Source of the DNA: Pelagibacterium limicola
Lineage (GTDB): Bacteria; Pseudomonadota; Alphaproteobacteria; Rhizobiales; Devosiaceae
Assembly (NCBI RefSeq): GCF_015694405.1
Contig: NZ_JADQDB010000002.1
Span: 62,001 to 126,000, forward strand
Length of the DNA: 64,000 nucleotides
Reading direction: 5' to 3'
Position numbers and translations under genes: made by a program. Under the pieces are notes generated by a model. That model ran no database searches and was not told where the DNA came from. It saw only the letters and a list, made by a program, of their open reading frames with translations. Of the stretch, positions 1 to 64,000 are shown piece by piece. The number at the start of each line of letters is the position of its first letter. Position 1 is the stretch's first letter.

Positions 1-2041
1 GATCCAGGCTATCGTCTTCCTGCCGCTGATTGGTTCGCTCATCGCCGGCTTTTTCGGGAGCATTATCGGGCACCGCCCGGCAGAAATCGTCACGACCGCA
101 TTGCTGATCGTCTCGGCGGTACTCTCCTGGGTTGTGTTCCTGCCGTTTTTTCTTGGCGACGGTCACGCCTATTCGGTCGAAGTCATGCGCTGGATCGAGG
201 TCGGCGATCTTGATCTGCGCTGGGTGCTGCGCGTCGATACGCTGACCGCCGTCATGCTGGTCGTGGTCAACACCGTCTCCTCGCTCGTGCACCTTTATTC
301 GATCGGCTACATGAACGAAGACCCGCACCGTGCCCGGTTCTTCGCCTATCTGTCGCTCTTTACCTTCGCAATGCTGATGCTGGTGACGGCCGACAACTTC
401 CTCCAGATGTTTTTCGGCTGGGAAGGCGTGGGCCTCGCCTCCTACCTGCTCATCGGGTTCTGGTACAAGAAAGAGTCTGCGCGCGCTGCCGCGATGAAGG
501 CCTTCGTGGTCAACCGCGTAGGCGATTTCGGCTTTGCTCTCGGTATCTTTGCGACCTTTTTCATGCTCGGCACGCTCGGTTTCGATGAGACCTTCGCCGC
601 GTTGCCGAACCTGGAGGGGGCGACCATCTGGTTCTTCGGGGCGCATTTCGACGCGATCACGGTGATCTGCCTGTTGCTGTTCATGGGCGCGATGGGCAAG
701 TCTGCCCAGTTCCTGCTCCACACATGGTTGCCGGACGCGATGGAAGGCCCGACGCCGGTGTCGGCGCTGATCCACGCCGCCACTATGGTGACCGCCGGCG
801 TCTTCATGGTCGCGCGCCTCTCCCCGATGTATGAGATGAGCGAAACGGCAACCCTGGTCGTCATCTATATCGGCGCGATCACTGCGTTCTTTGCTGCCAC
901 GGTTGGTCTCGTCCAGAACGACATCAAGCGCGTCATCGCCTATTCGACCTGCTCGCAGCTTGGCTATATGTTCGTCGCGCTTGGCGTAGGGGCCTATTCG
1001 GCGGGCATTTTCCATCTTTTCACCCACGCCTTCTTCAAGGCGCTGCTGTTCCTTGGCGCCGGTTCGGTGATCCATGCCATGCACCATGAACAGGACATGC
1101 GGAACATGGGCGGCCTGCGGACCAAGATCCCCGTTACCTACTGGATGATGATGATCGGCACGCTGGCGCTCACCGGCGTCGGCATTCCCGGCACCATGTT
1201 CGGCTTTGCCGGGTTTTTCTCGAAAGATTCCATCATCGAATCCGCTTACGCCTTCGGGGGCAGCGTCGGTACGCTCGCCTTCTGGCTGCTGGTCCTCGCG
1301 GCACTTATGACGAGCTTCTACTCCTGGCGGCTGGTCCATCTGACCTTCCACGGCTCACCACGCGATCCGGCCCATGACGAAACGGCGCATCCCGACCCGG
1401 CTCATGCGGCTCTCGAGAGCCACGACGAACCGCTTGACGGCCACCATCATCACGGCAGTGCTCACGACAATGCGCATGAGAGCCCTCAGGTCATGCTGAT
1501 CCCGCTCTACCTGCTGGCCATCGGCGCGGTCCTGTCGGGCGTGGTCTTCTACGATGCCTTCTTCGGCCATGCCGAACATGTCGAGCACTTCTTCCATGGC
1601 TCGCTGGTTGTCGACGCAGCGATCATCGACGCAGCCCACTACGTCCCCACCTGGGTCAAGTGGTCCGCAACCGTCGCAATGCTGATCGGCTTCGTTCTGG
1701 CCTGGTATATGTATATCCGCAACCCCGAGGCACCCAAGCGCCTCGCAGCGGAGCACCGCGGGCTCTACCAGTTCCTGTTGAACAAGTGGTACTTCGACGA
1801 GCTCTACGATCGCATCTTCGTGCGGCCGGCCCGGTGGCTGGGCACCGCGCTCTGGAAGGGCTTTGACGACTGGCTCGTGGATCAGACCGTCGTCGAGGGA
1901 CTCGGCCGTCGGGTGAAGGATGTCACCGCGCAGGTCGTCCGGCTCCAGTCCGGCTATCTCTATCACTATGCTTTTGCCATGATTATCGGCGTGGCCGCGC
2001 TCATTACATGGGCTATCGCCGCCGGGGGACTTCTGGGATGA
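1..2041 (+). CDS. nuoL: NADH-quinone oxidoreductase subunit L (5' end cut by window edge)
   Basis: Large antiporter-like membrane subunit of respiratory complex I, coupling NADH:quinone electron transfer to proton pumping in the inner membrane. The reading frame is open from base 2 and reads [19 protein letters not shown], the usual NuoL N-terminus right after Met, so base 1 is probably the last base of the ATG and almost nothing is missing. About 680 residues, usual for the family. Conserved antiporter segments are visible ([39 protein letters not shown]). A His/Asp-rich hydrophilic loop (bases about 1365-1480) separates the last helices. The stop overlaps the nuoM start as ATGA, so the two genes are translationally coupled. 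Confidence 0.97.
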
Positions 2042-3594
2042 ACCTCGACAACACCATCCTGACCATCGTCACTTTTCTGCCGCTGGTCGGGGCGCTCCTC
2101 ATTCTGCTGACTCCCGGTCGCGACGCGTCCGCGATCCGCAACGTCAAGTGGATCGCGCTCATAACCACGCTCGTGACGTTCGGCTTCTCGTTGCTGATGT
2201 GGTCGATGTTCGATCCATCGACACCAGCTTTTCAGTTCGTCGTGAACTATGCCTGGCTGGGCGACGTCATTGGCTACCGCATGGGCGTCGACGGCATCTC
2301 GATACTGTTCGTCGTTCTGACCGGCCTTCTGATGCCCATGTGCATTCTTGCGAGCTGGGAGTCGATCGATCACCGTCAGCGCGAGTACATGGTGCTGTTC
2401 CTCGTGCTCGAAACGCTGATGATCGGCGTATTTACGACGCTCGATCTGGCCATGTTCTACGTCTTCTTCGAGGGCAGTCTGATCCCGATGTTCCTCATCA
2501 TCGGGATTTGGGGCGGCAAGCGCCGTATCCAGGCAAGTTACAAGTTCTTCTTCTATACCTTCGTCGGCTCGGTGCTGATGCTCATCGCGATCATGGCGAT
2601 GTTCTGGTACGCTGGTACGCTCGATATCGCACGCCTCCTGCGCGTCGAATTCCCCGAGGAAATGCAGTTCTGGCTATGGCTGGCCTTCTTTGCCTCGCTC
2701 GCGGTCAAGATGCCCATGTGGCCGTTCCACCGCTGGCTACCAGAAGCGCACGTGGAAGCGCCGACAGCCGGTTCGGTTATCCTGGCTGCAATCCTCCTGA
2801 AGCTGGGCGGCTATGGCTTCCTGCGCTTTTCGCTGCCGATGTTTCCGGATGCCTCGGCCTATTTTGCCAATTTCGTCTTCTTCCTTTCGGTCGCCGCGAT
2901 CATCATCACCTCGCTGGTGGCTTTGGTGCAGACCGATATCAAGAAGCTGATCGCCTACTCCTCTGTCGCTCATATGGGTTTCGTGACGATGGGGATATTC
3001 GCGGGCAACGTCTATGGCCTGCAGGGCGCAATCTTCCAGATGATCTCGCACGGCATCGTGTCGGGAGCGCTCTTCCTTTCGGTGGGTGTCATCTACGACC
3101 GGATGCACACACGAGACATCGAGGCCTATGGCGGCCTTGTAGAGCGGATGCCCAAATACGCCTTCGCGTTCATGGTCTTCACCATGGCCAATGTCGGCCT
3201 GCCGGGGACTTCGGGCTTCGTCGGCGAGTTCCTGACGCTACTGGCTATCTTCCAGGTCAATACCTGGTTCGCAATCTTTGCGACGACCGGCGTAATCCTT
3301 TCCGCGTGCTACGCGCTCTGGCTCTACCGCAAGGTCATTTTCGGAGCACTGGAAAAGGAGAGTCTCAAGGGCATACTTGATCTTAACACCCGCGAGATGC
3401 TGACCATCGTGCCGTTGATCATCCTGACTATTCTTTTCGGCTTCTACCCGGCGCCTATTCTCGATGCGACTTATGCATCGGCCGCCGCGCTTGCCGATCA
3501 CTATTTGACGACCAGCGGGCTTGCGGATGCCGCCGCGCAGGCCGGGACTATGGTTCCGGTCGAGCACGCCGCGCCGGCTGCTACGGGCCACTAG
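2038..3594 (+). CDS. nuoM: NADH-quinone oxidoreductase subunit M
   Basis: Second antiporter-like proton-pumping subunit of complex I, an integral inner-membrane protein of 518 residues. The start chosen is the ATG overlapping the nuoL stop (ATGA). An in-frame upstream start at 2008 would extend into nuoL and adds residues unlike the family. Typical motifs include [36 protein letters not shown] and [18 protein letters not shown]. The C-terminal tail is Ala-rich. It is part of the nuoL-nuoM-nuoN 3' end of the nuo operon, with nuoN nine bases downstream. Confidence 0.97.
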
Positions 3595-3603
3595 GAGATG
3601 ACG

Positions 3604-5046
3604 ATGACGTCCGAATTTGCCGGTTTCGCCTCTCTGGCCCCCGCCTATCCCGAGATGCTGCTTGCCGTCGGCGCCTTGGCGCTGCTGATGATCGGTGTTT
3701 TCGTCCGCTTCGAGGCTTCGCGCCTTGTTACCATTCTGGCCGTCGGCCTTTTGGCCGTAGCCGGAGCGATGATCCTTATTTCGAGCGAAGGCACGATTTT
3801 CTCGGGTGGCTTCATCAATGACGGCTTCGCCCGTTTCATGAAGACGCTTATCATCGCCGGTTCTGTCTTTGCGCTGATCCTCACCTTCTCAACTGCCGCC
3901 GACAAGGGGCTCAACAAGTTCGAGTACCCGGTTCTCGTCATTCTCGCCACGTTGGGCATGATGATGATGGTCTCGGCAAACGACCTCATGAGCCTTTACG
4001 TCGGTCTCGAGCTTCAGTCGCTCTCGCTCTATGTCGTCGCTGCCTTCAGACGCGACAGCGGCAAGGCGACCGAGGCGGGCCTCAAATACTTTGTGCTCGG
4101 CGCGTTGTCCTCTGGAATGCTGCTGTACGGCGCCTCGCTCGTCTATGGCTTCACCGGACACACCCAGCTTGACCGTATCGCCGAAGCCGTGGCGCTCGGG
4201 GAACGCAATGTCGGCGTGATCTTTGGCCTTGTGTTCCTGCTCGCGGGCATTGCCTTCAAGATCTCTGCCGTGCCGTTCCACATGTGGACCCCCGACGTTT
4301 ACGAGGGCGCGCCGACGCCGGTTACCGCTTTCTTTGCCTCCGCTCCCAAGGTCGCCGCGATCGCGCTTCTGATCCGCGTCGTTTTTGATGCCTTTGAGCC
4401 GATCGCGCGCGATTGGCAGCAGGTGGTGATCTTCCTTTCCATCGCCTCGATGGTACTGGCCTCCTTTGCAGCCATTGGGCAAAACAACCTGAAGCGCCTA
4501 TTGGCCTATTCCTCGATCGGCCACGTCGGCTTCGCCCTTGTCGGCCTCTCGGCGGGCAGCCTGACGGGTGTGGAGGGTGTCGCCATCTACATGGCCGTCT
4601 ATCTCACCATGACAGTGGGAACTTTCGCCTGTGTTCTCGCCCTGAAGAACGAGAACGGCTACGTCCAGACCATCGAGGATCTGGCCGGGCTTTCTCGAAA
4701 CAGGCCGTTCGTTGCCGGCATGCTGGCAATGTTCATGTTCTCGCTGGTTGGATTGCCGCCGCTCGCCGGGTTCTTCGCCAAGTGGTACGTATTCCTCGCT
4801 GCAGTTGAGGCGCAGCTCTTCGTGCTCGCCGTCATCGGCATGCTGGCAAGTGCCGTGAGTGCGTTCTATTACCTGCGCGTCATCAAGGTTATGTACTTCG
4901 ATGAGCCGACCCAAGGCTATGCGGTGCCGGCAATTGAGCTGCGCGTCGTCATTGCGCTGACCGGCTTCCTCGTGCTTTCCTACTATTTCACGGTCGGCGC
5001 GCCCTTGGCGGAATATGCTCACAACGCGGCGGGTAGCCTGTTCTAG
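3604..5046 (+). CDS. nuoN: NADH-quinone oxidoreductase subunit N
   Basis: Third antiporter-like membrane subunit of complex I, about 480 residues. Two ATGs lie six bases apart (3598 and 3604). The GGAG at 3594-3597 touches the first and sits six bases before the second, so 3604 is preferred. Family motifs include [16 protein letters not shown] and [21 protein letters not shown], and many hydrophobic segments are seen. The nuo operon ends here; birA begins one base after the stop, so birA and perhaps rnj are likely read on the same transcript. Confidence 0.97.
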
Positions 5047-5047
5047 C

Positions 5048-5884
5048 GTGCCCGCGTTTCCTCTTTCTCCACTTGCGGTCGAAGCCGGCTACCGAGTCCT
5101 CGGCTTCGACAGTATCGGGTCTACCAACGCCGCAGCGTTGCTCGCGGCCAAGAGGGGGGAAAGCAGCGGTATCTGGTATGCCGCGCTGCAACAAACCGAG
5201 GGGCGCGGACGGCGGGGCAGGGCCTGGGAGAGTCCCCACGGCAACCTTGCCGCAAGCCTGATGATTGTACCCGACGCTGAGACGGCCAGCCTTGGCTCAC
5301 TCGGCTTCGTCGCTGGCGTTGCGCTCAACAAGGCGCTCGGGCGCATCCTGCCTGCCGCCCGCCTACGTACCGGCCTGGATGGGGCAGACGCCGCCCCAGG
5401 ACAATCGGCCAAGCGCCTTGCGCTCAAATGGCCAAATGACGTTCTCGCCGATGGGCACAAGCTTGCCGGCATTCTCCTCGAGGCACAAAAGCGCGACGAT
5501 GGGCGCACGGCCACCGTCATTGGCTTTGGCGTGAACGTCGTGGCCGCACCCCAGGGTCTGCCATACCCGGCGACTTCGCTCCGCGATCTTGGCTCGCCCG
5601 CGAACGCCGAAACTGTGTTCGAGGCTCTGGCCGAAAGCTGGGTAGAGGCCTATACCCTTTGGGACAACGGAATCGGGTTGCCCGCCATTCTGGCCCTCTG
5701 GCGCGAAAATGCCGCCGGAATCGGAGCTGAAGTTGCGGTGCAGCGCAACAACGACGTCCTGCGCGGCGTTTTTGAAACGATTGATGATGCGGGCAGGCTG
5801 ATTGTCCGCGACAATGAAGGGCACCGCACCGCTATCACCGCGGGCGACGTCCATTTCGGCACCACGGCGACACTGCGTCAGTAG
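5048..5884 (+). CDS. birA: Biotin--[acetyl-CoA-carboxylase] ligase, class I
   Basis: Attaches biotin to the carboxyl carrier protein through biotinyl-5'-AMP. The in-frame GTG directly after the nuoN stop gives 278 residues and begins at the catalytic domain. There is no N-terminal helix-turn-helix, so this is a monofunctional ligase and not a BirA repressor. The biotinyl-AMP loop GRGRRGRAW is near residue 58, KWPNDV near residue 130, and the C-terminal SH3-like domain contains the DAGRLIV segment. Its place between nuoN and RNase J is normal for rhizobia. A longer frame reaching back into nuoN is not used because it lacks homologous sequence. Confidence 0.93.
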   Translation: MPAFPLSPLAVEAGYRVLGFDSIGSTNAAALLAAKRGESSGIWYAALQQTEGRGRRGRAWESPHGNLAASLMIVPDAETASLGSLGFVAGVALNKALGRILPAARLRTGLDGADAAPGQSAKRLALKWPNDVLADGHKLAGILLEAQKRDDGRTATVIGFGVNVVAAPQGLPYPATSLRDLGSPANAETVFEALAESWVEAYTLWDNGIGLPAILALWRENAAGIGAEVAVQRNNDVLRGVFETIDDAGRLIVRDNEGHRTAITAGDVHFGTTATLRQ

Positions 5885-5952
5885 TCTTCGCCGCACATGA
5901 TTGAAAAAGATTGCTGGTTCGGCTCGCCCGAACCAGTCTATTGGGATTTGTT

Positions 5953-7635
5953 ATGGCGAAAAAGAAAGTGACTGGCCACGAACTGGTCTTCGTGCCGCTG
6001 GGGGGCGTCGGTGAAATTGGCAGGAATATGGGGCTTTACGGTTTCGGCCCGGCCGATGAGCGGAAATGGCTGGTCGTCGATTGCGGGGTCAGCTTCGGTG
6101 GTCCTGAAACGCCGGGCATCGAACTCATAATGCCCGATCCGACCTTCCTCGAAGAGGAGGCCGAAAACGTTGTTGGACTTGTCCTCACACACGCCCATGA
6201 AGATCATTACGGCGCCGTGCTCGACCTTTGGCCCGGTTTCGACAAACCAGTCTTCGCTACCCCCTTCGCCGCCGCGATGCTGCGGGCGAAACGTATATCC
6301 AACGCCATCGATGAGGACGTCGATGTCGAGATATTCACGCCTGGCGTCCCCTTCCACCTCGGTCCGTTCCACATCGAAGCGATTGCCGTTTCCCACTCGA
6401 TTCCCGAAAGCTGCGCGCTGCTGATCGATACACCGGCCGGCCGCGTGCTGCACACCGGCGACTGGAAGATCGATATCTCGCCCGTCGGTACACCGCAAAC
6501 CGATATCGAGCGCCTGCGTGCCATAGGCAACGAGGGAAGGCCCCTTGCGCTCGTCTGCGATAGCACCAACGCAATGAAGGGCGGCGTTAGCCCCTCGGAA
6601 ACCGAAGTTGCGATCCACCTCGAACGCCTTATCGCCACGGCGAAACACCGGGTTGCCGTAACGATATTTGCTTCCAACCTTGGCAGGATGATCTCTATTG
6701 CCCGCGCTGCCGCCAAGGCCGACCGGCAGGTGGTTGCGACGGGCAGGGCAGTCCATCGCGTGGCCGGAATTGCGCGCGAACTGGGATTGATGGAGGGCGT
6801 ACCTGATTTTCTCGATCAGGACGCCTACGGCTATCTCCCGCGCGAAAAGGTCGTACTCATCTGCACCGGCAGCCAGGGCGAGGCCCGCGCCGCGATGGCG
6901 CGCATCGCAGCTGGTGAGCACCCGGTGATCGATCTTTCGCCGGGCGATATGGCCATCTTCTCTTCATGGGCGATCCCCGGCAACGAAAAGGCTGTCATCG
7001 ACATCCAGAACCAGCTCATCGATCGCGGGGTCGAAGTTGTCACGGCACGCGAGGAGATGGTCCACGTCTCCGGTCATCCGCGCCGTAATGAGCTTGCCCA
7101 GCTTTACGAATGGACAAAGCCGAGCCTGCTCGTCCCGGTTCACGGGGAGCCGATGCACCTCGAGGCGCACGTTAAATTCGGTCGTGAGCACGGCATCAAG
7201 ACCGCTTATTCCGTGCGCAACGGTGATATGGTCCGCCTCTTCCCCGAGCCCGCCCATTTCCCCGGAGAGGTCCCCACCGGCGTGCTTTATCTCGACGGCA
7301 ATATCCTTTGCACGCCCGAGGAAAGCCGCGTCCGCGACCGTCGCCGGCTGGCTTTCGGCGGGTTGGTGGTTGTCAGTCTCGCCGTCAATGGTAAGGGACA
7401 GATCGTCTCAGGCCCGGTTATCGAACTCGACGGATTACCCGAAGTCGAGGATGATGATTACGCGCTTGCCGATGTTGTCCGCTCCGCCGCTCAGGGTACG
7501 ATCAAAAGCTTCCCTGAAAAGCGCCGCGCCGATACCGGGCGTTTCGCCGAGGCAATCCGCCGCGCGGTGCGCTCGGAGGTCAACGCAGTCTGGGGGCGCA
7601 AGCCCATAGTCAAAGTCATTATACACAAGGTTTGA
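5953..7635 (+). CDS. rnj: Ribonuclease J (beta-CASP metallo-beta-lactamase)
   Basis: Endo- and 5'-exoribonuclease of the beta-CASP family, which acts in mRNA turnover and rRNA 5' maturation in alphaproteobacteria. The ATG at 5953 gives 560 residues starting MAKKKVTGHELVF; an earlier in-frame start at 5911 adds an unconserved stretch. Zinc-binding motif THAHEDHYGAV lies near residue 75, HTGDWKID near 165, and the beta-CASP signature GHPRRNELAQL with VPVHGEPMH near 370-400. The DUF1467 gene follows with its ATG overlapping the stop. From memory, rhizobial relatives often carry a methylmalonyl-CoA epimerase gene at this junction; none is present here. Confidence 0.93.
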   Translation: MAKKKVTGHELVFVPLGGVGEIGRNMGLYGFGPADERKWLVVDCGVSFGGPETPGIELIMPDPTFLEEEAENVVGLVLTHAHEDHYGAVLDLWPGFDKPVFATPFAAAMLRAKRISNAIDEDVDVEIFTPGVPFHLGPFHIEAIAVSHSIPESCALLIDTPAGRVLHTGDWKIDISPVGTPQTDIERLRAIGNEGRPLALVCDSTNAMKGGVSPSETEVAIHLERLIATAKHRVAVTIFASNLGRMISIARAAAKADRQVVATGRAVHRVAGIARELGLMEGVPDFLDQDAYGYLPREKVVLICTGSQGEARAAMARIAAGEHPVIDLSPGDMAIFSSWAIPGNEKAVIDIQNQLIDRGVEVVTAREEMVHVSGHPRRNELAQLYEWTKPSLLVPVHGEPMHLEAHVKFGREHGIKTAYSVRNGDMVRLFPEPAHFPGEVPTGVLYLDGNILCTPEESRVRDRRRLAFGGLVVVSLAVNGKGQIVSGPVIELDGLPEVEDDDYALADVVRSAAQGTIKSFPEKRRADTGRFAEAIRRAVRSEVNAVWGRKPIVKVIIHKV

Positions 7636-7883
7636 TGCAGCCGTTCACCTACATCGCGATCTACTTCATCGTCTGGTGGATCTGCCTTTTCGTAACGCTT
7701 CCCTTCGGAGTCAAAGGGCAGCACGAGGACGGGCCAGTCACGGACGGAACCGAGCCGGGCGCGCCCATCAATCCGCTCATGTGGCAAAAGGTCGTGGCCA
7801 CGACCTTCATTGCCGCTGTCGTCACGGCGCTCATCTTCTGGGGGCTTTCCAACCCCACTCTACAAGCCTATTGGAACCGATGA
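7635..7883 (+). CDS. DUF1467 family small membrane protein
   Basis: An 82-residue protein with two predicted membrane helices: one at residues about 6-24 (IAIYFIVWWICLFVTLPFG) and one near the C-terminus (VVATTFIAAVVTALIFWGL). They are joined by a polar loop rich in Gly, Asp and Pro. The arrangement and the WW-x-FVTLPFGV stretch fit DUF1467, a family of unknown function common in alphaproteobacteria. The ATG at 7635 overlaps the rnj stop (TGATG); a TTG one codon earlier is possible. Co-transcription with rnj is likely. Confidence 0.85.
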   Translation: MQPFTYIAIYFIVWWICLFVTLPFGVKGQHEDGPVTDGTEPGAPINPLMWQKVVATTFIAAVVTALIFWGLSNPTLQAYWNR

Positions 7884-7911
7884 TCGCGCCGCCCGCGATA
7901 CCTCGCGCAAG

Positions 7912-7940
7912 ACAAAAAAAAGCAGGGACAAAGCCCTGCA
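7912..7940 (-). terminator. Minus-strand intrinsic terminator without an assigned gene
   Basis: Read on the minus strand: stem GCAGGG, loop CTTTGT, stem CCCTGC, then eight T residues. On the plus strand the run is A and precedes the stem, so only minus-strand transcription would be stopped. No minus-strand gene lies upstream of it, which suggests an unannotated small RNA or an antisense transcript. Confidence 0.6.
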
Positions 7941-8024
7941 AATAAATGAGTTTCGCGACAATCCACTGGTCTTACGCGCACACATTGGGGCGGCCAGTTC
8001 TCCTCCCTTGACGTTGTCGGCGTC

Positions 8025-8053
8025 AGGCGGATTTGGCCCCGCCTTTCGTTTTA
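8025..8053 (+). terminator. Plus-strand terminator after DUF1467 gene
   Basis: AGGCGG (8025-8030) pairs with CCGCCT (8039-8044) around an 8-base loop, followed by TTCGTTTT. This is a likely end of the nuo-birA-rnj-DUF1467 transcript, or of a small RNA in this intergenic region. Confidence 0.5.
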
Positions 8054-8129
8054 TAGGGGCGGACCCTACCAAGGAGAATTTCCGCTGCCAAGCAAAATTT
8101 GCGGTCTTTTGTCACAACCGGAGAGAAAA

Positions 8130-8213
8130 ATGCAGGCGCCACGCAAATACCGCCTTACCCTTGCCAGGAACGGGTGGTTTGCGCTTGATAGTGCGGCCCG
8201 AACAACCCGCTGA
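8130..8213 (+). CDS. Possible 27-residue leader peptide upstream of proS
   Basis: An ATG at 8130 is preceded by GGAGAG at 8120-8125, a good ribosome site, and opens a 27-codon frame ending in TGA 24 bases before proS. The product begins MQAPRKYRL, is basic and has no hydrophobic segment. It contains no proline run that would point to proS attenuation. I know of no family for it. It may be a chance frame; only the ribosome site and its position speak for it. Confidence 0.25.
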   Translation: MQAPRKYRLTLARNGWFALDSAARTTR

Positions 8214-8237
8214 GTCGATCCCGGCACCGGAGTTTAA

Positions 8238-9587
8238 ATGCGTCTATCGAGATACTTCCTGCCCGTCCTCAAAGAGACCCCGAAAGAAGCCGAGATCGTC
8301 TCCCACAGGCTGATGCTGCGTGCCGGCATGATCTCCCAACAGGCGGCAGGCATGTATGCCTGGCTGCCGTTCGGTTACAAGGTGCTGCGCAAGGTCCAGG
8401 ACATCATCGAGCAGGAACAGAACCGTGCCGGCGCCATCGAATTGCTGATGCCCACGCTGCAATCGGCAGACCTCTGGCGCGAGAGCGGGCGGTATGAGGA
8501 CTACGGCAAGGAAATGCTGCGCATGCAGGACCGCCACGAGCGCGACATGCTTTACGGGCCAACGAACGAAGAGATGATCACTTCGATCTTCAGGTCCTAT
8601 GTGCAGTCATACAAGGACCTGCCGCTCAACCTCTATCATATCCAGTGGAAGTTTCGCGACGAGATCCGCCCCCGCTTCGGCACCATGCGCAGCCGCGAGT
8701 TCCTCATGAAGGACGCCTATTCCTTCGATCTTTCCAAGGCTGACGCCGTCAAGGCGTATAACCGCATGTTCGTCGCCTATCTGCGTACCTTCTACCGGAT
8801 GGGTTTGACCGCAATTCCGATGCGTGCGGAGACCGGCCCCATCGGAGGTGACCTCAGCCACGAGTTCATCGTGCTCGCCGATACTGGCGAGAGTGGAGTC
8901 TTCTGTCACGCCGATATGCTCGACAAGCCCATCCCCAAGGTCGACACCGATTTCCTTGGCGATCTGTCGCCGATCGTCGCGGACTGGACCTCGCTCTACG
9001 CGGCGACCGAGGACATGCACGACGAGGCCGAGTTCGCGTCCAAGGTGCCCGAGGAAAAGCGTATAGCGGCGCGCGGGATCGAGGTAGGGCAGGTCTTCTA
9101 TTTCGGGGAAAAATACTCCGCTCCTATGGGCGCGCAAGTGCAGGGGCCGGACGGCAAGCCCGTCACCGTACATATGGGCTCTTACGGCATCGGGTTGACC
9201 CGTGTCGTGCCGGCGATAATCGAAGCCAGCCACGATGATGACGGCATCATCTGGCCGGTCTCGGTCGCGCCTTTCGAAGTGGTGGTGATCAACGCGAAAT
9301 CCGGCGATGCCCAATGCGATGCGGCAAGCGACAAACTCTACGATCAACTTCGCGCAGCCGGCATCGACGCCCTCTATGACGATCGCCAGACTGGGGCAGG
9401 CGGCAAGTTCGCAACTGCAGACCTGATCGGCATTCCCTACCAGATCATTGCCGGTCCGCGAGGCCTCGCGGCCGGTGAGGTCGAAATAAAGCACCGCAGG
9501 GGTGGCGAGCGCGAAACACTCTCCATCGACCAGGCCGCTGCGCGGCTCAAGTCGCTCGTCGAACCCGCGCGCAGGGATACGGTGTGA
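8238..9587 (+). CDS. proS: Prolyl-tRNA synthetase, short alphaproteobacterial form
   Basis: Charges tRNA-Pro. At 449 residues it lacks the large editing insertion of the E. coli type enzyme, as usual for alphaproteobacterial ProS. Class II motif 1 region (residues about 25-60, [21 protein letters not shown]), the motif 2 segment [21 protein letters not shown], and motif 3 [10 protein letters not shown] near residue 315 are all present. An anticodon-binding domain occupies the last 110 residues. The stop overlaps the lolC GTG start (GTGA), so proS-lolC-lolD form one operon. Confidence 0.96.
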
Positions 9588-10951
9588 CCGCGACCGCGCC
9601 GGCCCGGCTGGAGAAGGGTACAGGACCATTCACCCGCTTCGAGCGGCTGGTCGCGGGCAGATATCTGCGTGCGCGCCGAAAAGATACCTTCATCTCGGTC
9701 ATTTCGGCTCTGACCATGGTGGGGATCGCCCTTGGCGTTGCGACGCTGATCGTGGTCATGAGTGTCATGAACGGCTTTCGCGACGAGCTCTTGAGCAAGA
9801 TTCTTGGCCTCAACGGCCATTTTACGGCCTTTCCGATTGAAGAGACTTTCCACGATTACGAGGCAGTCAAGGATCGCATCGAGCAGGTGCCTGGCGTCTT
9901 GGGCGTCGTGGCGTTCGTCGAAGGGCAGGCGCTCGCCACAGGCCACTACAATTCAGCCGGTGTCGCCGTGCGCGGCATGTCATACGAGGACATCTCCAAG
10001 CTCCCGCTCCTCAACCGGAGCGCCGTTCTCGGCGGGTGGGAGGATTGGGATGATCTGGGCGGCGTCGCCATCGGCATCCGCATGGCCAACCAACTCGGAC
10101 TGACGCTGGGCGATGCCATCACAATCGTCAGTCCGCGCGGCATCCAGACCCCTTTTGGCTCGACTCCGCAGATCCGCTCCTATCCGGTCAACGTCATCTT
10201 CGATGTCGGCATGGTCGAGTTCGACAGCTTCTTTGTCTTCATGCCCATCCGGTCCGCGCAGGATTATTTCCGGCTCTATTCCGACCGGCTGCGCGACGGC
10301 GTCGAACAGCCTGGCCTGATGGCGACCGACGAGGAAATCGATGCTGCCTATGAGCGCGTCTACAACGCTACCGCCATCGAGGTTTTCCTCGCAAATCCGG
10401 ACGGGACGCGCGCCATCCAGACTGACCTCGAGATCGCAGCTGGCCGTCCGATGCTTTTCACCGACTGGCAGCGGCGCAATGAAACCTTCTTCTCGGCGCT
10501 GCAGGTCGAGCGTGTCGTGATGTTTGTCATCCTCTCGATGATCGTTCTGGTCGCCGCCTTCAACATCATCTCGAGCCTCGTGATGCTGGTCAAAGACAAG
10601 GCAGGGGATATCGCCATCCTGCGCACGATGGGGGCAACCCGAGCCTCGATCATGCGCATTTTCTGCATGACGGGCACGGCGATCGGCTTCATCGGAACGT
10701 TTGCCGGCTTTTTGCTGGGGCTCGTCCTTGCAATCAACGCTGAATCCATCCGCGCCTGGGTGTCCGATCTCCTGGGCATCGCCCTGTTCCCGCCGGAGGT
10801 TTTCCTGCTCTCAGCGCTCCCTTCGCGCGTCGATGCTGTGGAAGTAACGGTGGTTCTTGTGATGGCGCTTGGGCTTTCTTTCCTCGCTACCCTCTATCCC
10901 GCTTGGCGCGCCGCGCAATACGATCCCGTTGAGGCGTTGCGTTATGAGTGA
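9584..10951 (+). CDS. lolC: Lipoprotein-releasing ABC transporter permease
   Basis: Inner-membrane permease of the LolCDE-type exporter that releases outer-membrane lipoproteins to the periplasmic chaperone. The GTG start overlaps the proS stop; 455 residues. The N-terminal cytoplasmic segment [21 protein letters not shown], a first helix at about residues 45-65, a large periplasmic domain and three C-terminal helices (FtsX-like) fit the family. A single gene serves for both LolC and LolE, as is common in alphaproteobacteria; the product is often named LolC/E. It is followed by lolD with an 8-base overlap. Confidence 0.94.
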
Positions 10952-11630
10952 TTTCCTTCTCGAGCTCAAAGACGTGCGCCAGAGCTACGGCGATGGCGAC
11001 GGAGCGGTGCATGTCCTCAAGGGCGCTGGTCTTGCCGTATCTCGCGGCGAACTCGTGGCGCTGGTCGCACCCTCCGGTGCAGGAAAATCTACCCTTCTAC
11101 ATATCTGCGGTTTGCTTGAACGCCCGAGGGGAGGAGAGGTGGCGATCCTCGGACAGTCCACTGCAAGGTTGTCGGACCGTCAGCGTACGCTGATGCGCCG
11201 CCATTCAATCGGCTATGTCTATCAGTTCCATCACCTGCTGCCCGAGTTTAGCGCAATCGAGAATGTGGTAATGCCCCAGCTCATCGCGGGCAAATCCGAC
11301 CGCGCCGCAAAGGAGCGGAGCATGGAACTTCTCGAGGTCATGGGCATTGGTCACCGCGCCGAACACCGCCCGGCGGAGCTTTCGGGCGGCGAGCAGCAAC
11401 GTGTCGCCATCGCCCGCGCCACGGCCAACAACCCGAGCTTGGTGCTCGCTGACGAGCCCACTGGCAATCTCGACCCCGCGACCTCCGAACGCGTCTTCGC
11501 CGCCCTTTCCCAACTGATCCGCGAACACGACGCTGGCTGCATCATTGCGACCCACAACCACGATCTCGCCCGCCGCGCCGACCGCATCGTGACGATTGCG
11601 GATGGCCACATTGAGCCGATGACGCTGTAG
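10944..11630 (+). CDS. lolD: Lipoprotein-releasing ABC transporter ATP-binding protein
   Basis: Cytoplasmic ATPase of the lipoprotein export system, 228 residues. The ATG at 10944 overlaps the end of lolC. Walker A reads [12 protein letters not shown] (Ala in place of the usual first Gly, which I recall as common in alphaproteobacterial LolD). ABC signature [14 protein letters not shown] and Walker [13 protein letters not shown] follow, with the switch His in [10 protein letters not shown]. The operon ends here; an 8-bp hairpin lies about 90 bases downstream. Confidence 0.95.
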
Positions 11631-11720
11631 GGCGTAACGCTTGCACCGAAGGGATACTGGTCGCAGGCAATGAGCCAGCGCGGGGATTGCGCTGACAGCA
11701 CCGAGCTCAGGCCTGCACTG

Positions 11721-11743
11721 CCGGCATTCCGTGCAAATGCCGG
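11721..11743 (+). terminator. Hairpin downstream of lolD
   Basis: CCGGCATT (11721-11728) pairs with AATGCCGG (11736-11743) around a 7-base loop. There is no T-run after it, so it is a weak terminator or an mRNA 3'-end stabiliser rather than a textbook intrinsic terminator. Confidence 0.35.
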
Positions 11744-11847
11744 AATTCCAACCTTCTCCCATCATGCTTCCGTTCCCGTGCCGATACGCTCGGTCGCGGT
11801 GCGTTAATAATTTGTTTATTACTTTCCGTTGTGGCCAGCGCGCGATA

Positions 11848-11876
11848 TGGACAGGAACAAACAATGAACATATAAG
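11848..11876 (+). promoter_or_regulatory. Sigma-70 promoter of the small SOS peptide gene
   Basis: TGGACA (11848-11853), a 17-base spacer and TATAAG (11871-11876). The spacer contains a complete LexA box. The predicted start near 11883 gives a leader of roughly 27 bases to the ATG at 11910. The lexA gene in this window has a promoter of closely similar build, with TATAAG and a 17-base spacer. Confidence 0.7.
11855..11869 (+). promoter_or_regulatory. LexA box (GAAC-N7-GAAC) before the 32-residue peptide gene
   Basis: GAAC at 11855-11858, seven bases, GAAC at 11866-11869. On the other strand this is GTTC-N7-GTTC, the direct-repeat LexA operator established for Rhizobiaceae, Rhodobacter and Caulobacter. 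It lies between the -35 and -10 elements, where bound LexA would block RNA polymerase. A third GAAC (11876-11879) is spaced by six, so it does not make a second consensus box. Confidence 0.8.
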
Positions 11877-11909
11877 AACAAAGACGAAACACCATAGTAG
11901 GAGGCTTTA

Positions 11910-12008
11910 ATGCTGAACATTGTGAAGGACTTCATGGCCCTGGCATCGTTGACCGCGTTTGGCGGTGTGCTCCTCGCTTACATGGACATGCTGGCTTATC
12001 TTGGCTGA
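11910..12008 (+). CDS. 32-residue single-helix membrane peptide, predicted SOS-induced
   Basis: The frame has a strong ribosome site (TAGGAGG at 11898-11904, five bases before ATG) and ends in TGA at 12006-12008. The peptide starts MLNIVKDF and is then almost entirely hydrophobic (residues 8-32, Ala, Leu, Gly, Met, Tyr), fitting one inner-membrane helix with a short charged N-terminus. Its promoter carries a LexA box, so DNA damage should induce it. By size, topology and control it resembles in kind Caulobacter SidA, a 29-residue SOS-induced division inhibitor. Sequence homology cannot be claimed at this length, and a role in division arrest is inference. It lies 84 bases upstream of dnaE on the same strand. 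I judge the gene real; the function is unknown. Confidence 0.8.
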   Translation: MLNIVKDFMALASLTAFGGVLLAYMDMLAYLG

Positions 12009-12092
12009 CCCTTGTGCATAAACCGCCCTCGCGGTTGGCGCGACGGGCTCGGGGTGGCACAAAGGGCAGTTGCCAGGAGAGAATCGTAAGCT

Positions 12093-15000
12093 ATGTCCGG
12101 TCCCGGTTTCGTTCACCTGCACGTGCATTCGTCCTATTCTTTGCTGGAAGGGGCGCTGCCGCTCGGCAAGATTCTCGACCTCGCCGCAAAGGACGGACAG
12201 CCCGCGATTGGCATTGCGGACACCAACAATCTCTTCGGCGCGCTCGAATTTTCCGAAAAAGCCGCGGGCAAGGGCATCCAGCCGATCACCGGGTGTGAAC
12301 TCGCCATCGATTTTGGCAGCGATGAGGATAACAAGCCCAACGAACGCGCCAACCTGGGAAAGGGCACCATCGTCCTGATCGCAGCGACGGAGCAGGGCTT
12401 CGCAAACCTCTCCACTATTGTGTCACGCGCCTATCTCGAGGGCAGCGACGGCAAGACCGCCGCGCATATCGATTGGCTCGAAGCTGCTGCCGAAGGGTTG
12501 ATTTGTCTGACGGGCGGACCGGAAGGAGCAATCGATCCCTATCTTGCTGCCGGAGTTGACGCTGCGGCCGAAATGCGGCTCCTCAAGCTCCATGGGCTGT
12601 TCGGCGACCGCCTCTATGTCGAAATCCAGCGTCATGACCGTCCGATCGAGAACGCCGTCGAGCCGCGCCTAATCGATCTTGCTTATCGCCACGGACTGCC
12701 GCTGGTCGCCACCAACGAACCTTATTTCCCGGGACAGGACGATTTCGATTCTCATGACGCGCTTCTGGCCATAGCGGCAGGCTCGGTCGTCGCCCAGACG
12801 GAGCGGCGGCGGCTATCCGACCAGCATTGGTTCAAGTCGCGCGCCGAGATGATCGCGCTTTTTTCAGACCTTCCCGAAGCGGTTGAGAGCACGGTGGAGA
12901 TCGCCCGTCGCGTAAGCTACCGCCCACGCACGCTCGATCCGATCCTCCCTAAGTTCGCAGCCGATCCCGGGCAGAGCGACGCCGAGGCCGTAGCGGCGGA
13001 GGCCGATGAATTGACCCGGCAGGCGGAAGAAGGGCTGGAAAAGCGCATCGAGATTTTCGGCATCGCCCCGGACACCACGCCCGAACAATACCGCGAACGT
13101 CTCGCCTTCGAGCTGAAGGTCATCCGGGATATGAAATTTCCCGGCTATTTCCTTATTGTTGCTGACTTTATCAAGTGGGCGAAGGCCCACGATATTCCCG
13201 TGGGCCCCGGACGCGGATCGGGCGCTGGATCTCTGGTCGCTTATGCTCTCACCATCACCGACTTGGACCCGCTCCGCTATAATCTCCTGTTCGAGCGCTT
13301 CCTCAATCCCGAACGCGTATCGATGCCAGACTTCGATATCGACTTCTGCCAGGAGCGTCGTGAGGAGGTCATCGACTACGTTCAGAAAAAGTACGGCGCC
13401 GATCAGGTCGCGCAGATCATCACCTTTGGAACGCTGCAACCGCGCGCTGCGCTGCGCGATGTAGGCCGCGTGCTTCAGATGCCTTATGGGCAGGTGGACC
13501 GCATCTGCAAGCTCGTACCCAACAATCCGGCGAACCCCGTCACGCTTGCCCAGGCGATCAACGACGAACCGCGCCTCCAAATGATGCGCGACGAGGACGA
13601 AACGGTCGCCGAACTCCTGCGTATCGCAGGAAAGCTCGAGGGGCTTTATCGTCACGCCTCGACTCATGCGGCCGGCATCGTCATCGGCGACCGCCCTCTG
13701 CATGAGTTGCTGCCGCTTTACCGCGATCCGCGCTCGGACATGCCCGTCACCCAGTACAACCTCAAATGGGTGGAACCAGCCGGCCTCGTGAAGTTCGACT
13801 TCCTTGGGTTGAAGACGCTGACCACGATCCGCTATGCGGTCGAGATGGTCAAATCCAAGGGCATCGATCTTGATATTGATGCCATTCCACTCGACGATGC
13901 GCCGACCTACCGGCTCTACGCCGATGGCGACACTTACGGCATCTTCCAGTTTGAAAGTCCGGGGATGCGGCGGGCGCTGGTCGATTTGAAGCCTGACCGC
14001 ATTGAAGACCTGATCGCCATGAACGCCCTCTACCGCCCTGGGCCGATGGACAATATCCCGAGCTTCATCAACAGAAAGCACGGGCGGGAAAAGGTCGAGT
14101 ACCCCCACGAATCCCTCTCCGCGGTGCTCGATGAAACCTATGGGATCATCGTCTATCAGGAGCAGGTTATGCAGATTGCCCAGCTCCTGTCCGGCTATTC
14201 GCTCGGTGAAGCTGACATGCTGCGCCGTGCGATGGGCAAGAAGATCAAGGCCGAGATGGACAAGCAGCGCGAGCGTTTCCGCGAAGGGGCGCTCCGGAAC
14301 GGACTCAAGGAAGCGCTGGCCGACAACATCTTCGATCTGCTCGCCAAGTTCGCCAATTATGGCTTCAACAAGAGCCACGCGGCGGCCTATGCATGGGTGT
14401 CGTACCAAACGGCGTGGCTCAAGACTCATTATCCGCATGAGTTTTATGCCGCCTCGATGACCCTCGACATGGGCCAGACGGACAAGCTGGCCGATTTCCG
14501 CCGGGAGGCCGAAAAGAAGGGTATCGCGATTGTCCCGCCCTGCATTAACCGCTCCGAGGTCAATTTCTCGGTGCATGACGGGCGCGTCCACTATTCGCTT
14601 TGCGCGGTAAAGGGGGTCGGGCGGCAGGTCGCAGAACATATCGTCGAGGTTCGTGGGAGCCAGCCTTTCATCGACCTTTCCGACTTTGCCCGCCGCATCG
14701 ACCCGAGAGTTATCAACAAGCGCACGCTCGAGACGCTCATCAATGCTGGAGCGTTTGATAGCCTCGTCAAGCGCCGCGAACAGGTGATCGCCGTCGCCGA
14801 TGCCATTGTCAGCACCGCCCAACGCGAAACATCGGGCCGTGCCGACGGCATCGAGGACATGTTCGCCACCAGCCAGCCAGATGCGATCATGCTGCCCGAG
14901 CATGTCGAACCCTGGAGCCTCACCGAACGGCTCGCCCGAGAGCACGCTGCCATCGGCTTTTATCTCTCGGCACATCCCCTCGACGATTATTCCGAACTCT

Positions 15001-15539
15001 TTGAAAAACTCCGCGTCCAGCGTTGGGCGACATTCGAGCGCGCCGCCCATGCAGGCGCCGTAGCTGGGCGGCTCGCAGGTACGGTGATTTCGCGACAGGA
15101 TCGCAAGACCCGGAAGGGATCGACCATGACGATCCTGATGCTTTCGGATCCCAGCGGGTCGTTTGAATGCGTCGCCTTTTCCGAGCAGATGTCCGATTAC
15201 GGCCATCTGCTCGAACAGGGCAGGTCGGTTGTCATGGAGGTCGGGGCCGACGCCCGTCCCGACGGCGTACGCCTGCGCCTGCTTAAGGCCGAGGCCATCG
15301 ATGCTTCTGTTGAAAAGCTTGGTCGCCGGATGACGATCTTTGCGGGCAGCGAATCGTGCATTGCACCGATCAAGTCCCAACTCCAGCCGGGCGGGGAAGG
15401 GGTGGTGAGCCTCATCCTTCTGCGCGACCAGGGGGAACGCGAATATGAGATCGAACTTCCGGGCCAGTTCCGCCTGAGCCCGCAGCTTGCCGGCGGCCTC
15501 AAGGCCATCAGCGGAGTCGTCGACGTACGGTTGAACTAG
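12093..15539 (+). CDS. dnaE: DNA polymerase III subunit alpha (replicative, DnaE1)
   Basis: Catalytic subunit of the replicative DNA polymerase III, 1148 residues, the normal DnaE1 length. An N-terminal PHP domain begins with FVHLHVHSSYSLLEGA. The palm catalytic acidic residues are in PDFDIDFCQERR near residue 415 and DFLGLKTLTTI near 570. Helix-hairpin-helix and OB-fold regions follow after about 850. An ATG at 12093 is preceded by GGAGA at some distance. It sits downstream of the predicted SOS peptide gene and may share its transcript in part. Long open frames on the opposite strand are shadows of this gene. Confidence 0.97.
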   Translation: MSGPGFVHLHVHSSYSLLEGALPLGKILDLAAKDGQPAIGIADTNNLFGALEFSEKAAGKGIQPITGCELAIDFGSDEDNKPNERANLGKGTIVLIAATEQGFANLSTIVSRAYLEGSDGKTAAHIDWLEAAAEGLICLTGGPEGAIDPYLAAGVDAAAEMRLLKLHGLFGDRLYVEIQRHDRPIENAVEPRLIDLAYRHGLPLVATNEPYFPGQDDFDSHDALLAIAAGSVVAQTERRRLSDQHWFKSRAEMIALFSDLPEAVESTVEIARRVSYRPRTLDPILPKFAADPGQSDAEAVAAEADELTRQAEEGLEKRIEIFGIAPDTTPEQYRERLAFELKVIRDMKFPGYFLIVADFIKWAKAHDIPVGPGRGSGAGSLVAYALTITDLDPLRYNLLFERFLNPERVSMPDFDIDFCQERREEVIDYVQKKYGADQVAQIITFGTLQPRAALRDVGRVLQMPYGQVDRICKLVPNNPANPVTLAQAINDEPRLQMMRDEDETVAELLRIAGKLEGLYRHASTHAAGIVIGDRPLHELLPLYRDPRSDMPVTQYNLKWVEPAGLVKFDFLGLKTLTTIRYAVEMVKSKGIDLDIDAIPLDDAPTYRLYADGDTYGIFQFESPGMRRALVDLKPDRIEDLIAMNALYRPGPMDNIPSFINRKHGREKVEYPHESLSAVLDETYGIIVYQEQVMQIAQLLSGYSLGEADMLRRAMGKKIKAEMDKQRERFREGALRNGLKEALADNIFDLLAKFANYGFNKSHAAAYAWVSYQTAWLKTHYPHEFYAASMTLDMGQTDKLADFRREAEKKGIAIVPPCINRSEVNFSVHDGRVHYSLCAVKGVGRQVAEHIVEVRGSQPFIDLSDFARRIDPRVINKRTLETLINAGAFDSLVKRREQVIAVADAIVSTAQRETSGRADGIEDMFATSQPDAIMLPEHVEPWSLTERLAREHAAIGFYLSAHPLDDYSELFEKLRVQRWATFERAAHAGAVAGRLAGTVISRQDRKTRKGSTMTILMLSDPSGSFECVAFSEQMSDYGHLLEQGRSVVMEVGADARPDGVRLRLLKAEAIDASVEKLGRRMTIFAGSESCIAPIKSQLQPGGEGVVSLILLRDQGEREYEIELPGQFRLSPQLAGGLKAISGVVDVRLN

Positions 15540-15542
15540 TCC

Positions 15543-15564
15543 GGGCTTGCCTTGTCGCAAGCCC
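15543..15564 (+). terminator. 8-bp hairpin after dnaE
   Basis: GGGCTTGC (15543-15550) pairs perfectly with GCAAGCCC (15557-15564), loop CTTGTC, four bases after the dnaE stop. The following bases TCCTGTAT are only weakly T-rich. The hairpin overlaps the predicted rpsB promoter. Confidence 0.45.
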
Positions 15565-15575
15565 TCCTGTATAGC
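15547..15575 (+). promoter_or_regulatory. Putative sigma-70 promoter of rpsB-tsf
   Basis: TTGCCT (15547-15552), 17-base spacer, TATAGC (15570-15575). A start near 15582 would give a leader of about 110 bases before rpsB, a length that could hold ribosomal-protein feedback control. Confidence 0.5.
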
Positions 15576-15689
15576 CCGCAGCGTTAAATCCACATGCAAA
15601 GGCTGGTTCCGTGACCGAACGGGGCCGATCCGGTGGCGGGAAACCGTCCATGCGCCCTTTGCAGAGGCAAAACCGGAAAGGAATACGCA

Positions 15690-16475
15690 ATGGCATTGCC
15701 AGATTTTTCCATGCGCCAGCTTCTTGAAGCCGGTGTCCACTTCGGCCACCAGAAGCACCGCTGGAACCCCAAGATGGAACGCTTCATTTTCGGCGTTCGT
15801 AACGATATCCATATCATTGACCTGAGCCAGACCGTGCCCGCGCTGTATCGCGCGCTGCAACTCGTCTCCGATACGGTCGCCGAAGGTGGCCGCGTGCTGT
15901 TCGTCGGCACCAAGCGCCAGGCCGCCCCGCTTGTCGCCGAAGCTGCCCGCCAGTCCGCTCAGTATTATGTCAATTCCCGCTGGCTCGGCGGTATGCTGAC
16001 CAACTGGCAGACGATTTCCCACTCGATCGCCCGCCTTCGTGAGCTTGAAGCTCTCGAAGCCGAAGGCGCTTCGGGCCTCACCAAGCGCGAACGCCTGCAG
16101 CGCAGCCGCGAGCAGGAACGCCTCGAGCGCGATCTCGGCGGCATCAAGGATATGGGCAATGTGCCCAACCTGCTGTTCGTGATCGATACGAATAAGGAGG
16201 CCAACGCGATCAAGGAAGCCCGTCGTCTCGGCATCCCGGTCGTTGCCATCGTGGACACCAACTGTGATCCGGACATCGTTGATTTCCCGATTCCGGGCAA
16301 TGATGACGCGGCGCGCGCCCTTGAGCTTTACCTGTCGCTCATTTCCAAGGCTGCAATTGACGGCATTTCGCGCTCCTCATCGTCAATGGGCCGCGATCTT
16401 GGTGCTTCCACCGAGGTGCTCGAAGAGCCCGCCCTGGCTGCCGAAACGCCAGAAAGCGAAGCCGTTCAGGCTTAA
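15690..16475 (+). CDS. rpsB: 30S ribosomal protein S2
   Basis: Structural protein of the small ribosomal subunit, 261 residues. The ATG at 15690 is preceded by AAAGGAA and gives the N-terminus [20 protein letters not shown]. Conserved S2 segments [28 protein letters not shown] and [14 protein letters not shown] are present, with a C-terminal Ala/Glu-rich extension. An upstream in-frame ATG (15633) adds unconserved Cys/Arg-rich residues and is rejected. tsf follows after 92 bases holding a strong hairpin. Confidence 0.97.
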
Positions 16476-16515
16476 GGGTCCGTCATCGGACCGACACGCA
16501 ACGCACGATATGAAA

Positions 16516-16547
16516 CCGCAAGGTCCGAGCCTGCTCGGGCCTTGCGG
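16516..16547 (+). promoter_or_regulatory. 14-bp hairpin between rpsB and tsf
   Basis: CCGCAAGG then CCGAG (16516-16529) pairs with CTCGG then CCTTGCGG (16534-16547), with one G-T pair in the middle and a 4-base loop. No T-run follows, so it is probably an attenuator, mRNA processing site or stabiliser that sets the rpsB to tsf ratio rather than a full terminator. Confidence 0.6.
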
Positions 16548-16567
16548 CCGATAAAGAGGTAATCCAG

Positions 16568-17494
16568 ATGTCAATTAGTGCTGCAGACGTAAAAACCCTC
16601 CGCGAAATGACCGGCGTGGGCATGATGGACTGCAAGAAGGCGCTCACCGAAACCAACGGCGACATCGAAGCGGCCGTTGATTGGTTGCGTTCCAAGGGCC
16701 TTGCCAAGGCAGCCAAGAAAGCCGATCGCGTCGCTGCAGAAGGTCTCGTCGGCATTGCCTCCGAGGGCAACCGTGCCGCTATCGTCGAGATCAACTCCGA
16801 AACCGACTTCGTGGCCCGCAACGAGCAGTTCCAGTCTATCGTCGCCAATGCTGCCAAGCTCGCGCTCGGGGTAAACGGAGACGTTGCCGCGCTTGCCGCT
16901 GCAGCCTATCCGGGCACCGGCCGCACGGTTTCCGAAGAGCTCACAGAAGCCATCGCCAAGATCGGCGAGAACATGACCCTGCGTCGCTCGTCCGTGCTCG
17001 AGGTCTCACAGGGCGTCGTCGGCACCTATGTGCACTCGGCGATTGCTGAAGGACTCGGCCGTATCGGCATTCTCGTGGGTCTCGAATCGTCGGGCGACAA
17101 GGGCGTGCTCGTAACGCTCGGCAAGCAGATCGCCATGCACATCGCGGCAACCAATCCGCTTTCGCTGTCCTCCGAGGATCTCGATCCCGCTGCGGTCGAG
17201 CGTGAGCGTTCAGTGTTCGTCGAACAGGCCAAGGCTTCGGGCAAGCCCGACAACATCATCGAAAAGATGGTCGAGGGACGGATCCGCAAGTACTACGAGG
17301 AAGTGACGCTTCTCGCGCAGGTCTTCGTCATCGACGGCGAGAACACCGTGGCCCAGGCCGTCGCCAACGCCGAGAAGGATGCTGGCGCGCCGATCAAGGT
17401 CACCGGCTTTGTTCGCTATGCGTTGGGCGAAGGCATTGAAAAGCAGGAAGCCGATTTCGCTGCCGAGGTTGCCGCCGCTGCTAGCTCCCAGTAA
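16568..17494 (+). CDS. tsf: Elongation factor Ts
   Basis: Nucleotide exchange factor for EF-Tu, 308 residues. The N-terminal UBA-like domain contains [13 protein letters not shown] (residues about 13-25), and the core contains the EF-Tu contact motif SETDFVARN near residue 80. Ribosome site AGAGG lies about ten bases before the ATG. This is the usual rpsB-tsf-pyrH-frr order; pyrH starts 57 bases later. Confidence 0.97.
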
Positions 17495-17499
17495 CGTAG

Positions 17500-17530
17500 C
17501 CCGGATTTACTTCGGGATTCGTTGTTTGTG
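17500..17530 (+). terminator. Weak terminator-like hairpin after tsf
   Basis: CCCGGA (17500-17505) pairs with TTCGGG (17511-17516) around TTTAC, followed by a T/G-rich stretch up to 17530. It has a six-pair stem with one G-T pair, so partial read-through to pyrH is likely. Confidence 0.4.
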
Positions 17531-17551
17531 GTTGTCTAGAGCGGGGCAGGC

Positions 17552-18265
17552 ATGTCCAAAACCGGCTATACACGCGTACTTTTGAAGGTCTCCGGCGAAG
17601 CCCTCGCCGGAGACCAGTCATATGGAATAGAGCCCCAGTTCCTTAATGACGTCGCCCGGCAGATTGTCGACGTCGCCCGCATGGGCGTTCAGGTGGCGAT
17701 CGTTATTGGCGGCGGCAACATCTTCCGCGGCATGGCCGTGGCCGCAAAGGGCGGCGATCGCGTGATCGGCGACCACATGGGCATGCTGGGCACGGTGATC
17801 AATTCGCTCGCTTTAGGCGATGCGGTGCGCCGGGCAGGGGGACGTTCCCACGTTTTCTCGTCGGTGACGATGCCATCAATCGCGGACACCTTCACGCAAC
17901 GCGGTGCCATCGCTGCGCTCGAGGGTGGCGCCGTGGTCATCTGTGCCGGCGGCACCGGCAATCCGTTCTTTACGACCGACACTGCCGCGGCGCTCAAGGC
18001 CATTGAACTGCGCTGCGACGTGCTCTTGAAGGGCACCAAGGTCGATGGTGTTTATTCCGCCGACCCCGAAAAGGATTCGCAGGCGGAGCGCTTCGAGACG
18101 ATATCCCACGAGGAAGTCATTTCCCGAGATCTGCGTGTCATGGACACCGCAGCCTTTGCGTTGGCACGTGACAACCAATTGCCGATCATCGTTTATGCGC
18201 TTTCCACCCCCGAAGGACTTGCTGGCGTTCTCGATGGCCGTGCCCCCAGTACGCGGGTCGGTTAG
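17552..18265 (+). CDS. pyrH: Uridylate kinase (UMP kinase)
   Basis: Phosphorylates UMP to UDP in pyrimidine nucleotide synthesis; 237 residues, amino-acid-kinase fold. LLKVSGEALAG binds phosphate near the N-terminus, VIGGGNIFRGM follows near residue 55, and the GTP/UTP-regulated hexamer family segment DHMGMLGTVINSLAL is near 73-87. The DPEKDSQAERFETISHEEV segment is typical of PyrH. It is the gene after tsf, as in most bacteria. Confidence 0.97.
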   Translation: MSKTGYTRVLLKVSGEALAGDQSYGIEPQFLNDVARQIVDVARMGVQVAIVIGGGNIFRGMAVAAKGGDRVIGDHMGMLGTVINSLALGDAVRRAGGRSHVFSSVTMPSIADTFTQRGAIAALEGGAVVICAGGTGNPFFTTDTAAALKAIELRCDVLLKGTKVDGVYSADPEKDSQAERFETISHEEVISRDLRVMDTAAFALARDNQLPIIVYALSTPEGLAGVLDGRAPSTRVG

Positions 18266-18394
18266 TAGTATGTCTGGCGCACAAAGAGCTTTTGCGCCTG
18301 GTCCGAAGCCGTTATTGGGTGGATCTGGCGGTCGATATCAGAAGTCCCGTTCAGAGCCCTCCTGGCGCGGCGGGACAATATAAGGGAGAAGCAC

Positions 18395-18955
18395 ATGTCT
18401 GAAGCGTTCTCACTCGAAAACCTGCGCACTCGCATGAAGAAGTCGATCGACTCCATGAAGGGCGATCTCGCGGGACTCAGAACGGGCCGAGCTAGTGCCA
18501 GCCTGCTTGAACCCATCATGGTCGATGCTTATGGCTCGGCAATGCCGCTCAATCAGGTCGCGACGGTTTCGGTTCCGGAATCGCGCATGCTCAGTGTTCA
18601 GGTCTGGGACCGTTCGATGGCAGGCGCTGTCGAGAAAGCCATTCGGGAGTCCAATCTGGGCCTCAACCCGATGGCCGAAGGCGCCACCATCCGGGTCCCG
18701 TTGCCTGAATTGAACGAAGAGCGTCGCCGCGAATTGTCCAAAGTTGCGCACCAATATGCCGAGCAGGCGCGCGTTGCTGTGCGCCATGTACGCCGCGACG
18801 GCATAGAGTTGCTGCGCAAACTCGAAAAGGATGGCGAAATGGGGCAGGATGAGGCCCGCGTCAATTCCGACAAAGTGCAGAAAGCGACCGACGAGGCAAT
18901 TGCTGAAATTGATACTCTCGTCGCCGCCAAGGAACAGGAAATCATGCAAGTCTAG
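18395..18955 (+). CDS. frr: Ribosome recycling factor
   Basis: Splits the post-termination ribosome together with EF-G; 186 residues, mostly helical. Typical segments are [20 protein letters not shown] (residues about 28-47), [17 protein letters not shown] near 106, and the C-terminal helix. Ribosome site GGGAGAA is before the ATG. The 129 bases after pyrH contain a small GGCGCA/TGCGCC hairpin but no clear terminator, so read-through from pyrH is likely. Confidence 0.97.
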
Positions 18956-18995
18956 CGGAGCTGTCTATCGGCTCTAAGACTGCGCAGGGGACGCC

Positions 18996-19748
18996 ATGTC
19001 AATCAATCCGGCTATCGCTTCGGTCGAGACGGAAAGGTCTAACCTTAAGATTCCGGCACATATCGGCGTCATCATGGATGGTAATGGACGCTGGGCCCAA
19101 AAGCGCGGCCTGAGCCGGATGGAGGGCCACAAAGCGGGCGTTGAAGCCGTTCGGCGAGCGGTCGAGTTGTCCATCGACTATGGTGTCGATTACCTGACAC
19201 TCTTCGCCTTTTCGTCCGAAAATTGGCGCCGCCCGCCCGACGAGATCAAGTATCTCTTCGGTCTGCTTCGTCGGTTCGTCGCTTCCGATCTCGCCCGGTT
19301 GATCCGCCAGAACGTACGCGTACGCATCATAGGCGACAGAGCGAGTCTCGAGTCCGGTCTGCGCAGTATCATAGAGGATGTCGAGGTTAAGACCGCAGCC
19401 AATACCGGGCTAAATCTCCTCATTGCCTTCAATTACGGTGCCAAGTCCGAAATCACTGCTGCCGTGAGGGCCCTGGCCGTCAAGGTCGCCTCGGGCGAAC
19501 TCGACCCGGGAAGCATTGATGAAATCGCCTTAGGCAGCCACCTATCGACGGCTGGCCTGCCGGACCCCGATCTCATCCTTCGGACCAGCGGCGAAATGCG
19601 GCTGTCTAACTTCTTGCTTTGGCAGTCAGCTTATGCCGAACTGGTGTTCGTGGAGGAGAACTGGCCCGATTTCGACGAATCGGTATTCGTCCGGGCTTTG
19701 AAAGCCTTCACGGAGCGGGATCGAAGGTTTGGCGGAATAGGGACGTGA
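18996..19748 (+). CDS. uppS: Undecaprenyl diphosphate synthase
   Basis: Cis-prenyltransferase that makes the C55 lipid carrier for peptidoglycan and LPS from farnesyl diphosphate and isopentenyl diphosphate; 250 residues. The catalytic Asp is in VIMDGNGRWA (D28), followed by FAFSSENWRRP and, near the C-terminus, PDLILRTSGEMRLSNF. The stop overlaps the cdsA GTG start. The isoprenoid precursors would come from the MEP pathway, of which ispDF lies at 57147-58340. Confidence 0.96.
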   Translation: MSINPAIASVETERSNLKIPAHIGVIMDGNGRWAQKRGLSRMEGHKAGVEAVRRAVELSIDYGVDYLTLFAFSSENWRRPPDEIKYLFGLLRRFVASDLARLIRQNVRVRIIGDRASLESGLRSIIEDVEVKTAANTGLNLLIAFNYGAKSEITAAVRALAVKVASGELDPGSIDEIALGSHLSTAGLPDPDLILRTSGEMRLSNFLLWQSAYAELVFVEENWPDFDESVFVRALKAFTERDRRFGGIGT

Positions 19749-20620
19749 AGGACAAGCGGAGCAAGACGCGGACGAAAAAGCGCTCGATTTGGCCTTTCGG
19801 TCCCGATCTGCTCCCGCGATTGCTGTCGGCGATCGTTCTCATTCCTCTGACTGCAATTGCTCTTGTAGCGGGATGGATTCCCTTTGCGTTAGTGGTCGGC
19901 CTCGTTATGGCCGGAGCGTATCGCGAGTGGGAAAAGATGATTTCCGGCCGGGAAGCGGGCTGGCCAGGTACCTTCTTTATCGGGCTGCTGTCGATTGTAG
20001 CCTTGGCGCATCCCATGAATGGCGCTTGGGCCAGTGCGGTCGTCGTATCGGTGGCCGTGCTTGCCGCGCTGCTGATCAAGGCGCCAAACCGGCACTGGCG
20101 ACTCGCCGGAGTGCTGTTTTTCGGGACAGTCGCCATCGCTTTCCTCGCGATCAGAGGCAGTTCGGCTGCCGGTATCTGGGCAGGGATTTTCCTTGTAACC
20201 GTGGTGTGGCTTACCGATACGGGCGCCTATTTCGCCGGCCGCCTTATCGGCGGCACCAAGCTCTCGCCAGACGTATCGCCGTCCAAGACGTGGTCGGGCG
20301 CTGCTGGGGGATTGGCCCTCGGCACGGCGGGCGGGATGGTGGTCTGGTGGTTGGCCGGATACACACTGGGCTCGCAATCGTCGGCCGCCATAGGTCTCCT
20401 GATCGCCGTGGTGGTTTCGATATCGGGCCAGTTGGGCGATCTTGCCGAAAGTGCCGTGAAGCGCCGGTTTGCGGTGAAGGACAGCGGAAACATCATTCCC
20501 GGGCATGGCGGGCTGATGGATCGTATCGACAGTCTTGCAGTCGCTGCTGTCGTCTTATGGCTGATCGGACTTGCCAACCGTGGTCTGGGTGCGGTTCCGC
20601 AGGGCATTCTCTTTTGGTAG
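19745..20620 (+). CDS. cdsA: Phosphatidate cytidylyltransferase
   Basis: Makes CDP-diacylglycerol, the precursor of phosphatidylglycerol and other phospholipids, in the inner membrane. The start chosen is the GTG overlapping the uppS stop (GTGA), giving 291 residues with a basic N-terminus and several membrane helices. The CdsA signature is at the C-terminus: SAVKRRFAVKDSGNIIPGHG followed by GLMDRID. The next gene is rseP after only 75 bases. The dxr gene that commonly sits between cdsA and rseP is absent. Confidence 0.95.
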   Translation: MKDKRSKTRTKKRSIWPFGPDLLPRLLSAIVLIPLTAIALVAGWIPFALVVGLVMAGAYREWEKMISGREAGWPGTFFIGLLSIVALAHPMNGAWASAVVVSVAVLAALLIKAPNRHWRLAGVLFFGTVAIAFLAIRGSSAAGIWAGIFLVTVVWLTDTGAYFAGRLIGGTKLSPDVSPSKTWSGAAGGLALGTAGGMVVWWLAGYTLGSQSSAAIGLLIAVVVSISGQLGDLAESAVKRRFAVKDSGNIIPGHGGLMDRIDSLAVAAVVLWLIGLANRGLGAVPQGILFW

Positions 20621-20695
20621 GCGGTCACCTGAGGGCGCATTTGCACCATATTCTCGGCGCAGACGTTCGGCGGCATTCACCATGAAGGCATCGCG

Positions 20696-21808
20696 ATGAT
20701 CGGGTCTCTCCCCTTCTTTCTCAACTACATAATCCCGTTTCTCGGCGTACTCACCGTCATCGTGTTCGTCCACGAAATGGGGCACTATCTCGTCGCCCGC
20801 TGGAACGGAATTGCCGTGGATGCCTTCTCGATCGGCTTCGGACCGGAGCTTCTCGGCTGGACCGACCGGCGCGGTACACGCTGGAAGCTTTCGGCCATTC
20901 CGCTCGGCGGGTATGTCCGGTTTACCGGCGACATGAACGTTGCCAGCGTTCCCGATCCTGATGTGAACGATAAATACGACGAGCAGACGGCCAGGACACT
21001 CTTTGCCAACAAGAACGTCTGGCAGCGCATGGCCGTGGTCGTGGCAGGCCCGGCAGCGAATGTAATCTTCACGTTCCTGATTCTCTACGCCATGCTGCTC
21101 GGATACGGGAGGCTGACGCTCGATCCCGTCATTTCCGGTGTCGTTCCGGATTCGCCAGCCGCCATCGCCGGCTTCGAGTCCGGTGACCGGGTGCTATTTG
21201 TCGATGGCTTCAAGGTTCGCGGGTTCGAGGATTTCCAGCGGCTCGTCGCGACGGCACCCGAGCGGCAGGTCACCGTCGTGATCGAGCGGGCAAGCGAGGT
21301 GATGAACATTGTCGTCGTTCCTGCGAGCGAAACGACGACCACGCGATTTGGCCGCGACCTGAAGGTGGGACGCATTGGTGTGACACGGGACGTGGGGGAG
21401 AACGACATTGTCCTCTATCATCCCAGCCCAATCGAAGCGGTCGGCATGACCTTCGAGGAGATTCGTTTCATTATTGATCGCACTCTGGCGTTTTTCGGCG
21501 ATCTTTTTGTCGGACGTGGGGATCTGGACCAGATTGCCGGGCCAGTCGGCATGGCCCAGGTCTCGGGCGAAGTAGCGACTCTGGGCCTGTTAGCATTGGT
21601 TAACCTAACTGCACTTTTATCGCTAAACATCGGCCTGATTAACCTGTTGCCAGTACCGATGTTGGATGGTGGTCACCTGGTATATTACGCCATCGAAGCC
21701 GTGCGCGGGCGCCCACTGAGCCAGCGGATTCAGGAAGTGGGATATCGTATCGGTTTTGCGCTGGTATGTACGCTGATGGTCTTTACGCTGGTCAACGATC
21801 TGATTTAG
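20696..21808 (+). CDS. rseP: Site-2 intramembrane metalloprotease RseP
   Basis: Cleaves membrane-bound anti-sigma factors and signal-peptide remnants within the inner membrane. The zinc motif HEMGH lies at residues 26-30 in the first helix, a single PDZ domain at about residues 130-215 (SPAAIAGFESGDRV), and the third zinc ligand region LINLLPVPMLDGGH near residue 320. It has 370 residues and one PDZ, as in alphaproteobacteria. The last 240 bases use codons unlike the rest (TTA and CTA Leu, GTA Val, GGT Gly; visibly lower GC). bamA follows after 189 bases. Confidence 0.96.
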   Translation: MIGSLPFFLNYIIPFLGVLTVIVFVHEMGHYLVARWNGIAVDAFSIGFGPELLGWTDRRGTRWKLSAIPLGGYVRFTGDMNVASVPDPDVNDKYDEQTARTLFANKNVWQRMAVVVAGPAANVIFTFLILYAMLLGYGRLTLDPVISGVVPDSPAAIAGFESGDRVLFVDGFKVRGFEDFQRLVATAPERQVTVVIERASEVMNIVVVPASETTTTRFGRDLKVGRIGVTRDVGENDIVLYHPSPIEAVGMTFEEIRFIIDRTLAFFGDLFVGRGDLDQIAGPVGMAQVSGEVATLGLLALVNLTALLSLNIGLINLLPVPMLDGGHLVYYAIEAVRGRPLSQRIQEVGYRIGFALVCTLMVFTLVNDLI

Positions 21809-21997
21809 CTCGGACTGTCAATCAAGGGGTTAGCGGTGTTGCATGATTACATGCTCTCCAATCTTTTCCGCCTCCGGGCAGGGTCTTGTCCTTGCTCTGG
21901 CTGCAAAAAAGGGTAAAACAACTCCTCGGAGTATCGGGGGAATCCGTGCCTTTGTGCGATTCCCGGGACTGTCCCACAAGGCAAAGCAAGAATAATC

Positions 21998-24352
21998 ATG
22001 ACCAAATCGTACCAGCTTTTGCGCAGCACCCTTCTCGCTCTGGCGCTCGTTTCCGTTGCGCCGCTTACGGGGCAGGCGGTGCCGTTGTTCGGAACTACCC
22101 AGGCGCAAGCCCAGACGGTCAATCAGATTTCGGTCACGGGCAATGTCCGCGTCGATGAAGCGACCATCCTTTCTTACCTGGCAGTTCGCGCGGGCCAGCA
22201 GGCAACGCCGGCGAACATCGAGGCTTCGCGCCAGGCGCTTGTTGCCAGTGGGCTCTTCCAGAGCGTTACGGTGGCGATGTCGGGTTCGACTCTCAACGTT
22301 CGGGTCGTCGAAAGCAGCGCAGTTTCTTCGGTCGCCTTCCAGGGTAATCGCCGGTTCACCACGGCTCAGCTGAACACCATGGTCGATGTGGCGACCCGGC
22401 GCGTTTATACCCAGGAGGGTATCGCCGGCGATATTCAGACCATTCAGGCCGCCTACGACCAGGCAGGCTATACGAACGTTTCCGTTACCACGCGCACAGA
22501 AACGGCAGCCGATGGCCGTCTGCGCGTTGTGTTCGTCATCAACGAGGGTGATCGCGCCGGCGTGGCTGCGATCAACTTCACGGGCAACAACGCCATGGGC
22601 GCCAACCAGCTCAAGTCGGCGATTCTTACAAAGGAATCCCATCTTCTGAGCTGGCTGACCCGCGACGATCTTTACGACGAAGACCGCTTGGCGGTCGATC
22701 GCGAGTTGATTCGTCTTTATTACGCCGACCGTGGCTTCCCCGACGCCCGCGTTCTCTCTGCAGTTGCCGAGTTCGATGCCACGCGTAACGCCTATTTCAT
22801 CAACTTCACGATCGAAGAAGGCGAGCGGTACCAGTTCGGTAATATCGCCATTGAAACCTCTATCCCGGGCATCAATGCCGATGCGTTGCGGGGCGGTATC
22901 CGCACCAACCGGGGAGACCGGTATTCGCTCTCCGATCTCAACAAGTCGGCGGAAGCTATCGCCGTCCGCGCGACCCAGCAGGGCTTCGCTTTCGCCGAGG
23001 TGCGTCCGCGCCTTGATCGCGACATCGCCACCGGCACCTTTAACGTGACCTATCTGGTGGACGAAGGCGCGCGCGTCTATGTGGAACGCATCAATATCGT
23101 GGGCAACACGCGGACGCGCGATTTCGTCATCCGCCGCGAGTTCGACTTTGCTGAAGGCGATCCTTTCAACCGCACGATGGTCACCCGTGGCCGTGCGGCC
23201 ATCGAGGCGCTTGGCTTCTTCGAATCGGTGCAGGTCACTGCAGGCCCCGGCAGTGCCCCTGACAAGGTCGTGCTGAATGTCGCCGTCGTCGAACGCAGCA
23301 CAGGTGATTATGGTATCGGCGGCGGGTATTCCACGACCGACGGCATCTTCGGCGAAATCTCTCTTACAGAACGCAATTTCCTTGGCCGGGGTCAGTACCT
23401 CCGCTTGGCCGTGGGGCGTTCGGAAACCGGCGAGACGTACGACTTCTCGTTCACCGAACCACGCTTCATGGGTCTCAGGATTTCGGCGGGCGTCGATGCC
23501 TATCGCCGCGTCGTCAGCGAAGAAACCCTCTATAGCTACGGGATCGAGACCACCGGCGCGCGCCTGCGGTTCGGCTTGCCCATCGTCGAGAATGTGACCC
23601 TCACTACGCACATCGGATATGAGCAGAAATATTTCACGGACGTGCGCACCAACCCGGCCGATCCGGTTGTAGAGAATCGCGGGCAGCCCGCGCCGCCGTA
23701 CATCACCGACGGCATGACTCTCGACAAGCTAATGGTCGGCTATACGCTCGCCTACAACACGGTGGACAATCAGCGGCGTCCGACTGAGGGCATGGTGTTG
23801 TCCTTCTCGCAGGAATATGCCGGGCTTAGCCATAACTTCCTCAAGTCTGAGGTTCGTGCCCGCGCCTACTACCCGCTTTGGGAAGAAATGGGCGTCGTGG
23901 GCAGCATCCGTGGACAGGCCGGTGCAATCACCGACCTTGATGGTGCCGGTATCCATCCGTCCGAAGCCTTCATGCTCGGGCCCAATCTTGTGCGCGGCTT
24001 TGCTGGCGCCGGCATGGGTGCCCGGCTTTCGGGTGCAGGTCGCGACCCTGTGGGTGTGTTGGCGTATGCCGGCCTGTCAGCTGAGATCGACTTCCCGATC
24101 CCGATGCTGCCGGAGTCTTGGGGCATTCGCGGCGCAGTCTGGGGCGACGTTGCCTGGCTCGATAGCGCGCTTCCCAACGTTGCCGGGGCTCCGGTTGATG
24201 CTGTCAGCAATCCGATCAAGTCGTCAGTTGGCGCGTCGCTGATCTGGGATTCGCCGATGGGGCCGCTGCGTGGCGATTTCGCTCACGTCATCGACAAGGA
24301 TACGCATGACCGCACGCAGGTCTTCCAGTTGACCATGTCGACTCTTTTCTAG
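21998..24352 (+). CDS. bamA: Outer membrane protein assembly factor BamA
   Basis: Essential outer-membrane beta-barrel insertase, 784 residues. A signal peptide covers residues 1 to about 38, ending in AQAQT. Repeated POTRA domains follow to about residue 430 (first: ISVTGNVRVDEATILSYL), then the surface-antigen barrel with VRGFAGAGMGARLSG, and a C-terminal Phe, the usual barrel signal. The leader of 189 bases contains a GGGAATC/GATTCCC hairpin (21938-21964); no clear promoter was recognised. A strong terminator follows the gene. Confidence 0.96.
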   Translation: MTKSYQLLRSTLLALALVSVAPLTGQAVPLFGTTQAQAQTVNQISVTGNVRVDEATILSYLAVRAGQQATPANIEASRQALVASGLFQSVTVAMSGSTLNVRVVESSAVSSVAFQGNRRFTTAQLNTMVDVATRRVYTQEGIAGDIQTIQAAYDQAGYTNVSVTTRTETAADGRLRVVFVINEGDRAGVAAINFTGNNAMGANQLKSAILTKESHLLSWLTRDDLYDEDRLAVDRELIRLYYADRGFPDARVLSAVAEFDATRNAYFINFTIEEGERYQFGNIAIETSIPGINADALRGGIRTNRGDRYSLSDLNKSAEAIAVRATQQGFAFAEVRPRLDRDIATGTFNVTYLVDEGARVYVERINIVGNTRTRDFVIRREFDFAEGDPFNRTMVTRGRAAIEALGFFESVQVTAGPGSAPDKVVLNVAVVERSTGDYGIGGGYSTTDGIFGEISLTERNFLGRGQYLRLAVGRSETGETYDFSFTEPRFMGLRISAGVDAYRRVVSEETLYSYGIETTGARLRFGLPIVENVTLTTHIGYEQKYFTDVRTNPADPVVENRGQPAPPYITDGMTLDKLMVGYTLAYNTVDNQRRPTEGMVLSFSQEYAGLSHNFLKSEVRARAYYPLWEEMGVVGSIRGQAGAITDLDGAGIHPSEAFMLGPNLVRGFAGAGMGARLSGAGRDPVGVLAYAGLSAEIDFPIPMLPESWGIRGAVWGDVAWLDSALPNVAGAPVDAVSNPIKSSVGASLIWDSPMGPLRGDFAHVIDKDTHDRTQVFQLTMSTLF

Positions 24353-24376
24353 CAGTCGGCAACGATAGACAGCTTC

Positions 24377-24412
24377 GAAACCGCGGTGCACGATGCCCCG
24401 CGGTTTCTTTTT
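24377..24412 (+). terminator. Intrinsic terminator after bamA
   Basis: GAAACCGCGG (24377-24386) pairs perfectly with CCGCGGTTTC (24398-24407), followed by TTTTTC. It rules out an lpxD start at the ATG inside the hairpin (24393). Confidence 0.85.
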
Positions 24413-24428
24413 CATCCATCGGGCCGAA

Positions 24429-25454
24429 ATGATCGACACCCGCTTCCATCACTGCATCGATCCCCTTCCGCTTGCGCTTCTGTGTGAGAAAGCCGGTCAC
24501 GCTGGTCTCCTCGAGACGCGTGCCGGGGAAATTCTTGTGCACGGGGCAAGCGACCTCGACGATGCAAGCGAGGCCTCGGTCTCGTTCGCAGCGAGCGAAG
24601 CCTATCGCGGACGTCTCGGCCGCACCGTCGCGGCGGCCGTCGTCGTCAAGGAAGGGTTGGTCGATGCTGTGCCCGCGGGAACGGTGCCTATCGTGGCCGC
24701 TGATCCATATGGCGTCTTCGTTGACATTCTCAACGTCCTCTACCCGGACGATACTGCCCGGGTCGCGGCTGGCACCGCCATCCAAAGCGTGCGCAAGCCA
24801 ATGGTGGAGGAGGGTGTGGTCATCGGCACTGGGGCGGTACTCGGAGCGGGGAGTGAAATCGGCTCAGGAACGATCATTGGCGCCAATACGGTTGTCGGCG
24901 CCGGCGTAACCATCGGCCGCGATTGCGTGATCGGGGCGGGCGTCGTCATCGAATGCGCACACCTTGGCAACGGCGTTGTGCTTCAGCCGGGTGTCACCAT
25001 TGGCGCGGAAGGTTTCGGCTTTCAGATGGGCCGTGACATCCACAAGAAAATCCCGCAGTTGGGTCGGGTCATCATCCAGGATCGCGTGGAAATCGGAGCC
25101 AACACCACGGTCGATCGCGGCACGCTTGGCGACACGACCATCGGCGAGGGGACCAAGATCGACAATCTCGTTCAGGTGGGCCATAACTGCCGAATAGGTC
25201 GAAACTGCGTGATTTCAGGCATGTGCGGCCTCAGTGGCTCGACCATCCTTGAGGACGGGGTCGTCATGGGCGGCGGCGCTGGAACTGCCGGGCACTTGAC
25301 CATTGGTGCCCGTACTGTGGTAATGGCGCGTTCCGGCGTTACCCACGATATTGCTCCCGGCTCAACCGTCGGCGGAGCGCCTGCGCAGGACGTAAGAATG
25401 TGGAAACGCGAGATCGCTGCGATTCGGCGATTGGCAAAAGGGGACAAGACGTGA
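24429..25454 (+). CDS. lpxD: UDP-3-O-(3-hydroxyacyl)glucosamine N-acyltransferase
   Basis: Third enzyme of lipid A synthesis; adds the N-linked 3-hydroxyacyl chain. The ATG at 24429 (341 residues) is the first plausible start after the bamA terminator. The N-terminal uridine-binding domain is followed by a left-handed beta-helix with many hexapeptide repeats ([20 protein letters not shown] region, residues about 140-270) and a helical C-terminus. The catalytic His is probably in [13 protein letters not shown]. The stop overlaps the fabZ GTG start. This opens the lpxD-fabZ-lpxA-lpxI-lpxB operon; its promoter was not recognised. Confidence 0.94.
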
Positions 25455-25939
25455 GCTTGGTGGGCGAAGAACGCGAGAACGAGTTGGCGCAGCTCTCAAC
25501 GATGGAGATCGACGCGATACTGGCGGCGTTGCCGCATCGCTATCCCTTCCTGATGATCGACAGGATCATCGATATCGACGGCGATGAGTCTGCGGTCGGT
25601 ATCAAGAATGTCACCTTCAATGAGCCGCAATTCCAGGGTCATTTCCCTGGCGAGCCGATTTTCCCTGGCGTGCTCATCATCGAAGGGATGGCCCAGACGG
25701 CAGGGGCCATCGTCATCAATCTTGAGAATCGGGCGGGCGGCAAGCACATCGTTTATCTGCTCACCATCGACAATGTGAAATTCCGCAAGCCCGCCAAACC
25801 GGGCGACAAGCTTGAATATCACATCAAGAAAATTCACCGCCGCAAGACTGTGGGCCGTTACGAGGCCAAGGCTATCGTAGATGGCGTGGTTTATGCCGAG
25901 GCCGAAATCGGGGCGATGATCGTTAAGGCTGAATCGTGA
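25451..25939 (+). CDS. fabZ: 3-hydroxyacyl-ACP dehydratase FabZ
   Basis: Dehydrates 3-hydroxyacyl-ACP in fatty acid elongation, competing with LpxA/LpxD for the same acyl-ACP pool. The GTG at 25451 overlaps the lpxD stop and follows AGGGG at good spacing; 162 residues. The hot-dog fold active site is visible: His64 in [14 protein letters not shown] and Glu78 in [10 protein letters not shown]. An internal ATG at 25502 would trim 17 residues and is possible. The stop overlaps the lpxA start. Confidence 0.95.
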
Positions 25940-26745
25940 CAGCCTCCATTCATCCAACCGCCATCGTCAGCCCCTCGGCAGTGCTCGGCGATGACGTGGT
26001 CATCGGTCCATACTGCATCATCGGAGACAATGTGGCGCTGGGAGACGGGGTCCATCTCCTGTCGCATGTGTGCATCGAGGGCCGCACGAATATAGGTGCG
26101 GGAACCAAACTCTATCCGTTCTCGTCCATCGGCCAGCAACCGCAGGATCTCAAATATGAGGGCGAGGAAAGCGTCGTCCTGATCGGAGAGAATTGTGTCC
26201 TCCGCGAATACGTGACGATAAATCCCGGTACGACCGGCGGCGGCATGGAAACCAGGGTCGGTAACGATTGCCTGCTCATGGTCGGCGTCCATATCGCCCA
26301 CGACTGCCGCGTGGGCAATAATGTCGTCATGGCCAATCAGGCGAGCTTGGCCGGCCATTGCGTCGTCGACGACTATGTGCGCTTCGGTGGGATGTGCGGC
26401 GTCCACCAGTTCGTGCGCATCGGCGCCCATGCCTTTGTCGGTGCCATGAGCTTTGTCGACAACGACGTTATTCCCTATGGTTCGGTCCTGGGCAACCGGG
26501 CATATCTCGGCGGCCTCAATCTGGTAGGCCTCAAGCGCGCCAGGTTCGATCGGGAGTCGATCCACACCCTGCGCGCCGCCTATCGCATGATCTTCTCCAA
26601 CGAAGGCACCTTGCGCGAGCGCGTCGAGGACGCTGCGGAGATTTTCAAGGGCGAAAAGCTCGTGGAGGACGTCATCACCTTCATCCGCAAACCGTCCGAA
26701 CGCGCCCTTTGTATGCCGCGAAACGGTTCCGGCCTAGAGGAATGA
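25936..26745 (+). CDS. lpxA: UDP-N-acetylglucosamine acyltransferase
   Basis: First step of lipid A synthesis, O-acylating UDP-GlcNAc in the cytoplasm. 269 residues with hexapeptide repeats in the first 190 and a helical C-terminal domain. The catalytic base is in [14 protein letters not shown] (residue about 122). The GTG start overlaps the fabZ stop, and the stop overlaps the lpxI ATG (ATGA), showing tight coupling. Confidence 0.96.
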
Positions 26746-27569
26746 TCGGAGAACGACGTCTCGCACTGGTTGCGGGTTCTGGCGCGCTTCCCTTGCGCGC
26801 CATTGCGGCTGCCCGTGAGGCGGGCTGGCAGGTCCGCGTTCTCACGCTTCATCCGCGCGACGATCTGGCGGAGGAAAATCCCTTTCAGATCAAAGTCTCG
26901 CGTCCCGATCTGGTCCTTAGGGAAATCCGGGCCTTCAGGGCGACCCATGTCTGCGCTGTGGGCGGAATGCATCTGGGCGACAAGGATAGGGAAAACCTTG
27001 CCACGTTTGCGGGTGACGACAGTCGGGAGAACAGGGGCGACAGCAAGCTGTCCCAACTCGGCGCGCAACTTCTCAAGATGCTCGGCATCCCATTCATCGG
27101 CGTGCACGAGATCGTGGCGGACCTTCTGGCTGAGGAGGGTGTGCTCGGAACCATCGTTCCGGATGAATATCTTCTTGCTGCAATGCGCCACGCCTTTGCT
27201 GCAGCCCGGCGTGCAGGGGAGCTCGATCTCGGACAGGCTCTCGTGACATCGGGGTCACGCGTTCTGGCTCTCGAGGACATCGCGGGCACCGACGCGCTGA
27301 TCGCACGCATCCGCATGTTTCGCGCGTCGGGGCTCGTTGGAGACGGCGCTGCGCGCCTCGTGCTTGCCAAAACCTCCAAACCCGGCCAACCCGTTCATAT
27401 CGACTTGCCCGCTATTGGGCCCGATACCATTGCCGGTGCAGCGGAGGCGGGTATCGCGGGCATTGTCGTTGAGGCTGGGCGTACGCTGATGATCGAACGC
27501 GAGGATCTCATAGCCGCGGCGAACCGCGCCAATATAGCGATCGTCGGCCTCAGGGAATCCCATGACTAG
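26742..27569 (+). CDS. lpxI: UDP-2,3-diacylglucosamine diphosphatase LpxI
   Basis: Hydrolyses UDP-2,3-diacylglucosamine to lipid X; the alphaproteobacterial replacement for LpxH (formerly DUF1009). 275 residues. It begins [18 protein letters not shown] and carries the family segments VCAVGGMHLGDKD and VLALEDIAGTDALI. The ATG at 26742 overlaps the lpxA stop; the frame is open further upstream but that part only reads lpxA out of frame. Overlaps lpxB by eight bases. Confidence 0.94.
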   Translation: MIGERRLALVAGSGALPLRAIAAAREAGWQVRVLTLHPRDDLAEENPFQIKVSRPDLVLREIRAFRATHVCAVGGMHLGDKDRENLATFAGDDSRENRGDSKLSQLGAQLLKMLGIPFIGVHEIVADLLAEEGVLGTIVPDEYLLAAMRHAFAAARRAGELDLGQALVTSGSRVLALEDIAGTDALIARIRMFRASGLVGDGAARLVLAKTSKPGQPVHIDLPAIGPDTIAGAAEAGIAGIVVEAGRTLMIEREDLIAAANRANIAIVGLRESHD

Positions 27570-28677
27570 TGCCTTCATTCTGGCGGGCGAAGCTTCAGGG
27601 GACCGCATAGGGGCCGAACTGATCGCCGGGTTGCGCAAGCGTGCCGATATCCGCTTTTCCGGCGTGGGCGGGGAAGCCATGACTCGCCAGGGGCTGGACT
27701 CGCTGTTCCCGATCGACGACCTCGCGGTCATGGGCTACGCCGACGTCATCGCTCGTCTCCCGCTCCTCCTGTGGCGCGCGCGCCAAGTTGTTCGCTTCAT
27801 CGAACGGAATAGGCCCGACATTGTTATTTTGATCGATGCGCAGGTCTTCTCACAGGTGGTCGCCAGCCGGCTGCGCAAGCACGGCTATCGCGGGCGCATC
27901 TTTCTTTACGTCGCGCCTGCAGTATGGGCTTGGAAGCCCGAGCGGGCGAAAAAGATCGCCTCTTTATACGATGAGGTCTTCAGTGTCCTCCCGTTCGAGC
28001 CGCAAGCCATGCAAAGGCTCGCCGGCCCGCCCACTGTGTATGTCGGCCATCCAGCGCTCGCGCGGTTTCCTTTCCGCACCTATCAGCCCGAACGCGGGCC
28101 GCTGCTTCTGCTGCCGGGCAGCCGTCGCGGTGAACTCCGCCGCCACCTCCCGCTTATGCGCGAACTCGCCACGGGGCTGAGCCAGCACCCGGCGATAACG
28201 CGCTTCGTCATCCCCACGCTATCCTCGCTGCACGCAAAGCTCGTGCGCGAAGTTGCCGAATGGCCCGCGGATGTCGAGGTCGTCAGCAGCGAAACGGCAC
28301 GGCTGCAGGCGCTTTCCGAGGCCGTAGCGGCCTTCGCAGTCAGTGGCACTGCAACGCTCGAACTCGCCCTTGCAGGCGTACCCCACATCCTGACCTATGT
28401 AGCCGAGCCCGCCCAGGTCCGCATGTTTGAAAAGGCCGATACAAACCATATTGGCCTGCCCAATATCATCGCAGGTCGCGAGGTGACCCCGGAAATTCTG
28501 TTCGTCAAAAAGGGCGACCCGGCCCGCGCCAAGGCCGCCATCGAGCAACTTCTGGACGACACCGCGGCGCGCGCGGGGCAGGTTGCAGCCTTCGCCGCCA
28601 TTCGGACGCTCATGGAAAAAGGGGCGCCGGAGGCACCCCTTCATGATCCGGTAGAACGAATTTTGTCGTACCTTTAA
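27562..28677 (+). CDS. lpxB: Lipid-A-disaccharide synthase
   Basis: Joins UDP-2,3-diacylglucosamine and lipid X into the lipid A disaccharide at the inner face of the inner membrane; 371 residues, GT-B glycosyltransferase fold. N-terminal [17 protein letters not shown] and the region [12 protein letters not shown] are typical. The last operon gene, it is convergent with gltA; the two stop codons share four bases (TTAA, 28674-28677). Its last codons overlap the gltA terminator on the other strand. Confidence 0.95.
28616..28639 (-). terminator. gltA intrinsic terminator, inside the lpxB 3' coding end
   Basis: On the minus strand GGGGTGCC pairs with GGCGCCCC (one G-T pair) around a 3-base loop, followed by TTTTT. 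It lies about 35 bases past the gltA stop and wholly within lpxB. On the plus strand the A-run precedes the stem, so lpxB transcription would not be stopped by it. Confidence 0.75.
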
Positions 28678-29963
28678 CGCGCGCTGATCGATACGTAATC
28701 CCGGCTCGTCGCGCCGTTGTAGAGCTGGCGCGGACGTCCGATCTTCTTTTGCGGATCGCCGATCATTTCTTTCCACTGGGCAATCCAGCCCACGGTCCGG
28801 CTAAGGGCAAAAATGGCCGTGAACATCGAGGTCGGGAACCCGATGGCGTCGAGAATGATGCCCGAATAGAAATCGACATTCGGATATAGCTTGCGCTCGA
28901 CGAAATAGGGGTCTTCCAGCGCGATCTTTTCAAGAGCCTGCGCGACCTGGAGCGTAGGGTTGTTCTCGACACCCATAAGGCTCAGCACTTCCCGAGCCGA
29001 TTCCTGCATGACGGCGGCACGGGGGTCGTAATTCTTGTAGACGCGGTGCCCGAAGCCCATTAGCCGGAACGGGTCGTTCTTGTCCTTGGCGCGTGCGATG
29101 AATTCCGGGATGCGATCCACGGTGCCGATTTCGCGCAGCATGTTGAGCGCGGCCTCGTTCGCGCCGCCATGTGCGGGCCCCCAAAGGCACGCCACACCCG
29201 CGGCGATACACGCAAACGGATTGGCATCCGAGGAGCCTGAAAGCCGCACCGTCGAGGTAGAGGCGTTCTGCTCATGATCTGCATGCAGCGTGAAGATGCG
29301 GTCCATCGCCTTGGCGATGACGGGATCGACCTTGTAGTCCTCCGCCGGCACGGCGAAGCACATGTGGAGGAAGTTCGCCGCGTAATCGAGATCGTTGCGC
29401 GGATAAACGAACGGCTGCCCGACGGAGTATTTGTAAGCCATGGCGGCGAGCGTCGGAATCTTGGCGATCATGCGGATCGAGGCGATCTCGCGCTGCACCG
29501 GGTCGGAGATGTCGGTGGAGTCATGATAGAATGCCGCCATTGCGCCGACCACCCCGGTCAGCACTGCCATCGGGTGCGCGTCACGCCGGAAGCCGCGGAA
29601 GAAATAGTGCATCTGCTCATGCACCATCGTATGCCGGGTCACGCGGTTTTCGAAATCGGCTAGCTCGGCCTTGGTGGGCAGTTCGCCGTAAAGCAGGAGA
29701 TAGCAGACTTCGAGATAGGAGCTTTTTTCAGCAAGCTGGTCGATCGGATACCCGCGATAAAGAAGCTCGCCCACATCGCCGTCGATATAGGTAATCGCGC
29801 TGTCGCAGGCTGCGGTCGAAGTGAAGCCGGGATCGTAGGTGAAGAGGCCGGTTTTGGCATAGAGCGAGCGAATGTCGATGACATCAGGGCCGACCGTTCC
29901 ACTGAGAACCGGGAACTCGTAGGTCTGGTCGCCCAAGGTGAGTTTCGCTGTTTTATCGCCCAT
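28674..29963 (-). CDS. gltA: Citrate synthase
   Basis: Condenses acetyl-CoA and oxaloacetate at TCA cycle entry; 429 residues, large Gram-negative type. Motifs include the active-site His segment [16 protein letters not shown] and [14 protein letters not shown], with a catalytic Asp in the VDFYSGIIL region. The N-terminal beta-sheet domain (residues 1-60) typical of NADH-regulated citrate synthases is present. The 181-base upstream region holds a CTATAC-N5-GTATAG palindrome (30095-30111) that might be an operator. It is convergent with lpxB. Confidence 0.97.
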
Positions 29964-30118
29964 GCAATATCTCCCGAGTTATGCGCTGCCCGCATTGCGC
30001 ATAATAGCGCGCCGGCCCGCAATGAGCACGTTTCTCAACACTTTGAAATGTCGCTCCTCGGTAGCCGATTTAGCATGGCCGCGCAACTGCGTCACTATAC
30101 TTGACGTATAGGTAAGAC

Positions 30119-30154
30119 CAAAGGATAAGCGCGGAGACGCGAGCTTATCCTTTG
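30119..30154 (-). terminator. 12-bp hairpin spanning the gltX stop codon
   Basis: On the minus strand CAAAGGATAAGC pairs perfectly with GCTTATCCTTTG, with an inner GCG/CGC stem. The first arm contains the last codons and the TAA stop of gltX. Only a poor T-run follows, so it may act as a terminator or a 3'-end stabiliser. Confidence 0.55.
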
Positions 30155-31566
30155 TCGGTAACGTCGGCGATACGCGCCAGGCTCTCGGCCTTTCCGATCA
30201 GCACCATGACCTCGAAAATGCCCGGGCTTATCGTGCGCCCGGTAAGCGCTGCCCGCAAGGGTTGGGCAATTTTGCCCAGCTTGGCGCCGACACTTTCGGC
30301 ATAGGCCCGCACGTCGGCGTCGATTGCCGCAACCGACCATTCGGATAGCGCGGCGAACCGGCCTCGAAGGGTTTCCAGATGCGCGATCGATTCAGGGGTG
30401 AGGAGTTCGCTTGCCTTCTCCTCGATGGCCAGGGGTCGCGAAGCGTAGATGAACTGCGCGAGATCGATCAGTTCGAGCACCGTTTTGGCGCGCGGCTGCA
30501 ATTCGGGGATCGCAGCGATCGCTGTATCCTTGTTGTTGAGAAGTCCTGCATAATCGGCGTTCCGGCCCAATTCCGAGGCGGCATCCACCATGACCTCATA
30601 AAGCCGCACCGGCTCGGCGGCACGGATATAGTGGGCGTTGAGGCTGTCGAGCTTTGCGAAATCGAAGCGCGAGGCGCCCTTGTTGAGCGCCTTGAGCGAG
30701 AACCACTCGACCATTTGTTCCGTGGAGAAAATTTCGTTATCCCCATGAGCCCAGCCCAGGCGTGCCAGATAATTGCGCAGCGCTTCGGGCAGATAGCCCA
30801 TCTGCCGGTAGGCCTCTACGCCCAGTGCTCCATGGCGCTTGGAGAGCTTGGCACCGTCCGGGCCGTGAATCAGGGGAATATGCGCCATCTCGGGCACATC
30901 CCAACCCATTGCCTGGTAGATGACGATCTGCCGGGCGGCATTGGTCAGATGATCGTCGCCGCGGATAATGTGGGTGACACCCATGTCGTGATCGTCGACC
31001 ACGACCGCATGCATATAGGTCGGCGTACCGTCCGAGCGCAGGATGATGAAATCGTCGAGATTCTCGGCCTTGAACACCACCTCGCCCTGGACGTGGTCAT
31101 GGACCACGATCTCGCCCGACTCCGGGGCTTTGATACGAATGACAGGATTGACGCCGGAAGGTGCATCGGAGGGATCGCGGTCGCGCCAACGCCCGTCATA
31201 GCGCGGCGGGCGGCCCTCGGCGCGCGCCTTTTCGCGCATCTCAGTCAGCTCGTCGGGCGTACAATAGCAACGATAGGCCATGCCTTTATCGAGAAGCGCA
31301 TGGGCGATCTCGGCATGCCTGTCGGCGCGCGCGAACTGGGAAATTGGTTCGCCATCCCAGGTGAGCCCCAACCAGCTCAGCCCGTCGAGAATTGCCGCTA
31401 CAGCAGCATCGGTTGAACGTTCGCGATCAGTATCCTCGATGCGCAGCAGCATCTTGCCACCCGTGTTTTTCGCATAGGCCCAGTTGAACAGGGCCGTGCG
31501 CGCGCCGCCGATGTGGAGAAAACCGGTGGGCGAGGGGGCGAAGCGTGTGACGACAGGCTTGGACAT
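30145..31566 (-). CDS. gltX: Glutamyl-tRNA synthetase
   Basis: Charges tRNA-Glu (and possibly tRNA-Gln in organisms using the amidotransferase route). Start at the ATG giving [20 protein letters not shown], 473 residues; an upstream in-frame extension is basic and unconserved. The class I HIGH motif is in the N-terminal region ([12 protein letters not shown]), and the KMSKS loop reads KLSKRHG. It is divergent from comEC with about 75 bases between the starts. Confidence 0.96.
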
Positions 31567-31640
31567 CCGATGATAACCGCTTGGATAAAATATCGGCCCG
31601 TGTGTACCATAGCGTCCGGCAAGCGCAAGGGCAGGGCGGC

Positions 31641-33776
31641 ATGACCGAGGGGGCGGCACCGCGGCGGATCGCGTTCGGGCGGAAAGTTCCCCCCGACGGG
31701 CACCGCTGGCTGCCTGCTTTGGCAAGTCGTGTACAATATTTAGCCTCGGCGTTTTGGACCGCGACGAACGACGCGGCCGGCCAACGGCGCACGTTCAATC
31801 TGATTCCGTTCGCCATCGTGGCGGGGATCGTTGCTTTCCGGCTTCTGCCATTCGAACCCGACCTGTTCGTGCTTGCCTGTGGCGCCGGCATTGCTGTCGC
31901 CGCAATTTATTTCGTGCGCCGGACGCACTGGGCAGTCATGGGCCTTGCGGCGCTCGTGGGTTTCAATGCCTTGCCTTTTCATGGCGCCGTGTTCGGTACA
32001 CCCATGCTCGCTGCGCCGAAATACGGCCAGTATACGATGCGGATCGATGCCGTCATTTTCGACGATGGCGAGGCGCAACGATGGCTGGTTTCAGGAATTG
32101 ACGCCGAAGACCCGAGGGACGATCCCGGTGTGCGCCGCGCGCGCGTCGCTGTTCCCGGCAATCTGGCGGTGCAACCGGGTGACCGGGTCCATGCCCGCGT
32201 GCGGTTTTATCCCATTCCTGCGCCAGTTGCCCCAGGCAGCTACGATGCCCAATTTACCGGATATTTCGATGGCATTGGCGCCTATGGCGCGGTCCTCGAT
32301 ACGTCGGGGATAATCGCCAGCGGGGAGGGTGAGCTATTCCGGTTCACTGAGAGGCTCCGACGCGCCATCGCCGAACGGATATTGACTGTTCTCGACCCTG
32401 ATAATGCTGGGATTGCGATCGCGCTCATCACCGGCGATCAGAGCCGGTTATCTGAGGATGATCGCACCCTTATGGCATCGGTCGGCCTCGCACACGTGCT
32501 GGCGATTTCCGGACTGCACCTTACGCTCGTGGCTGGAACGGCGTTTTTCGCATTGCGAGCGGCACTAAGCCTCTCATGGCAGGCAGCCCAGCAGCTTCCG
32601 GTCAAGCGCATCGCGGCCCTGGGAGGGATTTCGGTCGCAGTCGCCTATCTCGTTATTTCCGGCATGGGTATCGCTGCCATCCGCGCAACCATCATGCTGA
32701 CGCTGATCTTTGCCGCCATTGTCTTCGGACGGCAGGCGCTGACCATGCGCAATGTGGCGCTTGCGGGCCTCATCATTGCGCTCACCGATCCTGCGAGCAT
32801 TTTCCGCGCCAGTTTCCAGCTTTCCTTCGCTGCCGTCATTGCGCTCATCGCGGCCTATGAAATGGCCCGCGAGAACCGGGAGCGCCGCGCGCAGCAAGGC
32901 AACGCAGTTCTAAGACTCTTTCTCGATATAGCGATGACCAGCATCATCGCGGGGCTCGCAACGCTGGCCTTCACTGCCTACCATTTCCAGCAGACCGCGC
33001 CGTTCGGCCTGCTCGGCAATCTATTGGCCATGCCCATCGTCACCTTCATCGTGATGCCCTCGGCGCTTTTTGCGACGCTTCTCATTCCAGTCGGGCTCGA
33101 CGAGCCATGCTTCCGAGTGATGGGTCTGGGTATCCAGGCAATGTTATGGTGCGCGCAAATGGTACGCGCCTTCAGCGGCGGCTTTGATCCCAGCCCGCTC
33201 CTCGCGCCCTCCGCGTTGATTGTCTGCTTCGCCGCGCTCGGCTGGCTCGGTTTTTACCGAACTCGAATTCGCCTGCTGGGACCACTGGTCGCGGTGCCCG
33301 TCATCTTTCTCTTCTGCGCTGAACAGGCCCCGGATGTCCTCGTCGCCGATTCTACGCAGGCCGTGGCGGTGCGTCATGACGGGCAACTCGCTTTGGTGGC
33401 TGGACGCGTGGGCACCTTTGCAGTGAATGTCTGGTCCGAACGCTATATGGAAACCATCCTGCCGAGTCACGAGCAGACGGGCTGCGATGCGCTGGGCTGC
33501 ATCATAGACACCTCGCTGGGCTTCGCCCTGGCTCTTGCGAAGGACCCTGCCGCATTCGCGGAAGATTGTGATCTTGCCGATCTCGTCATCACCCGCATGC
33601 CCGCGCCTGCAGGGTGCAGCCAGTCAGCGACCGTAATCGACGCCGCAAGCCTTGAGCGTTACGGCACTCACGCGCTCTATTGGAACGAAAGCGCCCACCA
33701 GTTCGCCGTCAAAACGTCCATAAGTGACCCCGCCCGTCACTGGCGCATTCGCTACAGTGACGCGACACATCAGTAA
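31641..33776 (+). CDS. comEC: ComEC/Rec2-family membrane protein, metallo-beta-lactamase part degenerate
   Basis: Polytopic inner-membrane protein related to the DNA-uptake channel ComEC, 711 residues from the ATG at 31641 (GGGCAGGG before it; an earlier ATG at 31581 is possible). The N-terminal OB-like domain is followed by the competence domain with [18 protein letters not shown] and [14 protein letters not shown]. The last 150 residues are where a metallo-beta-lactamase domain would be, but no HxHxDH motif is seen. Nuclease activity is therefore unlikely, and true competence cannot be inferred. It converges on lexA with a 7-base overlap. Confidence 0.88.
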
Positions 33777-34480
33777 CGGCGCAAGAGGCCGACCAGACGA
33801 CCCTGCACCTTCACACGGTCAGGCCCGAAAATGCGCGTTTCATAAGCCGGGTTTGCGGCCTCCAGGGCCACGGCGTTACCTTTGCGGCGCAACCGCTTGA
33901 GCGTCGCTTCCTCGTCATCGACCAGCGCGACTACAATCTCGCCATTTCCGGCGGTATCCTGCTTCTTGATCAGCACGGTATCGCCGTCGAAAATGCCCGC
34001 ATCGATCATCGAATCCCCGCGCACTTCCAACGCGAAATGCTCGCCTCCGCCCAGCATTTCGGGCGGCACAGAAATGGTATGCGAATGGGTCTGGATGGCT
34101 TCGATGGGCACGCCGGCCGCAATCCGCCCCATGACCGGTATGGAAACCGGCTGGCCGGCATCGTTGTCCGCCGTCACAGCGGGGCGAGGAGGCACCTTGC
34201 CGAGATTACCTTCGATAACGCTCGGCTCGAAGCGAGACTTGCGCCCACCAAGCGAGGGGTTCATGGAATCCGGGAGCTTCATCACTTCGAGCGCGCGCGC
34301 TCGGTTCGGTAGCCGACGGATAAACCCGCGTTCCTCGAGCGCCGTAATCAGCCTGTGGATGCCCGACTTCGACTTCAGGTCCAGGGCGTCCTTCATTTCA
34401 TCGAACGAAGGGGGAATCCCACTTTCCTTCATGCGTTCATGAATGAACATCAGGAGATCGTGCTGCTTGCGCGTGAGCAT
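33770..34480 (-). CDS. lexA: SOS repressor LexA
   Basis: Transcriptional repressor of the SOS response, self-cleaved on RecA filaments. 236 residues, the longer alphaproteobacterial form. Winged helix-turn-helix at residues 1-65 ([20 protein letters not shown]), cleavage site Ala122-Gly123 in GRIAAGVP, catalytic Ser157 (GDSMIDAG) and Lys195 (TLKRL). Its promoter carries two GAAC-N7-GAAC/GTTC-N7-GTTC boxes, so it is autoregulated. It lies 3' of moeA but has its own promoter in the 91-base gap. Confidence 0.97.
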
Positions 34481-34514
34481 AGGTGGGTTCCCTTCCTCTT
34501 GGAGAGAATCTTCG

Positions 34515-34529
34515 GAACAAAGGCTGAAC
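34515..34529 (-). promoter_or_regulatory. LexA box 2 of lexA
   Basis: Plus-strand GAAC (34515-34518), seven bases, GAAC (34526-34529); read on the minus strand this is GTTC-N7-GTTC. It lies just downstream of the lexA -10 element, around the transcription start, and would add to repression. Confidence 0.8.
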
Positions 34530-34530
34530 T

Positions 34531-34559
34531 CTTATACGTGTTCTTTAAATGTTCCGCAA
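34531..34559 (-). promoter_or_regulatory. lexA promoter
   Basis: On the minus strand TTGCGG (34559-34554), a 17-base spacer, TATAAG (34536-34531). LexA box 1 fills most of the spacer. The build closely matches the promoter of the small peptide gene at 11848-11876. Confidence 0.7.
34540..34554 (-). promoter_or_regulatory. LexA box 1 of lexA
   Basis: Plus-strand GTTC (34540-34543), seven bases, GTTC (34551-34554), a perfect alphaproteobacterial LexA operator. On the transcribed strand it reads GAAC-N7-GAAC, lies in the -35/-10 spacer and touches the first base of the -35. Confidence 0.85.
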
Positions 34560-34571
34560 GCGATTCCGCTG

Positions 34572-35765
34572 CTAGAGCAGGGTCACCTCCACGATTTCGC
34601 CCGCGTTTTTGCCTGTGTCGTGTTCAAGCTGGACGATAAGGCAGTCCGACCTTGCAAGCGAAGTAAGGTGCCCGCTGTCGGTTTCCCCCACTGGCGCGAC
34701 GCCCGTCATCCCGCTTGCGTCCACCCTGCGGCAAGCCCTGATGAAGTGCCGCCTTGGTCCATTCGGAGCAAGAGATTCGGCGAGAGGGAGCATGAGCGGG
34801 GCAGGCGGCGTTTCGCCCAACAACGCCCGGATGGCCGGCATGACGAACACCGTGGCCGTCACCAACGCAGAGACCGGATTGCCCGGCAGGCCGAAGACCG
34901 TTGTATTGCCCTTGCGGCCCAGCATCAGCGGTTTGCCCGGCCGCATCGCGATCCGCCAGAAGTCGATTTCAACCCCATTTGCCTTGAGCGCCGCCTGGAC
35001 GAGATCATGCTCGCCCACGCTCGCTCCGCCGGTGGTAACGAGGATATCGGGTGTGTCCTCAAGCGCACCACCGATGGCGTTGACCAGTATCTCCATATCG
35101 TCGGGGACAATCCCGAAATCGGCAATCCCTCCGGCGTGTGGCGAAAAGAGCGCGCGCAGCCCGAAGCTGTTGGAGCCTACGATCTTGCCAGGCGGGACGG
35201 GAGATCCGGGTGGCACCAGTTCCTCACCCGTCGCCATGATCGCAATTTTCGGCGCCTGGGTCACCGTGGCGAATGGTTGATTCGCCGCTGCAATGAGCGC
35301 GATATGGGCCGGTGCAAGCCGCGTCCCGATCGGGATCAGTGCATCACCATTGCAAAAATCATGGCCCTGGGTTCGGACATTCCGGCCAGGAGCGGTATCG
35401 GCGAGAAAGGTGATCGCATCCCCATGGGCTGTGGTCTGCTCCTGCATGACGACGGCGTCGGCCCCGGTGGGAATAGGTGCGCCGGTAAATATCCGAACGC
35501 AGGTGCCAGCTTCAACCTGACCCGTAAAGCCCTTTCCGGCTTGCGAGACGCCGCTCTGTATCAGCGTGACACCTTCGCGCACCTCGTCTGCGCGAACTGC
35601 ATATCCGTCCATGGCGCTGGCGTCGAACGGGGGGTTATCCAACGTGGCCAGCACAGGAGCGGCCAGTACCCTGCCTACCGCTCGGTCCAGCGTGATGGTC
35701 TCGGCTTGCTTGGGTACGAGTGGAGAGACGATGCGCTGGAGCGCCTCATCGACAGAAAGAAGCAT
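34572..35765 (-). CDS. moeA: Molybdopterin molybdenumtransferase
   Basis: Inserts molybdate into adenylylated molybdopterin to form the molybdenum cofactor; 397 residues. Domain III carries MATGEELVPPG and VTTGGASVGEHD; the N-terminal segment NPPFDASAMDGYAVRA and the C-terminal GLPGNPVSALVT are typical. Its start overlaps the moaC stop by one base, so the two are coupled. It is last in the ppiD-trpEGDC-moaC-moeA block. Confidence 0.96.
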   Translation of the reverse strand: MLLSVDEALQRIVSPLVPKQAETITLDRAVGRVLAAPVLATLDNPPFDASAMDGYAVRADEVREGVTLIQSGVSQAGKGFTGQVEAGTCVRIFTGAPIPTGADAVVMQEQTTAHGDAITFLADTAPGRNVRTQGHDFCNGDALIPIGTRLAPAHIALIAAANQPFATVTQAPKIAIMATGEELVPPGSPVPPGKIVGSNSFGLRALFSPHAGGIADFGIVPDDMEILVNAIGGALEDTPDILVTTGGASVGEHDLVQAALKANGVEIDFWRIAMRPGKPLMLGRKGNTTVFGLPGNPVSALVTATVFVMPAIRALLGETPPAPLMLPLAESLAPNGPRRHFIRACRRVDASGMTGVAPVGETDSGHLTSLARSDCLIVQLEHDTGKNAGEIVEVTLL

Positions 35766-36247
35766 CAGGCCTCCCGCCGGAAATCGCCAGATTTCCCGCC
35801 TGATTTCTCGATAAGTTGCACATTGGTGATGGTCATCGATTTATCCAGCGCCTTGCCCATGTCGTAAAGCGTCAACCCGGTGACCGAAGCTGCCGTGAGT
35901 GCTTCCATTTCAACACCTGTGGGACCGGTGGTCTCCACTCGAGCACGGATAACGATCACATGCGGGTCTCGCCCCCGTTCGATATCGACCGAAACCTTCG
36001 AAATCGCGATCGGGTGGCAAAGCGGGATCAGGTCTGACGTTTTCTTGGCGGCCATGATCCCCGCCACCCGCGCCACGGCTACCGCGTCACCTTTCTTGAG
36101 CGCGCCGCCCAAAACGGCCGCAACGATTTCCGGAGTTGCATGAAGCTCGGCCTGCGCTACGGCGACCCGTTTGGTGTCGGGCTTGCCCGAAATGTCGACG
36201 ATCCGCGCCGCGCCTTTCTCGTCGAGATGGGTCAGCCGCTCAGCCAT
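35765..36247 (-). CDS. moaC: Cyclic pyranopterin monophosphate synthase
   Basis: Works with MoaA (not in this window) to turn GTP into cyclic pyranopterin monophosphate. 160 residues from the ATG at 36247 ([12 protein letters not shown]); a TTG two codons earlier is possible. The motif [18 protein letters not shown] and the region [16 protein letters not shown] are diagnostic. Overlaps the trpC end by eight bases. Confidence 0.96.
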
Positions 36248-37040
36248 GGCCAAAGAGCAGCGTTCTGGTCGCCGTCGTCACGTCCGGCTGCCGCATAAGG
36301 CTCTCGCCGACAAGGAACGTCCCCACCCCGGCTTCCGCCTCCAGGTGCTTGAGATCATCGTAGGTGAAGATCCCGCTTTCAGACACCAGCAGCCGATCCT
36401 CGGGCACCATTTTGGCGAGCGCGATCGTCGTGTCGAGCGTGACTTCGAAACTGCGCAAGTTGCGATTGTTGATGCCGATGAACTCGGCGCCCAGTTCCAG
36501 CGCGCGTTCCATTTCCGGCGCGTCATGGACCTCGACCAATGCATCCATGCCCCATTCACGTGCGGCGTCGAGCAGATAGCGCGCCGCTTCGTCGTCGACC
36601 GAGGCGAGGATGATGAGAATGCAGTCCGCTCCCCAGGCACGCGCCTCGGCAACCTGATAGGTTTCGAAAAGGAAATCCTTGCGCAGCACGGGAAGGTTCG
36701 TAGCGTCGCGCGCTTGCCCCAGATATTCCGGGCGCCCCTGAAACGAGGGTATGTCCGTGAGGACCGAAAGACAGGCCGCGCCACCGGCTTCATAAGCCTT
36801 GGCCAATACCGGCGGATTGAAATCCTCGCGGATCAGCCCCTTTGAGGGACTCGCCTTCTTGATCTCGGCGATAAGTCCATACTTGTTTTCGCTGCGCTTG
36901 GCCCTGAGGGCATCGGCAAACCCGCGGGGAGGAGCCTGCTCGTGGGCGGCAGCGACGATCTCGGCCCAGGGCCGCGCGGATTTCGCCGCCTCGATCTCCT
37001 CCCGCTTGTATGCCTCGATCTTTCGCAGGATATCGGTCAT
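36240..37040 (-). CDS. trpC: Indole-3-glycerol phosphate synthase
   Basis: Closes the indole ring in tryptophan synthesis; 266 residues, TIM barrel. Active-site motifs: [18 protein letters not shown] (residues about 58-75), VLRKDFLF near 119, and [12 protein letters not shown] near 188. There is no fused TrpF domain. The start overlaps the trpD stop (ATGA). Confidence 0.97.
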
Positions 37041-38053
37041 GCCGCGGCCTGCGAAGTTGCGACGAGCTTTTCGAGCGTTGCCTTGGCCTTGCCGCTGTCG
37101 ATGGTTTCCGCGCCGAGCGCGACGCCTTCCTTGAGCGTTTCCGCCTTGTCGGCGACTACGAATGCGGCCGCTGCGTTGAGCAATACGATGTCCCGATACG
37201 GGCTCTTGGCGCCGTCGAGCAGCTTGCGAACTTCGCCCGCATTGTGCTCTGGATCGCCGCCGACAAGCTCATCGAGCGCGGCACGCGGCAGACCGGCATC
37301 TTCTGGCGTCACCTCGAACGATGTGAGGTTTCCCCCCTTGATCTGTGAGACGAAAGAAGGACCGGTCGTCGACAGTTCGTCCAGCCCGCTATCGCCGTGC
37401 ACCACCCAGGCTGATTGCGCCTGGTTGGCGAGTAGGGCCGCCGCGACCGGCTCTACCCACTCGCGGTCGAAAACCCCCAGCACGTAGCGTTTGACGCCTG
37501 CCGGGTTGGACTGTGGTCCGAGCAGGTTGAACATGGTCCGCACACCCATTTCCATGCGGGTCGGCCCGACGTGTTTCATCGCCGGGTGATGGTTGGGCGC
37601 AAACATGAAGCCGATCCCTGCTTCGGCGATGCACTGCGCAATGCCTTCCGGTGAAAGGTCCAGCCGTATGCCAAGCGCCTGCAAGGCTTCCGCCGATCCC
37701 GATTTCGAAGACAGCGCGCGGTTTCCGTGCTTGGCCACCGGCACGCCGCCTGCCGCCACAACGAGCGATGCGCCGGTCGAAATGTTGAGTGTCCCCGCGC
37801 CGTCCCCGCCCGTACCGACAATATCGATAGCATCCTCGGGCGCGACAACGGGCACCATTTTGCGTCGCATGATAGAAACGGCAGCGGCGATCTCGCCCAC
37901 GGTCTCGCCCTTCACCCGCATGCCCATCAGAAACGCGCCGATCTGCGATGGCGTCGCCTCGCCGGACATGATGATTTCCATCACGTCCCGCATTTCGGTA
38001 CCCGTCAAATCCTTGCCCTGCGCGATGCGGTTGAGCGCCGATTTGATGTCCAT
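37037..38053 (-). CDS. trpD: Anthranilate phosphoribosyltransferase
   Basis: Transfers phosphoribose from PRPP to anthranilate; 338 residues. The PRPP-binding loop [14 protein letters not shown] lies near residue 80, followed by [15 protein letters not shown]. Second metal site and anthranilate-binding residues lie in the [16 protein letters not shown] region. It lies 11 bases downstream of trpG and overlaps trpC. Confidence 0.97.
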
Positions 38054-38064
38054 GTTGCCTCCCC

Positions 38065-38661
38065 CTAGGCCGCTTTGTCCCGGTTGAAATCCCGCGCGAT
38101 ATTCAAGAAGTTCTGCAAAATCGCGTGCCCGTTTTCCGAGGCGATGCTTTCTGGGTGGAACTGCACACCGTGCACCGGAAGGTTGCGGTGCTGCAAGCCC
38201 ATGATCTGTCCGTCGTCTGACCGCGCCGTAACAGTGAGATCTTCGGGCAGCGTTTCATCGCGGACCACCAGCGAGTGGTAGCGGGTCGCCTCGAACTGCC
38301 TGTTCAATCCCCGGAACACGCCACGCCCGTCGTGGGTGACGGTCGATACCTTGCCATGCATAGGAACCGGCGCCCGCACCACTTCGCCCCCGAACGCCTG
38401 GCCCATCGATTGCAGGCCGAGGCAAACCCCGAACAGCGGAATCTCGCCCGCAAACCGCTCTATCAGCGATAGGCAGATGCCGGCTTCGTTGGGTGTACAG
38501 GGGCCAGGCGAAATGACGATGGCGTCTGGCGATTTGGCTGCTATCTCGTCGAGCGTGATCTTGTCGTTTCTCACGACCTCGGTTTCCGCGCCGAGCTCGC
38601 CGATGTAGTGGACGAGGTTATAGGTGAAGCTGTCGTAGTTATCGATGACGAGAACGTGCAT
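38065..38661 (-). CDS. trpG: Anthranilate synthase glutamine amidotransferase subunit
   Basis: Supplies ammonia from glutamine to TrpE; 198 residues, class I amidotransferase. Catalytic Cys80 in [12 protein letters not shown] and the His-x-Glu pair in VQFHPESI. It is a separate protein here rather than the fused TrpE(G) of Rhizobiaceae. Like other amphibolic TrpG proteins it could also serve PabB; the trp context favours tryptophan synthesis. Confidence 0.96.
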
Positions 38662-40166
38662 TACTGGCCCACCTTTGCTTCACCAGCATAACGTAGTGCT
38701 TCTTCGGCTGCGCTGAAAAGGGCCCGCGCCTTGTTTTCGCATTCGAGCTGCTCGAGTTCAGGCTTGGAGTCGGCGACGATCCCTGCGCCCGCCTGCACGT
38801 AAAGCTTGCCATCCTTGAGGATCGCGGTGCGAAGGACGATGCAGGTATCCATGCGTCCGTCGGCCCCAAAGTATCCCACGCATCCCGCGTAAACACCGCG
38901 CCGGACCTTTTCGAGCTCGTCGATGATCTCCATTGCGCGCACCTTTGGTGCCCCGGATACCGTGCCTGCGGGGAAGCCGGCCGAAAGCGCGTCGATGAAG
39001 TCGAATCTGGGATCCAGTTCGCCTACGACATTGGAGACGATGTGCATGACGTGGGAATAGTATTCGAGGAAGAACTTGTCAGTGACTTTCACCGTCCCGA
39101 CCTTCGCTACCCGTCCGACATCGTTCCGCCCAAGATCGAGGAGCATCAGATGTTCGGAAATCTCCTTGGGGTCGGCCAGCAGTTCATCCGCCAGTTCCTT
39201 GTCGCGCTCGGGCGTCGCGCCGCGCTTGCGCGTGCCAGCGATGGGGCGGATGGTCACCTCGCCGTCATCGACCCGTACGAGGATTTCCGGGCTCGACCCG
39301 GCAACGGCAAAGCTGCCGAAATCAAGGAAATACATGTACGGCGAAGGGTTGGTGCGCCGCAGCGCGCGATAGAGCGCCGTGGGCGGCAGCGTGAAGTCGG
39401 CCGAAAATCGCTGGCTCAACACCACCTGAAAAATATCGCCCGCCGCGATGTAATCCTGCGCCTGGCGTACCATCGCAAAATATTCGTCTCGGCTCGTATT
39501 GCTCTCGACATCGATTTTTTCGAGGTCAGGTAGCGCGCCTCCGCGGGGCAGGGGTCTTTCGAGGCGCGCGATGGCATCCTCGATGCGGCTCTGCGCCAGC
39601 TCATAAGCCTGCCGCGCAGTAACGCCTTCGCGGGGGTAGATCGGAGCGGAAAGATAGAGTTCGTCCTTGAGGGAGTCGAACACCGCGAGCACCGAGGGTC
39701 GCATCATGATCGCATCGGGCAGGCCGAGCGGATCAGGGTTCTCGTCGGGCAGTTTCTCCATGAACCGCACCATGTCGTAGCCGAGATAGCCGAAGACGCC
39801 AGCCGAATTGGCGGGAAGCACCGAGGGCATCTCGATCTGGCTATCCGCGATCAGCGCCCTCAGCGTATCGAGCGGCTGGCCCTCGACCGGCGTAAAAGTG
39901 TCCGCATCGATACCGGCCCGACGGTTGATTTCCGCGCGCCCACCGACCACCCGCCACAGCAGGTCTGGTTCGAGACCGATGATCGAATAGCGTCCCTTCT
40001 TGGCTCCTCCTTCGACGGATTCGAGTAGGAAGGTGTGCGTCCGGCCTTCCGCGAGCTTGAGATAGGTGCCGACGGGCGTTTCGAGATCGGCAACCACGCG
40101 CCGGTAGAGCACCTGGCCCTTGCCGGCCTCGTAGCTCGCCGCGAAAGTCTCAAATCCGGCGTCCAT
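38661..40166 (-). CDS. trpE: Anthranilate synthase component I
   Basis: Converts chorismate to anthranilate; 501 residues. The ATG at 40166 is preferred over a GTG one codon earlier. A tryptophan-sensing LLES motif is seen in the N-terminal part (FLLESVEGG). The chorismate-binding core has [25 protein letters not shown] and [18 protein letters not shown]. Only eight bases separate it from ppiD, so there is no room for a trp leader peptide and attenuator; it depends on the ppiD transcript or an internal promoter. Confidence 0.97.
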
Positions 40167-40174
40167 CACACGTC

Positions 40175-42046
40175 CTATTCGAGACCGATCAGACGGCTGA
40201 ACGTCTGCTCGTTTACGCGGATCGGCGTGTCCTGACGCAGCCCTTCGACAAATCCGGCAAAGACTTGGTCGGCAAAGCCCCGGCTGATCGAATCGGCAAC
40301 CTGCGAGGTCTCGCCTGGGCTTGCCGGCATCACCGAGGTGACCTGGAAGACGATGACGTCGCCCTCGGCTGTCTGAACGTGCCCTGCTGCATCTTGCCCA
40401 CCTGCAAAAGCCGCGCGGGCGAGATCGGGACCGACTGTCCCGTCAGACGTTCCGTTCCGCCCGAAAGCCTGCGAAGCCTGAGGAATAGAACCGGTTTCTG
40501 CGGCCAGCGAGAACATGTCGCCGCCCATGTCGAGCTGGGCCACCATCTCGTCGGCGGCGGTGAGAAGCGCATTGGTCGTCTGAAGTTCCTGCCATGCGGC
40601 AATGACCTCGTCGCGGACTTCGTCGAGTGACTGGTCGCGAACGGGCTGAACCTCGATCAACTCGAAAAATACCGCGCGGTTCGATCCGAGATTGATGGCG
40701 GGTGTAAAGCTCGCCTCGGGTGAAGCGGCAAAGACCTGGTTCACGACGCTGTCACGCGCAGACGGGGGAATCGTGCCTACCTCGTCGAGCGCGGCTCCTG
40801 ACCGTGTCAGCTCAATCTCGTATATCCCGAGGCCATAAGCCTCGGCGATCGGGTCGATCGGCTGGAACGCGGCGCGTGCCTCTTCGATATCGTCATAGGC
40901 TTGCAAGAGCTGATCACGTCCCGCGGCAAGGCGCAGGCTCTGCTCAATTGTGTCCCGCACCGCTTCAACGGGTTGCTGGCCGCCCGGCACGATTTCAGAC
41001 ACCCAGATGGCACGTGGGCCGAGTGCGCCTGGAATGATCGTGAATCCGCCTTCAGGCAAAGCAAATGCCGCCTGGGCCAGCGCCGCATCGGTAAGCTGCG
41101 CTTGGGCGAACAACCCGAGCGGGCTGACATTGGTTTCGACACCTGCTTCGGTGATGAGATCGACGAAATCGCGGCCCTCGGCCAATCCTGCCTCAAAAAC
41201 CTCACGCGTATTTTCGTCATTGAGAAGAAGCTGGCTGATCCGGCGCTGCTCTACGGTCACGTAGTTGGCTGCGGTACGCTCGTATTCGGCCTCGATCTGC
41301 GCCTCGGAAATCGCCACACCTTGCGCCAAGGCCTCGGGCGTCAACGGGAGCAGGCGGACCAAACGGGTTTCCTCTGTCCGGAAGCGCTCCTGGTTTTCAG
41401 CAAAGAACTGTGAGAGTTCTTCCTCTGAAGGCTCCTCGAAGACCGTGAAGAACACGGGATTGAGCTCGATGAACTCGATCGTGCGACGGTCGTTCTCGTA
41501 GGAATTGGCAATTTCGGCTGCAAATTGCGGCAGCGTCACCCCATCGAGCATCAGCCCAATCTGTTCGCGCTTTGCAACCTTGCGCTGGAGGTTGAGATAT
41601 TCGGACTCCGTGTACCCCGCCTGCCGCAGCACCGATATGAAGGCGTTGCGATCAAAGGCGCCGAGCGCCCCGGCAAAGGAAGGATCCTGCCGCACCAGTT
41701 GGGCGAGCCTGTCTTCCGACGCGCCGAGATCAAGCCTGCGGGCGAGGATTTCGATGGCGGCATCGTTGGCCAGCCGTGCGAGTGTCGCATTCGGCAGACC
41801 GAAGGACAGCGCCTGTTGCGCGCTGGGCGAGATACCTGTTTGTGCGGCGAACTGATTGAGTTGGCCGCGATAGAGGCGGTCGAACTCGCGCGCGGTGACG
41901 TTCTGGTCGCCCACACGGGCAACGGTGTTGGTATTGAGATCGAGGAAGATGCTCGGCAGGCCGAACCCCGCCACCGCGAGGATCACGATAGCGAGAAATA
42001 TCTTTGCGACCCAGCTCCGGCCGAAATTACGCAAATTGTCGAGCAT
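40175..42046 (-). CDS. ppiD: Periplasmic folding chaperone / peptidyl-prolyl isomerase D-like
   Basis: Inner-membrane-anchored periplasmic chaperone for outer-membrane and secreted proteins, 623 residues. A short cytoplasmic N-terminus is followed by one membrane helix (residues about 15-33, IFLAIVILAVAGFGLP), a SurA-N-like domain, a central parvulin-like region (residues about 250-370, poorly conserved) and a C-terminal region. It is first gene of the minus-strand block with the trp and moa genes; this linkage with trpE is common in alphaproteobacteria. It is divergent from tpiA across 167 bases that must hold both promoters. Confidence 0.9.
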   Translation of the reverse strand: MLDNLRNFGRSWVAKIFLAIVILAVAGFGLPSIFLDLNTNTVARVGDQNVTAREFDRLYRGQLNQFAAQTGISPSAQQALSFGLPNATLARLANDAAIEILARRLDLGASEDRLAQLVRQDPSFAGALGAFDRNAFISVLRQAGYTESEYLNLQRKVAKREQIGLMLDGVTLPQFAAEIANSYENDRRTIEFIELNPVFFTVFEEPSEEELSQFFAENQERFRTEETRLVRLLPLTPEALAQGVAISEAQIEAEYERTAANYVTVEQRRISQLLLNDENTREVFEAGLAEGRDFVDLITEAGVETNVSPLGLFAQAQLTDAALAQAAFALPEGGFTIIPGALGPRAIWVSEIVPGGQQPVEAVRDTIEQSLRLAAGRDQLLQAYDDIEEARAAFQPIDPIAEAYGLGIYEIELTRSGAALDEVGTIPPSARDSVVNQVFAASPEASFTPAINLGSNRAVFFELIEVQPVRDQSLDEVRDEVIAAWQELQTTNALLTAADEMVAQLDMGGDMFSLAAETGSIPQASQAFGRNGTSDGTVGPDLARAAFAGGQDAAGHVQTAEGDVIVFQVTSVMPASPGETSQVADSISRGFADQVFAGFVEGLRQDTPIRVNEQTFSRLIGLE

Positions 42047-42213
42047 GTTGTCCCATTCGATCGAAAAAGGCCGAGGTTTCCGTCTGGAACCCGGGGCCTA
42101 TGGCTTTTGAGGCGCGCGCATAATAGACAGGGTCCATTCTGGCTCGCAAGGCACGTTCGGCTGCCGGGTTAAGCCATTGGAATGGACTGCGCAAGCTGTA
42201 TTGAGGAGAGGGC

Positions 42214-42969
<756 letters not shown>

Positions 42970-43064
42970 TCGGCCGGTGCAAAAATCGCTGTCGCGAGTC
43001 TGGTCATCGCCGATCTTTGCGTGTAGAACCGCGCGCAACAAATTATGCACTTGAACTGAACGAT

Positions 43065-43082
43065 CCCGATGCCGACATCGGG
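43065..43082 (+). terminator. Hairpin between tpiA and secG
   Basis: CCCGATG (43065-43071) pairs with CATCGGG (43076-43082), 4-base loop, followed nine bases later by TTTCTATTG. It could weakly terminate tpiA transcription or sit in the secG leader. Confidence 0.35.
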
Positions 43083-43116
43083 GTCGGCTTTCTATTGACA
43101 AGGACTGATCCGTCTT

Positions 43117-43548
43117 ATGGCAACAGTATTGATTGTCGCCTATCTGCTGATCGTGGTCGCCATGATCGTGGTCATTCTGCTCCAGCGCTCGGAGGGCGGC
43201 GGGCTCGGCATGGGCGGTGGTGGCGGTTTCATGACCGCGCGCGGTTCGGCCAACCTCCTGACACGCACCACGGCAATCCTTGGCACGCTGTTCATGGCTA
43301 CAGCAATTGCGCTGACCATTGTGAGCCAGATGGACCGCACCTCAACGACCATTCTCGACCGGGCAGTGCAGAATCCCGACGGCACCCCGGCTTCCGTGCT
43401 CGATGCGCTGGACGCTCTTGGCGCTGGCAATAATGACCTTTCGGCGCCTGCCCAGAACGTCCCTGCAGTTCCGAACGCGCCGGCGATGCCCGATTCTGAC
43501 CTTTCCGCTCCCGAAACGCCAGCGGAAACGGACGCCACGGGCAACTGA
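43117..43548 (+). CDS. secG: Preprotein translocase subunit SecG
   Basis: Small membrane subunit of the SecYEG translocon. 143 residues: first helix at residues 3-22 (VLIVAYLLIVVAMIVVILLQ), the conserved loop QRSEGGGLGMGGGGGFMTAR, second helix at about 50-70, then a long Pro/Ala/Asp-rich cytoplasmic tail usual in alphaproteobacterial SecG. A strong terminator follows, separating it from pyrG. Confidence 0.95.
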   Translation: MATVLIVAYLLIVVAMIVVILLQRSEGGGLGMGGGGGFMTARGSANLLTRTTAILGTLFMATAIALTIVSQMDRTSTTILDRAVQNPDGTPASVLDALDALGAGNNDLSAPAQNVPAVPNAPAMPDSDLSAPETPAETDATGN

Positions 43549-43574
43549 CCGCCCGGGAGACCAGGCCAAGGGAT

Positions 43575-43602
43575 GGGGATGGAAACATCCCCTTCTTTTT
43601 TT
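43575..43602 (+). terminator. Intrinsic terminator after secG
   Basis: GGGGATG (43575-43581) pairs with CATCCCC (43586-43592) around GAAA, followed by TTCTTTTTTT. A textbook terminator. Confidence 0.9.
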
Positions 43603-43655
43603 GTGTGAGCGCGGCGAAATACGCGCTGCGAATCGATTGAGCATATGTAAGGTAA

Positions 43656-45286
<1,631 letters not shown>

Positions 45287-45287
<1 letters not shown>

Positions 45288-45469
45288 TGGCCGAGATCAT
45301 CAACCTCCGGCTCGCCCGCAAGCGCAAGGAGCGGGCGGATATGGACGAGCATGCGGCAGCCAATCGCACAAAATACGGTCAGCCCAAATCCGCCAGGAAG
45401 AAGCGCGAGGCCGAAAAGGCCTTGGCTGCGAAACGGCTCGACGGACACAAACGAGAACCGGAAGCGTAG
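45287..45469 (+). CDS. DUF4169 family small basic protein
   Basis: A 60-residue, highly charged protein (Lys/Arg/Glu-rich) starting MAEIINLRLARKRKERAD. This opening and the KTKYG/RTKYG-like segment match DUF4169, a family of unknown function found beside pyrG or fumC-type genes in alphaproteobacteria. No membrane helix. The ATG overlaps the pyrG stop (TAATG), so it is translated from the same mRNA. Eight T residues lie just after the stop, but without a clear stem before them. Confidence 0.8.
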
Positions 45470-45483
45470 CCCCTTTTTTTTAA

Positions 45484-45520
45484 CTGAACGAATTAGACGA
45501 ATTTCGTACAATTCGTTCAG
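45484..45520. promoter_or_regulatory. Candidate operator: 11-bp inverted repeat with three ACGAATT half-sites
   Basis: CTGAACGAATT (45484-45494) is mirrored by AATTCGTTCAG (45510-45520). Inside, ACGAATT occurs at 45488 and 45497 in direct orientation and inverted at 45510. The block is AT-rich against a GC-rich background and is followed by TATAAA (45522-45527). The T-run precedes the block, so it is not an intrinsic terminator. Likely a binding site for a dimeric regulator of the PRC-barrel gene; the regulator is unknown. Confidence 0.5.
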
Positions 45521-45620
45521 GTATAAATTTTGCTCATCCTGTTTCCCGAGCTTCGCCGGCCATTCCGCCAACGCGCCAGAATAGGCGGTCCTGGACCGAT
45601 GGGGACAAACGTGAAGTGCC

Positions 45621-45645
45621 GGAACAAGAGCCGATCCCGTTCGTT
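45621..45645 (+). promoter_or_regulatory. EcfG-type general stress promoter
   Basis: GGAAC (45621-45625), 16 bases, CGTT (45642-45645). This matches the consensus of the alphaproteobacterial general-stress sigma factor EcfG (GGAAC-N16/17-CGTT). The predicted start near 45652 gives a 40-base leader to the PRC-barrel gene, whose family is a known part of such regulons. Confidence 0.7.
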
Positions 45646-45690
45646 GACTTGCCAGGCCGCGAAGCGGCGTCAATGCAAAGGAGATTGCTC

Positions 45691-46056
45691 ATGCCTACCA
45701 CTTCCGGACACACGACAGCGATCCGCGCCAGCAGGGCCATCGGCACCGATGTTTACAACGTCGACGGCCAGAAGATTGGCAAGGTAGAGGATATCGTCCT
45801 CGACAAGCTCGACAACTCGATCATGTTTGCCGTCGTTGGATTCGGCGGCTTCCTTGGGATGGGTGAGAAATACCACCCGCTTCCTTGGGGAACACTCGAT
45901 TATTCCGAGGATACCGGCGGTTATATCGTTCCCTATACCCGCGAAGAGCTCGAGGCGGCGCCCGCCGACACCATTTCGGAGCTTACCATCGATGATGGCG
46001 AACGCGCGCGTCAGGAAGCCTACGACTACTACAAGGTTCAGCCCTACTGGCACTAA
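45691..46056 (+). CDS. PRC-barrel domain protein, predicted general-stress gene
   Basis: 121 residues from the ATG at 45691, which follows AGGAG at 45679-45683. A single PRC-barrel occupies residues about 13-85 (AIGTDVYNVDGQKIGKVEDI, then VGFGGFLGMGEKYHPLPWG). The C-terminal part is acidic and then Tyr-rich. No signal peptide or membrane helix. An in-frame extension to 45616 would cover the EcfG promoter and is rejected. Such proteins bind RNA or partner proteins in other systems; here the promoter suggests a role in stress survival. Confidence 0.85.
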   Translation: MPTTSGHTTAIRASRAIGTDVYNVDGQKIGKVEDIVLDKLDNSIMFAVVGFGGFLGMGEKYHPLPWGTLDYSEDTGGYIVPYTREELEAAPADTISELTIDDGERARQEAYDYYKVQPYWH

Positions 46057-46083
46057 GAACCGGCTAATAAAAGTGAATCGTGC

Positions 46084-46116
46084 GGGCGGATGAGCGGTCA
46101 TCTGCCCGTAATAATT
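46084..46116 (+). terminator. Terminator after the PRC-barrel gene
   Basis: GGGCGGATGA (46084-46093) pairs with TCATCTGCCC (46098-46107) with one G-T pair and a 4-base loop, followed by GTAATAATTTT. It insulates eno from the stress gene. Confidence 0.7.
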
Positions 46117-46156
46117 TTGTGGCTAAAGGCTTCCTTCCCAGCCTTGGGTTGAATAG

Positions 46157-47473
<1,317 letters not shown>

Positions 47474-47497
47474 GAATTTCGGGAAGTATTTCGTCCG

Positions 47498-47520
47498 GGG
47501 GCGCCGCGGCGCCCCTTCGG
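47498..47520 (+). terminator. GC-rich hairpin after eno
   Basis: GGGGCGCC (47499-47506) and GGCGCCCC (47509-47516) form a palindromic stem, then TTCGGCCTT. A second hairpin, CTCCCCT/AGGGGAG (47568-47585), follows. No long T-run follows either, so termination is probable but not certain. Confidence 0.5.
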
Positions 47521-47703
47521 CCTTGCTCTCTAGATGTTAACCGGAGCGACTGGTCCAAGGATACGTTCTCCCCTCACAAGGGGAGGGCCATCCTCCAGGA
47601 TTACAGTACTAAAGGGCACTGCACTACCTGCCGGCAACCACTCCTTAAGCCTGTTGGCCGATAATGCGACCCAGCATAATTATCGAGTCGGCAAACATAT
47701 TCC

Positions 47704-48033
47704 ATGCCCACCCGCGTCAAGCGCCCATCGATCCTCGTTAAACTTGGGACCACCCTGGGACTCGTCGGGTTCCTAGGCTATCTCGGCTATCACGTCTTTA
47801 CCGGCGCTTTCGGAATTGAAAGCCAGAAAGACATGCTCGATGATATCGCCCTGCTCAAGGCCAGGCAGGCGGCGCTGCAGACCGAGATCAATTCCTACAG
47901 GCACCGCATTGCGCTTTTTGATCCGCAAAGGCTCGATCCCGATATGCTGACGGAGCGTGCAGGGGTAATGCTCGGTCTTGTGGCACCTGATCGCGTTATC
48001 ATTGTACCGGACGATGAGATAACCAGTTTTTAG
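47704..48033 (+). CDS. ftsB: FtsB/DivIC-type septum formation protein
   Basis: Small bitopic cell-division protein that joins the FtsQLB complex. 109 residues: basic N-terminus, one helix at about residues 15-34 (TTLGLVGFLGYLGYHVF), then a coiled coil (DMLDDIALLKARQAALQTEI) and the conserved DPQRLDPDMLTERA segment. Lies between eno and pdhA as in other alphaproteobacteria. Family membership is clear; the division role is taken from the family. Confidence 0.88.
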   Translation: MPTRVKRPSILVKLGTTLGLVGFLGYLGYHVFTGAFGIESQKDMLDDIALLKARQAALQTEINSYRHRIALFDPQRLDPDMLTERAGVMLGLVAPDRVIIVPDDEITSF

Positions 48034-48122
48034 TTTATTTCGAACGTGAACTGAAAACAAGTTAAACATAAATTCGATTTCAATTTCAGTCGCTTGCGAT
48101 CAAGCTGGAAGACATAACGCGC

Positions 48123-48150
48123 CTTTTGCCGTGACCTCGGCCGCTATAAT
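48123..48150 (+). promoter_or_regulatory. Putative promoter of the pdh operon
   Basis: A perfect TATAAT (48145-48150) lies 16 bases after a weak CTTTTG (48123-48128). A start near 48157 gives a 70-base leader to pdhA. Confidence 0.5.
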
Positions 48151-48226
48151 GTGCTACAGCTTCAAAAAGGCTCCGCGCACCCCACGGTGTCGGCAACCAT
48201 CCACATTCCAATGGAGATGTGTCCGC

Positions 48227-49246
48227 ATGGCGCGAAAAGCAACGGCCACCAAGGCCAAGGCGACGACCAACGCCCCCGAATTCACCAAAGACCAGGAGCT
48301 TGAAGCTTTCCGCGAAATGCTTCTTATCCGGCGTTTCGAGGAAAAGGCCGGCCAGATGTACGGCATGGGCCTGATTGGCGGGTTCTGTCATCTCTATATC
48401 GGGCAGGAAGCGGTGGTTACAGGCATTACGATGGCGTCGAAAAAGGGCGAGGACGCCCAGATCACCGGCTATCGCGACCACGGGCACATGCTGGTCATGG
48501 GGCTCGACCCCGCCGGCGTGATGGCCGAATTGACCGGACGGCAGGGCGGGCTGTCGAAAGGCAAGGGTGGTTCGATGCATATGTTCTCGAACGAACACCG
48601 CTTTTACGGGGGCAACGGCATCGTTGGCGCTCAGGCATCGCTCGGCACCGGCTTGGCGTTTGCCTCCAAATATCGAGGCGACGGGTCGGTCTCGATCACA
48701 TATTTCGGTGACGGTGCGGCCAATCAGGGCCAGGTCTACGAGAGCTTCAACATGGCCAAGCTCTGGAAACTGCCGGTCGTCTACATCATCGAGAACAACA
48801 AATATGCAATGGGGACGTCGATCGAGCGCGCTGCATCGACCACAGATCTTTCCCAGCGCGGCGTGAGCTTCGGCATTCCGGGCGAGCAGGTGGATGGCAT
48901 GGACGTCCGGCTCGTTTACGAGGCCGCCAAGCGCGCCATCGAGCATGCAAGGTCCGGCAAGGGTCCCTATATCCTCGAAATGCTCACCTACCGCTATCGC
49001 GGCCACTCGATGTCGGATCCGGCCAAATACCGCTCCAAGGATGAAGTGACCGCCATGCGCACCGAGCGCGACCCCATCGAGCAGGTGCGCAAGCGTATTA
49101 TCGAACTGGGCTATGCAAGCGAAGACGATCTCAAGGAAGTCGAAAAGGAAGTCCGGGCCATCGTGACCCAAGCGGCCGATTTTGCGACCAGCGACCCAGA
49201 ACCCGATCCTTCCGAACTCTGGACCGATATTCTGGTGGACGAATAG
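48227..49246 (+). CDS. pdhA: Pyruvate dehydrogenase E1 component, alpha subunit
   Basis: Thiamine-diphosphate half of the E1 heterotetramer that decarboxylates pyruvate. 339 residues from the ATG at 48227 (GGAG ten bases before); an upstream extension is unconserved. ThDP motif GDGAANQGQVYESFNMA to IENNKYAMGT (residues about 165-200) and the phosphorylation-loop-like region RYRGHSMSDPAKYRSKDEV are present. A GGCGCG/CGCGCC hairpin directly follows the stop (49246-49263) and could tune expression of pdhB, 106 bases on. Confidence 0.96.
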   Translation: MARKATATKAKATTNAPEFTKDQELEAFREMLLIRRFEEKAGQMYGMGLIGGFCHLYIGQEAVVTGITMASKKGEDAQITGYRDHGHMLVMGLDPAGVMAELTGRQGGLSKGKGGSMHMFSNEHRFYGGNGIVGAQASLGTGLAFASKYRGDGSVSITYFGDGAANQGQVYESFNMAKLWKLPVVYIIENNKYAMGTSIERAASTTDLSQRGVSFGIPGEQVDGMDVRLVYEAAKRAIEHARSGKGPYILEMLTYRYRGHSMSDPAKYRSKDEVTAMRTERDPIEQVRKRIIELGYASEDDLKEVEKEVRAIVTQAADFATSDPEPDPSELWTDILVDE

Positions 49247-49352
49247 GCGCGGGTAATCGCGCCACTCCCGCCTGATTTTCCTGCGAAGTTCCTTCCGACC
49301 GTCCGCACATGCTAGCAAGCAACGCGGTCAGACAAAATAACCGGAGCGTTTC

Positions 49353-50753
49353 ATGCCCGATATTCTGATGCCGGCCCTTTCACCCACTATGGAAGAAGGC
49401 AAACTTGCCAAATGGCTCGTCAAGGAAGGCGACAAGGTCGGCCCTGGCGATGTGATTGCCGAGATCGAAACCGACAAGGCGACGATGGAAGTCGAAGCCG
49501 TTGATGAAGGTACCATCGGCAAGCTGCTCGTCGAGGAAGGTACCGACTCAGTAAAGGTCAATACGCCGATCGCCCAACTCCTCGTCGAGGGCGAGGAACC
49601 TTCCGACGCCGCACCCGCTGCAGCCGATGCGCCCAAGGAGAGCGAACAGCCCGGTCCCGATGCCGGCACGAACGGCGTCAGCCAGCCGACGGTCTCGTCC
49701 AAGCCTGATGCCGCTCCCGCCGCTCCCCAGTTCACGCCCAAGGGCGATCCCGACATTCCCGACGGCGTTGAGATGGTGACTGTCACCGTCCGCGAGGCGT
49801 TGCGCGACGCGATGGCCGAAGAAATGCGGGCCGACAAGGACGTGTTCGTAATGGGCGAGGAAGTCGCCGAATACCAGGGCGCTTACAAGGTGACGCAAGG
49901 CTTGCTTCAGGAGTTCGGGCCTGAACGCGTCATTGATACTCCGATCACCGAACATGGCTTTGCCGGCCTCGGCGTCGGCGCGGCCTTTGCCGGCTTGAAG
50001 CCGATCATCGAATTCATGACCTGGAATTTTGGCATGCAGGCCATCGACCAGATCATCAATTCGGCTGCCAAGCAGCTCTACATGTCTGGCGGGCAGGTCT
50101 CCGCCCCCATGGTCTTCCGCGGTCCGAACGGCGCAGCCGCGCGCGTCGGCGCCCAGCACAGCCAGGATTTTTCTGCCTGGTATTCGCACGTTCCCGGGCT
50201 CATCGTCATCGCGCCTTACACGGCGGCAGATGCCAAGGGACTTTTGAAGGCGGCCATCCGCTCCAAGAATCCGGTCGTGTTCCTGGAGAACGAAATCCTC
50301 TACGGGACCACGGGCGAAGTACCCAAGATGGACGACTTCGTACTGCCGATCGGCAAGGCACGCATCGCGCGCGAGGGCAAGGACGTGACCGTCGTGTCGT
50401 TCTCCATGGGGATGCGCTACGCGACGCAGGCAACCGAAAAACTGGTTGCAGCCGGAGTCGATGTCGAACTGATCGATCTGCGCACGCTCCGGCCGATGGA
50501 TATCGGCACGATCGTCGAGTCGGTCAAAAAGACCGGTCGTATCGTCACAGTCGAGGAGGGTTGGCCGCAGGGCGGCATCGGCGCGGAAATCGCGGCCCAG
50601 CTCATGGAGCATGCCTTCGACTATCTCGATGCGCCAGTGACCCGCGTCACCGGCAAGGACGTGCCCATGCCGTACGCTGCGAACCTGGAGAAACTGGCGC
50701 TCCCGAGCGTCGACGAGGTCATCGCGGCGGTAAATGCCGTAACCTACCGCTAG
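49353..50753 (+). CDS. pdhB: Pyruvate dehydrogenase E1 component, beta subunit, with N-terminal lipoyl domain
   Basis: Beta half of E1, 466 residues. A complete lipoyl domain occupies residues 1-80 with the lipoylated Lys42 in [14 protein letters not shown] Pro/Ala linker follows to about residue 135, then the transketolase-like E1-beta core ([19 protein letters not shown]) and the C-terminal domain. Extra lipoyl domains on E1-beta are established for alphaproteobacteria. The lipoyl domain is nearly the same as that of pdhC next door. Confidence 0.96.
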
Positions 50754-50769
50754 CCCAAGGGAGGCCGAG

Positions 50770-52089
50770 ATGCCCATAAACATCACAATGCCCGCCCTGT
50801 CGCCCACCATGGAAGAGGGCACGCTGGCCAAGTGGCACGTCAAGGAAGGCGACAGCGTCTCCGCAGGGGACGTCATCGCAGAGATCGAAACCGACAAAGC
50901 CACGATGGAAGTCGAGGCGGTAGACGAGGGGACCATCGGCAAGATTCTCGTGGCCGAAGGGTCCGAGAATGTGAAGGTCAACGCGGTGATCGCGGTTCTG
51001 CTTGAAGAGGGCGAGAGCGCGGACAGCGTAGGCGATGCCGCTCCTGCCCCTAAAGGCGATACCCCCAAGACCGAGGAAAAGAAGGCCGAAGCGCCCAGGA
51101 CAGAAGAAAAGGCCGCGCCGGCGCCGGCAAAGGCGGCGCCCACTGTGCCCAGGGCTAGTGGCGAAAGGATTTTTGCCTCACCCCTTGCCCGGCGCCTCGC
51201 CAGGGAGGCCGGGATCGACCTATCTGCGGTTTCGGGAACGGGGCCGAAGGGCAGGGTTGTGAAGGCCGACATTGAAAAGGCCAGGGCGACCGGCATTGCG
51301 CCCAAACCCGCCGCAGCACCCGCTGCCGGGGCAGCGATGGCGAAGGGGCTTGGCCGCGATCAGGTCGTGGCCCTGTACGAAGAAGGCACCTACGATCTCG
51401 TGCCCGCTGACGGCATGCGCAAGACGGTGGCCGCGCGGCTGACCGAATCCAAGCAGACCGTGCCGCACTTCTATCTGACGCTCGACTGTCGGATCGACGA
51501 TCTCCTGAAGGCCCGCGAGGACATCAACGCGGCCGCTCCCAAGGACAAGGACGGCAAGCCAGCCTACAAGCTCTCGGTCAACGATTTCATCATGAAGGCG
51601 TGGGCTTTGGCGCTCCAGCAGGTGCCGCAGGCAAACGCGACGTGGGCCGGTGATGCGATCCTTTATCATCATCGCTCGGACGTGGCCGTGGCGGTTGCAG
51701 TGCCGGGCGGGCTGTTTACGCCCGTCGTAAAATCCTGCGATACCAAAAGCTTGCGGCAGATTTCGGAAGAAGTGAAGGATCTCGCGACCCGGGCACGCAG
51801 CAAGAAGCTGGCCCCGCACGAATACCAGGGCGGTGCCTCGGCGGTTTCCAACCTCGGCATGTACGGCATCAAGCATTTCGGCGCGGTCATCAACCCGCCG
51901 CATGGGACGATCCTCGCGGTCGGTGCAGGCGAAGAGCGCGTCTATGTTGAGAAGGGCCAGATCAAGACTGGCAACTTCATGACCGTGACGCTTTCGTGCG
52001 ACCATCGTTCGGTCGACGGTGCATTGGGGGCCGAACTGCTGGGCGCGTTCAAGAAGTTGGTCGAATCGCCGGTGATGATGCTGGCTTGA
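50770..52089 (+). CDS. pdhC: Dihydrolipoamide acetyltransferase (PDH E2)
   Basis: Core acetyltransferase of the pyruvate dehydrogenase complex, 439 residues. One lipoyl domain (residues 1-80, Lys43), an Ala/Pro/Lys linker, the peripheral subunit-binding domain at about 130-165 ([17 protein letters not shown]), and the catalytic domain ending with the active-site motif [15 protein letters not shown]. Starts 16 bases after pdhB with GGGAGG before the ATG. Named pdhC or aceF in different genomes. Confidence 0.96.
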
Positions 52090-52100
52090 AGGGCAGGGCA

Positions 52101-52742
52101 ATGAAAACCATCCTCGCCTATGGAGACAGTCTCACTTACGGCGCCGATCCCGTCATTGCGGGCAAGCGCCATGCCTATGAAGACCGTTGGCCGACGCGGC
52201 TCGAAGCGGGGCTCGGGGGCAAGGCACGCGTAATTGCGGAAGGCTTGGGCGGACGGACGACTGCTTTCGATGACTATTCTTCGGGCGCTGACCGCAACGG
52301 CGCACGCATCCTGCCCACCTTACTGGCGAGCCATGCGCCGCTCGATGCCGTCGTCATCATGCTTGGCTCGAACGACATGAAGACCTATCTCAATGGCAGC
52401 GCGCACGGCGCCGCGATGGGGATGAAGCGCCTTATCGAAATCATCCGCACCCATCCCTGGCCCCTAGGCGCAAAAACCCCGGAAATCGTGCTCGTTTCGC
52501 CGCCTCATTGCGTCGACACCGCACACGCCGATCTCAAGCCCATGTTCGCCCACGGTATTGCCGAAAGCCAGCTGCTGGCGGGCTACTATGCGCGGGTGGC
52601 GAACGAAACCGGTTGCCGGTTCCTCGATGCTGCGACGGTCGCAAAGGCCGATCCGGCGGACGGTGTGCATCTGGATGCATTCAACACGCGTGCAATCGGC
52701 GATGCGCTCGTCCCGCTCGTAAAAGAATTGCTCGGGCTCTAG
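52101..52742 (+). CDS. SGNH/GDSL-family hydrolase
   Basis: 213-residue esterase-like protein without signal peptide, probably cytoplasmic. SGNH blocks: Ser10 in AYGDSLTYG, Gly in EGLGGRTT, Asn in MLGSNDMK, and Asp/His in DGVHLDAFN. Family members act as arylesterases, thioesterases or acyl hydrolases; the substrate here is unknown. It sits 11 bases after pdhC and 24 before lpdA, so it is expressed with the pyruvate dehydrogenase genes. This place inside the operon is also seen in rhizobia, which hints at a link to acyl-CoA metabolism, but that is inference. Confidence 0.85.
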   Translation: MKTILAYGDSLTYGADPVIAGKRHAYEDRWPTRLEAGLGGKARVIAEGLGGRTTAFDDYSSGADRNGARILPTLLASHAPLDAVVIMLGSNDMKTYLNGSAHGAAMGMKRLIEIIRTHPWPLGAKTPEIVLVSPPHCVDTAHADLKPMFAHGIAESQLLAGYYARVANETGCRFLDAATVAKADPADGVHLDAFNTRAIGDALVPLVKELLGL

Positions 52743-52766
52743 CCCCATAGACAAGAGGTAGAACCA

Positions 52767-54206
52767 ATGGCGGATCAATACGATATCATCGTGATCGGCG
52801 CGGGCCCCGGGGGCTATATCGCGGCCATCCGCGCGTCCCAGCTCGGCCTCAAGGCAGCCATCGTCGAGCGCGAGCACATGGCCGGCATCTGCTCGAACTG
52901 GGGCTGTATCCCGACCAAGGCGCTGCTGCGCTCGGCGGAAATTTACGGGCACATGACCCACGCCAAGGATTTCGGGCTCAAGGCCAACGCGTTCGATTTC
53001 GATATCGGCGAAATCGTCAAACGTTCGCGCGGCATCGCCGGACGGATGAACGACGGCGTGCAGTTCCTGATGAAAAAGAACAAGGTCGACATTATCTGGG
53101 GCGAGGCGACCATCACCCAACCCGGCGAGGTGAAGGTCGAGGCGATGAAGAAAAAGCCCGTCGAGCCGCAACATCCCAAGCCGAAGGTGACGCTGGGCGA
53201 GGGCACCTACAAAGCCAAACACATCATCGTCGCTACGGGCGCGCGCCCGCGCGTGCTGCCCGGCATCGAGCCGGATGGAGATCGGATCTGGACCTATTTC
53301 GAGGCTCTGAAGCCCGCCAAGATGCCCAAGTCCGTGGCGGTCATGGGTTCGGGTGCCATCGGAATCGAATTTGCATCGTTCTATCGCTCCCTGGGTGCCG
53401 AGGTGACGGTGATCGAACTCCTGCCGCAGATCATGCCTGTCGAGGACGCGGAGATCGCCGGTCTGGCCCGCAAACGCTTCGAAAAGCGCGGCATTTCGAT
53501 TTTGACCGACGCCAAGGTCGCAAAAGTGGACAAGTCCAAGGACGGCATCACCGCCCATGTGGAACTTGCGACGGGTGACAAGAAGGAGATCAAGGCCGAA
53601 GTCCTTATCTCCGCCGTCGGCGTGCAGGCCAATTCTGAAAATCTCGGCCTCGAAAAGATCGGCGTCAAGATTGACCGTGGCGTGATCGTGGTCGACGGTC
53701 ACGGGCGCACCAATGTCGAAGGCGTCTGGGCCATCGGCGACGTGGCAGGTCCTCCCATGCTGGCGCACAAGGCCGAGCACGAGGCGGTGATTGTCGTTGA
53801 AACGATTGCCGGCAAGAAGGTTCATGGCCTCGACAAGTCCAAGATCCCGGGCTGCACCTACTGCGAACCGCAGGTGGCCAGCGTAGGGCTCACCGAAGCC
53901 AAGGCCAAGGAATCGGGCCGCGAGATTCGCGTCGGCCGCTTCCCCTTCATGGGAAACGGCAAGGCCATAGCGCTGGGCGAGCCCGACGGGCTCGTCAAGA
54001 CAATCTTCGATAAGAAGAGCGGGGAACTGCTCGGCGCCCATATGATTGGTGCGGAAGTTACCGAACTGATTCAAGGATTTGTGGTCGCAATGAACCTCGA
54101 AACCACCGAGGAAGAATTGATGCACACCATCTTCCCGCATCCCACGCTGTCAGAGACGATGAAAGAGAGCGTGCTTGACGCCTACGGACAGGCGCTCAAC
54201 ATATAG
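52767..54206 (+). CDS. lpdA: Dihydrolipoyl dehydrogenase (E3)
   Basis: Flavoprotein that reoxidises dihydrolipoamide in the PDH complex; 479 residues. FAD-binding IGAGPGGYIAAIRASQLG, redox Cys42/Cys47 in CSNWGCIPTKALL, NAD-binding MGSGAIGIEFASFYRSLGAE, second FAD motif VWAIGDVAGPPMLAHKA and the C-terminal His-Glu in HTIFPHPTLSE. There is an insertion rich in Lys and Pro near residue 130, usual in the PDH-linked alphaproteobacterial E3. Confidence 0.96.
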   Translation: MADQYDIIVIGAGPGGYIAAIRASQLGLKAAIVEREHMAGICSNWGCIPTKALLRSAEIYGHMTHAKDFGLKANAFDFDIGEIVKRSRGIAGRMNDGVQFLMKKNKVDIIWGEATITQPGEVKVEAMKKKPVEPQHPKPKVTLGEGTYKAKHIIVATGARPRVLPGIEPDGDRIWTYFEALKPAKMPKSVAVMGSGAIGIEFASFYRSLGAEVTVIELLPQIMPVEDAEIAGLARKRFEKRGISILTDAKVAKVDKSKDGITAHVELATGDKKEIKAEVLISAVGVQANSENLGLEKIGVKIDRGVIVVDGHGRTNVEGVWAIGDVAGPPMLAHKAEHEAVIVVETIAGKKVHGLDKSKIPGCTYCEPQVASVGLTEAKAKESGREIRVGRFPFMGNGKAIALGEPDGLVKTIFDKKSGELLGAHMIGAEVTELIQGFVVAMNLETTEEELMHTIFPHPTLSETMKESVLDAYGQALNI

Positions 54207-54302
54207 AATCATGGTGATCGACGCCTGACCAGGGTGCAATGGCCAACGCAACCAGGGTCACCATCGCGACCTTAATGTGTGACGCACACAATGGAGAGAA
54301 GC

Positions 54303-54557
54303 ATGGAAGGTATAGGCTGGATCGGGGCAATCATTATCGGCGGACTTGCCGGGTGGATTGCCGAAAAGATCATGAAGTCCAACCACTCACTGATCCTCAA
54401 CATCGTTCTCGGGATCGTGGGGGCCGTGGTGGCGAACGCCATCCTCATGTTCGTGTTCAACGCCACGCTCGGGGGCTGGATCGGTCAACTGATCGTCGCG
54501 GTCATCGGGGCCTGCCTGCTGATCGGGCTGGCACGGGCGATCAGAGGCAGGGCCTAA
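54303..54557 (+). CDS. GlsB/YeaQ/YmgE-family small membrane protein (copy 1)
   Basis: 84 residues with three hydrophobic helices. It starts MEGIGWIGAIIIGGLAGWIA, the glycine-rich opening that defines this transglycosylase-associated family. GAGAGAAGC precedes the ATG; an in-frame ATG at 54279 is less likely. The name is historical and no enzyme activity is established. A TGTGTG-N3-CACACA palindrome (54276-54290) lies just before the ribosome site. Followed by a strong hairpin and two further small membrane genes. Confidence 0.85.
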   Translation: MEGIGWIGAIIIGGLAGWIAEKIMKSNHSLILNIVLGIVGAVVANAILMFVFNATLGGWIGQLIVAVIGACLLIGLARAIRGRA

Positions 54558-54565
54558 GGCAGCGC

Positions 54566-54597
54566 CGAACCGCATCGTTACGATGCGGTTCGGCCTT
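54566..54597 (+). terminator. 13-bp hairpin between the first two small membrane genes
   Basis: CCGAACCGCATCG (54566-54578) pairs perfectly with CGATGCGGTTCGG (54582-54594), loop TTA, then CCTTTG. A likely terminator with a short T-tract; it overlaps the approach to the next gene. Confidence 0.65.
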
Positions 54598-54611
54598 TGA
54601 TGGAGGTCCTT

Positions 54612-54863
54612 ATGGACACCAAATCCGTTCTTGTGTTCTTGCTCGTGGGGCTCGTCGCAGGGTTCCTCGGCAGCGTCATCGCTGGCGGTGGAGGCGGACT
54701 GATCGCCTATCTCGTCGCCGGTGTATTGGGATCTTTCGTAGGAGGCTATCTATTTTCTTCATTGAAAATTGACCTCAAGATCGGCAACCCCATTGTTACC
54801 CAAATCATAACGTCTACAGTTGGAGCAATTGTCGTAATCATTGTTGCACGCATCATCACCTGA
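54612..54863 (+). CDS. GlsB/YeaQ/YmgE-like small membrane protein (copy 2)
   Basis: 83 residues, three hydrophobic segments, from the ATG at 54612 preceded by GGAGGT. It shows a glycine-rich motif (GFLGSVIAGGGGGLIAYLVA) and a last helix IITSTVGAIVVIIVARIIT that parallel copy 1. The family assignment rests on this pattern. It probably arose by tandem duplication. Confidence 0.75.
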   Translation: MDTKSVLVFLLVGLVAGFLGSVIAGGGGGLIAYLVAGVLGSFVGGYLFSSLKIDLKIGNPIVTQIITSTVGAIVVIIVARIIT

Positions 54864-54877
54864 CGTGGGGGACCCAA

Positions 54878-55135
54878 ATGGTACAGGCAGCGGCTCAACC
54901 GATGTTGATTTGGTTGCTTGCTGGTTTGGCCTCGGGGTTTGCGGCGAGTTTCGTATTCGCCGGAGCCAGCGTCTGGAGATATCTGGCGGCTGGCGTCGCC
55001 GGAGCTGTGATCGTGAGCTATCTCATCATGACGGCCGGCGTACACGTTCCCGTGTCAGATTGGTTGTTGCGGAACCTCATGATAGCAACGCTCGGCGCCT
55101 TGCCGGTCATCATCATCGCCCGCGTGTTCGACTAA
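54878..55135 (+). CDS. Small membrane protein, divergent third copy
   Basis: 85 residues with three hydrophobic segments (WLLAGLASGFAASFVFAG, WRYLAAGVAGAVIVSYLIM, LMIATLGALPVIIIARVFD). Size, topology and the ending IIARVFD resemble copy 2 (IVARIIT), 14 bases upstream, so it is likely a diverged relative co-translated with it. A GGGGGAC ribosome site precedes the ATG. No function can be assigned. Confidence 0.65.
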   Translation: MVQAAAQPMLIWLLAGLASGFAASFVFAGASVWRYLAAGVAGAVIVSYLIMTAGVHVPVSDWLLRNLMIATLGALPVIIIARVFD

Positions 55136-55264
55136 TCCTCCCTGTAGCATCGCTCAATCCCGGTACGGGCGCCTGCGTCCATGCCGCCTGTGCTGTGAAG
55201 GAAAGCGTGATGCGCTTTGCGCGCAAATGCGCTAAAGGCAGATAACGCCACGGAAACGTTCCCA

Positions 55265-56224
55265 ATGGTCACTCTTCTCGACACCAGCAACCGGCCGAAG
55301 GCCCGTCATCCAGAAAAGGCCAACCGGCCCGACACGGAGATGCTGCGCAAGCCCGACTGGATACGCGTCAAGGCTCCGGGATCCCCGGTATATCGCGAAA
55401 CCCAGGAGATCGTGCGCAAGCACGGACTGGTGACAGTCTGCGAGGAGGCAGGATGCCCCAACATCGGGGAATGCTGGTCCAAGAAGCACGCGACCTTCAT
55501 GATCATGGGCGAAATCTGCACCCGCGCCTGTGCGTTCTGCAATGTACGTACAGGGCTGCCGACCGCTCTGGACCCCCATGAACCCGAAAACACGGCAAAG
55601 GCCGTCGAAAAGCTCGGGCTCGAGCACGTGGTGATCACTTCGGTCGACCGTGACGACTTGCCCGATGGCGGCGCGCAGCATTTCGCTGAGGTTATTCACG
55701 CCATCCGTGCGCGGAACCCCAGAACCACCATCGAAATCCTGACGCCCGACTTCCTGCGCAAGGAAGGGGCCCTAGAAATCGTCGTGGCAGCCAAGCCGGA
55801 CGTCTTCAATCACAACCTCGAGACTGTGCCCTCCAAGTATCTGACGGTGCGCCCGGGTGCTCGCTACTTCCACTCGATCCGGCTGCTTCAGCGCGTCAAG
55901 GAACTTGATCCCCATATGTTTACAAAGTCGGGCATCATGGTCGGTTTGGGCGAGGAACGTAACGAAGTCCTCCAATTGATGGACGATCTCCGCATCGCCG
56001 ATGTCGATTTCCTGACCATCGGCCAGTATCTCCAGCCCACGCGGAAGCACCACAAGGTGGAAAAGTTCGTTACCCCCGAGGAATTCAAGTCGTACGCAAC
56101 GATTGCCAAGACCAAAGGGTTCCTGCTGGTTTCCTCGAGCCCGCTGACTCGCTCGTCGCATCACGCGGGGGAGGACTTTGAAAAACTCCGCGCGGCACGT
56201 CAGGCAAGGCTCGGCACGGCCTGA
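55265..56224 (+). CDS. lipA: Lipoyl synthase
   Basis: Radical-SAM enzyme inserting two sulfurs into octanoyl groups to make lipoate on PDH and related complexes. 319 residues from the ATG at 55265; an upstream start at 55217 adds an unconserved leader. The auxiliary [4Fe-4S] cluster cysteines are in [12 protein letters not shown], the SAM cluster in CTRACAFC, and the C-terminal [16 protein letters not shown] contains the serine ligand. Placement behind pdh/lpd genes matches its substrates, the lipoyl domains of PdhB and PdhC. Confidence 0.97.
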
Positions 56225-56664
56225 TGCAACGAAGTTTCACGCGCACAGTACCGTACAGCGCGGACCAGATGCTTGCGCTCGTTGCGGACGTGGAAAGCTA
56301 CCCGCGGTTTATCCCGCATTGCGAGAGCATGGACGTCGTGCGCGATTCCACCACGCCCGAGACGCGTTTCGCAGCCCGTATGAAAATCCGTTTCGGGCCG
56401 ATATCGCAGGCCTATACCAGCCGCATTGAGGTCAACCAGCAGGCGATGACGCTCGATGCGGTAGCGGTGGATGGCCCCTTCAGTCATCTTCACAGCATCT
56501 GGCGCTTCGCCCAACAGCGTCAGGGCGCCATTATCCGTTTCGATATCGATTTCCGCATTGCCAATCCGCTGATCCGCTCGGTCGCCGAACCGGCCTTCGC
56601 CGCCAAGCAGGAGGAAATCATGGATGCTTTCGTAGCGGAGGCGGAGAGGCGCTACGGAGCGTAG
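56224..56664 (+). CDS. Coq10/RatA-family START-like protein
   Basis: 146 residues of the polyketide cyclase/START fold: FTRTVPYSADQMLALVADVESYPRFIPHC at the start and PLIRSVAEPAF near the end. Family members bind ubiquinone (Coq10) and support respiration; the E. coli homologue was named RatA for a ribosome-linked effect. Start overlaps the lipA stop (TGATG). The 3' end overlaps that of cinA by 13 bases. In alphaproteobacteria a ubiquinone-chaperone role is the better guess. Confidence 0.85.
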   Translation: MQRSFTRTVPYSADQMLALVADVESYPRFIPHCESMDVVRDSTTPETRFAARMKIRFGPISQAYTSRIEVNQQAMTLDAVAVDGPFSHLHSIWRFAQQRQGAIIRFDIDFRIANPLIRSVAEPAFAAKQEEIMDAFVAEAERRYGA

Positions 56665-57143
56665 GCCTCAAGGATCATTTCAAGCGCCACCCTGACGCTT
56701 TCCTGCCGGATATGATCGCGGCCGACATCGCCAAAGTGCTCGCGACGATGAAGGGTGCGCTCTGCCGTCGCCAGTCCGAAATGTACGAGGCCAATCGGCT
56801 TTTCGTCCGTCCCGCCACCCGGGCCTGCAATGCCCGTTGTCGCCACGGCAACGTCAACGCTCGCCGTACGGCGCGCGCCTTCGGCCATAGCGCGGGCAAC
56901 CTGTTCCGAGACAGCACCGTGGTTTTCTATAAGGTCGGCTGGAACGCCGATCATCGCCGTCTTGGCCTCGTTGGCATAGGTGACAAACCCGCCATAGAGG
57001 ATAGCTGACGAGCCCGAGACCGATGTGAGCGCAGCAGAGACCAATCCGCCGGTACAACTTTCCGCAGTGACCATGACGTGATTGGCGAGGGTAAGCCGCT
57101 CGTTGACCTTTTTCGCCAGTTCCAGCGTTCGGTTGTCGAGCAT
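56652..57143 (-). CDS. CinA C-terminal domain protein (nicotinamide-nucleotide amidase, PncC type)
   Basis: 163 residues, the stand-alone C-terminal CinA domain, which deamidates nicotinamide mononucleotide to recycle pyridine nucleotides. The active-site motif TAESCTGGLVSAALT lies near residue 25-40 and ATTGIAGPGGGTDEKPIGLV near 105. The N-terminal MoCF-like domain is absent, which is normal for this subfamily. Three bases downstream of ispDF, so the two form an operon. Confidence 0.93.
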   Translation of the reverse strand: MLDNRTLELAKKVNERLTLANHVMVTAESCTGGLVSAALTSVSGSSAILYGGFVTYANEAKTAMIGVPADLIENHGAVSEQVARAMAEGARRTASVDVAVATTGIAGPGGGTDEKPIGLVHFGLATAERTLHRREHFGDVGRDHIRQESVRVALEMILEAYAP

Positions 57144-57146
57144 CGT

Positions 57147-58340
57147 TCAGTCGCTCCTGGGCAATTCGATCGTGGCAACGGCCTGAGCGGCGATGCCTTC
57201 CTCACGGCCAGTAAAACCAAGACGCTCGGAAGTCGTTGCCTTGATCGCGACGCGACTGGGGGAAATATCGACGATTTCCGCAATTCGGTTGCGCATCATG
57301 GCGACATGGGGCCCGATTTTCGGGTGCTCACAGACGATGGTAGCGTCGAGGTGCACGATCCGCCCAGCTCGCGCGCGCACCAGATCGGCGGCATGTTTGA
57401 GAAAAATTCTCGAATCCGCGCCCTGCCACTGCATGTCGGACGGCGGAAAATGCTTGCCGATATCGCCGTCCGCCAGCGCACCATAGATCGCATCGGCCAG
57501 CGCGTGAAGCACGACGTCGGCATCCGAATGGCCCTTGAGGGCTGCGGTATGCGGAATCGTGATATTGCCGAGGACGACGCGGTCGCCGTCGGTAAAGGCA
57601 TGGACGTCGTAGCCAAGGCCCACGCGGGTTTCCATGGTCATTTCTCTCTCGATCATCCGTTCCGCCCGTGCGAAATCCTCAGGGTGCGTGATTTTTATGT
57701 TGCGCGGGCTGCCCTGGGCCAAGGCCACCCGCAATTCCGCCCATTCGGCAATCGCGGCATCATCGGTGAAACTGTCGGTCATTTCGATGGCCCGTCGATG
57801 GGCTTCATATATATCGGCGAACCTGAATGCCTGGGGAGTCTGAGCAGCAAAAAGCTGGGTTCGGTCTTCGGTGCCGCCGACCGTCTTGCCATCGTGAGAG
57901 CGCTTTATCGTATCCGTGACGAGCGTGACGGGCAGGGCGCCTGATGCGTCATCGAGGGCAGCGATGACGTTGGCTATCACCTGCGGCTCGACGAAGGGGC
58001 GGGCGCCGTCATGGATGAGAACAATATCGGGAGGATCGAGTGCAAGTGCCTCAAGGCCGGCAAGCGTCGAGCTCTGCCGCGTCGCTCCACCGGTGACGGG
58101 GGGTAGTAGCCGCGGATGAACGAGACCCATGGCAGCATAATGGGCTTCCTGCCCGTCTCCAATCACGGGAAGTGCGGCGGAGATGCCGTCGATCGCCAGA
58201 AAGCTCGAAAGCGTACGCGCTAGGACGGGCATGCCGGCGAGGGAACGAAATTGCTTGGGGACGTCTTCGGCGCCCGTGCCGGCGCGCGCGCCCTTGCCGC
58301 CTGCTACGACGATCACTGCGATTTTCGGCTGTTCTGTCAT
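57147..58340 (-). CDS. ispDF: Bifunctional IspD/IspF of the MEP isoprenoid pathway
   Basis: Fusion enzyme of 397 residues. IspD half (about 1-228) makes CDP-methylerythritol: VVAGGKGARAG, KQF, LIHDGARPFVEP, and TPQAFRF. IspF half (about 235-397) cyclises CDP-ME phosphate: GLGYDVHAF and LKGHSDADVVLHALADAIYG with metal-binding Asp and His, then KATTSERLGFTGREEG. IspDF fusions are usual in alphaproteobacteria. It shows that this organism uses the MEP pathway, although dxr is missing from its customary place after cdsA. Confidence 0.97.
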   Translation of the reverse strand: MTEQPKIAVIVVAGGKGARAGTGAEDVPKQFRSLAGMPVLARTLSSFLAIDGISAALPVIGDGQEAHYAAMGLVHPRLLPPVTGGATRQSSTLAGLEALALDPPDIVLIHDGARPFVEPQVIANVIAALDDASGALPVTLVTDTIKRSHDGKTVGGTEDRTQLFAAQTPQAFRFADIYEAHRRAIEMTDSFTDDAAIAEWAELRVALAQGSPRNIKITHPEDFARAERMIEREMTMETRVGLGYDVHAFTDGDRVVLGNITIPHTAALKGHSDADVVLHALADAIYGALADGDIGKHFPPSDMQWQGADSRIFLKHAADLVRARAGRIVHLDATIVCEHPKIGPHVAMMRNRIAEIVDISPSRVAIKATTSERLGFTGREEGIAAQAVATIELPRSD

Positions 58341-58548
58341 GCTGGTTTGAAAATCCTAAGACGGCACGGTCGTTCCGCTCCGAGTACACCGGACCGTTCC
58401 GTATTGCAAAGACGACGCATTAATCCCACCGAATGGGTAAGTGCTACTGACTTTAGCAAACTTATCCTCCGGCGGGCATTGAAACCCGCCCAGAATTGAC
58501 TAATCTGTCGTCAAAATCGCCGTCGTGTACAGATTTGAGGCATTTCAA

Positions 58549-59547
58549 TTGGCGATATCTGCCTGCGGAATAAGCATCGACAAGGTGGCATTGACAAATC
58601 GGGCATTTCTCGCGCCGATGGCGGGGATCACCGACCGTCCGATGCGGGAAATTGCCGCGCGGTTTGGCGCTGGCATGGTCGTGTCCGAAATGATCGCCAG
58701 TGAGGCGCTCGGCACCGGGCACCACGATATGATCCGCCGCACCGCCGCTAGTGCGGGGCTGCCCCATGTCGTCCAGCTCGCCGGATGCGAGGCGAAATGG
58801 CTTGTGAAGGGCGTCCAAATCGCCGAGCAGGCCGGTGCAGATATGATCGATCTCAATCTTGGCTGCCCCTCCAAGCGCGTCACCAATGGCTTTGCGGGCT
58901 CCGCCCTTATGCGCGTACCCGATGTAGCGCTGCGTCTGATTGAAGCGACGGTCAAGGCGACAGGGCTTCCTGTGACCGTCAAGATGCGGCTTGGCTGGGA
59001 CGAGGACAGCCTGAATGCTCCCGTGATCGCCAAATCCGCCCAGGATGCGGGCGTGCGCATGGTGACGGTGCATGGTCGCACGCGGCAGCAATTCTATAAG
59101 GGTATGGCGCGCTGGGACCGTATTCGTGCCGTGGTGGATGCGGTCGATATTCCGGTCGTCGTCAATGGCGACATAACCGGCATCGAAGAGGCGCGCGCCG
59201 CATTGGTTGCATCCGGAGCGGCGGCGGTGATGATCGGGCGGGGCGCGCAAGGGCGTCCGTGGATCGTGGGACAGATCGGTGCGGCATTGAAGGGCGAAAA
59301 GGTCCGGCCGGCGCCGCACGGCGAGGCCTTGGTGGAGTTGGTTACGGAACATTATGAAGCGATGCTCGGTGAATATGGCCTCGAACTGGGCGTCCGTGTG
59401 TCCCGCAAGCACATCGGCTGGTATCTCGACGCCATCGGGCTGACCGAAGGAGTAGAGCGCAAACGCCTGCTTACCAACGACGACCCGGCGGCCGTCCTCA
59501 AGACCTTGCCGAGTCTGCTCGGCCAGAGCTGGAGCAGGGCGGCATGA
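58549..59547 (+). CDS. dusB: tRNA-dihydrouridine synthase B (NifR3)
   Basis: FMN enzyme reducing uridine to dihydrouridine in tRNA; the nifR3 gene of the nifR3-ntrBC operon. TIM-barrel motifs: [36 protein letters not shown] with the catalytic Cys, and VVNGDITG plus [11 protein letters not shown] for FMN phosphate. Start uncertain: TTG at 58549 has GAGG eight bases before it and gives 332 residues; GTG at 58525 gives 340 but lacks a ribosome site. Overlaps ntrB as ATGA. Confidence 0.94.
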
Positions 59548-60701
59548 CGAAGATCCAGCCCGAGGAAACCGAGTTCCACCTCGCCATACTGCAGGCGCTG
59601 CCCCAGCCGGTTCTCGTCTGTGGCGAAGACTTTGGCATCGTCTTTGCCAACTATGCGGCCGAAGCCTTCTTTCAGGCGTCGATGAGCATCCTCACGCGCC
59701 AGAAGCTGTCGGATTTCATCGCCTTCGATTCGCCGATTCTGGGCCTCATCGGCAGCGTGCTGGCCCGGCAAGCGCCGATGATTGAATATCGCGTGCAGAT
59801 CGGCACCTCGCGGATCAGCGAAGACCGCATCGCCGATGCCTATGCGAGCCCCATTCCCGAGAGGCCTGGCCATGTTGCGCTGATCTTTCAGGAGCGTACC
59901 ATGGCCGACAAGATCGACCGGCAGATGGTCTCGCGCGGGGCTGCACGTTCCGTCACCGGCCTGGCTTCCATGTTGGCGCACGAGATCAAGAACCCGCTTT
60001 CGGGAATCAGAGGTGCCTCCCAGCTTCTGGAGCAATCGGCCACGGGAGACGACCGCGCGCTGGCCCGGCTCATCCGCGACGAAACCGACCGGATCGTCGA
60101 TCTCGTCGACAGGATGGAAGTGTTCGGCGACGAACGTCCCGTCGAGCGGGTGCCGGTCAACATCCACGTCGTGCTGGAACGGGTGAAACTCCTCGCCGCT
60201 AACGGGGTCGCCAAGGGCGTCACCTTTTCCGAAGAGTACGACCCAAGCCTGCCCCCGGTTCTAGGGGACCGGGACCAACTCATCCAGGTCTTTCTAAACT
60301 TGATCAAGAATGCTGCAGAAGCTCTTGAAAGAACATCAAAACCAGAAATCCGGATTACAACGGCCTTCCGGCCGGGTATTCGCATTTCCCTCGCCGGCGT
60401 CTCGCAGCGCATTTCGCTGCCGCTTGAGATCGTCATAGAGGATAACGGCTCGGGCGTGCCGTCCGACATCCTGCCCTTTCTCTTCGATCCCTTCGTCACC
60501 ACCAAGCTGTCGGGCTCTGGGCTCGGCCTTGCCCTGGTCGCCAAGATCGTCGGCGATCATGGCGGAGTGATCGACTGCGAAAGCCGCCCTGGCCGCACCC
60601 GTTTCCGCATCCTGTTGCCAGTAGCGCGCGGCCGGGTCGCGGCACCCGACGATATTGAAGATACTCCCCACGATGTTCCTGTAACCGATAGCGTAAATTG
60701 A
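59544..60701 (+). CDS. ntrB: Nitrogen regulation sensor histidine kinase NtrB
   Basis: Cytoplasmic kinase/phosphatase for NtrC, controlled by PII proteins. 385 residues: PAS domain at about 10-115, HisKA with phosphorylated His146 in [16 protein letters not shown], and the ATPase domain with [19 protein letters not shown] and SGSGLGLAL boxes. No membrane segment, as expected for NtrB. Translationally coupled to dusB and only three bases before ntrC. Confidence 0.96.
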
Positions 60702-60704
60702 ACC

Positions 60705-62156
60705 ATGCCCGGTCAAACAATTCTCCTCGCTGACGACGACGCCGCCATCCGCATGGTGCTCAACCAGGCGCTGTCGCGCGCCGGATATGAAGTGCGCCCC
60801 ACCGGTAACATCTCAACCATGTGGAACTGGGTGACGCGGGGAGAAGGCGACCTGCTCATCACCGACGTCTCGATGCCGGATGGCAATGCCTTCGACGTCA
60901 TGCCCAAGATCAAGAAGATGCGGCCCGAATTGCCCATCGTCGTGATGAGCGCGCAGAACACGTTCATGACCGCGATTCGGGCCTCTGAACTCGGGGCTTA
61001 CGAATATTTGCCCAAGCCGTTCGATATCACCGAAGTCCTGGCCGTGGTCGGGCGCGCCATGGCCGATGCGAGACGGCCAGCGGACACGGACCGACGCGGG
61101 GACGACCTGGGTGAGAACATGCCACTGGTCGGGCGGTCGGCCGCCATGCAGGATATCTATCGCGCGCTCGCGCGACTGATGCAGACCGATCTGACGGTAA
61201 TGATCACTGGCGAGAGCGGCACCGGCAAGGAACTCGTCGCCAAGGCGTTGCACAATTTCGGCAAACGCAAGAATGGTCCATTCGTCGCCATCAATATGGC
61301 GGCCATCCCTCGCGACCTCATTGAAGCCGAGCTCTTCGGACACGAAAAAGGGGCCTTTACCGGCGCAACCTCACGTTCATCGGGCCGGTTCGAGCAAGCC
61401 GAGGGGGGCACGCTGTTCCTCGATGAAATCGGCGACATGCCTATGGATGCGCAGACCCGCCTGCTGCGTGTCCTTCAGGAGGGTGAATATACGCTGGTCG
61501 GAGGCCGCACGCCGATCAAAACCGATGTCAGGATCGTCGCCGCCACGCATCGCGATCTTAGCCAGTTGATCCGGCAGGGCCTGTTTCGTGAGGACCTTTA
61601 CTATCGCCTGAATGTCGTTCCCATCCGCCTGCCGCCACTACGCGAGCGCATAGATGACGTTCCGGATCTAGCCGCTAGTTTCCTCAAGGCGGCCCAGCGG
61701 GAGAGCGAACCGCCGAAGGTACTTTCGACCGACGCGCTCAAGCTGATGCAGCAATATCACTGGCCCGGAAACGTCCGCGAACTCGAAAACCTCGTCCGAC
61801 GCCTGGCAGCGCTTTACGCTGACGAGACGATTTCTGCGGAAATCGTCCATAACGAACTCAACCTTACGGACCGCACGGGTTTTTCGGCCCAGGCAGGCAC
61901 CGCAGATATCACGACGGTCATCGAAACCGAACTGGCGCAACTGTTCCGCGAATACGAACCCAATCTGCCTCCTCCGGGAGTCTATCAGAGGGTCATTGAC
62001 AAGGTGGAGGTGCCTTTGATCTCCACCGTGCTCAACCTATGTAGCGGAAACCAGATCAAGGCTGCGGAACTTCTCGGCCTCAATCGCAACACCTTGCGCA
62101 AGAAAATCCGCGGCCACGGGATCGAGATCGTCAAGCAGTCCAGGCAACTAGGGTAG
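60705..62156 (+). CDS. ntrC: Nitrogen regulation response regulator NtrC
   Basis: Sigma-54-dependent activator of nitrogen-scavenging genes; 483 residues. Receiver domain 1-120 with phosphoacceptor Asp54 ([10 protein letters not shown]) and Lys104; AAA+ domain about 140-370 with Walker [13 protein letters not shown] (169-180), the sigma-54 contact motif GAFTGA (216-221) and Walker [13 protein letters not shown]-terminal Fis-type helix-turn-helix ([19 protein letters not shown]). A 14-bp palindrome follows before ntrY. Confidence 0.97.
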
Positions 62157-62190
62157 GCGGCTGGATGCCGGCTGCCTGCTCAGTCTTTGG

Positions 62191-62223
62191 CTTTTGAAAC
62201 GCTCTTGGTGAGCGTTTCAAAAG
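62191..62223 (+). terminator. 14-bp perfect palindrome between ntrC and ntrY
   Basis: CTTTTGAAACGCTC (62191-62204) pairs perfectly with GAGCGTTTCAAAAG (62210-62223), loop TTGGT. On RNA the stem ends in A-U pairs, like a terminator, but GCGGGG follows instead of T. It may end the dusB-ntrBC transcript or stabilise its 3' end. Confidence 0.5.
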
Positions 62224-62403
62224 GCGGGGCCAAGCGCCACTGTCACATTTTGGCAACAATTGTCTTGAACCAAGGCCCGAGTTGGGTCAGATTCCCGATT
62301 GCCCTGTGCCGGACGCTGGCAATGCCGCTGTCGCGCCATGATATGCGGTTGCATCCGGTAGAACGAAAAGCGCGGTCTCAAGGGAGCTCGTCTGGCTTAA
62401 CCA

Positions 62404-64000
62404 ATGACAGATTCGCCGCCCACCGCTACCATGACGCGTCCGCCATCCCAGCGGCCGCTGTTCCAAGATAACCGGCTGATCCGCACCATCGGCTTTGTCG
62501 TGGTGTTCATATCGGTCGTGGTGGCTTCCGGATCGTTCCTGATCATGAGCGGGGCCACTCAGATCGATCCGAGCCCCGATGTCTGGACGTGGATATGGAT
62601 TGCGAACGCCGTCCTGATCCTTCTTGTGATCGCGTTGGTGCTTACCGAAGTTGCGATGCTGGTGCAGGCGCGGCTCCGCAAGCAGGTCGGCGCCCGGCTG
62701 CAAATGCGCATCGTGGGGCTCATCGCGGCGGTTGCTGCCGCACCTGCCTTTATCGTCGCGGTTGTCGCTACCATCGCGCTCAATCAGGGACTCGACCAGT
62801 GGTTCTCCGAGCGAACGCGCTCGATGGTGGAAAGCTCGCGGTTGGTCGCCCGCTCCTATATGCTCGAACACGCGCAGGTGCTGCGCGGTGACATCATCTG
62901 GATTGCCGAAGAACTCGAGGCTGCTCGCGACACCTACATGACGGATCCCGGGCGCTTCCAGCGCGTGCTGACAGCGCTCGCCACGACGCGCTCGTTGCCG
63001 CTGACCTCGCTGGTCAATTCCACGGGCGAGACTGTTCTTCGCGCGCAGATCAATGTTCAGGGAGCCTTGCCACGCATTCCAGAAGGCGTGCTCGCCTCGA
63101 CGATCGAAGGAACGCCGACGCAGATTTCACCTGGAGCCACCAACCTCGTTGGCGCGGTCGTCAAGCTGCGCGGCTATACCGATCTCTACCTGTTCGTCGC
63201 GCGGCCCGTCGATCCCGAGGTGCTCGAATACGTGCGCCTGACGGACGAGAACATCACCGAGTACCGGCTCTACGATTCCAACAGGCTGGTGTTCCAGATC
63301 ACCTTTACCCTCATGTATGTGGGGGTTGCTTTCGTCTTTCTGCTAGCCGCGCTATGGCTCGGCATCGCACTGGCCAATGGCCTCGTCGATCCGATTCGGA
63401 ATCTGATGATCGCCTCCAATCGGGTATCGAGCGGTGATCTCGACGTTCAGTTGCCCGTTCCCGGCCGCCGGGGCGATCTGCACGACCTGGCCGTGCGGTT
63501 CAACAAGATGACTCAACAGTTGCGCTCGCAACGCGCCGCCCTTGTCGCCGCCAGCCGAACCAACGAGCAGCGCCGACAATTCACGGAGGCTGTAGTGGAA
63601 GGCGTGTCGGCGGGCATTATTGGTCTGGATGCCTTTGGCCGTATAACGCTGGTCAATTCGCGCGCCTGCGCAGCACTGGGGCAGGACGAACTCGATCTCA
63701 TGGATCGCGAACTCGCCGAAGTCGTTCCCGCGCTCGCTCCGGTCATGGAGCGCGCGCAATCAGCCCGGCGGGGCAGGGTGCAGGACCAAATCCAGCTTTC
63801 GACCGGCTTCGACCGTCGCACCTACCAGGTGCGGCTGACACGCGAAGGAACGATGACGGAATCCAAGGGCTTCGTGATCACCCTCGACGACATTACCGAA
63901 CTGGTTGCCGCGCAGCGCAACAGCGCGTGGGCAGACGTCGCCCGCCGTATCGCCCACGAAATCAAAAATCCGCTAACCCCGATCCAGCTTTCCGCCGAGC
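62404..64000 (+). CDS. ntrY: Nitrogen regulation sensor histidine kinase NtrY (3' end cut by window edge)
   Basis: Membrane sensor kinase paired with NtrX, acting in nitrogen and redox or envelope signalling. 532 codons are inside the window with no stop. Helices at residues about 20-40, 58-80 and 95-120, a periplasmic sensor region, another helix near 305-325, HAMP (LANGLVDPIRNLMIASNRVS region), a PAS domain from about 395, and the H-box [20 protein letters not shown] at the very edge; the ATPase domain lies beyond. The ATG at 62404 has a distant AGGGAG; an ATG at 62431 is an alternative. ntrX is expected next. Confidence 0.95.
   Translation, partial: MTDSPPTATMTRPPSQRPLFQDNRLIRTIGFVVVFISVVVASGSFLIMSGATQIDPSPDVWTWIWIANAVLILLVIALVLTEVAMLVQARLRKQVGARLQMRIVGLIAAVAAAPAFIVAVVATIALNQGLDQWFSERTRSMVESSRLVARSYMLEHAQVLRGDIIWIAEELEAARDTYMTDPGRFQRVLTALATTRSLPLTSLVNSTGETVLRAQINVQGALPRIPEGVLASTIEGTPTQISPGATNLVGAVVKLRGYTDLYLFVARPVDPEVLEYVRLTDENITEYRLYDSNRLVFQITFTLMYVGVAFVFLLAALWLGIALANGLVDPIRNLMIASNRVSSGDLDVQLPVPGRRGDLHDLAVRFNKMTQQLRSQRAALVAASRTNEQRRQFTEAVVEGVSAGIIGLDAFGRITLVNSRACAALGQDELDLMDRELAEVVPALAPVMERAQSARRGRVQDQIQLSTGFDRRTYQVRLTREGTMTESKGFVITLDDITELVAAQRNSAWADVARRIAHEIKNPLTPIQLSAE

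Follow-up and report, generated by a model that had tools for sequence, protein, structure and literature searches.

A short membrane-peptide gene with a LexA-type operator upstream of dnaE in Pelagibacterium limicola appears to be a diverged counterpart of sidA

We analyzed a window of 64,000 nucleotides of the Pelagibacterium limicola genome and found, directly upstream of dnaE, a 32-codon gene with a LexA-type operator whose product appears, from sequence comparison, to be the counterpart of the Caulobacter division inhibitor SidA, though so divergent that the curated SidA model fails to recognize it. Related peptides seem to occupy the same place upstream of dnaE in many other Alphaproteobacteria. 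We consider it likely that the gene is a sidA orthologue, coding for an inner-membrane helix that would be repressed by LexA, induced by damage, and arrest division at FtsW. The features of the locus, together with the lexA gene used for comparison, are the following (positions in the window):

10944 to 11630, plus strand: lolD, ABC transporter ATPase, the upstream neighbour (the listed frame, 10869 to 11630, starts from a TTG; an ATG lies at 10944)
11804 to 11818, plus strand: CtrA-like motif TTAA-N7-TTTA, which departs from YTAA-N7-YTAA at one position and begins 51 bases 5' of the LexA box
11848 to 11853, plus strand: -35 element TGGACA, read from the sequence
11855 to 11869, plus strand: LexA box 1, GAACAAACAATGAAC, a perfect GAAC-N7-GAAC within the 17-base spacer between the -35 and the -10
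11871 to 11876, plus strand: -10 element TATAAG, invariant in 11 of 11 distinct promoters of the genus
11876 to 11890, plus strand: LexA-like box 2, GAACAAAGACGAAAC, with one mismatch; it overlaps the -10 and lies 21 bases downstream of box 1
11898 to 11904, plus strand: ribosome binding site TAGGAGG, followed after 5 bases by the ATG at 11910
11910 to 12008, plus strand: putative SidA-type single-helix membrane peptide of 32 residues, MLNIVKDFMALASLTAFGGVLLAYMDMLAYLG, 32 codons, stop at 12006 to 12008
12012 to 12062, plus strand: conserved non-coding pattern TTGTGCA ... GGTTGG ... TGGCACAA in the gap between peptide gene and dnaE
12093 to 15539, plus strand: dnaE, replicative DNA polymerase III alpha, starting 84 bases after the peptide gene
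33770 to 34480, minus strand: lexA, the presumed repressor, with its own boxes at 34515 to 34529 and 34540 to 34554 flanking a TATAAG

The promoter, perfect LexA box, ribosome site and 32-codon frame that a first-pass annotation had reported in the interval between lolD and dnaE (11631 to 12092) can all be read directly from the sequence. By itself the box is not above chance, as the window holds three against 2.29 expected and the whole genome 108 against 77 for the reversed pattern. It is because frame and box are conserved before dnaE that we take both to be real, and on this comparative evidence the 32-codon frame is a gene. Its product is under purifying selection, judging from eleven distinct coding sequences of the genus, for which the 55 pairwise comparisons give a mean pN of 0.17 and a mean pS of 0.62, and 413, 180 and 844 differences at the first, second and third codon positions, respectively. 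AlphaFold2, run on the single peptide sequence, returns one helix spanning residues 2 to 31 (mean pLDDT 95.0), and hydropathy reaches 1.79 over 17 residues, so that in length, predicted structure and hydropathy the 32-residue peptide fits one membrane-spanning helix of SidA-like length (about 29 residues). Neither Pfam nor NCBIfam gave a relevant match to it. Conserved positions 0, +3, +7, +10 and +17 look one-sided on a helix, and a conserved helix face is not claimed because the periodicity of conservation is not significant (p = 0.18).

Upstream of the gene, a promoter block of the form GACArGAACAAA...GAA...TATAAGAACAAA is conserved throughout the genus with 25 invariant columns, and the flanks further upstream hardly align. 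Among the 11 distinct genus promoters, the A and the C of the -35 GACA are invariant, and its G and last A nearly so; the GAAC of the first half-site of box 1 and the GA of the second are likewise invariant, and GGAG-like stretches occur at the position of the ribosome site. A TTGAC at most 16 bases 5' of the box is also present in 21 of 32 loci from the order and in 20 of 26 from the class. Box 1 is perfect in 7 of the 13 genus genomes and deviates by one base in 6, and box 2 has at most one mismatch in all 13 (perfect in 3), with an invariant first half-site. Over the 21 loci of the family-wide search, box 1 is perfect in 14 and one base off in one half-site in the remaining 7. The promoter is absent from the listing of a simple sigma-70 scan, because TATAAG lacks the final T that the scan requires. 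The first-pass annotation had also likened its geometry to that of the lexA promoter, a fair comparison, since both have two boxes around a TATAAG, with 1 base between box and -10 at the peptide promoter and 3 at lexA.

Seven loci (L003, L004, L006, L007, L008, L012 and L014) have lost one base of the box 1 consensus, in a single half-site, and keep the half-site after the -10; operator strength may therefore vary between species.

The peptide gene lies directly upstream of dnaE in the window, in all 21 loci recovered by a search of 41 genomes, and in Caulobacteraceae loci (see below). The 41-genome search found it in all 13 genomes of the genus (own genome included), in 7 of 12 other genomes of the family, and in 1 of the 16 genomes that represent other families of the order; lolD motifs (LSGGE.QR type) lie 5' of the peptide in 19 of the 21 loci. 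Run against 297 genomes of the order, a profile built from the family peptides matched clearly in several further families and led to 28 new loci, 26 of them followed by dnaE and 22 with a perfect box (four of these loci repeat genomes of the 41-genome search, and one, L044, is cut by a contig end). At the level of the class, the best match of the first family profile outside the own genome was G445 (E 0.00139), and this locus, as well as the weaker G319 and G516, adjoins dnaE and is a real member.

Since a peptide this short drifts past sequence search, and most class matches were chance-like, we anchored the search on dnaE, looking for a perfect box in the 500 bases 5' of it. In the order sample (71 of 71 genomes, 44 families), a perfect box is present in 36 genomes and a box together with a short hydrophobic frame in 34, the peptide profile used in this analysis having been partly trained on loci of the same set; 100 dinucleotide shuffles gave 1.24 boxes (maximum 4) and a mean of 0.04 for box plus frame (maximum 1). 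In the class sample (137 of 143 genomes, the other six having no dnaE match), the corresponding counts are 27 and 19, own genome included, against 1.45 (maximum 5) and 0.03 (maximum 1) in shuffles. The first-pass annotation had staked its proposal on conservation of the frame or the box in close relatives, and such conservation was found in the genus, the family, the order and the class; a perfect LexA box like the one it described stands with a short hydrophobic frame before dnaE in 34 of the 71 order genomes.

No perfect box was found in the examined stretch of 35 of the 71 order genomes and 110 of the 137 class genomes. The gene is still there in some of them: in L336 the box that accompanies the peptide is imperfect, and G043 has both some 600 bases 5' of dnaE, outside the examined stretch. 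A 29-residue peptide in L139 falls below the hydropathy cut and is not counted among the 19 of the class. In other genomes the gene may have been lost or moved, and many of the class genomes in the sample are small.

Two genomes of family f4, L398 and L402, keep the box and a hydrophobic frame although strongly reduced (1.4 and 1.3 million bases), and the L402 peptide has no profile match at E up to 0.1. Three loci from family f58 and Parvibaculum (L081, L082 and L197) carry an N-terminal extension of about 14 to 15 residues before the conserved helix.

The link to SidA comes from the Caulobacteraceae. All four named records of this family that we inspected, one of them a Phenylobacterium, have a LexA box and a 30-residue hydrophobic peptide before dnaE, and a profile of these four plus one more sequence matches 112 of 119 Caulobacteraceae genomes at E up to 0.1. 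We read 50 of these loci; the short hydrophobic frame precedes dnaE in 49 of them, and the box is perfect in 39. Three genomes could be placed close to Caulobacter crescentus through MipZ, which differs at 4, 1 and 1 of 263 residues from the solved structure 2xj4, which we take to be C. crescentus MipZ; in two of them, G714 (4 differences) included, the locus was read (L250 and L252), and both have a 29-residue peptide and the box GAACATCTTGTGAAC directly before dnaE. With 71.3 bits, the L250 peptide, from a genome close to Caulobacter, exceeds the cut-off of 35 set for NF033228, 'cell division inhibitor SidA', and the Phenylobacterium peptide reaches 54.1 bits. Of the control genomes run against this model one exceeds the cut-off, and from the genomes listed, which include Caulobacter vibrioides, we infer that it is this species. 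As the dnaE-adjacent peptides of Caulobacteraceae score on the SidA model, sidA is the gene of the slot before dnaE.

The same model gave no match to the window peptide at E up to 10, none in its own genome, and none above cut-off over 143 genomes of the class, including G369 (apparently a Caulobacteraceae), which reaches 18.1 bits. Since the curated model misses it, the window peptide would be a divergent SidA-type orthologue that is not filed under NF033228. It shares with SidA (Caulobacter crescentus) a LexA-type box, a single helix of about 30 residues, the place directly before dnaE, and an alignment that runs free of gaps from a K/R-D/E pair to near the tail. It differs in having 32 rather than 29 residues, with a tail three residues longer, and in lacking the F-V-W-M core common in SidA.

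We assessed homology across this distance by scoring profiles built from different families against each peptide and 200 of its own shuffled copies; for this set alternative starts were chosen by eye and several near-identical peptides left out. With a profile built without the window's family, all 23 family peptides score above all their shuffles, and the window peptide reaches 18.9 bits on a profile lacking its own family, a score attained by none of 2000 full and none of 2000 segment-wise shuffles. Conversely, a profile without Caulobacteraceae gives their peptides up to 28.2 bits, with 25 of 29 above all own shuffles. Profiles from one family connect the two groups more weakly: the Caulobacteraceae-only profile lifts 15 of the 23 peptides of the window's family above all of their shuffles, and the window-family-only profile does so for only 4 of 29 Caulobacteraceae peptides. 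On the Caulobacteraceae-only profile the window peptide scores 12.3 bits, a value reached by one of 2000 full shuffles and by none of 2000 segment-wise ones. The Parvibaculum sedimenti peptide is intermediate, with 24.1 and 17.2 bits. By this measure homology to SidA appears clear when many families enter the profile and weak with Caulobacteraceae alone. The likeness to SidA that the first-pass annotation had proposed is supported by the shared slot before dnaE, and by the profile similarity and intermediates that join the two groups of peptides. Eight families (f53, f83, f96, f116, f125, f148, f154 and f157) have peptides that beat their shuffles on neither of the two single-family profiles; what links them to the rest is chiefly their position and operator.

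A loose pattern, [K,R,Q,H,E,Y,V]-[D,E,N]-two residues-[A,S,T,E,G], fits 102 of 105 peptides; among these, 80 have K or R in the first position, 95 D or E in the second, 81 A in the fifth, and 90 an F ten residues after the acid, the pattern itself having been used to set their register. These conserved charged and aromatic positions suggest that the helix has a partner.

The position of the gene allows a second explanation, namely that the LexA promoter serves chiefly to raise dnaE during SOS, and that the short frame is a leader peptide tuning dnaE expression. The slot precedes dnaE at every locus read with a recognized dnaE, and the 84 bases between the two genes in the window contain no terminator-like site, so that transcription from the damage promoter may extend into dnaE. 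A conserved pattern also lies in the gap; aligned over the 11 distinct sequences of the genus, it has 14 invariant columns, grouped as TGTG, GT-G and TGGCA. However, we could not find any conserved RNA structure in it: the consensus energy is -0.49 kcal/mol with the covariation term against, and single folds have z scores of -0.25 to -1.14. An Rfam scan of 11600 to 12200 gave one chance-level match, to 5.8S rRNA (13.6 bits against a gathering score of 42). Moreover, the conservation of residues across families in one register, together with a pN far below pS, exceeds what a leader would need, and the Caulobacter peptide is itself described as blocking division (PMC4211646). We therefore hold a leader function to be improbable. 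The position next to dnaE seems to be ancestral and not due to chance.

On the strand opposite dnaE there is an open frame of 1052 codons (12864 to 16022, minus strand), probably an effect of codon bias and no gene.

A further element of the window promoter is the CtrA-like motif, which resembles TTAA-N7-TTAA, presumably the CtrA site. In the loci of the window's family it is present within one mismatch in 19 of 27 and exactly in 10 of 27, against 2.15 (maximum 7) and 0.12 (maximum 2) over 200 shuffles; near-duplicates (L004, L007, L028) and repeat genomes were left out of this count, which relatedness among the remaining sequences still inflates. Control spacers of 6 and 8 give 4 of 27 each, against about 2.1 in shuffles. 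The family motif mostly lies 50 or 61 bases before the LexA box, positions about one helical turn apart. Outside the family the motif is near background in the three sets counted, with 4 of 32 (shuffles 3.0), 3 of 34 (2.5) and 2 of 37 (1.2); the last are the Caulobacteraceae (37 of 40 loci kept), from which the window promoter differs in this respect. All four matches in the order nevertheless stand at -52 or -53, and a CtrA half-site near that place occurs in 7 of 32 order loci against 0 and 2 in controls, and in 1 of 26 class loci against 0 and 1, an excess that is suggestive only. The motif, which CtrA may bind in the window's family, suggests a cell-cycle input into the SOS promoter or dnaE.

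TisB of E. coli is a short LexA-controlled membrane peptide toxin, and it points to another explanation, an SOS-induced membrane-depolarizing toxin of the TisB/DinQ kind that lowers the energy state and favours dormancy. The size, the single helix and the LexA box of the window peptide resemble those of TisB and of DinQ as the latter is described. TisB and DinQ are toxins under antisense RNA control. The gene in the window, however, has a fixed chromosomal place and is not scattered, and its product has conserved charged and aromatic positions and profile similarity to SidA. On these features a toxin of this kind seems improbable.

Other division inhibitors are less close than SidA. SulA of E. 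coli, a soluble protein, is likewise SOS-induced. It acts, however, on FtsZ polymerization, and is described as not widely conserved beyond gamma-proteobacteria (PMC4211646). DidA of Caulobacter (71 residues, DriD-controlled) is also a small single-helix inhibitor, acting on FtsW/I/N, but it is reported as SOS-independent and larger, and is encoded at another locus, CCNA03212 (PMC4211646). In Gram-positive bacteria YneA, ChiZ, SosA and DivS are damage-induced small membrane inhibitors of septal synthesis, but are larger and some have a LysM domain (PMC13396833); yneA, divS, chiZ and sidA are termed unrelated genes (PMC4211646).

We propose an FtsW-directed, LexA-controlled arrest for the window peptide because this is how SidA acts. 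SidA, with 29 residues, is described as residing in the inner membrane and inhibiting division via FtsW (PMC4211646); lexA-deleted cells are reported to filament owing to sidA (PMC12700426), and mitomycin C to induce its promoter strongly (PMC5189948). By analogy, LexA in the undamaged Pelagibacterium cell would sit on box 1, and probably on box 2 as well, straddling the -10 of a strong promoter and keeping the gene off. Upon DNA damage, RecA-driven cleavage of LexA would let the promoter fire, and from the strong ribosome site a 32-residue helix would be made and inserted in the inner membrane, presumably with its N-terminus inside. There it would bind FtsW, and possibly also FtsN/FtsI, within the late division machinery and keep septal wall synthesis inactive until repair ends. 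The whole genome has one match to FtsW/RodA/SpoVE (G000:C3:157084-158118), which would leave a single such target for the helix.

It may also be that the peptide blocks division through another partner or step than SidA does, such as FtsN, FtsI or the polar-growth machinery, the targets having diverged. The peptide sequence has drifted beyond the SidA model; SidA itself is reported to contact FtsN in two-hybrid assays, and mutations in both FtsW and FtsI to overcome it (PMC4211646); and the AlphaFold 3 models that place SidA on FtsW helix 7 are described as not of high confidence (PMC13396833). We regard such a change of partner as rather unlikely, and favour arrest at FtsW.

In the parts of the literature covered, SidA is treated as a Caulobacter inhibitor (PMC4211646, PMC12700426, PMC13396833), and our search found no paper tying it to the dnaE locus or to orthologues beyond Caulobacteraceae, though the founding paper, which lay outside the search, may discuss homologues. 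Taken together, our data admit a broader reading, which we offer tentatively: that the slot is an ancestral alphaproteobacterial damage checkpoint, kept through most of the history of the class while the peptide drifted beyond recognition, where one LexA promoter would serve a division inhibitor and the replicative polymerase, and where in the window's family the promoter would also hear CtrA, tying damage, replication capacity and division at one locus. Genes this short get missed; here, sequence search reached few of them, and it took position combined with operator to find them. Should the slot contain SidA orthologues throughout, a named, deletable candidate for the halt of division after damage would be at hand, at a known genomic position, in many Alphaproteobacteria of the order, and diverged versions by the dozen, each with its own FtsW, would become available for covariation and swap work on how a single helix stops septal wall synthesis.
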